The position numbers were made by a program, and so were the translations under genes. From positions 1-39,496 of the IMG/VR virus record IMGVR_UViG_3300043411_000873: DNA of 39,496 nucleotides; one strand, 5' to 3'. Positions 1 to 39,496 of this stretch are shown here, piece by piece. Each line of letters begins with the position of its first letter. Position 1 is the first letter of the stretch. Below the pieces are notes generated by a model, which was given only the letters and a program-made list of their open reading frames with translations, was not told where the DNA came from and ran no database searches. This stretch comes from a virus.

Positions 1-18
1 TGAGCTTCGGCGTTAGCG
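1..18 (+). other. Right end of a truncated attC site (R' core)
   Basis: The window opens in the last bases of an attC-like element. Its right core GTTAGCG lies at 12-18. The octamer GTTAGCGG at 12-19 is the exact reverse complement of CCGCTAAC at 1039-1046 at the far end of the same unit. The rest of the element is outside the window. Confidence 0.7.
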
Positions 19-22
19 GTCT

Positions 23-1015
23 TCATACGAACAACCGCTCCTGTGCTTTCACTGCTGCAATTCGTTGCGCTGCTTTGGCGTAGTTGTCCGGGCAAAGCTC
101 AACCCCGATAAACTCCCGCCCTAGCATGTGGCAGGCTTCGCCCATGCTCCCGCTGCCAGCGAACGGATCGAAAACAACCGCCCCCGGCTTGGTGCTGGCG
201 TTGATGATGTGGCACAACAACGGCAAAGGCTTTTCGCATGGGTGCTTTCCGGGATAGCCTTGCACCGGGTCAAATTCCCAAACATCAGAGTATTGGTCTC
301 GCGCCGTCACACTGAACGGACGCCGCAGGTCTTCGTACTCGCGCCGCAGGTCTTCGTACTCGCGCCGCAGATACTCCGCGCCAAAGGCTGCGCGCAGCTT
401 GGCGTAGTTCTCGGCCGTTGGCAGCGTCCATTGCACGCGGCTAAAATAGTGCCCGCTCATCTGGTTTCCGCAAGCGTCGTCGCATTTCTTGCGGTCAAAA
501 CCTGCCGCTATCCGTTCGCCATCCAGGTACGCCCGCAGCGGCTCGAAGATAAACCCGCGCAGCTCGTCGCACTTCGCTTCATAGCCGGCCTCCCCCTTCG
601 CCATGTTGTCGGCGCCGTAGTGCTCCGCGAATATGATCCTCTCCGTTTCCGGTAGCCACATGCGCAAGGCTTCTTTCTCGGTCTTCTGGCTCCAGCCTAC
701 AGAGCTTTTCCCGGCTGCACCCTTGCGCCATGTGATCGAGTTCAAAACCGCAAACCGCTTGCCGATCTCGCACTCCACCCGCGCAGCCATCTGCGGCGAG
801 GCGAAGAAATATAGGCTGCCGTTCGGCTTCAGGATGCGCTCGAACTGTTCGCACAGCAGCCCAACCCAATCCAAAAACTTAGCGGGTGTATCCCATTGGT
901 TGTCCCATGCCTCACCCTTCACCTTGTAGTAGGGCGGGTCTGTGATTATCGCGTCCACGCTGTTCGCGCCCATGTCGCGCATCACTTCCAAGCAATCGCC
1001 GTGTATCAGTTTCAA
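23..1015 (-). CDS. DNA methyltransferase, beta-type (N6-adenine or N4-cytosine), cassette L1
   Basis: This 330-residue protein has the catalytic motif TDPPYY (motif IV) near residue 25 and the SAM-binding motif VFDPFAGSGS (motif I) near residue 285. That order defines the beta class of amino-methyltransferases. It has a long central target-recognition region and near the end PGKHPCEKP, common in phage orphan methyltransferases. The start is TTG at 1015, eight bases after GGAG; the nearby ATG at 1020 runs only ATG-ACT-TGA. The gene fills a cassette bounded by inverted core sites at 12-19 and 1039-1046, with its stop about 5 bases from one core. An 18-base in-frame duplication gives REYEDLRREYEDLRR. 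No restriction endonuclease accompanies it, so self-protection against host restriction is the likely role; the target sequence cannot be read from here. A second copy lies at 39247-39496. Confidence 0.9.
   Translation of the reverse strand: MKLIHGDCLEVMRDMGANSVDAIITDPPYYKVKGEAWDNQWDTPAKFLDWVGLLCEQFERILKPNGSLYFFASPQMAARVECEIGKRFAVLNSITWRKGAAGKSSVGWSQKTEKEALRMWLPETERIIFAEHYGADNMAKGEAGYEAKCDELRGFIFEPLRAYLDGERIAAGFDRKKCDDACGNQMSGHYFSRVQWTLPTAENYAKLRAAFGAEYLRREYEDLRREYEDLRRPFSVTARDQYSDVWEFDPVQGYPGKHPCEKPLPLLCHIINASTKPGAVVFDPFAGSGSMGEACHMLGREFIGVELCPDNYAKAAQRIAAVKAQERLFV
312..367 (-). repeat. 18-base in-frame tandem repeat inside the methyltransferase
   Basis: The unit around caggtcttcgtactcgcg occurs twice head to tail, followed by a partial third copy. 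It encodes a doubled REYEDL segment in the recognition region. Such a repeat can expand or contract by slippage without breaking the frame. Confidence 0.8.
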
Positions 1016-1039
1016 GTCATCACTCCGTAGTTACCAGCC

Positions 1040-1100
1040 CGCTAACATTTCATTCGAGCCGACCGCCGCAAGCGGCGTCGGCTCAATTCAAGCGTTAGGG
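1040..1100 (+). other. attC-like site 1
   Basis: The left core CGCTAAC is at 1040-1046 and the right core GTTAGGG at 1094-1100. Between them the stem is gagccga / tcggctc and then cgccgc / gcggcg, with loop aa. One unpaired C sits on the left (L'') side, as the extrahelical base does in textbook 59-base elements such as the aadA1 attC. The flanks TTCATTCGAGCC and CAATTCAAGC also resemble that element, giving plus-strand polarity. Confidence 0.85.
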
Positions 1101-1104
1101 CGCA

Positions 1105-1335
1105 TCATTCTTGGTCACGGCACGCCGCAATCAGTTCATCAATCGCATCTCGCAGCGCCGGCCATTCGTTGGAGGCAATGGCAATCTTCCCGCCGCCCTC
1201 GCGGCCAGCCTGCGAAACCTCCACAAACTCGCCCGCAGCCTCGTCCACAATTTCAACGCGCGTGGCGTAGTCACTAAAGATCGGCTCGCCTTTCTTGCAG
1301 ACCGTTACCGCCGTCACTCGCCTCTCAAATCCCAT
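1105..1335 (-). CDS. Hypothetical 76-residue protein, cassette L2
   Basis: This is a small acidic protein beginning MGFERRVTAV and ending in AACRDQE. I do not recognise the family and see no signal peptide or membrane segment. The start is supported by AGGAGA seven bases upstream of ATG 1335. The gene fills a minimal cassette of 342 bases (1095-1436): its start lies about 25 bases from one core site and its stop about 5 bases from the other. This one-gene layout is typical of integron cassettes, except that the gene is antisense to attC polarity. Leftward read-through from the phage early operon could express it. Confidence 0.75.
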   Translation of the reverse strand: MGFERRVTAVTVCKKGEPIFSDYATRVEIVDEAAGEFVEVSQAGREGGGKIAIASNEWPALRDAIDELIAACRDQE

Positions 1336-1354
1336 GCGTGTCTCCTAGATCGCG

Positions 1355-1442
1355 CCCTAACAATTCGCTCAACCCGACGCCGCTTCGGGTTCGCGGTGAA
1401 ATCACGCGCTCACGGCGGCGCGGGTTAGCTCAGGTGTTAGGG
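1355..1442 (+). other. attC-like site 2 (long-loop form)
   Basis: Cores CCCTAAC (1355-1361) and GTTAGGG (1436-1442) flank the stem aacccg / cgggtt, an extrahelical A on the left side, then cgccgc / gcggcg and a loop of about 30 bases. The ten bases GCGCCCTAAC at 1352-1361 are the reverse complement of GTTAGGGCGC at 1094-1103, the other end of cassette L2. Confidence 0.88.
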
Positions 1443-1468
1443 CGCACCGGCCGTTCGTCGGAAACCCC

Positions 1469-1497
1469 TTGCACGCCGTGACTAGACACGATAGTAT
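1469..1497 (+). promoter_or_regulatory. Candidate sigma-70 promoter of cassette L3
   Basis: TTGCAC (1469-1474), a 17-base spacer and TAGTAT (1492-1497) form a plausible sigma-70 promoter facing the two rightward genes. It resembles the late promoter at 12361-12389, which has TTGCAT, a 17-base spacer and TAGTAT. Cassette L3 is the only one with genes opposite to the early operon, so it would need its own promoter. Confidence 0.5.
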
Positions 1498-1505
1498 CTC
1501 CACAT

Positions 1506-1524
1506 GGTCAGGACACGCCTGACC
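1506..1524 (+). promoter_or_regulatory. Inverted repeat downstream of the L3 promoter
   Basis: GGTCAGG, a five-base spacer and CCTGACC form a perfect seven-base inverted repeat about 10 bases after the candidate -10 box. It could be an operator or a transcript hairpin. It is not followed by a T run, so it is not a standard terminator. Confidence 0.45.
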
Positions 1525-1562
1525 CCGACACCAGCCGGTAGCCTGGTGAGAGAGAAAAGACC

Positions 1563-1853
1563 ATGAGCGCGACCTTCGACTTCGGCAACCGCACCATCAC
1601 CGCTTCCATCACTGGCCGCAGCGCTTGGGAAAAGGACGGCATGAGCCGCACCTACTTCACCCTGTCTTTTGACGGCGCGAAGGGCGAGCCGATCGCCAAG
1701 CTGTACGAAGTCCACGCGGGCGGCACCCGCGATGAGTCCTTCACCGTTGCTGGCCGCACCTTCGCCTTCCAGCCCGGCTTCGCCGACAGCAAGACCAAGC
1801 GCCGCGCCATCGCTGAAGCGGCCCGCTCGCTCGCTGCGGAGGTGGTCGCATGA
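1563..1853 (+). CDS. Hypothetical 96-residue protein, cassette L3
   Basis: The protein begins MSATFDFGNR and contains SAWEKDGMSRTYFTLSFDG, which reads like alternating beta strands, then an alanine-rich helical end. I recognise no domain. GAGAGA lies 8-10 bases before the ATG. Its stop overlaps the next gene's start (ATGA), so the pair is probably translationally coupled. With its partner it forms a two-gene cassette read rightward, along attC polarity, unlike the other cassettes. Confidence 0.75.
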   Translation: MSATFDFGNRTITASITGRSAWEKDGMSRTYFTLSFDGAKGEPIAKLYEVHAGGTRDESFTVAGRTFAFQPGFADSKTKRRAIAEAARSLAAEVVA

Positions 1854-2272
1854 CCGCCTTCGCGTCCCTGATGCGCCGCGCAGATGACCTCCTGCGCGGC
1901 GAGACAGACCCAGTGAAGTCGGAGTGGTGGCAGGGCTACAAGCGCGGCCTACGTCGCGCGCACCACGGCGCGAGCTTCGGCACGGACACGGAGCACCAGC
2001 TCTACCTGGATGCGGCGGCATCCGATGATCCGATGCGCCAGGCGCGCGGCAAAGGCTACGCGGCTGGCTTGACCCTCGAACCGCGTGACCCGCCGGCCTC
2101 CGACGCGGAGCGGGCGGCACGGTACAAGGCCAGCGGCCGGCAGATCGCGTGCGTGATCCGCGATCCAGCCGCACTCGATGCGCTTGACCGGCTCGCGGAA
2201 AGGCAGGGCGGGGTGACTGCTGCTGTGACTGCTGCACTACTCGCATGGTCTAAGTCCTCGCGTGCGCCCTAA
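1850..2272 (+). CDS. Hypothetical 140-residue protein, cassette L3
   Basis: The N-terminal half has EWWQGYKRGLRRAHHG and a basic middle. The C-terminal part, GRQIACVIRDPAALDALDRL followed by GGVTAAVTAALL, resembles a short ribbon-helix-helix or antitoxin-like fold; that is only a guess from pattern. The stop codon TAA lies inside the left core of attC3, so the gene ends exactly at the recombination site, as in many integron cassettes. It overlaps the preceding 96-residue gene by four bases. Confidence 0.75.
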   Translation: MTAFASLMRRADDLLRGETDPVKSEWWQGYKRGLRRAHHGASFGTDTEHQLYLDAAASDDPMRQARGKGYAAGLTLEPRDPPASDAERAARYKASGRQIACVIRDPAALDALDRLAERQGGVTAAVTAALLAWSKSSRAP

Positions 2273-2326
2273 CAATTCGTTCCATGCGAGGCCGCTTCGC
2301 GGCCCGCATGAACTCAATCGTTAGGT
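2267..2326 (+). other. attC-like site 3
   Basis: Cores CCCTAAC (2267-2273) and GTTAGGT (2320-2326) flank AATTCGTTC, then the stem catgcg / cgcatg, an extrahelical A on the left side and ggccgc / gcggcc. The left end GTGCGCCCTAAC (2262-2273) is the reverse complement of GTTAGGGCGCAC at 1436-1447. The element is 60 bases long, the textbook attC length. Confidence 0.9.
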
Positions 2327-2577
2327 GCCTGCTTCCGTGCCCACCTGTCGCGCCGCAACTTGATGGCCTCCTGTATCAGCGCATACGCGCCGCAGCCACG
2401 CGGTGCCAGTGATCCGGCAGCGAGCAAGTCCGAATACAAGTCGTCGCACAAGTCGCGCAGCCGCTCTATCTCTCGCGCTGCCGCGTGTTCTCGCTCGGTT
2501 TTCGGTCGGCGCGAGTCGAGCAGTTCGGCAATCAACTCGCAGTGCGGCCGTGCCTGCTTGGCGTCTTGAATTTTCAT
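2314..2577 (-). CDS. Hypothetical 87-residue protein, cassette L4
   Basis: This is a charged, mostly helical protein beginning MKIQDAKQAR, with REIERLRDLCDDLYSDLL in the middle, probably a short coiled coil or helical hairpin. I do not recognise it. ATG 2577 lies six bases after AGGGAG and overlaps the TGA of the gene that reads in from the next cassette (TGATG). The stop at 2314 is inside attC3, so the last residues are written by attC DNA. Confidence 0.7.
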   Translation of the reverse strand: MKIQDAKQARPHCELIAELLDSRRPKTEREHAAAREIERLRDLCDDLYSDLLAAGSLAPRGCGAYALIQEAIKLRRDRWARKQAPND

Positions 2578-2960
2578 CACTCACTCCCTGCCGCTGATAG
2601 GCGGCGTGGGTCCGTACAATCACTGTTAGGTTGCTTCCCGCACTCGCCGCGCAGTTCTTCCATGCACTGCCACAAACGCCCGTCGCCGTTCTTCTGGTGC
2701 GTCGTGGTGTCCCATGCATCCATTGCGCGCTGCATCACATGCTGCTGGCGTTCGATCATTGCTGCGGCCTGGGCCAGCGCCATCTCAAGGCCCGCGATCA
2801 CGTCCGCGCTGTTTGTCCCATCCTGCGGGCTCTTTGCATACAGGGGCTGTTGTTCAATCGCAAGGTCTGTGCCCCACTTCCAGGGCGGCACTTCGGTCAG
2901 CCGCCACTGGAATTTGTCCACGCCCATCGTCGGGCGGTAGCGCCACGCAACGATATTCAC
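2577..2960 (-). CDS. Hypothetical 127-residue phage protein, cassette L5
   Basis: The start GTG 2960 overlaps the stop of the HNH gene (GTGA) and gives VNIVAWRYRP, a plausible phage N terminus. The middle, ADVIAGLEMALAQAAAMIER, is helical. I do not recognise the family. The reading frame continues across decayed attC4, so the final 18 or so residues come from recombination-site DNA. It stops at TGA overlapping the ATG of the next cassette's gene (TGATG), fusing two cassettes into one translational unit. Confidence 0.7.
   Translation of the reverse strand: MNIVAWRYRPTMGVDKFQWRLTEVPPWKWGTDLAIEQQPLYAKSPQDGTNSADVIAGLEMALAQAAAMIERQQHVMQRAMDAWDTTTHQKNGDGRLWQCMEELRGECGKQPNSDCTDPRRLSAAGSE
2581..2631 (+). 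other. Decayed attC-like site 4 (right half)
   Basis: A good right core GTTAGGT (2625-2631) and a short hairpin gccgc-tgatag-gcggc (2590-2605) remain. I cannot find a left core complementary to GTTAGGTGCC, the start of cassette L4. The element looks partly deleted and is crossed by an open reading frame. Confidence 0.55.
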
Positions 2961-3526
2961 TTCATCACCTGCTGCGGGGGCGTCAAGCACTCGGCCTGCA
3001 AAAACGCGATGGTCGGCGCCTCTTTGCGCAGCGCGTAATTGGCCAAGTCGCTTTCCTTATGCAACTTACTTTTTGCGGCAAGGTAAGCCGCATGGGCTTG
3101 CTCTGCCGTTCCAAAGAATCCAAGTGACTTTGTTTGCCGATTCACCCGAATTTGCGCCAAAAAGCCATCTCGGTGTTTGCACTTTGACACTCCAAGTAAT
3201 CCGGTCGACGATGATGCGCGCGCCTTGTGTTGATTCTGTTGGTTGATGCACTTTGGCACATCTCGAAGGTTCGCCATCCTGTTGTCGCGTCTGTCGCCGT
3301 TGATGTGATCAATCTCATACTTCGGCCATTCACCCGTATGGATGAACCACGCCAATCGATGGAGCATGTAAAGCCTGCCATCGAGCTTTACACGCAAATA
3401 TCCATCATGCGAGCTTCCTACAAGCGCGCCGATTTTTGACCTTTGTCCTGTGCGCGTCTTCCATCTGACTTGTCCTGTTTCAAGGTCGTATGAAAGAGTC
3501 CGTCTGGCAGATTCCAAGTCAATCAT
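2957..3526 (-). CDS. HNH homing endonuclease with AP2 DNA-binding domain
   Basis: The protein (189 residues from ATG 3526) has an HNH nuclease core in the middle: LHRLAWFIHTGEWP, then EIDHINGDRRDNRMANLRDV with the catalytic His-Asn pattern. An AP2-type DNA-binding domain follows, GLLGVSKCKHRDGFLAQIRV through GFFGTAEQAHAAYLAAKSKL. This is the usual build of free-standing phage homing endonucleases. The start has GAGGGAG about six bases upstream and overlaps the 70-residue gene. The last 30 residues contain YALRKEAPTIAFL, which resembles YALRKEMPDIKFL at the end of the neighbouring 70-residue protein, as if insertion had fused the nuclease to part of its target gene. Confidence 0.9.
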   Translation of the reverse strand: MIDLESARRTLSYDLETGQVRWKTRTGQRSKIGALVGSSHDGYLRVKLDGRLYMLHRLAWFIHTGEWPKYEIDHINGDRRDNRMANLRDVPKCINQQNQHKARASSSTGLLGVSKCKHRDGFLAQIRVNRQTKSLGFFGTAEQAHAAYLAAKSKLHKESDLANYALRKEAPTIAFLQAECLTPPQQVMK

Positions 3527-3731
3527 CTTTTGCTCCCTCGTCAACCATAAGGAATTTAATGTCTGGCATTTCTTTCCTAAGTGCGTAGAACTCTACCTGC
3601 ACCTTTGCGCTGCCGATCATCTTGCCCGCCAAGTTGGCAAGCTCTGCCGCCTCGCCGGGCTTGATCGTGCCAGCGCGCAGCTGTGCAAACACCTCGGCCA
3701 GTTGGCCGCGCAGTTCATCCACGTTTTTCAT
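3519..3731 (-). CDS. Hypothetical 70-residue phage protein, cassette L5
   Basis: This small protein begins MKNVDELRGQLAEVF and contains IKPGEAAELANLAGKMIGSA, then a tail with EFYALRKEMPDIKFL. It resembles short helical proteins common in phage early regions; its function is unknown to me. It overlaps the upstream 135-residue gene by 17 bases and the HNH start downstream. Its C terminus is duplicated in divergent form at the end of the HNH protein. Confidence 0.7.
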   Translation of the reverse strand: MKNVDELRGQLAEVFAQLRAGTIKPGEAAELANLAGKMIGSAKVQVEFYALRKEMPDIKFLMVDEGAKDD

Positions 3732-4122
3732 TGATCGCCCTTTTCAACCTCATCATTTCGCGGTACGCATCGACCAAGCCCTGCGGCAAGTCGCTGCCCT
3801 TCATGCTCGTGTGCTGCGCCATAACCCGGCGCACGAACCCATCCGATAGCGTCTCTGCGTCGCGCTTGTTTCGCGCCTTCTGCCATTCCTTGCGCGCTGG
3901 ACGCGCCGCAGCCTTGGCACGCACTTCCGGCTTCGCTGCGTGCCGGTTCGCCTGCTCGCGGCGGCGCTCCGGGTCGCGCTCCACGTAGGCGCGTTTGTTG
4001 GCGTTGGCGCGTTCGCGGTTGTCTTGCTGCCACGCGGCAACAGCGGCAATCTGGCGCTCGCGGTTTTTGGCGTACCACTCGCGCAGGTAGGCTTTTTTGC
4101 GTTCTCGCTGCTCGTCTGTCAT
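3715..4122 (-). CDS. Hypothetical basic 135-residue phage protein, cassette L5
   Basis: The first 80 residues are very rich in Arg, Lys, Glu and Ala, with repeated NRER-like units, and likely form one long helix that could bind nucleic acid. The C-terminal part, LSDGFVRRVMAQHTSMKGSD then LPQGLVDAYREMMRLKRAI, is a pattern I associate with small phage proteins near HNH nucleases. No catalytic motif is visible. The start lies 20 bases from the left core of attC5, with GGAGAAACGGA before the ATG. It is the first gene of the array met by transcription from the early operon. Confidence 0.7.
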   Translation of the reverse strand: MTDEQRERKKAYLREWYAKNRERQIAAVAAWQQDNRERANANKRAYVERDPERRREQANRHAAKPEVRAKAAARPARKEWQKARNKRDAETLSDGFVRRVMAQHTSMKGSDLPQGLVDAYREMMRLKRAINEKRG

Positions 4123-4141
4123 TCCGTTTCTCCACCAAGCA

Positions 4142-4199
4142 ACCTAACACTTCGTTCCAGCCGACTGCCTACGGCAGCGACTGAACTAGGGCGTTAGGC
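4142..4199 (+). other. attC-like site 5 (array edge next to the early operon)
   Basis: Cores ACCTAAC (4142-4148) and GTTAGGC (4193-4199) flank CTTCGTTC, the stem cagccg / cgactg (one mismatch), an extrahelical A on the left side, and ctgcc / ggcag with loop tac. The left end AAGCAACCTAAC is the reverse complement of GTTAGGTTGCTT at 2625-2636, the other end of cassette L5. Confidence 0.88.
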
Positions 4200-4252
4200 G
4201 TCAGCATCCCAAGCAGCAACAACTGCCGCAACTTGAGTCTTTGCGTTGTCAC
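4169..4252 (-). CDS. Possible 27-residue peptide running into attC5
   Basis: GTG 4252 overlaps the SSB stop (GTGA) and opens a 27-codon frame, beginning [19 protein letters not shown] and ending inside attC5. It may be the remnant of a gene cut when the array arrived, or a chance frame. Only the start-stop overlap supports it. Confidence 0.3.
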
Positions 4253-4764
4253 GACAGCAGCGGCCCCGCGCTGTGCGTCGCGTAGGCGAGCATGCCGGCC
4301 AGCGGTGCGAGCATCCAAACGAACGGGATGTCGTCGTCCGCAAAACTATCCGGCACAGGAACCACCGGCGCGCGCGGCGTATGGCGCGGCTCGTCCGGCG
4401 CGACGGCTTGTGGCGCGACTTCCGATTCCCGCCTGCCGTCAAGCATCTGCATCTCGCTGGCGACGATCTCGGTGGTGTACTGGTCGCGACCTTCCTTGTC
4501 CTGCCACTTGCGGGTACGGATCGAGCCTTCGACGTATACCTTGCTGCCCTTGCGCAGGTACTCGGCCGCGATCTCGGCCAGCTTGCTGAAGGTCACAATT
4601 CGCAGCCACTCGGTGCGCTCCTGCTTCTGCCCGGTGCTCTTGTCTTTCCACGACTCGTTGACGGCGATACTGAAATTCGTGACGGCGCCGCCGGATGGCA
4701 GGTACTTGGTAGTCGGGTCTGAACCCAAGGTGCCGACGGCGATAACTTTGTTGATGCCTTTCAC
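4249..4764 (-). CDS. ssb: Single-stranded DNA-binding protein
   Basis: The 171-residue protein starts at GTG 4764 (GAGAGGA upstream) with [17 protein letters not shown], followed by the OB-fold sequence [20 protein letters not shown] and [19 protein letters not shown] proline-rich linker follows. The usual acidic tip DDDIPF is present but is not terminal: about 23 further residues, [19 protein letters not shown] and on, follow it. In cellular SSBs the free DDDIPF end binds partner proteins, so the extension could hide or replace that contact. It sits with Bet and the YqaJ exonuclease, as in lambda-type recombination modules, and is the last early gene before the array. Confidence 0.93.
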
Positions 4765-4808
4765 GCGGATTTCCTCTCTGTGATGTTCTTGTGGAGCCCG
4801 GTCATGTG

Positions 4809-6500
4809 TCAGATCGCCTTCAGCATGCGGTTGCTGGCGGCGTCGAGGTCCATGTCTAGCAGCCACTCGATGACCTTCGATTCATGCGCGCGGAAGTGCA
4901 GCGCCAGAACCTCGATGATCTGGTCGTCGGTGGGGCGGCTCTGTGCGGCCGGCGTGGTGATCGGCGTCGGCGCCGCGGTCGTTACCTGCGTCGCCACCGC
5001 GCTGATAGCCTGCGGGGCTGGCGTGCTGACGGTGGCCGGCCGCTTGCTGCGGGCGTCGGACTCAGCCTTGGCCCAAGCTTCGCGCTCGGCCTTCTCGCGC
5101 TCCGCACGTTCCGCCGCTTCTCGTGCCTTCGCTTCGGCCTCCGCCTTGGCCCGCTCCTCGGCGCGGATCTTCTCGCGCTCACGCTCTGCGGCCTCCTCGG
5201 CCTGCCGCTTCCGGGCGGCCTCGTGCTGGGCGATCCGCTGACCAACGATGGCGGCAACGGCCTCCGGGTCTTTGAGCACGAGCGCATGCTTGTCGTTGAA
5301 CAGGAAGTGGTGCTCGGGGTTCGCGTCCAGCGTTTCGAGGTTCTTCTCGATGATGCCGGCAACGCGGTCGGCCTCGATCTTCCATGCGGCCACGGCACAT
5401 GCTGCGGCGTCGCGCAGTGAAGCAATCGTCTTTTTGCCTTTCATTGAACCGGCGATGTCGTGCGGGATGGCCGGCAGGTAGGTGCCGCCAAGGCGGGCGT
5501 CGGTGGCCTTGATGTGCTCCTGGATCTGCGCGACGGCGTTCGACTGGATCTGCGCCCGGACGACCTCCTTGCGGTCCTTCACCAGCTTCTCGCGGGCGAG
5601 GCGGGTGTCTCGGGCCAGCTTGTGCAGCATGGCTTTCATCTTGCGCATCTCATCGACGACCGAGATTTGCGCGAGGGCACGGTCCTCGGCGGCCTGAAGC
5701 TCGTCCTCCGCCCGCTTGAGTACCTTCACCTCGTTCTCTGCGTCGGCAAAGTCCTGGTCAGATTCCGGCGCAGGATTCAGCCCGTCAATGAACGCGCGCA
5801 GGCGGCCGCCAAACTCTGGCAGGTTTGACAGGACTTGCAGCGCGCCCTCGATATTCACGTTGACGGCCGGCAGATCCATGATCGGGGAGGCGACCACGAC
5901 GGGCGCCTGTTCCTCGTGGACGTAGACGTCGAGATCCGCGAGGAATTGCCGCCAGCCTGCGATCAGCGCCGCACGCCGCGCGGGTATGGACGTGTACCAC
6001 ATGTGCCTGCACTGATCTGTGGTTCCGTCGCTGGTGACGAACAGGGTGCGATCGGCGCCGGAGACGAGCAGTTGGTGCTCGAGCTGCCAAGTCCAGTTCG
6101 GCCCGGGATCGCCTCGCTCGATCATTCTGGCCAGATCCGCCGACCACAGCTTGTGCTCGAACAGGATGTCGCCGGCCATCGTCACGCCGTCGAAGCTCGC
6201 GAGGAACGTCATGCCGTCGATGTCTTCCGTGCCCGTCACCGGATACAGGTCGTCGCCGACGATCGTTTCTGCATGGAGGCGGAACGCGGCCTCTGCGCGG
6301 TGCCCGGCATCGAATCGAGCCTGCGTTCCGCTGTCGACCTCCGGGCGGACGCCGGTCGACTTCTCGCGCAGCAGGGCCGTGCGCGTCGTGTACTTGCTAT
6401 CGCCCATCATGGCGGGCGCCTCGCTGGCGGTGCATACACGCGGGTCGGCGCGTAGCGCGAGCCAATCTTGCCCACCTTGTTGTACGTTGTGGATTCTCAT
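4809..6500 (-). CDS. YqaJ-family viral exonuclease with long coiled-coil C terminus
   Basis: The N-terminal 200 residues fit the YqaJ/lambda-exonuclease fold: [20 protein letters not shown], then [28 protein letters not shown] with the acidic and Glu-x-Lys metal-site residues, and [20 protein letters not shown]. After residue 230 come long charged helices, including a highly repetitive Arg-Glu-Ala stretch around 430-490, then a Pro-Thr-Ala linker and a small C-terminal helical domain. Together these make it much longer than the usual 220-320 residues. It would resect double-strand ends for the Bet annealase. ATG 6500 has AAGGAG upstream and overlaps the Bet stop (ATGA). Confidence 0.88.
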
Positions 6501-7303
6501 GCGGCTTCTCCTTGGATCACGTTGTCGTCGCGCCGGATGGCGCACTTTTGCTGCGCCGTCAGCCGACCTTTCGTTTCGATCGTGGCGATGATCTCGTCAG
6601 CGCTTCGGCCCTTGTCGATGAGCGCGTGCCACTTGGGCAGGTTCGCGGCGAATGCTTCTGCGGGATAGGCAGGAGGCGCCTCCACTACGCGCGGCTCGGC
6701 TCGCTCCGACGACACAACCTCCGCGGCGCCCCCATCAATGACCTTGCCCTCCATCTCCTCGGCGGTCGGCGCGGCACCAAGTTCGGGGAACGCCTTGCGC
6801 AACGCCTGGGCCTCTGCGCACTTCGCCAACTGCCCGTAGGGCCGCTTCGTCCACATCGCGTTGGGCGCGATGGATTTTTCCCTGCCACCCTTCACGGCGT
6901 AGTTCTCCCGCCAGAACTCGCGGGCCGTGAACTGCGCGGTTGCCCCGTTCGGCAGCAGGCGAAAAACGGTAACGCGGCACCACGCCGGGAACGTGATCTC
7001 CTGTCCGCCGATGACCTCTGTAACGTCCGGGCCAAATTCCGGTTCGGATACGCCGGCCGCCTCGCCGGTGCGGCTGGCCTGCGTGCGGTACAGGCCGATG
7101 CCGGGCATCACGACATCACGGTATGCCGCTGCCTTCGAGTCCCACATGGGGACGATGTGGACGGGTTTCTGGAGCGGATCGAGCCCCGCGGCGCGGCAGT
7201 AGGACAGCGCCATGCGGATGCTTTCATCCTTGGCGCCGGGGTAGAGGGACGATCGCAGGACGGCGACAAGTTCATCCTGCGACACAATGGCTACATCATT
7301 CAT
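6497..7303 (-). CDS. bet: Bet-type single-strand annealing protein (RecT/Red-beta superfamily)
   Basis: The 268-residue protein has the Bet signature: MALSYCRAAGLDPLQKPVHI near residue 30, MWDSKAAAYRDVVMPGIGLY, REFWRENYAV and WTKRPYGQLAKCAEAQALRK. Length and spacing fit the lambda Bet family. The C-terminal 80 residues are variable and end in a small helical domain likely to contact SSB or the exonuclease. It overlaps the exonuclease gene by four bases. The trio can promote mosaic recombination between related phages. Confidence 0.93.
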   Translation of the reverse strand: MNDVAIVSQDELVAVLRSSLYPGAKDESIRMALSYCRAAGLDPLQKPVHIVPMWDSKAAAYRDVVMPGIGLYRTQASRTGEAAGVSEPEFGPDVTEVIGGQEITFPAWCRVTVFRLLPNGATAQFTAREFWRENYAVKGGREKSIAPNAMWTKRPYGQLAKCAEAQALRKAFPELGAAPTAEEMEGKVIDGGAAEVVSSERAEPRVVEAPPAYPAEAFAANLPKWHALIDKGRSADEIIATIETKGRLTAQQKCAIRRDDNVIQGEAA

Positions 7304-7418
7304 GGCTTGCTCCCACCAAGTAAGTAAGGGTCCACGGGCCTGACTCCGCGATTGCGCACCAGATTTCGTCGCTCGTGAGTCCGAGCGACAACAGGTAGTT
7401 GATGTCGGTCGCGCTCAT
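7296..7418 (-). CDS. Small 40-residue protein between Bet and upstream gene
   Basis: ATG 7418 overlaps the stop of the upstream gene (ATGA), and the frame ends at TGA 7296-7298 just past the Bet start. The product begins MSATDINYLLSLGLTSDE and ends LTYLVGASHE. Tight overlaps on both sides support a coupled gene; it has no clear Shine-Dalgarno site of its own and no recognisable domain. Confidence 0.55.
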   Translation of the reverse strand: MSATDINYLLSLGLTSDEIWCAIAESGPWTLTYLVGASHE

Positions 7419-7612
7419 GCCGCGACCCGCTTCGATCCGTCAGCCATCCAATACACGCCGACCGCGCGGCTCAACTCGCGGCCGAGCGAGGAGAGCTTCG
7501 GCAGCATGCGGTAAGCGACTTCAATGTCCTTGTCGATCGCGGCCAAAAACGCGGCCTGCGCTTCGTCCAGAGCGCGCTTGCGCTCGAGCATTTCCAGAGC
7601 TTCGGGTGTCAT
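7415..7612 (-). CDS. Hypothetical 65-residue early protein
   Basis: Starting at ATG 7612 (GGAGGG upstream), the protein MTPEALEMLERKRALDEAQA is helical and ends in YWMADGSKRVAA. An in-frame start further upstream exists but lacks a ribosome site. No family is recognised. It sits in a chain of overlapping early genes. Confidence 0.7.
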   Translation of the reverse strand: MTPEALEMLERKRALDEAQAAFLAAIDKDIEVAYRMLPKLSSLGRELSRAVGVYWMADGSKRVAA

Positions 7613-7616
7613 GCGA

Positions 7617-7787
7617 TTACCCTCCGGTGAGCGCGGCAAAGAGGATCATCCCGATGCCGACACCGGTGATGAGCAGGTGCCAGCGCAGCGGGTGCGGGCG
7701 GGGCTCGTGGTGGATCGGCCCGTTCGGCAGGCCGGCGTCGGATTGGCAGCGGAATACAGGCCAGCAGTCCGCGTAGTGCGTGATCAT
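7617..7787 (-). CDS. Small membrane protein, 56 residues
   Basis: From ATG 7787 (GGGAGGG upstream) the product begins MITHYADCWPVFRCQSD, continues through a His/Pro-rich part and ends with one transmembrane helix, HLLITGVGIGMILFAAL. It overlaps the upstream gene's stop by four bases. Short membrane proteins in this position of phage early operons are often host-takeover or exclusion factors, but nothing here shows which. Confidence 0.65.
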   Translation of the reverse strand: MITHYADCWPVFRCQSDAGLPNGPIHHEPRPHPLRWHLLITGVGIGMILFAALTGG

Positions 7788-8158
7788 CCGAAGTCCCTCC
7801 CGCTGAACCGCTCCGCCTGCATCAGCACGCGGTACTCCCGGGCGCACAGCACCTCTTCGACGTGGCGCAGGAACGCCTCGCCGATCGCCTCCAGCAGCTT
7901 CGGGCGTACGGTCAGGTTCGCCGCGGGGATCGCGTTGGCGAGGCGCAATAGGTCGGCCAGGTTGGCGGGTAGGTGGACCGCAGAACCGCCGTCGTCGGCG
8001 TACTCGGCAATGGCTTCCGCGCTTTCCATCAGCTCGGCTGCTCTCTCTGCTGCTTCGTCCCAGCAGGATTCCTCCTGCTCCCATCGGGGGTCATACTGCT
8101 CGCAGGGGTTGTTGGCGAGGCCGATGCGGTAGTCGTTGGTGGCGAACAGGCTGGTCAT
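7784..8158 (-). CDS. Hypothetical 124-residue protein, first gene of the leftward operon
   Basis: ATG 8158 has GGGAGAG upstream and lies about 35 bases after the predicted transcription start. The protein begins MTSLFATNDYRIGLANNP. It has an acidic helical middle, EESCWDEAAERAAELMESAE, and a helical end. I see no helix-turn-helix, so it is not an obvious repressor. Its position suggests the earliest leftward expression. Confidence 0.75.
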   Translation of the reverse strand: MTSLFATNDYRIGLANNPCEQYDPRWEQEESCWDEAAERAAELMESAEAIAEYADDGGSAVHLPANLADLLRLANAIPAANLTVRPKLLEAIGEAFLRHVEEVLCAREYRVLMQAERFSGRDFG

Positions 8159-8200
8159 GCTGGCTCTCCCGTGAATCGCCCGGCGGGCGGTATGGGAGGG

Positions 8201-8229
8201 AGAATAGGCGACACCTACGCCTATGTCAA
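8201..8229 (-). promoter_or_regulatory. Early leftward promoter (pL-like)
   Basis: On the minus strand TTGACA (8229-8224), a 17-base spacer and TATTCT (8206-8201) form a strong sigma-70 promoter. An inverted repeat fills the spacer. It would transcribe 8158 down to SSB and, with no terminator seen after SSB, on into the leftward cassette genes. Confidence 0.8.
8204..8224. promoter_or_regulatory. Operator 1: inverted repeat in the leftward promoter
   Basis: ATAGGCG, seven bases, then CGCCTAT forms a perfect inverted repeat between the -35 and -10 boxes of the leftward promoter. A dimeric repressor bound here would block polymerase. Confidence 0.65.
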
Positions 8230-8243
8230 TAGGCAAGGCCTAC
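8229..8243. promoter_or_regulatory. Operator 2: TAGGC-aag-GCCTA palindrome
   Basis: The palindrome overlaps the edge of the leftward -35 box and differs from the site at 8341-8355 by a single base. Confidence 0.65.
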
Positions 8244-8251
8244 GATTTTCG

Positions 8252-8274
8252 CGCCCGTACATCCGCCCGTACAT
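8252..8274. repeat. Two direct repeats of cgcccgtacat
   Basis: The eleven-base word occurs at 8252-8262 and 8264-8274, in the middle of the divergent control region and outside both promoters. It could bind a second factor or be a short iteron. No function is proven by the sequence. Confidence 0.4.
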
Positions 8275-8330
8275 GGCGGGGGAGGGCGGGGATAAAGGCA
8301 CTGGAATCGTCGCGAGACCCAGAATGCCTA

Positions 8331-8358
8331 TTGACAGACAGTAGGCAAGGCCTACACT
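8331..8358 (+). promoter_or_regulatory. Early rightward promoter, predicted leaderless
   Basis: TTGACA (8331-8336), a 16-base spacer and TACACT (8353-8358) form a sigma-70 promoter. Counting about seven bases from the -10 box puts the transcription start at or next to the A of ATG 8365. No Shine-Dalgarno site fits in between, so the message is probably leaderless, as lambda cI is from pRM. Confidence 0.7.
8341..8355. promoter_or_regulatory. Operator 3: GTAGGC-aag-GCCTAC palindrome
   Basis: This perfect inverted repeat lies between the -35 and -10 boxes of the rightward promoter. The twelve bases TGCCTATTGACA at 8325-8336 also recur inverted at 8224-8235, so the two divergent promoters are built from the same operator-promoter block. 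Confidence 0.7.
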
Positions 8359-8364
8359 AGCGGC

Positions 8365-8625
8365 ATGGACACGCACATCCCCCCGCTTGACCGCGCCATC
8401 GCGCACCTCGGCAGCCAGCGAGCTCTGGCCGATGCGCTCCACATCCGTTCGCCGTCGATTTCCGAATGGCGAGCCAAGCTTCAGGAGGGCAACCCGAAAG
8501 CGGTGCCAGCCGATCGCTGCCTCCCTATCGAGCGCGCCACAGGCGGCGCCGTGACGCGCTACGACCTGCGGCCGGACATCTTCGGCGAGGCGCCCGACGG
8601 CGCTCCGGTGCGGGAGGCGGGGTGA
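8365..8625 (+). CDS. Cro/YdaS-like transcriptional regulator
   Basis: This 86-residue protein has a helix-turn-helix around residues 16-38 (SQRALADALHIRSPSISEW) followed by RCLPIERATGGAVTRYDLRP. That segment is a hallmark of the YdaS/Cro-like regulator family that uses host 'chromosomal identity' style operators. It is first in the rightward operon and is likely the ligand of the TAGGC palindromes in both early promoters. No opposing CI-type repressor is found, so it may simply shut off early transcription in a lytic programme. Confidence 0.85.
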   Translation: MDTHIPPLDRAIAHLGSQRALADALHIRSPSISEWRAKLQEGNPKAVPADRCLPIERATGGAVTRYDLRPDIFGEAPDGAPVREAG

Positions 8626-8692
8626 GATGGCAGGTCCTCGCGTAGCGCCGCGCTATCCGGAAGGCGGACGGAACCTGTCAGGAGGTGAATCG

Positions 8693-8722
8693 ATGAACCA
8701 GATGTGGAGGGCCAGCCGGTGA
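8693..8722 (+). CDS. Possible leader peptide of nine residues
   Basis: A strong AGGAGG site (8681-8686) sits before ATG 8693, which opens MNQMWRASR and stops at 8720-8722 (TGA), overlapping the GTG start of the next gene. It could couple or regulate translation of the replication gene. An in-frame ATG at 8627 would give a 31-residue version. Confidence 0.35.
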   Translation: MNQMWRASR

Positions 8723-9444
8723 AATGGTTCAAGCACCACACGGACGCGCGCTCGGACGCGAAGTTACGCAAAGTCACGATCCGTTACGGGGCCGAAGGCT
8801 ATGCCCTGTATTGGTACTGCCTGGAGGTGATTGCCGGGAAAGTCTGCGCAGAAAACCTGACGTTCGACCTCGAACACGACGCGGATTTGATAGCGCATGA
8901 ACTCCGCATCGATTCCGCGAAAGTGCAGGAAATCATGGGGTTTATGGTCAATCTCGGACTTTTCGAGGAAAGCGAAAACCACACGATTACGTGCCTGAAG
9001 ATTGCCCGCCATCTGGACGAACGATTCGCGAGAACGGCAGAGCTAAAAAGCATCATTTCGAGCGCGAAGGCGCGTGAACTGACGCCCCAAAAGCTCGCGT
9101 CAATTATTGCAAGACCGTCTGAAGACGCGAGAAAGACAGCTGCAAGACCGTCTGAAGACGCGAGAAAGACGATTGAAGGTAGCAGAGCAGAGCAGAGCAG
9201 AGCAGAGAGTAATACAGGGCGTCGTTTCACGCCGCCGACACCTACCGAAGTTTCGGAATACGCCGCATCCGCAGGGATCACTATCGCCCCTGATCGGTTC
9301 TGCAACTTCTACGCATCGAAGGGCTGGAAGGTCGGCAAAACGCCGATGAAGGACTGGAAAGCTGCCGTCCGCAACTGGGGCAGTTCACCCACAACGCAGA
9401 TCGTCGAACTCGCACACCCATCGCAGCGGGGGGTGATACTGTGA
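8719..9444 (+). CDS. Phage replisome-organiser-like protein (DUF4373-type N terminus)
   Basis: From GTG 8719 the product starts VKWFKHHTDARSDAKLRKV then YGAEGYALYWYCLEVIAG. This is the winged-helix-like N terminus of phage replication initiators and helicase loaders. The middle is a low-complexity linker with the doubled RPSEDARKT unit and an AGAGC simple repeat. The C terminus, FYASKGWKVGKTPMKDWKAA, matches the usual end of DnaT/DnaD-like loaders. It overlaps the helicase gene downstream (GTGA), so the two likely act together to load the replicative helicase on the phage origin. Confidence 0.75.
   Translation: MKWFKHHTDARSDAKLRKVTIRYGAEGYALYWYCLEVIAGKVCAENLTFDLEHDADLIAHELRIDSAKVQEIMGFMVNLGLFEESENHTITCLKIARHLDERFARTAELKSIISSAKARELTPQKLASIIARPSEDARKTAARPSEDARKTIEGSRAEQSRAESNTGRRFTPPTPTEVSEYAASAGITIAPDRFCNFYASKGWKVGKTPMKDWKAAVRNWGSSPTTQIVELAHPSQRGVIL
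9110..9210 (+). repeat. 29-base direct repeats and an AGAGC pentanucleotide run in the linker
   Basis: gcaagaccgtctgaagacgc and the bases after it (29 in all) occur twice, separated by four bases, and are followed by about five AGAGC units near 9180-9208. The 33-base period preserves the frame, but a change in the number of five-base units would shift it. Confidence 0.85.
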
Positions 9445-10469
9445 TCTTCGACGACCGCCAAATCGACCTCGACGCCTACCTCGAGAAAATGGGCCAGCGC
9501 GAGGCGCAGGAACTCCGTTGGGGCACTCACTGGAAAAGCGATGTGTTGGGCCGGATCGTCAACGGCGACGAGGCCAGCGGCGACCGTCTGCCGTGGTCGA
9601 AAACGCACAACGGCGTGCGACTGCGGCCCGGTGAGTTGTCGATATGGGCGGGAATCAACGGTCACCGCAAGAGTCTGGTTCTCGGGCAGGTCATGCTCTG
9701 GCTGGCTCGCGAACATCGGATCTGTATCGCATCGCTCGAAATGAAACCCGACGAGACGCTGTTGCGCATGGCACGGCAGGGATTCGGCGGGACGCCATCG
9801 TTCGACTGGGCTGCCGAATTCCTTGAAGGATGCAACGGGCGAGTTTGCTTGTACAACCAACTCGACAGCGTGGACTGCGATCGCATTCTAGGTGTTGTCC
9901 ACTACGCCGCTAACGAACTCAAGTGCGCGCACATCGTCATCGACTCGCTGACAAAGTGCGGGATCGCCGGCGATGACTACGCGAGGCAAAAGCGGTTTGT
10001 GGATCGGCTCCAGTGGGCGGCAAAAGCCTATGACGTGCACGTTCACCTGGTCGCCCATATGCGCAAGGGGCAAGACGAGGCCCACCGGCCCGGCAAGTTT
10101 GACGTTCGCGGTGCGTCCGAGATCACTGACCTGGCCGATAACGTCTTCGTGGTCTGGAAGGACAAGGAGCGCGACGAGGCAATCACTGCCCGGATGAACG
10201 GGCTAGACCTCACGCCGCAGCAGATCAAGGCGATGGACAGGCCAGACCAAATCCTCGACGTAGCGAAGCAGCGGCACGGATCGTTCGAGGGGTCGTTTGC
10301 GCTGTGGTTCCACCGCAAGAGCCTACAGCTTTTGGGCACCGATGACATCCACGCGATGCCGTGGCCGGACATGCACGGAGATTTGAGCCAATGGAAACCT
10401 TGCTCGACGTATGGCGATCACTACAGGCGGCTCGCTGCCGAATCGAGCGCATGCCATTCGCCGCACTGA
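9441..10469 (+). CDS. Replicative helicase, Twinkle/T7 gp4-like RecA-fold ATPase
   Basis: This 342-residue protein has the P-loop GINGHRKS (about residue 73), the Walker B-like stretch CAHIVIDSLTKCG (about 155-167), VHLVAHMRKGQ (motif III-like) and RGASEITDLADNVFVVWKD, the DnaB/Twinkle arginine-finger region. It lacks a primase domain. GTG 9441 overlaps the stop of the organiser gene. A 5'-3' hexameric helicase role at the phage fork follows from the family. The P-loop has His-Arg where Gly or Ser-Gly is usual. Confidence 0.85.
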   Translation: MIFDDRQIDLDAYLEKMGQREAQELRWGTHWKSDVLGRIVNGDEASGDRLPWSKTHNGVRLRPGELSIWAGINGHRKSLVLGQVMLWLAREHRICIASLEMKPDETLLRMARQGFGGTPSFDWAAEFLEGCNGRVCLYNQLDSVDCDRILGVVHYAANELKCAHIVIDSLTKCGIAGDDYARQKRFVDRLQWAAKAYDVHVHLVAHMRKGQDEAHRPGKFDVRGASEITDLADNVFVVWKDKERDEAITARMNGLDLTPQQIKAMDRPDQILDVAKQRHGSFEGSFALWFHRKSLQLLGTDDIHAMPWPDMHGDLSQWKPCSTYGDHYRRLAAESSACHSPH

Positions 10470-10543
10470 CAGATGCGGACAAGGCCGAATATCGGCTCGT
10501 GATCGCCTTGCTGCGCGCATGGCGGAATACAAGCGGTGTATGA
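10391..10543 (+). CDS. Hypothetical 50-residue protein
   Basis: METLLDVWRSLQAARCRIER starts inside the 3' end of the helicase gene and ends with TGA overlapping the next ATG. It is a helical peptide with no recognised domain. The overlap with both neighbours and a plausible GGAG site support it. Confidence 0.5.
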   Translation: METLLDVWRSLQAARCRIERMPFAALTDADKAEYRLVIALLRAWRNTSGV

Positions 10544-10734
10544 AATGGCCACGCCAGTACGCCGCCGAGATCGTCGCACTGCGCACGCAGGCCGAGCGCA
10601 AGGCCGCACTGGCGCAGGTGCCCGCCCATCTGCGCGAGTGGGTGGCCGATCTGGTGCGCATCGCATGGGAGCGACGCAATGACCGACATCCGCAACGAGC
10701 GCGAGCGCAACGAGACCCTGCGCGCGATCCTTGA
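10540..10734 (+). CDS. Hypothetical 64-residue phage protein
   Basis: ATG 10540 overlaps the preceding stop (ATGA) and gives MKWPRQYAAEIVALRTQAER, then HLREWVADLVRIAWERR. This is a recurrent small phage protein of unknown function. Its last 18 or so codons overlap the next gene. Confidence 0.6.
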   Translation: MKWPRQYAAEIVALRTQAERKAALAQVPAHLREWVADLVRIAWERRNDRHPQRARAQRDPARDP

Positions 10735-11131
10735 GCACCCGCTGCCGTTCCGGGTGCGGGTCGATGCCGGCGGCCGCACCCTCGACCAGAACGCGCTGGC
10801 GTTCCGCTGGTACGGCGAAATCCATCGGCAGGGGCGCGAGTACACCACAGACCAGGCGCGAGCGTTCTGCAAGTACCACTTCGGCGGCCCGATCCGGGCC
10901 GCAGCGGAGCCCGAGTTTGCTGCGTTCCTCGCGCTGCTCGAATCCCGGTACGCCTATGAGGAACTGATTGCCGCCATGGCCTACGTCGAGGTCACGCGCC
11001 ACTTCGACACCGCGCAGATGTCCGAGTACCTCACCGCCATGCAGGCGCACTTCCGCACCCGAGGCGTGCTGCTGACCGGCTGGGATCAGGGTTTCGATCA
11101 GTACCCAGAGCAGCGGAGGCGCGCATGGTGA
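10679..11131 (+). CDS. NinB-like recombination protein (putative)
   Basis: The 150-residue protein contains PLPFRVRVDAGGRTLDQNAL then FRWYGEI, the RTxDQN signature near the N terminus of NinB/Orf-type proteins. It continues with an alpha-beta region and CKYHFGGPI. In lambda, NinB (Orf) binds single-strand DNA and helps host RecA-loading factors. Its place beside a VRR-NUC nuclease fits a recombination module. Identification rests on one motif and context. Confidence 0.5.
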   Translation: MTDIRNERERNETLRAILEHPLPFRVRVDAGGRTLDQNALAFRWYGEIHRQGREYTTDQARAFCKYHFGGPIRAAAEPEFAAFLALLESRYAYEELIAAMAYVEVTRHFDTAQMSEYLTAMQAHFRTRGVLLTGWDQGFDQYPEQRRRAW

Positions 11132-11496
11132 TGCACCGTGCCAGCGGGCCAACGGAGGATGCGATACAGATCGCGCTGGTGCGCTGGATCGATCTACAGC
11201 ACCCGCACGCATCGCGGTGGCTGCACCACAGCCCCAACGGCGGCCACAGGAGCGCCGTGACTGCCGCACGGCTCAAGGCCATGGGTGTGCGCAGGGGCTT
11301 CCCCGACCTGACGATCTGGCTGCCCCGTGGCGGCTTCCACGGCCTCGCCGTCGAACTCAAGGTCGGGCGCAACCGCGCCACCGCCGAGCAGATCGACTGG
11401 CTCGACCACATGGCCAGCATCGGCTGGCTGGCAGTCTGCTGCACCGGCTTCGACGCCGCGCGCCAGACGATCGAGGACTACCTACGGGGGGCATGA
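11125..11496 (+). CDS. VRR-NUC domain nuclease
   Basis: The whole 123-residue protein is a VRR-NUC fold: EDAIQIALVRWIDL, then HHSPNGGHRS, AARLKAMGVRRGFPDLTIWL, and AVELKVGRNRATAEQIDWLD with the Asp and Glu-x-Lys active-site residues. Stand-alone phage VRR-NUC proteins are proposed to cut branched DNA such as Holliday junctions before packaging. It overlaps genes on both sides. Confidence 0.9.
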   Translation: MVMHRASGPTEDAIQIALVRWIDLQHPHASRWLHHSPNGGHRSAVTAARLKAMGVRRGFPDLTIWLPRGGFHGLAVELKVGRNRATAEQIDWLDHMASIGWLAVCCTGFDAARQTIEDYLRGA

Positions 11497-11705
11497 TGTA
11501 TCGCGGCTGGCTGGCAGAGGCCCGGAGAGGCGATTACAGGCGCGCAGACGCAATGCCGCTGTGCAAGGGAAGGGTATGGCACAAAAACAGATCAGGAGGG
11601 CGCACACGATGCCACAGGGCACAGAACCGAGCAGGGACGAGGCGGGAACGCTCACATGCTACCGCTGCGGGGTGGAGATCCCGATGGCAAAGCGGCAGAC
11701 GCTAA
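11493..11705 (+). CDS. Possible 70-residue protein
   Basis: The frame starts at ATG 11493 overlapping the nuclease stop and gives MMYRGWLAEARRGDYRRADA. The first 25 residues look protein-like. The Arg-rich second half overlaps the zinc-ribbon gene and may be out-of-frame noise. Confidence 0.3.
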   Translation: MMYRGWLAEARRGDYRRADAMPLCKGRVWHKNRSGGRTRCHRAQNRAGTRRERSHATAAGWRSRWQSGRR

Positions 11706-11800
11706 GCCCGTACCGAAAACCACTTTGCCGGCCGTGCCTGGCCTGGGTGCGCGCCACCCCACTTGAACCGACAGAAGGCCCGCGCCGTGGCAGGGGGTAG
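11609..11800 (+). CDS. Small zinc-ribbon protein, 63 residues
   Basis: ATG 11609 has AGGAGG nine bases upstream (an earlier ATG at 11576 is possible). The protein has two CxxC pairs, CYRCG and CRPC, about 25 residues apart, typical of a zinc ribbon. Partners are unknown. Confidence 0.6.
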   Translation: MPQGTEPSRDEAGTLTCYRCGVEIPMAKRQTLSPYRKPLCRPCLAWVRATPLEPTEGPRRGRG

Positions 11801-11803
11801 ATC

Positions 11804-11989
11804 ATGGAAACCGCTACCAGCTACAGCCGGCGGGCATACATGGCGTGCATTTCGGCCGCCATACGGGCCAGGGACTCAGGCGATCACCGGGAGGCGCTGC
11901 GATGCAACGAGAGGGCCGATCACATTCGCCGCCACTTTTTGACCGACACCCGGACGCCCGACCAGATCCTGCGGGATCGGTGGCGATAA
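11804..11989 (+). CDS. Hypothetical 61-residue protein
   Basis: METATSYSRRAYMACISAAI is followed by an Arg/His-rich helical region. GGGGG lies shortly before the ATG. Its stop overlaps the GTG-initiated gene downstream. No family is recognised. Confidence 0.55.
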   Translation: METATSYSRRAYMACISAAIRARDSGDHREALRCNERADHIRRHFLTDTRTPDQILRDRWR

Positions 11990-12342
11990 GCTTGTCCGAT
12001 GCGCACGACATGCTGTGCATGTGGGGCGCGGCGGAGTGGGCAGAGATCAGGCGGGTGTGGTATCCGGCACATGCGTGTGGGTACGATGATTACGAACCCC
12101 CGCGCGACCCCGACACCCGGCAGGACCGCGAAATTCGCCGGGCAGAGCGCGACGACGCACTCATCGACCGGGTAGGGTGGTGCGTGATGGCAGTTGGAGC
12201 GCCGCATACCAAGATCCTGCGGCAGTGCTACGTCGCAGAGTACATCCAGTCCCACAAGCGCCGGGACGCGGCCATACGGGCGTTCGGCCGGACGTTCGCG
12301 ATCTGGTCGGAGCGGCTGGACGGGCCGATGAACCCACTGTAA
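11980..12342 (+). CDS. Putative late-gene regulator (Q-like antitermination position)
   Basis: The likely start is GTG 11980 (VAISLSDAHDMLCMWGAAEW). The C-terminal half, HTKILRQCYVAEYIQSHKRR then AIRAFGRTFAIWSERLDG, resembles the sigma-region-4-like helix-turn-helix of phage antitermination/Q-like proteins. It is the last gene of the early rightward operon and sits directly before a promoter-plus-terminator pair, exactly where lambda Q sits. No signature proves antitermination; a small DNA-binding activator is the alternative. Confidence 0.5.
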   Translation: MAISLSDAHDMLCMWGAAEWAEIRRVWYPAHACGYDDYEPPRDPDTRQDREIRRAERDDALIDRVGWCVMAVGAPHTKILRQCYVAEYIQSHKRRDAAIRAFGRTFAIWSERLDGPMNPL

Positions 12343-12360
12343 GCCCATACACGCCTGTAC

Positions 12361-12389
12361 TTGCATCCATCCCTAAGCGGTGGTAGTAT
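12361..12389 (+). promoter_or_regulatory. Candidate late promoter (pR'-like)
   Basis: TTGCAT (12361-12366), a 17-base spacer and TAGTAT (12384-12389) sit between the putative regulator and the lysis genes. The predicted transcript would reach the terminator at 12416-12439 within about 45 bases. Confidence 0.6.
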
Positions 12390-12415
12390 TGACCCCGGAT
12401 AATTGCGTCCGCAGG

Positions 12416-12439
12416 AACCCGCCCCGAGCGGGTTTTTTT
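12416..12439 (+). terminator. Rho-independent terminator (tR'-like)
   Basis: The stem AACCCGC / GCGGGTT with loop cccga is followed by a run of seven T. It closes the early rightward operon and would also stop transcripts from the promoter at 12361 unless an antiterminator acts. Confidence 0.9.
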
Positions 12440-12481
12440 GTGCCCGCAGTCACCGCGCCAAAATAAGCCACGGACTACCCC

Positions 12482-12982
12482 ATGACCGACGCCGACCACC
12501 TGCGCCGCGAGATCGTCGCGCCCGCGCTGCGGCACATCGGCATGTGGTCACCGGCAGCGGAAGCGCTGCTGCTCGGCACCGCGGCGGTCGAGTCGCGCAT
12601 GGGCACCTACCTGCGGCAAGTGGGCGGTGGGCCGGCGCTGGGCATCTGGCAGGTCGAGCCGGTGACGCATCTGGACTGCTGGGACAACTGGCTGGACTAC
12701 CGGCCGGAGATCGCGCGCCTGGTGCTCGATCTGGTCCCTCGCATCTACCGCCTGCCGGATGACTCGCCGGTCCCGGTGGATCCGCAGGCGCTGGCGTCGT
12801 GTCCGCTGTACTGCTGCGCCATCGCGCGGATCGTGTACCGCAGGGCGCCTGAGCCACTGCCTGCGCCGACAGACTGGGCGGCGCTTGAGGCGTACCACAA
12901 ACGGCGCTACAACACGGTGGCCGGCAAGACAAAGCTCGGCGAGTTCATCGCGGCGTGCAAGGCGTGCGGGGTGATGGCGTGA
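12482..12982 (+). CDS. Putative endolysin, transglycosylase/muramidase-like
   Basis: The 166-residue protein has LLLGTAAVESRMGTYLRQ with the likely catalytic Glu, then GGGPALGIWQVEP, a lysozyme-like signature where GIWQ echoes the GLxQ of transglycosylases. It ends YHKRRYNTVAGKTKLGEFI. No signal peptide is visible. It opens the late region and is followed by spanin and holin genes, which supports cell-wall cleavage at lysis. Many phages carry this protein labelled only 'structural' or hypothetical. Confidence 0.7.
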   Translation: MTDADHLRREIVAPALRHIGMWSPAAEALLLGTAAVESRMGTYLRQVGGGPALGIWQVEPVTHLDCWDNWLDYRPEIARLVLDLVPRIYRLPDDSPVPVDPQALASCPLYCCAIARIVYRRAPEPLPAPTDWAALEAYHKRRYNTVAGKTKLGEFIAACKACGVMA

Positions 12983-13413
12983 TCCCGCTCCGCCCGTACT
13001 ACTACGCCGCAGCTGCTGTAGCGCTGCTGGCCGCCGTGGGCACGGCGTACACCGTTGGTCGGCTGGACGGCAAGGCACACGAGCGATCGGCCTGCCTGAC
13101 CCGCGAGGCGAAGCGCACGGCGGCTGCGGAGCGCGACCGTACCGAGTGGCGGGCGCAGATCGACGCATGGGAGGCGGAGCGCCGCAGACTTGAGCAGGGG
13201 GCAGCGAATGCCATCGCAGAAATCCGGGTCGAGTACCTGCCGGGCAAGACGATCGTTCGCCGCGAGGTGGTGGAAAAGCCGATCTATTCGGAGTGCAGGA
13301 TAGGCGGGGAAATGCTCAAGACATTGAACGACGCTTTGACTGGACGACCGAGCCATATCGAGCATTCCGATCCGAAAAAACCTTCTCAGGAGGGAATCCC
13401 CGTTTCATTCTGA
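12979..13413 (+). CDS. Rz-like i-spanin, 3' end replaced by an HNH insertion
   Basis: From GTG 12979 (overlapping the endolysin stop) comes one N-terminal transmembrane helix, YYYAAAAVALLAAVGTAYTV, followed by a periplasmic coiled-coil stretch with ERDRTEWRAQIDAWEAERRR and a C-terminal part RIGGEMLKTLNDALTG. This is the inner-membrane spanin layout. The last 30 residues lie inside an HNH gene on the other strand. A related C-terminal segment, SGGLRDTINAALRG, appears beyond the insertion at 13982, showing where the intact gene once continued. The present end probably derives from the invader's flank, so the protein may still work. Confidence 0.7.
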   Translation: MIPLRPYYYAAAAVALLAAVGTAYTVGRLDGKAHERSACLTREAKRTAAAERDRTEWRAQIDAWEAERRRLEQGAANAIAEIRVEYLPGKTIVRREVVEKPIYSECRIGGEMLKTLNDALTGRPSHIEHSDPKKPSQEGIPVSF

Positions 13414-13966
13414 CCCGCAACGTCCCTACTGGAATGCCAAGATGCTCGGCCCATTCAGGCAGGGTCATCGTCAGGCCATGCGCCGTGTGGCGCACATTGT
13501 TTCGGCGGTTGCGGCACTGTGTTTTCTGGTCTGCCCACCGGCAGTTGCCGGGTTCGTAGTCCCCGTCGTTGTTGATCCGGTCGAGGCTGTGCTTTGGCGA
13601 TGGCCTTTGACCCATGTCAGCAAGGAAGTCGCTGAACGAGGCGCGCCACCGATCGCATACGTTGATGCCGCGACCGCCATAGAGCGGATATCGCTTGTTC
13701 TTCTCATTGCAGCAGCGGGCGATCATCCCGGCCCAGGCTTTGTACTCGGGCGTGTTGGTCTTTCCGTGGGTTATGACCCGATCGGCCCAGGCGCATCCGC
13801 ACGATTTGATTTCGCCGGAGCGGAGGGCATACGCGCGAACCTCCGTTTGTTCGCCGCAATCGCATACGCACCGCCAAAGCACGCTCGTTCCACTTCGCCC
13901 GACCGGCTCAATGGCGGTCAGACGGTTGAACTTTTGCCCGGAAATATCAATGGGACGCTGCCACAT
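13316..13966 (-). CDS. HNH homing endonuclease inserted in the spanin gene
   Basis: From ATG 13966 the 216-residue protein begins MWQRPIDISGQKFNRLTAIE, with a Cys cluster WRCVCDCG then SCGCA, likely zinc-binding. The HNH core follows, SLDRINNDGDYEPGNCRWAD, and then a helix-turn-helix-like end, MTLPEWAEHLGIPVGTLRVR. Orientation is opposite to all late genes around it. It interrupts the Rz-like gene and shares about 100 bases with its 3' end. Homing into a lysis gene is unusual but consistent with a spread mechanism that spares essential function. Confidence 0.9.
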   Translation of the reverse strand: MWQRPIDISGQKFNRLTAIEPVGRSGTSVLWRCVCDCGEQTEVRAYALRSGEIKSCGCAWADRVITHGKTNTPEYKAWAGMIARCCNEKNKRYPLYGGRGINVCDRWRASFSDFLADMGQRPSPKHSLDRINNDGDYEPGNCRWADQKTQCRNRRNNVRHTAHGLTMTLPEWAEHLGIPVGTLRVRMKRGFPPEKVFSDRNARYGSVVQSKRRSMS

Positions 13967-14198
13967 AGTTATGACTATAGCATGCAACGCCTTTCTGGCG
14001 GGCTGCGCGACACCATCAACGCCGCCCTGCGCGGCACTCCCGTTGCCGGAGCGCCCGCCGGTGGTGGTGCAGATGGCGTGCCCGCCGGAGCTCCCGACGA
14101 TGGCCGATGACTCGATGGGCGCCGCGGTGACCGCGCTGATGGACGCGGCCGAGACTTATCACATGTGCCGCAGGGCGGCACTGGCAGGGGCGCAGTGA
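13950..14198 (+). CDS. Rz1-like o-spanin lipoprotein
   Basis: The product has a short signal sequence with a lipobox, FLAGC, then a Pro-rich region ending in PERPPVVVQMACPPELP and a helical end. Starts are ATG 13950 (signal MGRCHIVMTIACNAFLAGC) or 13971. This is the outer-membrane partner of Rz, here nested with the i-spanin remnant. The HNH gene ends only a few bases from its start, so its original leader may have been altered. Confidence 0.65.
   Translation: MGRCHIVMTIACNAFLAGCATPSTPPCAALPLPERPPVVVQMACPPELPTMADDSMGAAVTALMDAAETYHMCRRAALAGAQ
13982..14110 (+). pseudogene. Displaced C-terminal fragment of the i-spanin gene
   Basis: The frame MQRLSGGLRDTINAALRG resembles the i-spanin segment RIGGEMLKTLNDALTG at about 13295-13345. 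It is followed by a Pro/Gly/Ala-rich tail. It has no ribosome site of its own and runs in a different frame through the o-spanin gene, as Rz overlaps Rz1 in lambda. Confidence 0.6.
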
Positions 14199-14479
14199 GT
14201 GTCGAGATCGTCGTCGCGGTACAGGTGGCTGTGATGCTCTACGCGGTGCGCTCGGTGTGTGCGCACGATCGTCGCCGGCCGTCACCGGATCGACGCAGGG
14301 CACTGCGACATGTGATGTGGTGGGCGCTGGCCGTGCTGATCGTCGCGGCGGCGCTGCAAATCGAGAGCGGCGGGCGGCGGTACGTGCTCACGCGGGACAT
14401 GTGGCACTGGGGCCTGATCGCGGCAGCCATCACAACGGCGCTCGCGGTTCGCCTGCTGGCGGGAGATCGGAGGCGATGA
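14195..14479 (+). CDS. Holin-like membrane protein with about three transmembrane helices
   Basis: From GTG 14195 (overlapping the o-spanin stop), 94 residues contain hydrophobic stretches VEIVVAVQVAVMLYAV, HVMWWALAVLIVAAAL and WGLIAAAITTALAVRLLAG, with an Arg-rich end. This is the size and topology of a class I holin or a small lysis-associated membrane protein. Confidence 0.6.
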   Translation: MSVEIVVAVQVAVMLYAVRSVCAHDRRRPSPDRRRALRHVMWWALAVLIVAAALQIESGGRRYVLTRDMWHWGLIAAAITTALAVRLLAGDRRR

Positions 14480-14778
14480 TCGATATGGACGGACTGCGCG
14501 AGGCGGTGGCGATGGTCAAAAGCGGGGCGCTCGCGGCGTTCGGCGGAATCGTCGGCTACCTGGTCGATGTCGCCAACAAGGACAAGGCTTTCTCGTGGAT
14601 CGCGTACGTGGTGTTCGTTTTGACCGCGTTTTTCGTCGGGCAGGTGCTCGACTCATGGCTGCCGGGCGATCTACCCGGACGGGGCGGCGTGCTGATGGTC
14701 GCCGGCACTACGGCATACCCCGTGCTTCAGGCTTTGCGCGCTCAAGTGATCAAGATCGTCGAGAAATTCAGCAAGTGA
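14476..14778 (+). CDS. Phage holin, lambda-type fold (putative)
   Basis: ATG 14476 overlaps the previous stop (ATGA). The 100 residues contain ALAAFGGIVGYLVDVANK, WIAYVVFVLTAFFVGQVL and RGGVLMVAGTTAYPVLQAL, giving three membrane segments, then a basic-acidic tail. The pattern fits the phage holin family found next to terminase genes. Two adjacent holin-like genes suggest a holin/antiholin pair. Confidence 0.65.
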   Translation: MIDMDGLREAVAMVKSGALAAFGGIVGYLVDVANKDKAFSWIAYVVFVLTAFFVGQVLDSWLPGDLPGRGGVLMVAGTTAYPVLQALRAQVIKIVEKFSK

Positions 14779-14788
14779 GGATTCGCAC

Positions 14789-14833
14789 ATGGCCGATGCA
14801 CAGACCTACACGCTGACCGCGCCGAATTCGTGA
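14789..14833 (+). CDS. Possible 14-residue leader peptide
   Basis: MADAQTYTLTAPNS opens at ATG 14789 and stops overlapping the GTG of the next gene. It is probably a coupling leader or a gene remnant. Confidence 0.25.
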   Translation: MADAQTYTLTAPNS

Positions 14834-15018
14834 CGCGCCCTCGCTGCCCGCACTGCGATGAACCGATGTACGAGGGCACGCGGGAGCTGTTGAGGTGGGC
14901 GAAACAGGTGGGCTACGACACAGCAATGCAGGAGGTAGGTATGGCACGCAAACCGGCACCGGGGCCGACTCTGAAAGAAAAGGTCGCAAAGCAGCGGAAT
15001 CCGCGCGTTCGGAAATGA
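14830..15018 (+). CDS. Hypothetical 62-residue protein
   Basis: VTRPRCPHCDEPMYEGTREL has one CxxC pair and a helical basic end rich in Lys and Pro. GTG 14830 has no clear ribosome site of its own, which fits coupling to the short peptide before it. Confidence 0.5.
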   Translation: MTRPRCPHCDEPMYEGTRELLRWAKQVGYDTAMQEVGMARKPAPGPTLKEKVAKQRNPRVRK

Positions 15019-15021
15019 ACG

Positions 15022-15333
15022 ATGGCTGGTGGCCGGTCGCTGGTCCGCCTCGACCCGGTGCATCGTGGGAAGCGGATCGAGGTGTGGCAGGCGCGGGCCT
15101 ATTCCGTACCTGTCGATCCGCTTCTGCCGCTAGAGCGGATGACGGAGCCGTACACGGCCGTGGCGACGATCACGATCGACGCGGGCACGGCGTATGTGCA
15201 GGGGATGCACGGAGAGATGTCGCGGGCGATCATGCGGAGCTTCCGCGCACGCCTGCGCGCGATCGGTGTGTCGCGGATTAGGTGGCAGCGCCAGCGTGCG
15301 CGGGGCGTGAAGCAGGTAGAACAGGAGGCATGA
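15022..15333 (+). CDS. Hypothetical 103-residue protein
   Basis: MAGGRSLVRLDPVHRGKRIE is followed by a beta-rich middle, YTAVATITIDAGTAYVQGMH, and a basic helical end. I do not recognise a family. It sits between the holins and the HNH/terminase block. Confidence 0.55.
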   Translation: MAGGRSLVRLDPVHRGKRIEVWQARAYSVPVDPLLPLERMTEPYTAVATITIDAGTAYVQGMHGEMSRAIMRSFRARLRAIGVSRIRWQRQRARGVKQVEQEA

Positions 15334-15372
15334 GATGGCGCTTCCGAAGCGGCCGACCGTGCGCGTGCAGTA

Positions 15373-15708
15373 ATGCCACGGCGCGCCCCACAGCACCGGG
15401 CATATGTACCCGCTGCCCGCACGCATGCGCCCAAGCAGGAAAGCAGGCAAAAGCGGCGCGCGCTGCATACGGGCTCGAAGGCCTGGCGCACGTTGCGCGC
15501 TGTAGTGCTGGCCGATGAGCTGTACCTATGCCGGCAGTGCGGCCGGTACGGCGATCACGTAGATCACATCAACGGCGATCCGGCAGACAACACGCGAGCA
15601 AACCTCGCGGTGCTGTGCCGTGCATGCCACGCAACCAAGACGGCGAAGGAAGATGGCGGGTTCGGAAATCGTAAGCGAGCTGCGGCAGATCCGGCGCGCA
15701 ATGGGTGA
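15373..15708 (+). CDS. HNH endonuclease next to terminase
   Basis: The 111-residue protein carries LCRQCGRYGDHVDHINGDPA then NLAVLCRACHATKTAKE, a compact HNH motif with two zinc-binding CxxC pairs. HNH proteins directly before small terminase are common in cos phages and, in the HK97 group, are needed for terminase cutting. This one is therefore likely part of packaging and not a selfish homing enzyme like the two others here. Confidence 0.85.
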   Translation: MPRRAPQHRAYVPAARTHAPKQESRQKRRALHTGSKAWRTLRAVVLADELYLCRQCGRYGDHVDHINGDPADNTRANLAVLCRACHATKTAKEDGGFGNRKRAAADPARNG

Positions 15709-15835
15709 GCTAGTCGAGCTGCAGCGTGCCATGATCGCGGTACTGGCAGCAGACGATGAGCAGCCCGATGGGCCGCTGTATGACCTAGACGGCGCAGCCT
15801 GTGGCCGTGAGCGGGATCAGACGCAGCCGCTGTGA
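15653..15835 (+). CDS. Hypothetical 60-residue protein
   Basis: MAGSEIVSELRQIRRAMGEL is a short helical segment followed by an acidic end. A GAAGGAAG site precedes ATG 15653, and the gene overlaps the HNH gene. Function unknown. Confidence 0.55.
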   Translation: MAGSEIVSELRQIRRAMGELVELQRAMIAVLAADDEQPDGPLYDLDGAACGRERDQTQPL

Positions 15836-15927
15836 CCCTGGGGGGGTGGGCGAAAGTCTGGGGCGGTCGCGCCACGGTACGCGCACCCCGCTCCGCTTAC
15901 GTCTCCACAAAATGAGAACCGATCGCA
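15836..15927 (+). other. Non-coding gap before terS, candidate cos region
   Basis: The 92-base gap starts with a run of seven G and reads GGTGGGCGAAAGTCTGGGGC. The sequence GGGTGGGxxAAAGTCTGGGG recurs in this position in many HK97-like phages with P27-type terminase, from memory. It is the best candidate for the packaging site. The nick positions cannot be fixed from sequence alone. Confidence 0.45.
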
Positions 15928-16311
15928 ATGGCCAGACCACGCACGCCGACCGCGGTGCTAGACGCCCGAGGTGCATTCCGCCGCAACCCGCAGAGGCGGC
16001 GCGATGGTGAGCCAGAATCGCGCGACCCGTTGGGGTCTGCGCCTGACCGGCTGACGGATGTCGAGCGGCAGTGCTGGCTGGAAATAGCAGACAGCGCGCC
16101 GACGGGGGTGCTGACCAGGGCCGACCGGCTGACGGTAGAGCAGGCGTCGCGGCTGCTCGCACTGGATCTGGCTGGTGATCTGTCGAGCAGTGACCGCAAA
16201 CTGTTTCTCTCGGTGCTCGGCAAGTTGGGGCTGAACCCATCTGACCGGGCGCGATTGTCGATCCCGAAAGCGCAGGTAGATGAAAACCCATTCGCTGCGC
16301 TCCGTAAATGA
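15928..16311 (+). CDS. Terminase small subunit, P27-type
   Basis: The 127-residue protein begins MARPRTPTAVLDARGAFRRN with the basic N terminus typical of P27 small terminases, then PDRLTDVERQCWLEIADSAP and a C-terminal FLSVLGKLGLNPSDRARL, the conserved family end. It recognises cos or pac DNA and hands it to the large subunit, whose gene overlaps by 32 bases. Confidence 0.88.
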   Translation: MARPRTPTAVLDARGAFRRNPQRRRDGEPESRDPLGSAPDRLTDVERQCWLEIADSAPTGVLTRADRLTVEQASRLLALDLAGDLSSSDRKLFLSVLGKLGLNPSDRARLSIPKAQVDENPFAALRK

Positions 16312-17980
16312 CTATGCGCGCCGGGTGGTCGCCGGGAAGATTCTGGCTGGGCAGTGGGTGCGGCTGGCTTGCCAGCGGCATCTGGACGATCTGAAGGCGG
16401 CAGAGAAGCCGGGAGCGCGGTGGCGGTTCGATGCGGCCGAGGGGCTGCGCATCGTTCGGTTCATCGAGTGCTTGCCACACACGAAGGACCGATGGGCCGC
16501 GAAACGGCAGAGGCTAGTGCTTGAGCCGTGGCAGGCGTGGGTGGTGGCGTGCGTTTTCGGTTGGCTGCGCAACGGCCCCGGCAAGGTGCGCCGGTTCCGC
16601 GAGGCCTATATCGAGGTGCCGCGAAAAAACGGCAAGTCGCACCTGGCCGCCGGCATCGGCCTGGCGTGCATGGTGGCCGACGGGGTGCATGGGGCCGAGG
16701 TTTACTCGGGCGCGACGACCGAGAAGCAGGCTTGGGAGGTGTTCCGGCCTGCGCGGATCATGGCGAAGAACACGCCGCAGTTGTGCGAGCACTACGGGAT
16801 CGAGGTGAACGCCTCGAACCTGCTGCGCCTGTCGGACTATGCGCGCTTCGAGCCGCTGATCGGCAAGCCCGGCGATGGCGCCTCGCCGTCGTGCGCGATC
16901 GTGGATGAGTTCCACGAGCACGACTCGCCAGACCTTTACGACACGATGATGACCGGCATGGGAGCTCGGGAGCAGCCGCTTATGCTGGTGATCACCACGG
17001 CAGGCACAAACGTCGCCGGCCCATGCTACGAGAAGCGCGTTGAGGTCCAGCGGATGCTTGATGGCAGCGTCCCGGCTGATCGGCTGTTTGGCGTCATCTA
17101 CACGATCGACGAGGGCGACGACTGGAGGGACCGCAAGGTCTGGGAGAAAGCGAATCCAAATCTTGGCGTGAGCGTTTCCGAGGACTACCTCGAGGCGCAG
17201 GTCGAGCAGGCGATTCGCCAGCCGAGCAAGCAGAGCACCGTGTTGTGCAAGCACTTCAATGTGTGGACCGGTGCCAAATCGGCATGGATCAACATGGAGA
17301 AGTGGCGGGCGTGCGCCGATCCGACGATCACGCGCGAGCGGTTCAGCCGCGACCCGTGTCATATCGGGCTTGACCTCGCGACGCGGATCGACATCGCGGC
17401 GCGCGTGGAGCTGTTCCGGCGCACCGTGGACGGGCTGACGCACTATTACTGTGTCCCTGCGTTCTATGTGCCCGAGTCGGCGCTGCAGGCCGCGAAGAAC
17501 GCGCAGGCCTATCGCGGATGGGCAACGGCTGGGCATTTGCAGATTGTTGACGGCGACGAGATCGACTTCGCCGGCATCCAGAACGAGATCCTCGAACTGG
17601 CGCCGCAGCTCACGCTCACCGACCTGGCGTATGACCCGTGGCAGGCGACGCAACTGGCGCAGGCGCTGCGCGAACAGGGCGTTGATGCTGTCGAGTTTCG
17701 CAACACCGTGGCGAACATGTCTCCGGCGATGCGCGAGCTAGAGGCCGCAATTATGTCAGGCCGATTCCATCATGACGGAAATCCTGTGATGTCGTGGATG
17801 GCGGCGAACGTAGTGGCGAAGTCCGACGCGAAGGACAACATTTTTCCTCGCAAGGAGCTGCCTGACAACAAGATCGACGGGATTGTCGCGCTGTTGATGG
17901 CGATGGGTCGCGCGATGCTCGTGGATCAAGGGTTCGATTTCGACGCGGCCGTGGCCGCTGTCTCGCTGAGGTACAGTTGA
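16280..17980 (+). CDS. Terminase large subunit
   Basis: The 566-residue ATPase-nuclease contains the Walker A-like AYIEVPRKNGKSHLAA (about residues 110-125) and Walker B CAIVDEFHEH. The adenine-sensing region is before it (LEPWQAWVV), and the nuclease part has the acidic cluster HIGLDLATRIDIAA and KELPDNKIDGIVALLMAMGR near the end. Length and motifs match the HK97-type Terminase_1 family, pointing to cos-type packaging. Confidence 0.95.
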   Translation: MKTHSLRSVNDYARRVVAGKILAGQWVRLACQRHLDDLKAAEKPGARWRFDAAEGLRIVRFIECLPHTKDRWAAKRQRLVLEPWQAWVVACVFGWLRNGPGKVRRFREAYIEVPRKNGKSHLAAGIGLACMVADGVHGAEVYSGATTEKQAWEVFRPARIMAKNTPQLCEHYGIEVNASNLLRLSDYARFEPLIGKPGDGASPSCAIVDEFHEHDSPDLYDTMMTGMGAREQPLMLVITTAGTNVAGPCYEKRVEVQRMLDGSVPADRLFGVIYTIDEGDDWRDRKVWEKANPNLGVSVSEDYLEAQVEQAIRQPSKQSTVLCKHFNVWTGAKSAWINMEKWRACADPTITRERFSRDPCHIGLDLATRIDIAARVELFRRTVDGLTHYYCVPAFYVPESALQAAKNAQAYRGWATAGHLQIVDGDEIDFAGIQNEILELAPQLTLTDLAYDPWQATQLAQALREQGVDAVEFRNTVANMSPAMRELEAAIMSGRFHHDGNPVMSWMAANVVAKSDAKDNIFPRKELPDNKIDGIVALLMAMGRAMLVDQGFDFDAAVAAVSLRYS

Positions 17981-19494
17981 TGGCGCTACAGGATACCGAC
18001 GGATTCATCCGCCGCGTGTTGTCGCGCGTCAGCGGCATGTTTGTACGCCGCGGCGAGCAAAGTGCTGGGCCGGTGGCCTATGCCGAGTCGGCGGCGAAAC
18101 CCGTCACGTTCGACACGGCGATGCAGGTGTCTGCATTTTGGGCGTGCGCGCGCCTGATTTCCGAGACCGTTGCCGGATTGCCGCTCACTATGTATCGGGT
18201 GGGAGGAGCAACCCGCGTGGCCGAGTCGGAACATGCGCTGATCCGGCTTCTGCAGTACCGGCCGAACCAGTATCAGAACAGGGTCGAATTCTTCGAGACA
18301 CTGACCTTGCAGCTGTGTACTGCGGGGAACGCTTATGCGCGGATAGTGCGTGATGCGGCTGGCAGAATTGGGAGCCTCACGCCGATGATGGCGGCGCAGA
18401 CCACCCCGACGCTGCTGGCGGATGGGTCGGTTGTATATATGCATCAGTCTGATGATGGCGTTGCCGTGTTGGCCAGCGAAAACGTGTGGCACGTAAAGTT
18501 GTTTGGCAACGGCATCATCGGCCTGTCGCCGCTCGACTATGCGCGCAATGCATTGTCGTTGGTGCAGGCGGGCGAGTCGCGGGCGATGGCCACGTTCCGC
18601 AACGGCGCCAAGCCTTCCGGCCTGCTCATGGTCGATGCTGCGCTGAACAAGCAGCAGCGCGCAGAGATCCGGGCGTCGTTCGCTGATTTGGCGGAAGGCA
18701 ACACGGACTCGCTGATTGTGCTGGACAAGTTCATGAAGTATCAGGCCGTGAGCATGACGCCGCATGATGTTGAGTTGCTGGCGTCGCGGCGGTTTCAGAT
18801 GGAGGACATCGCCCGGTTTATGGGCGTGCCATCGGTGCTGATCAACGACAGTTCGCAGGCGACGGCGTGGGGGACAGGCATCCGGGCGATCATCGAGGGA
18901 TGGTACAAGCTCGGTCTGCGGCCGTACCTCGAACGGTTTGAGGCAAGCGCGCGCACGTCGCTGTTGTCCACGCAGGATCGCGAAAAGTTCGAGCTGGAGT
19001 TTGATTTTGACGGGCTGTTGCGCGTGGACGCGCCGACGAGAATGGATGGATATCAGAAGGCCATCAACTCGGGGCAGATGACGCCGAACGAGGCGCGGAT
19101 GGAGGAAGGGCGCGCACCGCTGGCAGGAGGGGACGCCCTGTTGATACAGGGCGCGACGGTGCCGCTGACGATGGCTGGTCAGGTCGGACAGATCCCGGTG
19201 AAGTCGGACGATGAACGGCGTGATGTAAATGTTGTCCTGAACTCGGCGCCTATCTCGCTCACGATGCCGGAGGTGAAGGCCTCGCCGGTGAGCGTGCATG
19301 TAGAGGCTGCCGTTCCGCCGTCGCCCGACCCGTTGTCGGGATCGGTCGTGCGTGAGGTATTGGAGCGCGACGAGAACGGAACGCCGATGAAAACCATCAC
19401 GCGCAACGTGGTGGATCGAACAATTACCGAGGTTGTCGAGTGGGACGATTATGGCGTCCCTGTGCGGACTGAAACGCGGCCGGCTGGAGGGTGA
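17980..19494 (+). CDS. Portal protein, HK97 family
   Basis: ATG 17980 overlaps the terminase stop (TGATG). The protein shows the family pattern: VSAFWACARLISETVAGLPL, LIRLLQYRPNQYQNRVEFFE, RNGAKPSGLLMVD, FQMEDIARFMGVPSVLIND and GQMTPNEARMEEGRAPLAGG. The last 110 residues are an extended tail, ending in a Thr-rich part (RNVVDRTITEVVEWDDYG), longer than the usual portal end. It forms the dodecameric DNA channel. Confidence 0.95.
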   Translation: MALQDTDGFIRRVLSRVSGMFVRRGEQSAGPVAYAESAAKPVTFDTAMQVSAFWACARLISETVAGLPLTMYRVGGATRVAESEHALIRLLQYRPNQYQNRVEFFETLTLQLCTAGNAYARIVRDAAGRIGSLTPMMAAQTTPTLLADGSVVYMHQSDDGVAVLASENVWHVKLFGNGIIGLSPLDYARNALSLVQAGESRAMATFRNGAKPSGLLMVDAALNKQQRAEIRASFADLAEGNTDSLIVLDKFMKYQAVSMTPHDVELLASRRFQMEDIARFMGVPSVLINDSSQATAWGTGIRAIIEGWYKLGLRPYLERFEASARTSLLSTQDREKFELEFDFDGLLRVDAPTRMDGYQKAINSGQMTPNEARMEEGRAPLAGGDALLIQGATVPLTMAGQVGQIPVKSDDERRDVNVVLNSAPISLTMPEVKASPVSVHVEAAVPPSPDPLSGSVVREVLERDENGTPMKTITRNVVDRTITEVVEWDDYGVPVRTETRPAGG

Positions 19495-19498
19495 CAGG

Positions 19499-19870
19499 AT
19501 GGATTACGGGGCTGACACGAAAACCGCCCGCATGCAGGCGGTGGCGGACATGATTGATGCTGCGTCCGGGCCGGGCAAGGTGGTGCTTGGCACGACGGGC
19601 ATGGCGACGGTGTTGGTAGAAGTTCCGCTGGCGGACCCGTGCGGCACTGTATCGGGTGACACGCTGACGCTGGATCTTGATCCTGTGGTTGAGGCGGAGG
19701 CTGTGGCGGCGGGGAATATTGCGGCTGCGGTGATCACGGACGGGGACGGCAACGTGGTGTGTGGCGCCATGAGCGCCGGCACGTCTGGGACGGACGTGGT
19801 TGTGGACAACGTGGCCGTTGCTGTTGGTCAGATCGTGCGCGTCACAGTCGGCACGATCACGCACGCATGA
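19499..19870 (+). CDS. Hypothetical 123-residue virion-region protein
   Basis: MDYGADTKTARMQAVADMID has a good site upstream (GAGGGTGACAGG). The rest is beta-rich and low in charge: LVEVPLADPCGTVSGDTLTL and a Gly/Ala/Val-rich end. The composition suggests a virion protein, but the family is unknown to me. Confidence 0.6.
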   Translation: MDYGADTKTARMQAVADMIDAASGPGKVVLGTTGMATVLVEVPLADPCGTVSGDTLTLDLDPVVEAEAVAAGNIAAAVITDGDGNVVCGAMSAGTSGTDVVVDNVAVAVGQIVRVTVGTITHA

Positions 19871-19880
19871 GGCACGAGTA

Positions 19881-20135
19881 ATGGCCCTTGTTCTCCGGCA
19901 CCAGACCCCGCAGCAGTTTGCCGTGAGGCTGCGCGCGCGGTTTCGTGCTGCGGATCGGCGCGAGGCTGCGCGGATTGCGACGTGGATCATGGATCGGCTG
20001 GACGCCGGCGACATCACGGACGCGCAGATGCGCGCGGTGTTTGGCCTGACGCTGGCGCAGTGGTCTGCGCTCAAGACGCGGCTGACGGCCATGCGCACGG
20101 CGTACAGAGCGATCGAAGCGGCGAGGGGGGAGTGA
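19881..20135 (+). CDS. Hypothetical 84-residue protein
   Basis: MALVLRHQTPQQFAVRLRAR is basic and helical, with WIMDRLDAGDITDAQMRAVF. It is a recurrent small gene after portal in related phages, as far as I recall. The stop overlaps the next start. Confidence 0.6.
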   Translation: MALVLRHQTPQQFAVRLRARFRAADRREAARIATWIMDRLDAGDITDAQMRAVFGLTLAQWSALKTRLTAMRTAYRAIEAARGE

Positions 20136-20347
20136 TGGTTGTCGAGGTTGATTCCATACATGGCAGCAAGCAGCGGATGATTTTCTACCGCATCACGGAC
20201 GATGCAGGGGGTGTGCATCAGTACGGCCCGGTGATCACGATCGACCCGGCGTTCGACCCCGAGGCGCACAAGGCAGTGGTGCTGGCGAAGATGCAGGAAA
20301 GTCTCGCCGCGCAGGAGTTCGATGCGTTGCTGGGGGCGGGTGACTGA
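20135..20347 (+). CDS. Hypothetical 70-residue protein
   Basis: MVVEVDSIHGSKQRMIFYRI then GPVITIDPAFDPEAHKAVV suggests a small beta domain with a helical end. It overlaps its neighbours at both ends. No function is visible. Confidence 0.6.
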   Translation: MVVEVDSIHGSKQRMIFYRITDDAGGVHQYGPVITIDPAFDPEAHKAVVLAKMQESLAAQEFDALLGAGD

Positions 20348-21699
20348 TGGCGATCTACTGCATCTGGAGCGGCGGCGACGGTACGCAGACCAACACCACG
20401 CAGACGGCGGGCACGCTCGACTGGAGCAAGGCTGACACCAGCGTTGCCGATCTGATTGCCTACGACGCAGCCGCGTTCACGACAAGCGGCAACACGATCT
20501 ATTTTGCTGATGATCACAACGACCCGAACAAGGCCGCACACTGGACCCTTACCGGGCCGACCTCCGGCCTGCCGGTGATCCTTATCAGTGCGGATCGGTC
20601 GCTATCGACGCCGACGGTGAAAGCGGGGACGGGGAATCAGTTATCGTCACTGGGCGGGGCGTACAGCGTGACGCTAGATGGGTCTTTTGCGTTGTACAAG
20701 TTGCGAGCGGCGAGTGGGGCGCGAATCTCTTTAACGGCAGACGGCGACGAGGTAGGGGTTGCTTATGCGTGCCTGTTTGCGCCGGGAAACGCGGAGTATG
20801 TCGCGCTGTCGCTAGGTTCGTTTCTGCGTGAATGTACTATCGACTGCGCGGCAGATACCAGTAATAATTCGAGCGCCATTCTGAGTCAAGCGTTGTCTGG
20901 GAAAGCGCAAATTATTGACCTGACATTGATCAATGTGACGACACGGACAGGGTGGGTATTTTCCATTCAGCCGACAGTTGGCATTGTGGAACTGTCGGGG
21001 TTGGACGCATCGGGGTTGACGAATGCTACGCTGTGCGAACTGTTCTCCATAGGAAGCTCTGGCGGCACTACGCTGACCGCGAACAACATAAAAACAGCGG
21101 CGACGTGGCAACCATTCACGTCCGGTAACGGTTCTCAACTAGAGAGCGCGACTCTAGTCAACTGCGGCCCCGCTGACGCACCGACGTATCTGGCCAATCG
21201 GTTGAGCTTCGGCGACCTCCTCTCCTCCACCGACATCTACCGCACCGGCGGTGCTACGGTCGAGGGTACGGCGTGCAGTTGGCTGATCACCACCACGTCC
21301 GCTTGCAGCGAGCACTCGCCTTTTTACACGCCGTGGCGGTACGGCACGTTGTCGAGCACGGGCAGCAAGACCTTCGAGATGTACATCACCAACGACACCG
21401 CCGATCTGACGGACGCGGAAATCTGGCTGGAAGTCGAGTACAAATCCGAATCGACCGAGGCGATCTGGGCGCTCGCCACCGACCAGCGGGCCACGATCAC
21501 CACGACTGCGGCAGCGCAGACGGACGACACGGCGAGTACGTGGAACGGATCAGGGCCGAGCTACACCTACAAGCAGAAGTTGTCGGTCACCGCGACCGTG
21601 AACCAAGTTGGCCAGTACCGCGTGCGCGTGGCAATCGGCAAGACGAGCGTCGCAGGGTCGCGCTACCTGTACATCGACCCTGCCGTAGCCGTGAGCTAG
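20347..21699 (+). CDS. Putative virion decoration protein with beta-helix-like sequence
   Basis: The 450 residues are rich in Thr, Ser, Gly and short hydrophobic strands (GKAQIIDLTLINVTTRTGWV, GIVELSGLDASGL), which reads like a right-handed beta helix in the middle. It is followed by a C-terminal beta-sandwich-like domain from about residue 330 (KTFEMYITNDTADLTDAEIW through QVGQYRVRVAIGKTSVAGSR). Position between portal and protease suggests a head-associated protein. No enzymatic motif is seen. Confidence 0.6.
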   Translation: MAIYCIWSGGDGTQTNTTQTAGTLDWSKADTSVADLIAYDAAAFTTSGNTIYFADDHNDPNKAAHWTLTGPTSGLPVILISADRSLSTPTVKAGTGNQLSSLGGAYSVTLDGSFALYKLRAASGARISLTADGDEVGVAYACLFAPGNAEYVALSLGSFLRECTIDCAADTSNNSSAILSQALSGKAQIIDLTLINVTTRTGWVFSIQPTVGIVELSGLDASGLTNATLCELFSIGSSGGTTLTANNIKTAATWQPFTSGNGSQLESATLVNCGPADAPTYLANRLSFGDLLSSTDIYRTGGATVEGTACSWLITTTSACSEHSPFYTPWRYGTLSSTGSKTFEMYITNDTADLTDAEIWLEVEYKSESTEAIWALATDQRATITTTAAAQTDDTASTWNGSGPSYTYKQKLSVTATVNQVGQYRVRVAIGKTSVAGSRYLYIDPAVAVS

Positions 21700-21703
21700 C
21701 GCC

Positions 21704-22210
21704 GTGGCCGACGCGCTGCTGATCCCCGGCGTAGGACTGGTCGAGTCCGGCTCCGACGCGCTGCTGCTGCCGGGTGGGGTGGTGGTGTATGCCCTCCCCG
21801 CGATCACCGCGACGATAGCGGTCATGGAGTCGGGTGGCGATTCGGTATCAATCACTGCCGCGCATATCGGCGGTGAGTCCGCGCCAGCAACAGGCGGGGG
21901 GCGGCACCGCAAACCGTGGTCGGCGCTTGATCTGTACGGAAAAGATCCAGGGCGCATGGTCACGGCGCCGGAGCCTGTTCCGCCGGAGCCTGTTGTCGCG
22001 CGCGTTGCGGTCGCTGAAACGGGCAAGGATTCGTGCAGCGTCGCGGTGGTCGCGATTCGTCGCGCATCGATTGCCGTGCATGAATCGGGGGTCGATTCGG
22101 TACGCGTGTCGGCGCAGGTGCGTGCATCGCTGGCCGAGCGCCGAAATGCCGCGGTTCGCCTGCTGTTCCCTAATATTTTCGCTGATCCGAGCGGCTCGCT
22201 CGCTGCATGA
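21704..22210 (+). CDS. Virion-region protein with repeated xAVxExGxDSxxx units
   Basis: From GTG 21704, 168 residues contain three copies of one unit: IAVMESGGDSVSI, VAVAETGKDSCSV and IAVHESGVDSVRV, plus a related start (VGLVESGSDALLL). Each looks like a beta hairpin. A basic linker, GGGRHRKPWSALDLYG, separates copies one and two. The unit is known to me from tail or capsid accessory proteins of phages only loosely; a fibrous or decoration role is a guess. Confidence 0.55.
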   Translation: MADALLIPGVGLVESGSDALLLPGGVVVYALPAITATIAVMESGGDSVSITAAHIGGESAPATGGGRHRKPWSALDLYGKDPGRMVTAPEPVPPEPVVARVAVAETGKDSCSVAVVAIRRASIAVHESGVDSVRVSAQVRASLAERRNAAVRLLFPNIFADPSGSLAA

Positions 22211-22221
22211 GGGCATGACGG

Positions 22222-22863
22222 ATGGAGACAAAACTGCTTGCGATTGGACAGACGAGTGTGCGCTTTGCCGGTGGAGCTATGCACTTCGCTGGCTACGCAT
22301 CGGCGTTCGGCGGCGTAGACGCCTACGGAGACACGATTGATCCGAAAGCATACGACAAGACGATCAAGGCGAAAGGCCGCGACCGGCCGGTGCGCATGCG
22401 CTGGAACCATTGGGGTCCCGTGATCGGGAAGTGGCTGCATCTGTCTACGGACAGCAAGGGGCTACTCGTCGAGGGCGAATTGACGCCCGGCCACAGCATC
22501 GCGCAGGACGTGTATGCGTCGCTCAAGCACGGGGCGGTCGATGGGCTGTCGATCGGTTTTCGCCCCAAAAAGATCGAGATGCTCGAAGGCGGCGGACGGC
22601 TGCTGAAAGAGATTGAACTTGTCGAGATCAGCGTCGTTGAGGAGCCGGCAGACCTCGGGGCGAAGATCGGAGACGTGAAGTCCCTGCTTGATGAGGCTGG
22701 GACGCTGAAAGAAATCGAGGCCGTGCTGCGCGATGCCGCCCGGTTCTCAAAGTCGGATGCGTGTGCGCTGGTGTCGCGTATCCGAACGCTGGTTCGTGGT
22801 GAGCACGAAGCCGAGCAAGTACGTGCGGCGGAACTCCGACGCATGTTCCAGCAATTCGCTTAA
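22222..22863 (+). CDS. Prohead protease, HK97 type
   Basis: The 213-residue serine protease has the catalytic His in MRWNHWGPVIGKW (about residue 65), the Ser in GAVDGLSIGF (about residue 110) and VEISVVEEPAD for the third active-site region. It cleaves the scaffold-like N terminus of the major capsid protein during head maturation and lies directly upstream of it, as usual. Confidence 0.93.
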   Translation: METKLLAIGQTSVRFAGGAMHFAGYASAFGGVDAYGDTIDPKAYDKTIKAKGRDRPVRMRWNHWGPVIGKWLHLSTDSKGLLVEGELTPGHSIAQDVYASLKHGAVDGLSIGFRPKKIEMLEGGGRLLKEIELVEISVVEEPADLGAKIGDVKSLLDEAGTLKEIEAVLRDAARFSKSDACALVSRIRTLVRGEHEAEQVRAAELRRMFQQFA

Positions 22864-22908
22864 TGCTACCCAGCCGGCAATGCCGGCGAACCAATCAGGA
22901 GATAGATC

Positions 22909-24069
22909 ATGAGTGACGAACTCAAAACCGTCATTGCGGACGGCCTGCGCGCTGTGCAGGAGAAAATCGGGGGCGAGCTGCAAGCCGCCATGACCAAATT
23001 CGACGGCCAGTTGAGGGAACAGGGCGAGGTGCAAACCGAAACCCGAGATGCCGTCCAGAAGCTGTCGGTGCAGTACAAAGAGGTCGATGACCGCCTGCGC
23101 GACATCGAACAAAAAGGCGTGAAGATGAGCCTGCCCGGAAGCGGGAACAAAACCGCCGGCCTGCTGTTCACCGAAAGCCCGGAGTTCAAGGCGCTGTCAA
23201 GCGGTCAGCGTGAGAAGGTCCGCGTTGAGGTCAAGGCGACGGTGGTTTCGGATTCGACGACGGTTTTTCCGTACCAGAACCCGGGCATCATCGGCGGGGC
23301 ATTCGTGCCGTTGACGGTGCGTGACATCCTGACATCTGTGCCGATCAGTTCGAACATGGCGAACTCGCTTCGTGAGGCGTCCTGGACGAACTCGGCTGCG
23401 GAAGTGTCGCAGGGTGCTGCGAAGAACGAGTCGGACATTTCGTTCGAGCAGTACAACGTCGCCATCACCACGGTTGCGCACTGGATCAAGGTGTCGAATC
23501 AGTTGCTGGCGGACGCTCCGGCGATTGCGCGCTACATCGACACCAGGCTGCGTGATGGTCTCGCGCAACGCGTAGACCGCCAACTGCTGCTGGGCAACGG
23601 CACCTCGCCGAACCTGAGCGGATTCACCGATTCGGGCAACTACACCGCGTACACGCCCACGTCGGATGATCTGCTCGTGGATGCCATCAACAGGGCGAAG
23701 TACACGCTCTGGGCCGCCGGCTACCAGCCTACTGCCGTGATTGTGAACCCGGCGGACTGGGGCGCGATGGAACGCTCTCGCGAGTCGGCAGGCAGCGGCA
23801 TGTACCTGTACGGTTTGCCCGGCATGAACGCCGGCACAAACCCGTTCGGGCTGCGCGTGGTGCTGTCGACGCACCTCACCGCCGGCAAGATGCTGATCGG
23901 TGACTTCTCCAACAGCGCAACGCTGTGGGTGCGTGAGGGCGTGGCCGTGGAGATGGGCTACATCAACGAAGACTTCACGAAGAACCTGGTGACGATCCGC
24001 GCAGAGGAGCGTCTGGGGCTTGGAGTGGAGCGCGCAGGGGCCTTCTATTACGGCGACTTCACCGCCTGA
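22909..24069 (+). CDS. Major capsid protein, HK97 fold
   Basis: The 386-residue precursor has an N-terminal delta domain of about 90 residues with coiled-coil character (LREQGEVQTETRDAVQKLSV), then the mature shell sequence. Markers are ASWTNSAAEVSQGAAKNESD, WIKVSNQLLADAPAIARYID, QLLLGNGTSPNLSGF and GVAVEMGYINEDFTKNLVTI. A strong gapped site precedes ATG 22909. Cleavage after about residue 90-100 by the upstream protease is expected from the family. Confidence 0.95.
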   Translation: MSDELKTVIADGLRAVQEKIGGELQAAMTKFDGQLREQGEVQTETRDAVQKLSVQYKEVDDRLRDIEQKGVKMSLPGSGNKTAGLLFTESPEFKALSSGQREKVRVEVKATVVSDSTTVFPYQNPGIIGGAFVPLTVRDILTSVPISSNMANSLREASWTNSAAEVSQGAAKNESDISFEQYNVAITTVAHWIKVSNQLLADAPAIARYIDTRLRDGLAQRVDRQLLLGNGTSPNLSGFTDSGNYTAYTPTSDDLLVDAINRAKYTLWAAGYQPTAVIVNPADWGAMERSRESAGSGMYLYGLPGMNAGTNPFGLRVVLSTHLTAGKMLIGDFSNSATLWVREGVAVEMGYINEDFTKNLVTIRAEERLGLGVERAGAFYYGDFTA

Positions 24070-24075
24070 TGGTGG

Positions 24076-24097
24076 CGGGGCTGGGCGAGCAGCCCCG
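24076..24097 (+). promoter_or_regulatory. Stem-loop after the major capsid gene
   Basis: CGGGGCTG, loop ggcgag, CAGCCCCG is a perfect eight-base stem immediately after the capsid stop. With no T run it is unlikely to terminate. It may protect the capsid message from 3' decay or limit read-through. Confidence 0.5.
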
Positions 24098-24118
24098 ATT
24101 CCTGCAAGGGGAACGGCG

Positions 24119-24403
24119 ATGGTTCAAGTTCATGTGTTGAAGCCGATCCGGGTGGATCGGCTGGGATTTGTGCCGCGTGGGCGAGTGGTCGAGCTGATTG
24201 AGGCGCACGCGCGGGAATACATGGCTCACGGAGCGGTTGAACTCTACGAAACGAAGGTGTTGCGGGAAAACCCCGCTCCTGCCGTTGGCGCACAGTTGTC
24301 TGCCTCGCCAGCGGTCCAAGCCTCACGGCGGCAGACGTTGACCGTATCCGCGAGTGGCGCACCGACCCGCAGGGGGAGACCTCCGAAGGTTCGCGCGCAG
24401 TAG
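24119..24403 (+). CDS. Hypothetical 94-residue head protein
   Basis: MVQVHVLKPIRVDRLGFVPR then VVELIEAHAREYMAHGAVEL is a small beta-alpha domain common after phage capsid genes. The rest is an Ala/Ser/Pro linker ending in a basic GRPPKVRAQ tail. Its second half overlaps, in another frame, the coding sequence for the N terminus of the next protein. A heptamer A-AAC-CCC at 24268 lies in its frame. Confidence 0.7.
   Translation: MVQVHVLKPIRVDRLGFVPRGRVVELIEAHAREYMAHGAVELYETKVLRENPAPAVGAQLSASPAVQASRRQTLTVSASGAPTRRGRPPKVRAQ
24268..24274 (+). other. Possible -1 frameshift heptamer (A AAC CCC)
   Basis: In the frame of the 94-residue gene the heptamer has the X XXY YYZ form. A -1 slip here would enter the open frame that begins RSCRWRTVVCLASGPSLTAA and leads without a stop into the 24406 protein. 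This is inference from frame continuity; a sequencing indel or an undetected start would give the same picture. Confidence 0.35.
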
Positions 24404-24405
24404 TT

Positions 24406-24867
24406 GTGACGAACACCACGTACAAGGCGGCGCCGTGGGCTGACGCGTTGTACGCGATGGACCGGAAGTGGTGGGAGGTCCATCTGGAGGATGTTCGCAA
24501 GTCGTTTGTCGGTGAGCGTGTGAGCCGGGCGAAGTTGCTGCACCGGTTTGGCGTGACGCATCTGGAGACGTTCAAGCATTACAACAACTCGGGGGCGGCG
24601 GCGATTTCGCTGGCGGCGCACCGTGGGGCGTCAACGATCATCCTGCTGGGATATGACTGCCAGTACACGGACGGCAAGCGCCACTGGCACGGCGATCATC
24701 CGCGCGGGTTGGGCAATGCTGGGTCGGTGGCGAAGTGGGTCCGCGGATTCGAGGAGCTTGCGTCGGCGATGGAAAAAGCGGGTGTGCGAGTGCTGAACGC
24801 CTCGCGCGAAACTGCACTCACATGCTGGGAACGGGTGGGTTTGGATGATGCACTTGCCGAGCGATAG
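24406..24867 (+). CDS. MptE/DUF115-like nucleotide-sugar-type protein, N terminus out of frame of any start
   Basis: From GTG 24406 the protein begins VTNTTYKAAPWADALYAMD and contains NNSGAAAISLAAHRGASTII then LLGYDCQYTDGKRHWHGDHP, a pattern of phage proteins related to the MptE/DUF115 fold. The same frame is open back to 24241 and encodes WRTVVCLASGPSLTAADVD, the expected nucleotide-binding N terminus of the family. No ATG, GTG or TTG precedes it. Either the N terminus is reached by frameshift, or the annotated protein is truncated. It begins a three-gene glycan-like block. Confidence 0.65.
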   Translation: MTNTTYKAAPWADALYAMDRKWWEVHLEDVRKSFVGERVSRAKLLHRFGVTHLETFKHYNNSGAAAISLAAHRGASTIILLGYDCQYTDGKRHWHGDHPRGLGNAGSVAKWVRGFEELASAMEKAGVRVLNASRETALTCWERVGLDDALAER

Positions 24868-25402
24868 CGTCCGAGGCCACATCAGGGGGTGGATTGAATC
24901 GCACGCGCATCTGTTGGGCGGCGACGTGCTGGAGATTGGCACGCGTCGGCATGCGGCATCTGCGTGGTGGTGTGAAAACCGCGATTTGGCGCAGGGCGAG
25001 TGGACCGGCATTGACATGCAGGCGGGCGCAGGGGTGGATCGGGTTGCCGACATCCACGCCCTGCCGCAGGAGTGGGGCGGCCGGTTTTCTGGCGTGGTGT
25101 GCTCCGAGGTTTTGGAGCATGTGCGCCGGCCGTGGGTGGCGTTGCCGGAGGTTCGCAGGGTGATGCAGCCTGGCGGGTGGTTGATCGTCACCACGCTGAC
25201 GGCGTTTCCGATCCACGGCTTCCCGGACGATTTTTGGCGGTTCACTGGGTCGGGGTTGGTGGGGCTGTTGACGGACGCTGGCTTCTCCGAGATTGCCACG
25301 GCGGCGGCCGGCGGGGTGGATTTCCACCTGAACGATCACGGCGAGGCGGGGTTTGTGCATCGTCGGTGCCCGGTGCACGTTTTTGCGGTCGCGCGGGCAT
25401 GA
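24845..25402 (+). CDS. SAM-dependent methyltransferase, class I
   Basis: The 185-residue protein has motif I GGDVLEIGTRRHAASA (about residues 24-40), the acidic GIDMQAGAGVD, and FSGVVCSEVLEHVRRPWVAL typical of type 11 small-molecule methyltransferases, then HGFPDDFWRFTGSGLVGLL. DNA-methyltransferase motifs (DPPY) are absent. Placed between a sugar-nucleotide-like protein and a glycosyltransferase, it may methylate a sugar or glycan on the virion. Confidence 0.8.
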   Translation: MMHLPSDSVRGHIRGWIESHAHLLGGDVLEIGTRRHAASAWWCENRDLAQGEWTGIDMQAGAGVDRVADIHALPQEWGGRFSGVVCSEVLEHVRRPWVALPEVRRVMQPGGWLIVTTLTAFPIHGFPDDFWRFTGSGLVGLLTDAGFSEIATAAAGGVDFHLNDHGEAGFVHRRCPVHVFAVARA

Positions 25403-26070
25403 TGCAGTTAATCACCCCGACGGGTGACAGGCCGCGTGCGTGGGCGCTGTGCGAGCGCTGGATGGCTCGGCAGACGTATGCCGGGCCGGTTGTGTGGCAC
25501 GTGGTTGATGATGGCGTGCTGCCGCTCTCCGCAGCCTTCACGCGGGACGGGTGGGACGTGCGGGTGCATCGGTTGGCGCCGATGCCGGAGAACACGCAGG
25601 CGCGCAACATGATGCACCTTTTGCGGCTGGTGACGCCTCAGCATCCTGTGGTGGTGATCGAGGACGACGACTGGTACGCGCCGGACTGGCTAGACACGTG
25701 TGCGCGGGAGATCCGGTCGGCCGAGTGCGTGGGCGAGGCGCCGGCGAGGTACTACAACGTGGCTAGGCGGGTTGCGCGGCAGTTGCAGAACGGCGCGCAC
25801 GCGAGCTTGTGCGCGACGGCGGTGCGTGGTCATGCGGTCGAGACGCTGAGGCGGGCCTGCGAGGGCAGGCGCACGTTCATCGATTTGGAGCTGTGGCGGC
25901 GGCATCACTCGCGGCGGGTGTTTGGTGGTCGTCGCGTGGTGGGGATCAAGGGATTGCCGGGCCGGGGAGGCATTGGCATGGGACACGATGCGCGGTTTGC
26001 TGGCAAGCCAGACCCTGACGGGGCGGTGTTGCGTTCATGGGTTGGCGCTGATGCGGAGGTGTACCTGTGA
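25399..26070 (+). CDS. Glycosyltransferase-like protein, GT-A fold
   Basis: ATG 25399 overlaps the methyltransferase stop. The 223 residues start MMQLITPTGDRPRAWALCER, have VVWHVVDDGVLPLS, and the DxD-type metal motif VVVIEDDDWYAPDWLDTCAR, as in family 2-like glycosyltransferases. The C terminus, GIGMGHDARFAGKPDPDGAV, is common in related phage proteins. A role in decorating capsid or tail is likely, not shown. Confidence 0.75.
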   Translation: MMQLITPTGDRPRAWALCERWMARQTYAGPVVWHVVDDGVLPLSAAFTRDGWDVRVHRLAPMPENTQARNMMHLLRLVTPQHPVVVIEDDDWYAPDWLDTCAREIRSAECVGEAPARYYNVARRVARQLQNGAHASLCATAVRGHAVETLRRACEGRRTFIDLELWRRHHSRRVFGGRRVVGIKGLPGRGGIGMGHDARFAGKPDPDGAVLRSWVGADAEVYL

Positions 26071-26420
26071 GCGTGGTAACGGTTGCGGAGGTGAGGCTGT
26101 TTTTGCGTGTGATTCACACGGATGATGATGCGCTGTTGCAGGCCCTGATTGATGCTGCGGAGGATGAGGCTTGCCGGTTCTGTGATCGAGACTATTTGCC
26201 GACGCTGCCTGTGGATTACCCGCCGGAGTACGATTCGAGCAGCTCGGAAATGTCGGAGGACGTACCGAGTTCGGAAGATCCGATTGCTCCGAGCGTGCGT
26301 CAGGCGGTGTACTACCTGGTGCAGTCGTACTATGACGCTGCCGATCCTGATGATGCGGAGAAGCTGCGCAGTGCGGCCCGGACGCTGTGTTTTCCGTATC
26401 GCGCGAGGCTGGGCGTCTGA
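26067..26420 (+). CDS. Head-tail connector protein (gp6-like)
   Basis: VTVAEVRLFLRVIHTDDDAL then LIDAAEDEACRFCDRDY and RQAVYYLVQSYYD match the phage connector family (HK97 gp6-like). GTG 26067 overlaps the previous stop. It should bind below the portal ring to form the connector. Confidence 0.88.
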   Translation: MSVVTVAEVRLFLRVIHTDDDALLQALIDAAEDEACRFCDRDYLPTLPVDYPPEYDSSSSEMSEDVPSSEDPIAPSVRQAVYYLVQSYYDAADPDDAEKLRSAARTLCFPYRARLGV

Positions 26421-26776
26421 TGGTCGCGCAGCGGTACAGGCACAGGATCGCAATCGAGGAGGTTGTCGAAACGCAGGACTCTGCCACGGGGGCGGTCACG
26501 CATACCTGGCAGACGGTGGACCTCGATTCTGATCACGACCTTTCGGCGGTCCCTGCGTCGGTGTTGACGGGGCCGGGGCGCGAGCCGTTCGCGGCCGATA
26601 CCAAGCTCGCCGAGACCACGGCGCGGATCAATTTCCGCTGGTTTCCGGGCTTGCGCGCTGATATGCGGATCGTATGGGATGGGCGCAGCTTCGACATTCT
26701 CTCGATCGAGACGGACGCTACGGCGCGCAGGGAATACCGGCTGCGCTGCCGGGAGGGGATGACGGATGGCCGGTGA
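26420..26776 (+). CDS. Head-closure protein (SPP1 gp16-like)
   Basis: MVAQRYRHRIAIEEVVETQD then ARINFRWFPGLRADMRIVWD and FDILSIETDATARREYRLRC fit the beta-barrel head-tail joining family. It plugs the connector and attaches the tail. Confidence 0.88.
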   Translation: MVAQRYRHRIAIEEVVETQDSATGAVTHTWQTVDLDSDHDLSAVPASVLTGPGREPFAADTKLAETTARINFRWFPGLRADMRIVWDGRSFDILSIETDATARREYRLRCREGMTDGR

Positions 26777-27293
26777 TCTGGTGCGCATTGAGGGCCTCGA
26801 CAGCGTCATGAAAACGCTGCGCGAACTGCCGGCAGAAGTCGTAAGCAAAAACGGCGGCCCCGTGCGCGCTGCGCTCCGCAGGGGCGCGGTGATCATCCAG
26901 AAGCAGGCTATGGCCAATGTGCAGGAGATCGTCGATACGCCGAATGTTGATGGACGATTCGTTTCAACCGGCCTGGCAAAAAAATCGATCCGCATCAAGC
27001 GCGTGCGCCCGCTGAACAAGCAGCGGGGCGAGGCATTCATCGTCGCAGTCAGGTCGCAGCGCTACCCAAACCGGACCATCCAGCGCAGGGGCCGCAAGGG
27101 GGCGGACCTGAAAACCAACGACGTGTTGTTCATGCTCGAAGCCGGGACCGAACGCAGAAGGGCGATGCCCTGGATGCGCCCGGCGTTCGAGTCGAAAAAG
27201 GGCGAGGCGCTGCAGGTGTTTGCCACGGAGTTGCCTCGCGCAATTGATCGGGCAGTGAAGAAGTTGGCCAAGCGAAACGGGGTCCGAACCTGA
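26766..27293 (+). CDS. HK97 gp10-like tail completion protein
   Basis: MAGDLVRIEGLDSVMKTLRE, VRAALRRGAVIIQKQAMANV and GTERRRAMPWMRPAFESKKG are the diagnostic segments of the HK97 gp10 family. It overlaps the preceding gene by 11 bases. Confidence 0.9.
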   Translation: MAGDLVRIEGLDSVMKTLRELPAEVVSKNGGPVRAALRRGAVIIQKQAMANVQEIVDTPNVDGRFVSTGLAKKSIRIKRVRPLNKQRGEAFIVAVRSQRYPNRTIQRRGRKGADLKTNDVLFMLEAGTERRRAMPWMRPAFESKKGEALQVFATELPRAIDRAVKKLAKRNGVRT

Positions 27294-27673
27294 TGTATCC
27301 GCCGGTTTTTGAGCTGCTCGCCGCGTCACCAACGGTGGCCGGCTATGTGGATGAGCGCATCTATCCGCACGGCTACGCGCCGCAGCGGGTGACCGCCCCG
27401 TACATTACGTGGGACGTGATGGGCGGGGCGCCAGCAAACAACCTGAGCGCCGTCCCGGACACTGATAGCATCGTTGTCCGCGTAAGGGTGTGGAGCGACG
27501 ACGCACAGGCCATCTATGCCATTGGGCAGGCTGTGCGCGATTGCCTCGAGCCTGAGGCGCATATGGAAGACGTACCAATGACCGGCAGGGACCCGGAAAC
27601 GTTGCGCGCATGGCTGGCGATGACGTTCCGGTTCTGGACCGCGCGTTTCGACGCAACCAGCTCATCTAGCTGA
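27293..27673 (+). CDS. Tail terminator / completion protein (DUF3168)
   Basis: MYPPVFELLAASPTVAGYVD, ERIYPHGYAPQ and YITWDVMGGAPANNL belong to the DUF3168 family of tail completion proteins, followed by VRVWSDDAQAIYAIGQAVRD. It caps the tail tube where it meets the head. Confidence 0.9.
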   Translation: MYPPVFELLAASPTVAGYVDERIYPHGYAPQRVTAPYITWDVMGGAPANNLSAVPDTDSIVVRVRVWSDDAQAIYAIGQAVRDCLEPEAHMEDVPMTGRDPETLRAWLAMTFRFWTARFDATSSSS

Positions 27674-27754
27674 CAACAACCACCCGATACCCCGAATTCG
27701 GTAGGCATGTGCCTGCCGTGGTCGCGCGCGTGCGCATTTTCTGAGGAAACATCT

Positions 27755-28252
27755 ATGAGCACCCTGAAGACCCAAGGCACGCGCTTGTATTTCGCGTCGC
27801 CCGCATCCGCATCCAGCTCCGACGCCGATGGCGTGGTGATCATGTACGTCACCTGCCCGACCGGTATCCAGGGGCTTGGGGGTGCGGCCGATCAGATCGA
27901 CACGACGTGCCTTGATGCCACCGAACGCACGTTCGTGCAAGGGCTTTTGAATCCGGGGCAAATCACGGTGCCGTTTAATTTCGATCCGTCCGCCGCCTCG
28001 CACCAGGAGCTGATGTTGCTGCGCGACGCCGGGACCGTGATTAGCTGGATGGTCGTTTTCTCGGACGCCGTGAACGCGGGCACTGTGCCCACGTCTGTGG
28101 ACTCGGATGATCGGCTGGTGTCGGCAGGATCGACTACCGCCGAGTTTCTTGGCTACGTGAGCGACGTGACGATCGACATTCAGACGAACGAGATCGTGCG
28201 CGGTTCTCTGGTGATCCAGCGCTCCGGCGCGGTGGCGTGGGATTGGCCATAA
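27755..28252 (+). CDS. Major tail tube protein
   Basis: The 165-residue protein MSTLKTQGTRLYFASPASAS has the tail-tube pattern DQIDTTCLDATERTFVQGL then SAGSTTAEFLGYVSDVTIDI. The strong TGAGGAAAC site and a separate upstream gap (27674-27754) fit high expression. A GGTAGGCA-tg-TGCCTGCC hairpin sits in that gap. Confidence 0.88.
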   Translation: MSTLKTQGTRLYFASPASASSSDADGVVIMYVTCPTGIQGLGGAADQIDTTCLDATERTFVQGLLNPGQITVPFNFDPSAASHQELMLLRDAGTVISWMVVFSDAVNAGTVPTSVDSDDRLVSAGSTTAEFLGYVSDVTIDIQTNEIVRGSLVIQRSGAVAWDWP

Positions 28253-28359
28253 CAGGCGGAACGGCGATCCATAACGGCGATCTGGATTCCGGCCCCGCTG
28301 GCTCTGTGCTGTCTCGCCGTGGCGCATCCGGCGGGTGTCCGGTTCCTGAGGTGTGAGTG

Positions 28360-28701
28360 ATGAGCTACTTCGATGATCTGATCGATGCATCGCTGATCCA
28401 GCGCGAGTTATCGGTGCGCGGAAAAACCGTCCCGACGTGGTGGAAGCCGCTCACTGCTGGGCAGCGCGTGGAACTGCTGCGCGGGCAAGTGGTAAGGAGC
28501 GATGGTGAGTCCGCGTCGGTGGTCGAAGTCGATTTGGCGCAGTCCGCAGAACGCTCGCAGCGCATGGTGGTGATGACGCTGTGCACGCAGGACGGGCAGG
28601 CGGTGTATCGCGCGCTGAAGGATTTGCAGTCCGATCCGTCGTGGCTGATCGATGCGCTGGTCGATCTTGCGCGCAAGGTGCACGACGAGGGAAACGGCTA
28701 G
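28360..28701 (+). CDS. Tail assembly chaperone G-like protein
   Basis: The 113-residue protein MSYFDDLIDASLIQRELSVR with VVMTLCTQDGQAVYRALKDL is a tail assembly chaperone, equivalent to lambda gpG. It ends shortly after a G-GGA-AAC heptamer, where a -1 slip would extend it into the next frame. Confidence 0.85.
   Translation: MSYFDDLIDASLIQRELSVRGKTVPTWWKPLTAGQRVELLRGQVVRSDGESASVVEVDLAQSAERSQRMVVMTLCTQDGQAVYRALKDLQSDPSWLIDALVDLARKVHDEGNG
28689..28695 (+). other. -1 programmed ribosomal frameshift site (G GGA AAC)
   Basis: In the chaperone frame the codons are gaG GGA AAC ggc tag. This is the same X XXY YYZ form as lambda G/GT (G GGA AAG) and lies two codons before the stop. After the slip the frame reads RLDLADEWHRWLVRLSLIM and stays open to 29015. 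Confidence 0.88.
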
Positions 28702-29015
28702 ACCTCGCGGACGAATGGCATAGGTGGCTGGTGCGTCTATCGCTAATCATGCGCCGGCCCGTCCACGAGGTCATGGCGTGGCCGCTCTGGGTCACGCGGG
28801 TATATGCCGAGTTCCTGAGCCGCGAGCCGCTGCCAGAGGAGCGCATCGAACTCGGTCTGGCGCAACTGACGGCCAATCACGCCGCAGTACACCGCGCTCC
28901 GGGATCGCCCGCGCCGCGAGCTGCTGATTTCCTGCTCGCCCGCGATGCCTGGCGCGACGCCGGGGATGGATACACCGAAACCGATCTGGCCATCATGAGG
29001 CAACTGCTGAAATGA
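28695..29015 (+). CDS. T extension of the tail chaperone (frameshift product GT)
   Basis: The -1 frame encodes about 106 residues, with LSLIMRRPVHEVMAWPLWV, VYAEFLSREPLPEERI and HAAVHRAPGSPAPRAADFLL. It has no good start of its own and is best read as the T domain of a GT fusion of about 218 residues. As in lambda it would bind the tape measure and recruit tube subunits. Its stop overlaps the tape measure start (ATGA). Confidence 0.85.
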   Translation, partial: RLDLADEWHRWLVRLSLIMRRPVHEVMAWPLWVTRVYAEFLSREPLPEERIELGLAQLTANHAAVHRAPGSPAPRAADFLLARDAWRDAGDGYTETDLAIMRQLLK

Positions 29016-30979
29016 AGATATCAGTCATCCTCGAGGCGCTGACCGGCCGGTTCGAGACGGACATCAAGCGGGCGTCGAAAGAGTCGGAACGCGCGTTCCG
29101 GCGCATGAAGTCCGAGGCGAATGCCGCGGCGAAGGTGATCGGCGCGTCGTTGGCAACGGCGGCGGCGGGGGCCGCCTACGCGATCAAGGGTGCCATCGAC
29201 GAGATGGACCAGATCAGTAAAACGGCACAGAAGATCGGCACTACCACTGAGGCGCTTTCGGCACTGCAATACGCCGCGAAGCTGTCCGACGTATCTGTAG
29301 GCCAATTGCAGGCCGGCATGACGCGCCTGGTGCGCGCACAGGCGGAGGCGGCGCGGGGCACCGAGCGGTACGTCGATCTGTTCGGCGCGATCGGCGTTGC
29401 GGCGGTCAACGCGGACGGGACGCTGCGCAATTCCGCTGACGTGATGACCGATCTGGCGGACGTGTTCGCCTCGCTGCCGGACGGTGCGACGAAAACCGCG
29501 CTCGCGGTCGAGCTGCTCGGCAGATCGGGGGCGGACCTGATCCCGCTGTTGAATGGCGGGGCGACAGGGCTGGCCGAGATGCGCATCGAGGCCGAGCGGC
29601 TGGGGCTGGTGATCTCTGGCGAGGCGGGGAGGGCGGCGGAGGAATTCAACGACAACATCACACGCATGGGCGCCGCTGTTCGTGGAGCGGCAATTGAGGC
29701 CGGAGCGCAACTGCTGCCGGTGCTGAGCGACTTGTCCGGGCAGGTGGTTTCGATGGCGAAAGACCCAGCGTTCCGCGACGGGCTAGCGGATGCGCTCCGG
29801 GGTATCGGCGAGGCGGCTATCGCCACAGCGAACGGGATCGCCGCGCTGGCGGGCACGATGCGGTTTTTCGGTGAGTCGGTGGCCGCATGGGTCAGCGGCC
29901 CGGCCGTTGGAGACTTGCCGCGCATCGATGATGCGATCGCGGAAATCGAGCGCAAGCTAAAGCGGCTTGACGATATGCGCAAGGCGTCTGGCACAAGCGG
30001 ATCGAGCGATGAGCCTGCGCTGCGGGCAGAGCTGGAGCGATTGCGCCAGATGCGCGACGTGACGCTCGAACTGGCGGCGGCAAGGAAAGAAGTCGCGGCA
30101 GTCGCCCCGCCCGGTGCGGGCGCAGCACCGCGCGCCATTGGGCGGATATTCGCTCCGAGCGCCGGGGCCGCAGCGCAATCGAGCGGCCCAAAAAAGCAGT
30201 CCACCCGCCTGCGCGACATCTACCTGCAGCAGGCCGACGAGGGGCTGCGCGAGGTCGAGGAACGCTACCGCGAGCACGCGCGGATTCTGGAGGGCGTTGA
30301 CCGTCTGCGGCTGGAGGCGATGGATGAGCATTCCCGCTCGGTGGTGCAGTTGCAGGATAAGTACGGCGAGCTCACCGCCGCGGTACAAGCCGGGGCCGTC
30401 GAGCAGCAGGAGGCAGCGCAGATTGCCGCAGGGCTTGCGCAGCAGTGGAGCGAGCACGTTAAAACCGAGACGGAGAGCATGAGCGAGTTCGCGAAGGCTG
30501 CGGCGCAAAATATGCAAACGGCGTTCGCGGACTTCCTGTTCGATCCGTTCTCGGGCTCGCTGAAGAGCATGGCCGCTGAATTCGCCGGGGTGCTGCGCAG
30601 GATGGCGGCGGAAATGCTCGCGGCCAAAATTTTTGGCTCACTCGGCAAGGCGGGCGAGGGGAAAACCGGCTTCATGGGCTCGCTGCTCGGCTTTTTCGCG
30701 GGGGCGAAGGATGCTGGGGGATCGGTCCCCGCCGGCACGTTTGCGTTGGTCGGCGAGCGCAGGCCGGAACTTGTGGCAGGGCCGGCGACCGTGGTTGGTG
30801 GGGCGCAGACGGCCTCTATGCTGCGGCCGCGCGAGCGAGGCGACACGAAGATTCGGCTGATCTCGATCACCGACTCGCAGAACTTCAACGACTACTTGGG
30901 CAGCGATCCCGCCGAGCAGACGCTTATCGCGTTCGCCGAGCGGAACCAGGGCTTTTTCCGTCAACTGGTTGCGTCATGA
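29012..30979 (+). CDS. Tape measure protein
   Basis: The 655 residues begin MKISVILEALTGRFETDIKR with a coiled-coil start (SKESERAFRRMKSEANAAAK), then hydrophobic Ala-rich helices, the segment KIGTTTEALSALQYAAKLSD typical of phage tail tape measures, and a long helical middle. A hydrophobic C-terminal part follows, with LFDPFSGSLKSMAAEFAGVL and VPAGTFALVGERRPELV. At roughly 1.5 angstroms per residue it would set a tail near 100 nm. Confidence 0.93.
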   Translation: MKISVILEALTGRFETDIKRASKESERAFRRMKSEANAAAKVIGASLATAAAGAAYAIKGAIDEMDQISKTAQKIGTTTEALSALQYAAKLSDVSVGQLQAGMTRLVRAQAEAARGTERYVDLFGAIGVAAVNADGTLRNSADVMTDLADVFASLPDGATKTALAVELLGRSGADLIPLLNGGATGLAEMRIEAERLGLVISGEAGRAAEEFNDNITRMGAAVRGAAIEAGAQLLPVLSDLSGQVVSMAKDPAFRDGLADALRGIGEAAIATANGIAALAGTMRFFGESVAAWVSGPAVGDLPRIDDAIAEIERKLKRLDDMRKASGTSGSSDEPALRAELERLRQMRDVTLELAAARKEVAAVAPPGAGAAPRAIGRIFAPSAGAAAQSSGPKKQSTRLRDIYLQQADEGLREVEERYREHARILEGVDRLRLEAMDEHSRSVVQLQDKYGELTAAVQAGAVEQQEAAQIAAGLAQQWSEHVKTETESMSEFAKAAAQNMQTAFADFLFDPFSGSLKSMAAEFAGVLRRMAAEMLAAKIFGSLGKAGEGKTGFMGSLLGFFAGAKDAGGSVPAGTFALVGERRPELVAGPATVVGGAQTASMLRPRERGDTKIRLISITDSQNFNDYLGSDPAEQTLIAFAERNQGFFRQLVAS

Positions 30980-32124
30980 TCTGGCCGTTCTGCCCGCGCC
31001 CGGAGTTCACGGAGGCTCTCACGTGGCGCACGGACGTACTGCCGACGTATTCCGCTGAGCAGCGCGTTAGGCTGACGCACACGCCGCGTCAGGCGTTCGG
31101 GTATGAGTTCGGCATGACGCATCGCCAGTTCGAGCGCGCGCGCGTCCTGATGGCATCCAATGGTGCCGGGGAATGGGATCTGCCTGTATGGGCCGAGCGT
31201 CAGCGTGTGACGTGCGCAGGCGGCGCAGGAACGCTCACCGTTGACACCACCGCCTCGGACTACCGGGCCGGCGGCAAGGCGCTTCTATGGGCCTCTGATG
31301 AGGCCTGCGAGCTGGTCACGATCGACACCGTGAACGCATCCTCGCTGGTACTGGATGGCGTTACCGTGTCCGCCTACACCAATGGCATTATCGCCCCGGT
31401 GCGCACCGCGTACTGCCTGGGCGGGCTGACGTCTACGCGGCCTGCCGGCCCCATCGTCAACGTGCAGACCGAGTGGCTCTGCTACGATGGCGTGGACCTG
31501 TCGGACGGGTCGCTGTATAGCACCTACCGATCGCACCCACTAGTAGACGACTGCCCGCGCGTTGGGCAATCCGCGTTTTCCGAACGGGTTGCTGTTCCGT
31601 CGTCGATGGTCGATAACGGCCTCTCGCCTCCCAAGGTGTTCGCCACTCGGTCCATTCCTGATCGCGCCGTCGGTATGGCATGGATGCCGCAGACCCTTCC
31701 CGATCTGTGGGCCGTCCGGTGCTGGCTGCACAGCATCCGCGGCGCGCAAAAGGCGTTCTGGCTGCCCATGTGGACGCGCGGAATCACGCTGGCAGCAGAC
31801 ATCAGCGCGATCGACACCACGATCGCCATCCGCTCACTCGGCCTGAATGGCGTGGCCGAAGCTGGCGATCTGTTCCTGCGCACGCGTTCGGGGGCGGAGT
31901 ACACGTTCCGGTATACTTCGGTTGCCGCGTCAGGACAGAACGACGTGCTTACCCTGTCTGCCGCTGCCGGCGCGTCTATCGCTGCGTCTGCGGTAGACGT
32001 GCTGTGCCCGCTGCACTGTGTCCGGCTCGAGCAGGATCGCGTCGAATTTGCGCACCTGTACCGCGGCCGTGACCGCCAGATCACCACCATCCAGCTGCGC
32101 GCGATCGAGGTTCCTGTGCCGTGA
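30976..32124 (+). CDS. Minor tail protein, distal tail-like
   Basis: MIWPFCPRPEFTEALTWRTD, LTHTPRQAFGYEFGMTHRQF, WDLPVWAERQRV and the closing HCVRLEQDRVEFAHLYRGRD then IQLRAIEVPVP match the first baseplate protein after the tape measure in many proteobacterial siphoviruses and gene-transfer-like tails. The middle is beta-rich. It overlaps both neighbours by four bases. Confidence 0.8.
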   Translation: MIWPFCPRPEFTEALTWRTDVLPTYSAEQRVRLTHTPRQAFGYEFGMTHRQFERARVLMASNGAGEWDLPVWAERQRVTCAGGAGTLTVDTTASDYRAGGKALLWASDEACELVTIDTVNASSLVLDGVTVSAYTNGIIAPVRTAYCLGGLTSTRPAGPIVNVQTEWLCYDGVDLSDGSLYSTYRSHPLVDDCPRVGQSAFSERVAVPSSMVDNGLSPPKVFATRSIPDRAVGMAWMPQTLPDLWAVRCWLHSIRGAQKAFWLPMWTRGITLAADISAIDTTIAIRSLGLNGVAEAGDLFLRTRSGAEYTFRYTSVAASGQNDVLTLSAAAGASIAASAVDVLCPLHCVRLEQDRVEFAHLYRGRDRQITTIQLRAIEVPVP

Positions 32125-32939
32125 CCTACGAAACCGACGAACTCAGCATCCAGTCCGGCGCACCCGTCGAGCTCTACACCTTCACGCGTGGCGGCGTGGT
32201 CATCGGGCGCTACACGTCCGGCGAGGCGGAGGTGACGGTAGACGGAGACACATACAGCACCTACCCCGGCGGTCTGGCGCGCGGAGAGATCAGCATCAGC
32301 GGCGAGCGTGGCCGGGCTGCGCTGCGCATCACTGTCGCGCGCGATCACCCGGTCGCCTCGCTGATTCACCTGCGCCCCCGGACTGGTGTGATCGGCTGCA
32401 CCGTCAGCCGCTACCACCGCGGCGACGATACGGACGTGATCACGATCTACGTTGGCCGCGTGCTGTCTGCCAGGCGCACGCGATCAGGAACGCGCGAGAT
32501 CGTGGTGGAACCGTTGAGCATTTCGCAGAAGCGCATCGGGCTGCATCGCGTCTGCCAGCCTGCGTGTACGTGGGAGCTGTACGGATTCGGGTGCCGGCTG
32601 AACATTGACGACTGGAAGCATGAAACGACGATTGCGGGCGTTAGCGGAAACACGATGACGGTTGCGAGCGTACATAGCGGCTGGCCGTATGTGGGTGGCA
32701 TCGTGGCGTTCACCGAGAATGGAATTACGGACCACGCATTCATCGAGGCGGTAGATGACAAGACGTTCACGCTCGATCTGCCGTTATATGGTGCGGAAAC
32801 CGGCGAGCCGGTGACTATTTACCCGGGATGCGATTGGACGATGACAACGTGCGATGAGGTCTATGACAACGCGCTAAACTACGGAGGACGTCGAAACGTG
32901 CCGAACCTGAATCCAGTCACAAGTAACGCGTTTCAATAA
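32121..32939 (+). CDS. Tail hub protein, DUF2163/BR0599-like with conserved cysteines
   Basis: The N-terminal beta domain (VELYTFTRGGVVIGRYTSGE) is followed by ISQKRIGLHRVCQPACTWEL and YGFGC. The end is YPGCDWTMTTCDEVYDNALN then YGGRRNVPNL, the phage BR0599-type signature. The four to five Cys residues in these segments are those proposed to hold an iron-sulfur cluster in related tail tips. It is the likely tail-tip hub. Confidence 0.85.
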   Translation: MTYETDELSIQSGAPVELYTFTRGGVVIGRYTSGEAEVTVDGDTYSTYPGGLARGEISISGERGRAALRITVARDHPVASLIHLRPRTGVIGCTVSRYHRGDDTDVITIYVGRVLSARRTRSGTREIVVEPLSISQKRIGLHRVCQPACTWELYGFGCRLNIDDWKHETTIAGVSGNTMTVASVHSGWPYVGGIVAFTENGITDHAFIEAVDDKTFTLDLPLYGAETGEPVTIYPGCDWTMTTCDEVYDNALNYGGRRNVPNLNPVTSNAFQ

Positions 32940-35900
32940 TGGGCATATTCGGGTATGTCGCTCTGCTGGTCGCCAGCACGCTTATCATGCGTGTGCTGGC
33001 GCCGAAGCCGAAGGGGCCAAAAGCCGCAGCGCTCGAGGACTTCACCGTGCCGACCGCAGAGGTTGGCCGGCCGATTCCGTGGGTGTTCGGCACGCGAAAG
33101 ATCAAAGATCCGAACTGCATCTGGTACGGAGACCTGCGTACCAACCGCAAAAAGAAGGACGACGGCACGTTCTTCTGGTACTACATGGGTCTGCATCTTG
33201 AGATATGCATCGGGCCTGTGGATGAGATAAAGCGAATTTGGTATGGCGACAAGATGTGCTGGGATGGGTCGATCGCCGAAACGACGTATGGCACGGTGAT
33301 CAATCAGCAAAACTTGTACGGCGGAATTCGATCCGAAGGCGGAATCTGGATCGCATTCGACGCAATGTTTGGCGATGCAGATCAGCCGGCGAATGCGTAC
33401 ATGGAATCGCAACTTGGCGCGCCAGTGAGTGCCTTCCGTGATTCGCTAACGTTGGTGTTTCATCAAGGCATCATTAGCGCCAACTCTGCTTACGTGCGTC
33501 CGATCATGCCGCTGGTACAACGAATATATGCAGGATGGGCAGATGAATGCTGGTTCCCAGAGACAGCATCGATTGCCGCTCCGATCGCAGCGATCAACCC
33601 CATGCATGGCGAGCTATACCGCGAAATTATGCGGCATCGTCCTGGGCTATACATTGGATTCGAGGAAGCGCCAGATGAATTCGGCGCTTTTACCGGATCA
33701 ATCACAAATTGGGGCAGCGGCCAGAATGGCACGTATATCGGGACCCTACCGAGGCATGGCGGCATCGTCCCGCACGGTTCGCAGTCTGTAGGATGCGTCA
33801 CGCCTAATGGTGGCGTCACATTTCCGCAAAATGCCAAATACAGCTACACGACAAATGACGTCGTCATGCTAGCGTGCAAGTTGCGCCTGAGCCAATCATT
33901 CCGTTCGGCTGCTGTCGATGGCCGATATTATTTGTGGCTTGAGGGGCGTCTTCAAGATGCAAACAATCACGGACTCGGCGCGCTGTTTATACTGGACGAC
34001 GTAAACGGCGACAGGCTGGAGGTAAGCTACAAAGGCGCATCCGATCTTGACTGGAATGGTGCGCATATCGTTCTTCCAGAAGGCACGCTGACCAATGGTG
34101 CAGAGTTTTTCCTGGCGTTGCGCATCACAAAAACCGGCGGCACGCACGGGACTGGGATGATTAGCTTGTGGCTAGGGTGTAATGCAACATTCGTCGGCAG
34201 CTCCAGTTTTCCGGCAAAGGCCATTACCCCGACAAGAGACGCTGTGCTGGTGCGGATCGGGCACGGCTCAGGCGGCGATGTACCGGACCATCCGATTTAT
34301 GCAGAAGTAGATGACTTCGCGATTTTCACATCGCATCTTGCTCAGTCCAGCATCGAGAATCTGGCGCGTGCGTACTGTTCCGATCGCGACTATGACATGA
34401 ACCCCGCGCACATTATTAGCAATGTGTGGACAGATCAACATCAAGGCATGGCCTACGATCCAGCCATGATAGACGATGCCGCGATGCGCTATTGCGCGCA
34501 GTTGCTGTACGACGAGGAATTCGGCATATCGCTGTATTGGGCGCGGCAGGAATCCATCGAAAACTTCGTTGCGGAGGTCTGCCGGCATGCGGACTTGCTT
34601 CAGTCGATCAACCCGCGCACCGGGCAGTTGCGGCTGATCGCACTTCGCGATGATTACGATATCGAGGACCTCATCGAGATCACCGAGGATGACATAATCG
34701 AGATTGTCGAATGGCAAGAGACGGCATCCGGAGAAGGGACTAACACAGTCACGGTGACGTATGAGGACCGCAACGGCGACCAACAAGCGGCGACCTACCA
34801 GAACCGCGCAGCAGCATTGCATTACGGCGTGATTGCGCAAACGATCGACTACCCAGGCATCACAACGGCAGAGCTCGCAATGCGGGTGGCAGAACGCGAG
34901 TGCCGCAAGCTGGGCGGCAACTTCGCAAAGGGCAAGATCAAGTGCAACCGACTGCCGTGGGACATCATGCCAGGCGCCGTGTTCGTGTTGTCACACGGGC
35001 CTGAGGGAATCGGGCCGCTCGTTGTGCGCGTGCTGGAATGGAGCGGCGGCACACTCACTAGCGGAGCAATCACGTTGAACGTTGTGCAGGATGTGTTCTC
35101 GCTCAAGCACGACGTGTCGCGATTCTTCCCGCAGAGTGGCGAGTGGACCGCGCCAGATACCGCAGCTGCGCCATGTGAAAATGAGACGGTGCAGGAGATG
35201 CCATATTGGATGACACGCAATGTCTACGGTGTGGCTGAGACATCAACCATGCCGGTGGAAGCTGGCTATATTCTCGCACTCGGCACACGGCCAACGCCGA
35301 CCACAACGGACATTGATATTTGGTCAGGCGTGCCTCCAGCTGCTGTTGTGCAAACCGCAGAGGATCGCGGAATTGTGCCCACCGCCACGCTTGCTGCGGC
35401 GATTGATTATCTCGATGGCACAGATATCGAGCTTGCCGACAGCGTTGATCTTGGCGACGTACAGCCAGGATGGCTAGCGCAGATTGGCGAAGGATCCGGC
35501 GCAGAAATCGTGCTGGTTGACTCCATCGACGGGCAGCACATCGCCATCACGCGCGGCGTGCTTGATACCGTGCCGCATCAATGGCCGATCGGGGAGAGAT
35601 TATATTTCATCAGTAGCTCGCCATCTGAATGGCCGTATTCGCCAGTTCAATACGCAAACGGCGATGATGTAGCGGTTAAGTTGCAGGCCGGATCACGGGC
35701 TGGAGAGATCGACATCGAGGAAGCCGCAAGCCTATCGATCACGATGGCATCGCGCATCGCGCGTCCCTATCCGCCGGGCGCTGTCAAAGTGAATGCAATC
35801 TATTTCCCGTCGGTGTGGGATGATTGGTCGGAGCTCGAAATAACATGGGCACACCGTGACAGAATCGAGCAGACTGCGCCTGTCGAATGGACCGCTGCGA

Positions 35901-36169
35901 GTATCGGGCCGGAATCGGGTACCACGTACACCGTCCAGGCATACGGAATCGATGAGGATGGCGTAGAAACGCGGTTCTATCAGGCAACCGGGATCAGCGG
36001 CACGACAGACACAATTGACCTCGATACGTACCCGCTGCCAGTCGATGCGGCCATCGTGTCAGTGCGCGTGTGGAGCGTGCGCGATGGGCTTGCCAGTTGG
36101 CAGCACGTCGCGACCAACATCATCAACCTTCACGCGCCAACCGACCTGGCAGCGGAGTACGATGCATGA
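32939..36169 (+). CDS. Tail tip / central fibre protein (J-like) with LamG-type insertion
   Basis: The 1076-residue protein starts with one hydrophobic helix (FGYVALLVASTLIMRVLAPK), then GRPIPWVFGTRKIKDPNCIW and YYMGLHLEICIGPVDEIKRI, the phage-tail-tip J-type core. About residues 240-480 form a concanavalin/LamG-like domain (AEVDDFAIFTSHLAQSSIEN at its end) inserted in the core, which resumes with YCAQLLYDEEFGISLYWARQ and QSINPRTGQLRLIALRDDYD. The C terminus is a fibronectin-like domain. The insertion is the most likely receptor-contact region. Confidence 0.87.
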   Translation: MGIFGYVALLVASTLIMRVLAPKPKGPKAAALEDFTVPTAEVGRPIPWVFGTRKIKDPNCIWYGDLRTNRKKKDDGTFFWYYMGLHLEICIGPVDEIKRIWYGDKMCWDGSIAETTYGTVINQQNLYGGIRSEGGIWIAFDAMFGDADQPANAYMESQLGAPVSAFRDSLTLVFHQGIISANSAYVRPIMPLVQRIYAGWADECWFPETASIAAPIAAINPMHGELYREIMRHRPGLYIGFEEAPDEFGAFTGSITNWGSGQNGTYIGTLPRHGGIVPHGSQSVGCVTPNGGVTFPQNAKYSYTTNDVVMLACKLRLSQSFRSAAVDGRYYLWLEGRLQDANNHGLGALFILDDVNGDRLEVSYKGASDLDWNGAHIVLPEGTLTNGAEFFLALRITKTGGTHGTGMISLWLGCNATFVGSSSFPAKAITPTRDAVLVRIGHGSGGDVPDHPIYAEVDDFAIFTSHLAQSSIENLARAYCSDRDYDMNPAHIISNVWTDQHQGMAYDPAMIDDAAMRYCAQLLYDEEFGISLYWARQESIENFVAEVCRHADLLQSINPRTGQLRLIALRDDYDIEDLIEITEDDIIEIVEWQETASGEGTNTVTVTYEDRNGDQQAATYQNRAAALHYGVIAQTIDYPGITTAELAMRVAERECRKLGGNFAKGKIKCNRLPWDIMPGAVFVLSHGPEGIGPLVVRVLEWSGGTLTSGAITLNVVQDVFSLKHDVSRFFPQSGEWTAPDTAAAPCENETVQEMPYWMTRNVYGVAETSTMPVEAGYILALGTRPTPTTTDIDIWSGVPPAAVVQTAEDRGIVPTATLAAAIDYLDGTDIELADSVDLGDVQPGWLAQIGEGSGAEIVLVDSIDGQHIAITRGVLDTVPHQWPIGERLYFISSSPSEWPYSPVQYANGDDVAVKLQAGSRAGEIDIEEAASLSITMASRIARPYPPGAVKVNAIYFPSVWDDWSELEITWAHRDRIEQTAPVEWTAASIGPESGTTYTVQAYGIDEDGVETRFYQATGISGTTDTIDLDTYPLPVDAAIVSVRVWSVRDGLASWQHVATNIINLHAPTDLAAEYDA

Positions 36170-37758
36170 CCGCGACAATCACACTCACGTGGAAACACGA
36201 TGGCGCAAAGCCGACCGAGTTTCGCATATACCGCTCAGATGCACCGATGGACCCGGACGACATGCCGGAGCCGATCGGGACCGCTTTGCCGGCCGAACGC
36301 GAGTACGTAAACGACGACTCCATCGTTGAGGATAACACCTACTACTACCGCGTCGGAGCGCTCATCGGCAGCGCCGAGCGCATCAGCGATGAGCTGGAGT
36401 TCATCGCGCTGCCCGCCATAACCGATCCGCCGTGGGATCATGTGATCGCGCTGTTGCACTTCGATGAGACGAGCGGCGCGACGAAGCTCATCGATCAGTC
36501 GCGGTATGGTCGCGTGTGGACGCCAACGAATGCCGCGACGTCGGACAGCGTGGTTCTGGTGGATGGTAACTGCCTGTCGCTAGCCGGGCCGGCAACGCCG
36601 AGCTGGCTGGAAACGTCGAAGTCTGGGCTGACGATCGGATCATCCGACTGGACCATCGAAGCCGCAATCCGCATAGCAGCGCTTCCGGGCGCCGGAAAGC
36701 TCTATGGAATCCTGGGCACAGGGAACGAAGATTCACCCTATTACAGCATGCGATTCTTTATCTCCGATAGCGGCGAAATTGGCGTGACGCTGTCGTCAGA
36801 TGGCGCGGCGACAACAATAATAAAGTCAGCCGCAAGTGCAATCTCGACCGACACGACATATCGCGTATGTGCAGAGCGTGACGACTCCACTGTGCGTGTG
36901 TACGTCGATGGGATCGTAGTCGCGACAGGGTCCTACTCAAGCAGCGTGTATCTGTCCAGTGGATCGCCGAACATGTACATAGGCAGGCTGCTGGACCAGA
37001 GCGATATCGCGGAGAACCAGGGCATTTTTGCCGGAAAAATTGACGAATTCCGATGGGTGATTGGCACCGCGATATATCACGGCATCACCTACACACCAAG
37101 CGCATATCCATTCCCAGATGTGCGGAATGCCACGCCAGACCCGTATTGGAGCGATACCAAGGCGCTGCTGCACTTCGACTCGGACTACACCGACGTAGCC
37201 AGTGGATCATGGTCGGAGGATGGCGGGTCGCTGTCGATATCCGGCAGCACATACGTATATGGCGGAGGCGCTTTGCGCGTTCCATCAGGAACATCGCGGC
37301 TGAAACGATCCGGACTATCGATCGGATCAGGGGCGTTCACCGTCGAGGCAAGGGCTCGGGCAGACTCGTTGAGCACAAGCTTTATTATTTTCGATTGCCG
37401 GAATGCGCACGAGGACAGTTCTGGCTTCGTTGTCGCGCTGCGATCGACCGGCAAGCTGCTATTTGGCACAGGGTCGCCGTTCGCGGCAACGGAAGGAACA
37501 ACCGTGCTAACAGCAGATACGTGGTATCGCGTCATGGTGACTCGCAGCGTGAACGGCGTTGTGCGGCTGTTCCTCGATGGCAACCTAGAGGCTCAGGTGA
37601 CTGCGTCTGCTAACATGTCGCGTGCGAACTGGTATGTAGGTCGAACGGTGGACTCATCGGGTTCTGCGGGGTATATCGACGAGTTGCGAATTACTGTTGG
37701 AGCGGCGAGAACGCCGGACAACTGGACGACAGCTGCGGCGTTCCCGCACGGGAGCTAG
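36166..37758 (+). CDS. Receptor-binding tail fibre with two LamG-like domains
   Basis: From ATG 36166 (overlapping the J-like stop), 530 residues comprise a fibronectin type III-like start (ITLTWKHDGAKPTEFRIYRS) and two LamG/concanavalin-like domains that open with the same phrase, ALLHFDETSG (about residue 87) and ALLHFDSDYTD (about residue 333), each ending with a KIDEFRWV or YIDELRITVG strand. Such domains bind carbohydrate. It is the last late gene, and its stop lies about 90 bases before the first core site of the accessory array. Confidence 0.85.
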   Translation: MTATITLTWKHDGAKPTEFRIYRSDAPMDPDDMPEPIGTALPAEREYVNDDSIVEDNTYYYRVGALIGSAERISDELEFIALPAITDPPWDHVIALLHFDETSGATKLIDQSRYGRVWTPTNAATSDSVVLVDGNCLSLAGPATPSWLETSKSGLTIGSSDWTIEAAIRIAALPGAGKLYGILGTGNEDSPYYSMRFFISDSGEIGVTLSSDGAATTIIKSAASAISTDTTYRVCAERDDSTVRVYVDGIVVATGSYSSSVYLSSGSPNMYIGRLLDQSDIAENQGIFAGKIDEFRWVIGTAIYHGITYTPSAYPFPDVRNATPDPYWSDTKALLHFDSDYTDVASGSWSEDGGSLSISGSTYVYGGGALRVPSGTSRLKRSGLSIGSGAFTVEARARADSLSTSFIIFDCRNAHEDSSGFVVALRSTGKLLFGTGSPFAATEGTTVLTADTWYRVMVTRSVNGVVRLFLDGNLEAQVTASANMSRANWYVGRTVDSSGSAGYIDELRITVGAARTPDNWTTAAAFPHGS

Positions 37759-37862
37759 CCTCGTCTCGCAATCAGCATCATTTCTGATTCGCGCCGCGTT
37801 CCGCCATCGGTTGCAATGATGACAGCGCGGTATGTGTGACCGGCGTTGGCAGGCAAAAGCAT
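37755..37862 (-). pseudogene. C-terminal remnant of a beta-sandwich-like phage protein
   Basis: The minus frame MLLPANAGHTYRAVIIATDG and onward to ESEMMLIARRG resembles the last strand pairs of an Ig-like accessory virion protein. It converges on the fibre gene, with both stops in one CTAG. The frame is open further upstream into the methyltransferase fragment. A cassette boundary (GTTGGCA, 37845) lies inside it, so it may be the broken edge of the array. Confidence 0.35.
37845..37857 (+). other. Left core of cassette R1 (array edge next to the fibre gene)
   Basis: GTTGGCAGGCAAA is the exact reverse complement of TTTGCCTGCCAAC at 38336-38348, the other end of cassette R1. I find no convincing partner core to its left, so this may be the original array edge or a decayed attC. 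Confidence 0.65.
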
Positions 37863-37930
37863 GTCGCCCTGCACCGCCGTAGCGCCAGCGCCGACTTTTG
37901 CGAAAAGCCCGCCCTGTCTGTGCGCGTCGT

Positions 37931-38320
37931 CTATTCCCACACGCCAAGCCCTCGCCAAGAATACCCGGCCGCTTGTAGCGCGTTGCTCGCGTTCGGCAGT
38001 TGCCTCCAGTCCGTGAAAACAATCGCCACCGCGCCTTTCCGTGAGTTCCTGAAGGCCCGCGACATCCAGAGCGTTGCCCAATAGTGCCAGCCGAGCGCAT
38101 CGCGGGAGTCGCCGCCGAAATCAATCTCAACCGTCGGCGCTTTGCCGTGCGAGCCGAGGTACTTCTTTCCCGTGTCTTTGTCCCGGTCGCCACGGAATGC
38201 CCCGCCGCTGCTATAGGGCGGGTCGGTTATCAGTGCGTCCATTCGCACGGTCGGCAGTACCTCCAGCGCGTCCCCGTGCCAAAGTTCGCAATTCCCGATT
38301 GTCACTTTCTCAGCCATCAT
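37931..38320 (-). CDS. Truncated DNA methyltransferase, cassette R1
   Basis: The product, about 129 residues, has VTIGNCELWHGDALEVLP, ALITDPPYSSGGAFRGDRD with the catalytic DPPY motif, and AIVFTDWRQLPNASNAL, the first half of a beta-type amino-methyltransferase. It stops at GVWE, where full-length relatives continue with a target region and the FxGxG SAM motif. Both are absent, so the enzyme is presumably dead unless completed elsewhere. ATG 38320 overlaps the TGA of the next cassette's gene, after ACGGAG. Confidence 0.75.
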   Translation of the reverse strand: MMAEKVTIGNCELWHGDALEVLPTVRMDALITDPPYSSGGAFRGDRDKDTGKKYLGSHGKAPTVEIDFGGDSRDALGWHYWATLWMSRAFRNSRKGAVAIVFTDWRQLPNASNALQAAGYSWRGLGVWE

Positions 38321-38721
38321 CACTCCGTTTCACCGTTTGCCTGCCAACCCGGCAGTCCAGCGGACGCCGTACCGGCGCCGCTGACTTTTGCGTTAGGCGC
38401 CACCAGCACTACGCCCAATGTGTAGCGCACCGGGCCATCGCACGCAAACACATTCCATCCCACGTACTCCGGGAACTCCACGGCAGTCATGCTGTCGCGC
38501 GGCTTGGATGAATCCAAGTGCAACGCATGATCGCCAGCCGTGAAATACAGGGTGGGAGGCTCTCCGTCGCCACCGCCAACCATTGGCGGCTCGACGTACT
38601 TGCTGTGCAAGTCAACGTAAATGCACACGATGCCTGGCGCCTCGCGGTACATGCTGGCTGCGTTTACTCGCACAGCGCCGTGTTGCGTTACCCGCAGTTC
38701 TACGGGTTTTAGTTCGTCCAT
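38320..38721 (-). CDS. Hypothetical 133-residue protein whose end is encoded by attC, cassette R2
   Basis: MDELKPVELRVTQHGAVRVN then APGIVCIYVDLHSKYV suggests a small beta-rich protein; I do not recognise it. Upstream AGGAGAGG allows starts at 38724 or 38721. The frame runs through the whole of attC R1, so NAKVSGAGTASAGLPGWQAN is recombination-site sequence. It stops in TGA overlapping the methyltransferase ATG. Confidence 0.65.
   Translation of the reverse strand: MDELKPVELRVTQHGAVRVNAASMYREAPGIVCIYVDLHSKYVEPPMVGGGDGEPPTLYFTAGDHALHLDSSKPRDSMTAVEFPEYVGWNVFACDGPVRYTLGVVLVAPNAKVSGAGTASAGLPGWQANGETE
38342..38398 (+). other. attC-like site R1
   Basis: Cores TGCCAAC (38342-38348) and GTTAGGC (38392-38398) flank the stem agcgg / ccgct, an extrahelical A on the left side, then cgccg / cggcg with loop tac. 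The left core extends to 13 bases complementary to 37845-37857. Confidence 0.87.
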
Positions 38722-38745
38722 CATCCTCTCCTATTCGTTGCATGC

Positions 38746-38844
38746 GCCTAACAGACCGTTGGAGCCGAAGCCCAACGGCGGTCAACACCCGCGCTTACTA
38801 ATACCCAGGCGCCGTTGTGCTCGGCTCAACGGCAGCGGTTGGGC
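38746..38844 (+). other. attC-like site R2 (long form, 99 bases)
   Basis: Cores GCCTAAC (38746-38752) and GTTGGGC (38838-38844) flank a long stem: ccgttg / caacgg, agccga / tcggct, an extrahelical A, then gcccaacggcg / cgccgttgtgc, with a loop of about 29 bases. The left end GCGCCTAAC is the reverse complement of GTTAGGCGC at 38392-38400. Confidence 0.88.
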
Positions 38845-39143
38845 GGCAACATCGGCGGCGTTAGCCGATCAGCCAAAGCCATGAACCGCTCGTACTCCTC
38901 TTGTGCTTCCGGTTCTGTTCCGTCCCATGTTCCGTCCACGGTCGAGCAATAGCGCAGAGCATCCGCTTCGGTGCGCAGCACTTCTGCTGCCTCTTTTCCG
39001 GTGCGCAGCAGGTCGCCCATGGCGGCACTGGCGATTCTCAGTGCATCGCGCAACCGTTCAATCTCGTCTGCCGCCTCTCTGGCCACGCTCCAGTCGTCGT
39101 GCCGTGTCCCGCCGGTGCGCAGGTTGTGCAGTAGCAAATCCAT
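38826..39143 (-). CDS. Hypothetical 105-residue phage protein, cassette R3
   Basis: ATG 39143 follows AGGAGAACGAA. The protein MDLLLHNLRTGGTRHDDWSV then AADEIERLRDALRIASAAMG is helical, like small early-region phage proteins, and acidic near the end (WDGTEPEAQEEYERFMALAD). The stop lies inside attC R2. Its start is about 22 bases from the core of attC R3, the same spacing as in the other leftward cassettes. Confidence 0.7.
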   Translation of the reverse strand: MDLLLHNLRTGGTRHDDWSVAREAADEIERLRDALRIASAAMGDLLRTGKEAAEVLRTEADALRYCSTVDGTWDGTEPEAQEEYERFMALADRLTPPMLPPNRCR

Positions 39144-39164
39144 TTCGTTCTCCTGTCGAAAACC

Positions 39165-39242
39165 GCCCAACAAGGCGGTCAAGCCGATTCGCTACAGCGG
39201 GCTTCGCCCGCTTCCGCTCTCGGCTTACCTTGATCGTTAGCG
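39165..39242 (+). other. attC-like site R3
   Basis: Cores GCCCAAC (39165-39171) and GTTAGCG (39236-39242) flank aagccga / tcggctt and an inner hairpin agcgggc-ttc-gcccgct. The left end CCGCCCAAC is the reverse complement of GTTGGGCGG at 38838-38846. Its right core equals that at the window start (12-18). Confidence 0.88.
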
Positions 39243-39246
39243 GTCT

Positions 39247-39496
39247 TCATACGAACAACCGCTCCTGTGCTTTCACTGCTGCAATTCGTTGCGCTGCTTT
39301 GGCGTAGTTGTCCGGGCAAAGCTCCACCCCGATGAACTGCCGCCCCAAGTCGTGGCAGGCTTCCCCAAGGCTCCCGCTGCCAGCGAACGGATCGAAAACA
39401 ACCGCCCCCGGCTTGGTGCTGGCGTTGATGATGTGGCACAACAACGGCAAAGGCTTTTCGCATGGGTGCTTTCCGGGATAGCCTTGCACCGGGTCA
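39247..39496 (-). CDS. Second copy of the DNA methyltransferase, cut by the window end
   Basis: The C-terminal 80 or so residues are present: YPGKHPCEKPLPLLCHIINA, VFDPFAGSGSLGEACHDLGR and the same end as the 23-1015 gene, AQERLFV. Protein differences (SGSLGEACHDLGRQ against SGSMGEACHMLGRE) fall in one short stretch, while both flanking stretches are identical in DNA. The N terminus lies outside the window, or in 273-1015 if the molecule closes as proposed. Confidence 0.9.
   Translation of the reverse strand, partial: DPVQGYPGKHPCEKPLPLLCHIINASTKPGAVVFDPFAGSGSLGEACHDLGRQFIGVELCPDNYAKAAQRIAAVKAQERLFV
39370..39496 (+). repeat. 127-base exact repeat of 146-272 at the window end
   Basis: The last 127 bases are identical to 146-272; the base just before each copy differs (G against T). 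A repeat of exactly 127 bases ending at a contig terminus is what a de Bruijn assembler with k = 127 leaves at a branch or loop. Confidence 0.9.

Follow-up and report, generated by a model that had tools for sequence, protein, structure and literature searches.

Programmed -1 ribosomal frameshifting in the head and tail genes of phages is already known. In phage lambda, the tail assembly chaperones G and GT share an N terminus, and the frame downstream of their slip site, which is located between the major tail and tape-measure genes, has no start codon of its own. In Escherichia coli, C_CCU and C_CCC are prone to shifting whereas C_CCA and C_CCG stay near background, and the heptamer C_CCA_AAG is the most efficient one with up to 54% (PMC4066793). 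Here we analyse a virus sequence of 39,496 nucleotides (IMG/VR record IMGVR_UViG_3300043411_000873, hereafter the window) in which, judging from sequence comparison, expression of an enzyme frame relies on programmed -1 ribosomal frameshifting with a probability of about 0.95. As in lambda G/GT, the predicted slip would occur in a morphogenesis gene, the products would have a common N terminus and the downstream frame is start-less. Unlike the lambda pair, the site follows the major capsid gene and the added domain has an enzyme fold. The predicted slip at 24268 does not lie between the major tail gene (27707-28252) and the tape-measure gene (29012-30979) of the window. The usual G/GT place between these two genes is occupied by two other open reading frames (28357-28701 and 28581-29015), which overlap in a -1 relation.

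On the forward strand of the window, an HK97-type major capsid protein gene (22909-24069; phrog_10, E=2e-53; PF05065, E=6e-42) is directly followed by a small open reading frame of 94 residues (24119-24403), which starts at ATG 24119 and matches phrog_7993 (E=1.7e-5). The ~52 N-terminal residues of its product constitute the shared domain, while the tail, rich in serine, proline and arginine, corresponds to the overlap with the enzyme frame. The original prediction described this second frame as open from 24241 and devoid of ATG, GTG or TTG before GTG 24406, and every coordinate is correct: no stop codon is found from 24241 to 24867, and GTG 24406 lies 31 codons 3′ of the G of the GPSL motif (24313-24324), the first conserved strand of the enzyme. 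CTG, ATT, ATC and ATA are also absent from this frame of the window, from the upstream stop as far as the GPSL strand. The start-less stretch had further been taken for the conserved N terminus of the enzyme. This is borne out, since the match to phrog_4603 (named ‘alpha-2,3-sialyltransferase’; E=1.6e-55) spans residues 22-207 and profile positions 1-175 of 178 and thus takes in the conserved N terminus of the family. The Pfam MptE-like profile (PF01973) gave 21.9 bits over 27 residues only, below the curated cut-off of 34.6, and comparing the enzyme profile with the sequences of solved structures yielded nothing useful.

The heptamer A_AAC_CCC, which includes the tetramer C_CCC (24271-24274), does lie at 24268-24274 within the 94-residue frame, as had been pointed out, and its register is right for a -1 slip into the enzyme frame. 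The phrog_4603 / MptE-like domain would then be read in the -1 frame (24274-24867), and the predicted transframe product (24119-24867) would comprise 249 residues, encoded by 24119-24274 in frame 0 and by 24274-24864 in frame -1.

Downstream of the enzyme, the window carries a methyltransferase gene and a weakly matching glycosyltransferase-2-like gene (24845-26070). Methyltransferase and glycosyltransferase-like genes, judged from their translations only, also come after the enzyme in the relatives L025 (3591-5436) and L077 (3060-4830). Such genes may form a modification cassette within the head module.

Viral contigs, together with one genome for each bacterial species, were scanned and provided 159 usable loci, which were reduced to 96 representatives of less than 90% identity; these sequences are related, so the counts below are not independent of one another. 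The succession of capsid gene, small open reading frame and phrog_4603 frame overlapping at -1 occurs in 73 of the 96 representatives and is therefore more than chance. In 58 of these 73, the stretch from the upstream stop to GPSL contains no ATG, GTG or TTG. Relatives with a normal start, which the original prediction had named as counter-evidence, do exist when the gene is free-standing at another place in the genome, but not among these 58 overlapping forms. In the interval from the slip site to GPSL, no ATG, GTG or TTG is observed in any of the 72 representatives that have one, whereas the rate farther upstream would predict 8.4.

A search for the small protein with a narrow alignment found 13 loci, 12 of which also have the enzyme frame, and in L172, where the small frame occurs without the enzyme, the overlap tail is missing. 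The small protein alone as query had no match in the phage collection. The overlap form is widely scattered over a quickly built tree of 94 enzyme domains, with at least three changes of form on well supported branches. Two alphaproteobacterial loci, L151 and L155, are divergent; L151 combines G_GGA_AAG with a strong fold. Since both copies keep the overlap, the predicted frameshift device may extend beyond the phages of gamma- and betaproteobacteria.

A homopolymeric slip codon of the -1 frame is located 13-19 codons 5′ of GPSL in 72 of the 73 representatives, and exactly at codon -14 in 41. Of the 72 sites, 27 are complete X_XXY_YYZ heptamers of at least seven kinds (C_CCA_AAG, C_CCT_TTN, A_AAC_CCN, A_AAG_GGC, G_GGA_AAR, A_AAA_AAR and A_AAT_TTC), and 45 are C_CCY tetramers. 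The site of Pseudomonas aeruginosa phage D3 is C_CCA_AAG. PMC4066793 does not name the window heptamer A_AAC_CCC among the strong heptamers of E. coli. In Pseudomonas phage Psp6 (L004, 1387-2067), the overlap is likewise start-less, and a clear slip codon is missing where expected.

The choice of proline codon is biased. Among the 58 sites with such a codon, CCT is used 33 times, CCC 21 times and CCA four times, always within C_CCA_AAG; CCG, elsewhere in the frame the commonest proline codon, never occurs at the slip site. This choice matches the slippage measured in E. coli (PMC4066793). Furthermore, a C precedes the proline codon in 43 of 46 cases at codon -14 vs 28 of 127 farther upstream. 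Stop codons of the -1 frame number 93 in 2160 codons upstream of the site vs none in 1008 codons downstream. In 13 representatives, such a stop is found no more than three codons before the site, which confines the slip to this position.

A predicted stimulatory hairpin (24281-24315) begins 6 nucleotides 3′ of the window heptamer, its 10 bp stem pairing 24281-24290 with 24306-24315. Compared with shuffled sequences, the region folds with a mean z of -2.26 in 72 representatives, vs -0.39 in 23 relatives in which this protein segment is encoded with no overlap, from their own start or as an in-frame fusion. RNAalifold alone, applied to the whole alignment, returned a different and weak structure; the stem from the single fold was then tested directly. 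In the alignment of 63 sequences, an 11-pair stem has 87.9% of its cells paired, and the pairing is abolished by sliding the partner. Compensatory changes alter both sides in 17 cells at five pairs, a cell number reached by none of 500 shuffles; alignment pair 44-84, for example, varies between G-C, G-U, A-U and C-G. The covariance model R1 built from these 63 sequences, the window included, detects the element in the window (E=9e-17) and matches nothing else there, and the element has no match in Rfam. Upstream of the heptamer, a Shine-Dalgarno-like GAAGGTG (24253-24259) ends 8 nucleotides 5′ of it. Over the representatives, the strength of such elements averages -4.25 vs -3.61 for synonymous shuffles, a difference of ~2 sd in one of five intervals, which gives a weak hint that the element might act as a stimulator.

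In some relatives, the two parts are joined without any slip. L025/L026 and L077 encode the small-protein domain and the enzyme as a single-frame fusion directly 3′ of the capsid gene. Slip site and hairpin are both lost in L077 and L025, and their remaining frames are full of stops, so that these fusions are not recent errors. The L077 protein (247 residues) and the predicted window fusion (249 residues) are 51% identical from end to end (E=1e-82), and their alignment is ungapped across the junction, with VLRENPRSCRWRTVVC against VLRDRPRDGRWDTVVC. The N terminus of L025 matches the small-protein profile with an hhalign probability of 93%, and in the tree L025 clusters with L029, L142 and L151, which have G_GGA_AAR sites (support 85%). 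The free-standing enzymes P1 pmgO and PAJU2 gp10 belong to the same family, phrog_4603, and share the GPSL start, but they are located elsewhere in the genome, have no slip site and start with an ATG just 5′ of the conserved strand, close to the position of the slip junction.

Several other explanations have to be weighed against these data. The original prediction had left three options, of which the -1 frameshift with its ENP-RSC junction is now supported by comparison with relatives; hairpin, conservation and in-frame fusions are additions to it. A new arrangement of the gene is not the option favoured by this comparison, which points to a -1 slip at 24268-24274. Because the window represents only one record of an uncultivated virus, a missing or extra base, through faulty sequencing or a genuine frameshift mutation, could have parted the enzyme from its start. 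However, the start-less -1 overlap recurs in dozens of diverse records, among them isolate genomes of Bordetella, Achromobacter, Halomonas and Alcanivorax as well as phage D3, for which a second, independent record has an identical element, and the small frame is itself conserved together with its overlap tail. This recurrence in isolates and in D3 excludes the indel, to which we attach a vanishingly small probability. A shift by the polymerase, which would add or drop a base before normal translation, might be conceived for a few relatives with long A runs (L043, L069). The runs known to cause transcriptional slippage are far longer than the approximately four C of most sites, and both the hairpin and the choice of C_CCY codons fit slipping of the ribosome and not of the polymerase; transcriptional slippage is thus extremely improbable.

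The enzyme frame could also be initiated independently at a non-standard start, perhaps in coupling with the small frame. Fifteen of the 73 representatives, including D3, do possess a GTG, TTG or ATG upstream in the -1 frame (for D3, L011, L012 and others, a GTG at codons -22 to -26), and annotators of the D3 group have chosen GTG or later starts. Yet the existing GTG positions are not conserved and, like all these upstream starts, lie 5′ of the slip site, and 41 of the 73, the window among them, are devoid even of CTG, ATT, ATC and ATA up to codon -7. Independent initiation would moreover leave the slip motif, the hairpin and the in-frame fusions unexplained, and we regard it as very improbable, if slightly less so than the other alternatives. 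Lastly, the ORF call offers no start other than GTG 24406, and starts of this type were picked by annotators of D3 relatives, which might indicate a truncated enzyme with an untranslated upstream part. Such an enzyme would be deprived of the invariant C-x-ASGPSL strand of the family, whereas this strand is kept in 73 representatives without any -1 stop 3′ of the slip site; a truncated product therefore has hardly any probability.

With programmed -1 frameshifting as the preferred reading, expression of the locus could be envisaged as follows. Ribosomes would translate the small frame after the capsid gene and would be held up at A_AAC_CCC by the hairpin 6 nucleotides farther on, where a fraction would slip back by one base. 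These ribosomes would continue in the -1 frame and produce the 249-residue fusion of the small-protein N-terminal domain with the phrog_4603 enzyme domain, while those which do not slip would complete the 94-residue protein. Two products with a common N terminus would result, in a ratio set by the slip, like lambda G and GT or retroviral Gag and Gag-Pol. Comparative evidence demonstrates the arrangement, the candidate site, the predicted hairpin and the in-frame fusions in relatives; slipping in cells and its rate are what we infer from conservation and from published motif efficiencies.

Current annotations do not reflect this organization. In records of the D3 group (D3, PMG1, D14C, phi1, phi_D3 and FBPa47), the annotated start of the gene lies at differing internal positions or the gene is not annotated at all, and a join of the two frames appears in none of the six. 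The loci L002, L003, L006, L007 and L177 of this group show at least three different annotated starts, some of them 3′ of GPSL, and phi1 has no annotation of the gene. The passages searched in PMC3711429, PMC4066793, PMC10885494 and PMC5009743, which deal with predicted prokaryotic frameshifts, make no mention of the site. Site, C_CCY preference and enzyme fusion were likewise not found in the open-access literature searched, a result which is not proof of absence. The frameshift would provide the true N terminus of a phrog_4603 head-module gene in D3-like and many other proteobacterial phages. It would also supply a large collection of naturally occurring C_CCY slip sites, and because their codon choice tracks the E. 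coli efficiencies, the rules of proline-codon slippage become testable.

The role of the fusion can be approached through the small protein. Pfam DUF7210 is matched by 15 of 24 small-protein relatives (best E value 3.8e-7), although the window protein itself has no match, and relatives show weak similarity to part of lambda gpFI (2lsm; E=0.02 to 0.11 over 22 residues). Lambda FI is also situated after the capsid gene. Together, these features suggest that the enzyme is possibly held on assembling heads, and the fusion probably serves to tether the enzyme to a protein of head assembly. A coupling of the enzyme to head assembly in these phages is thus suggested and could be directly tested in phage D3. 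More tentatively, the locus might represent a Gag-Pol-like device of tailed phages, in which the frameshift, relying mainly on C_CCY single-codon proline slippage and a hairpin, couples a nucleotide-sugar-type enzyme with a small protein of head assembly. A set fraction of assembly subunits would thereby deliver the enzyme to the prohead or virion, where it might modify the particle or travel within it; we would, if pressed, lean against this full scenario.

Two known groups of systems, both treated in PMC5009743, help to place the locus. In the frameshift-extended capsid proteins of phage A2, T3/T7 (10B) and Listeria phage PSA, the slip is likewise found in the head gene region and gives an extended minor product. 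Unlike in these phages, the predicted slip of the window (24268) lies beyond the capsid gene (stop at 24069), in the next gene, and the added part is not Ig-like. With retroviral Gag-Pol, the window would share the tie between an enzyme and an assembly protein through a -1 slip and a downstream RNA structure. Unlike Gag-Pol, however, it belongs to a DNA phage and would depend on the bacterial ribosome, with no known proteolytic processing and with a presumed tethering of the enzyme.
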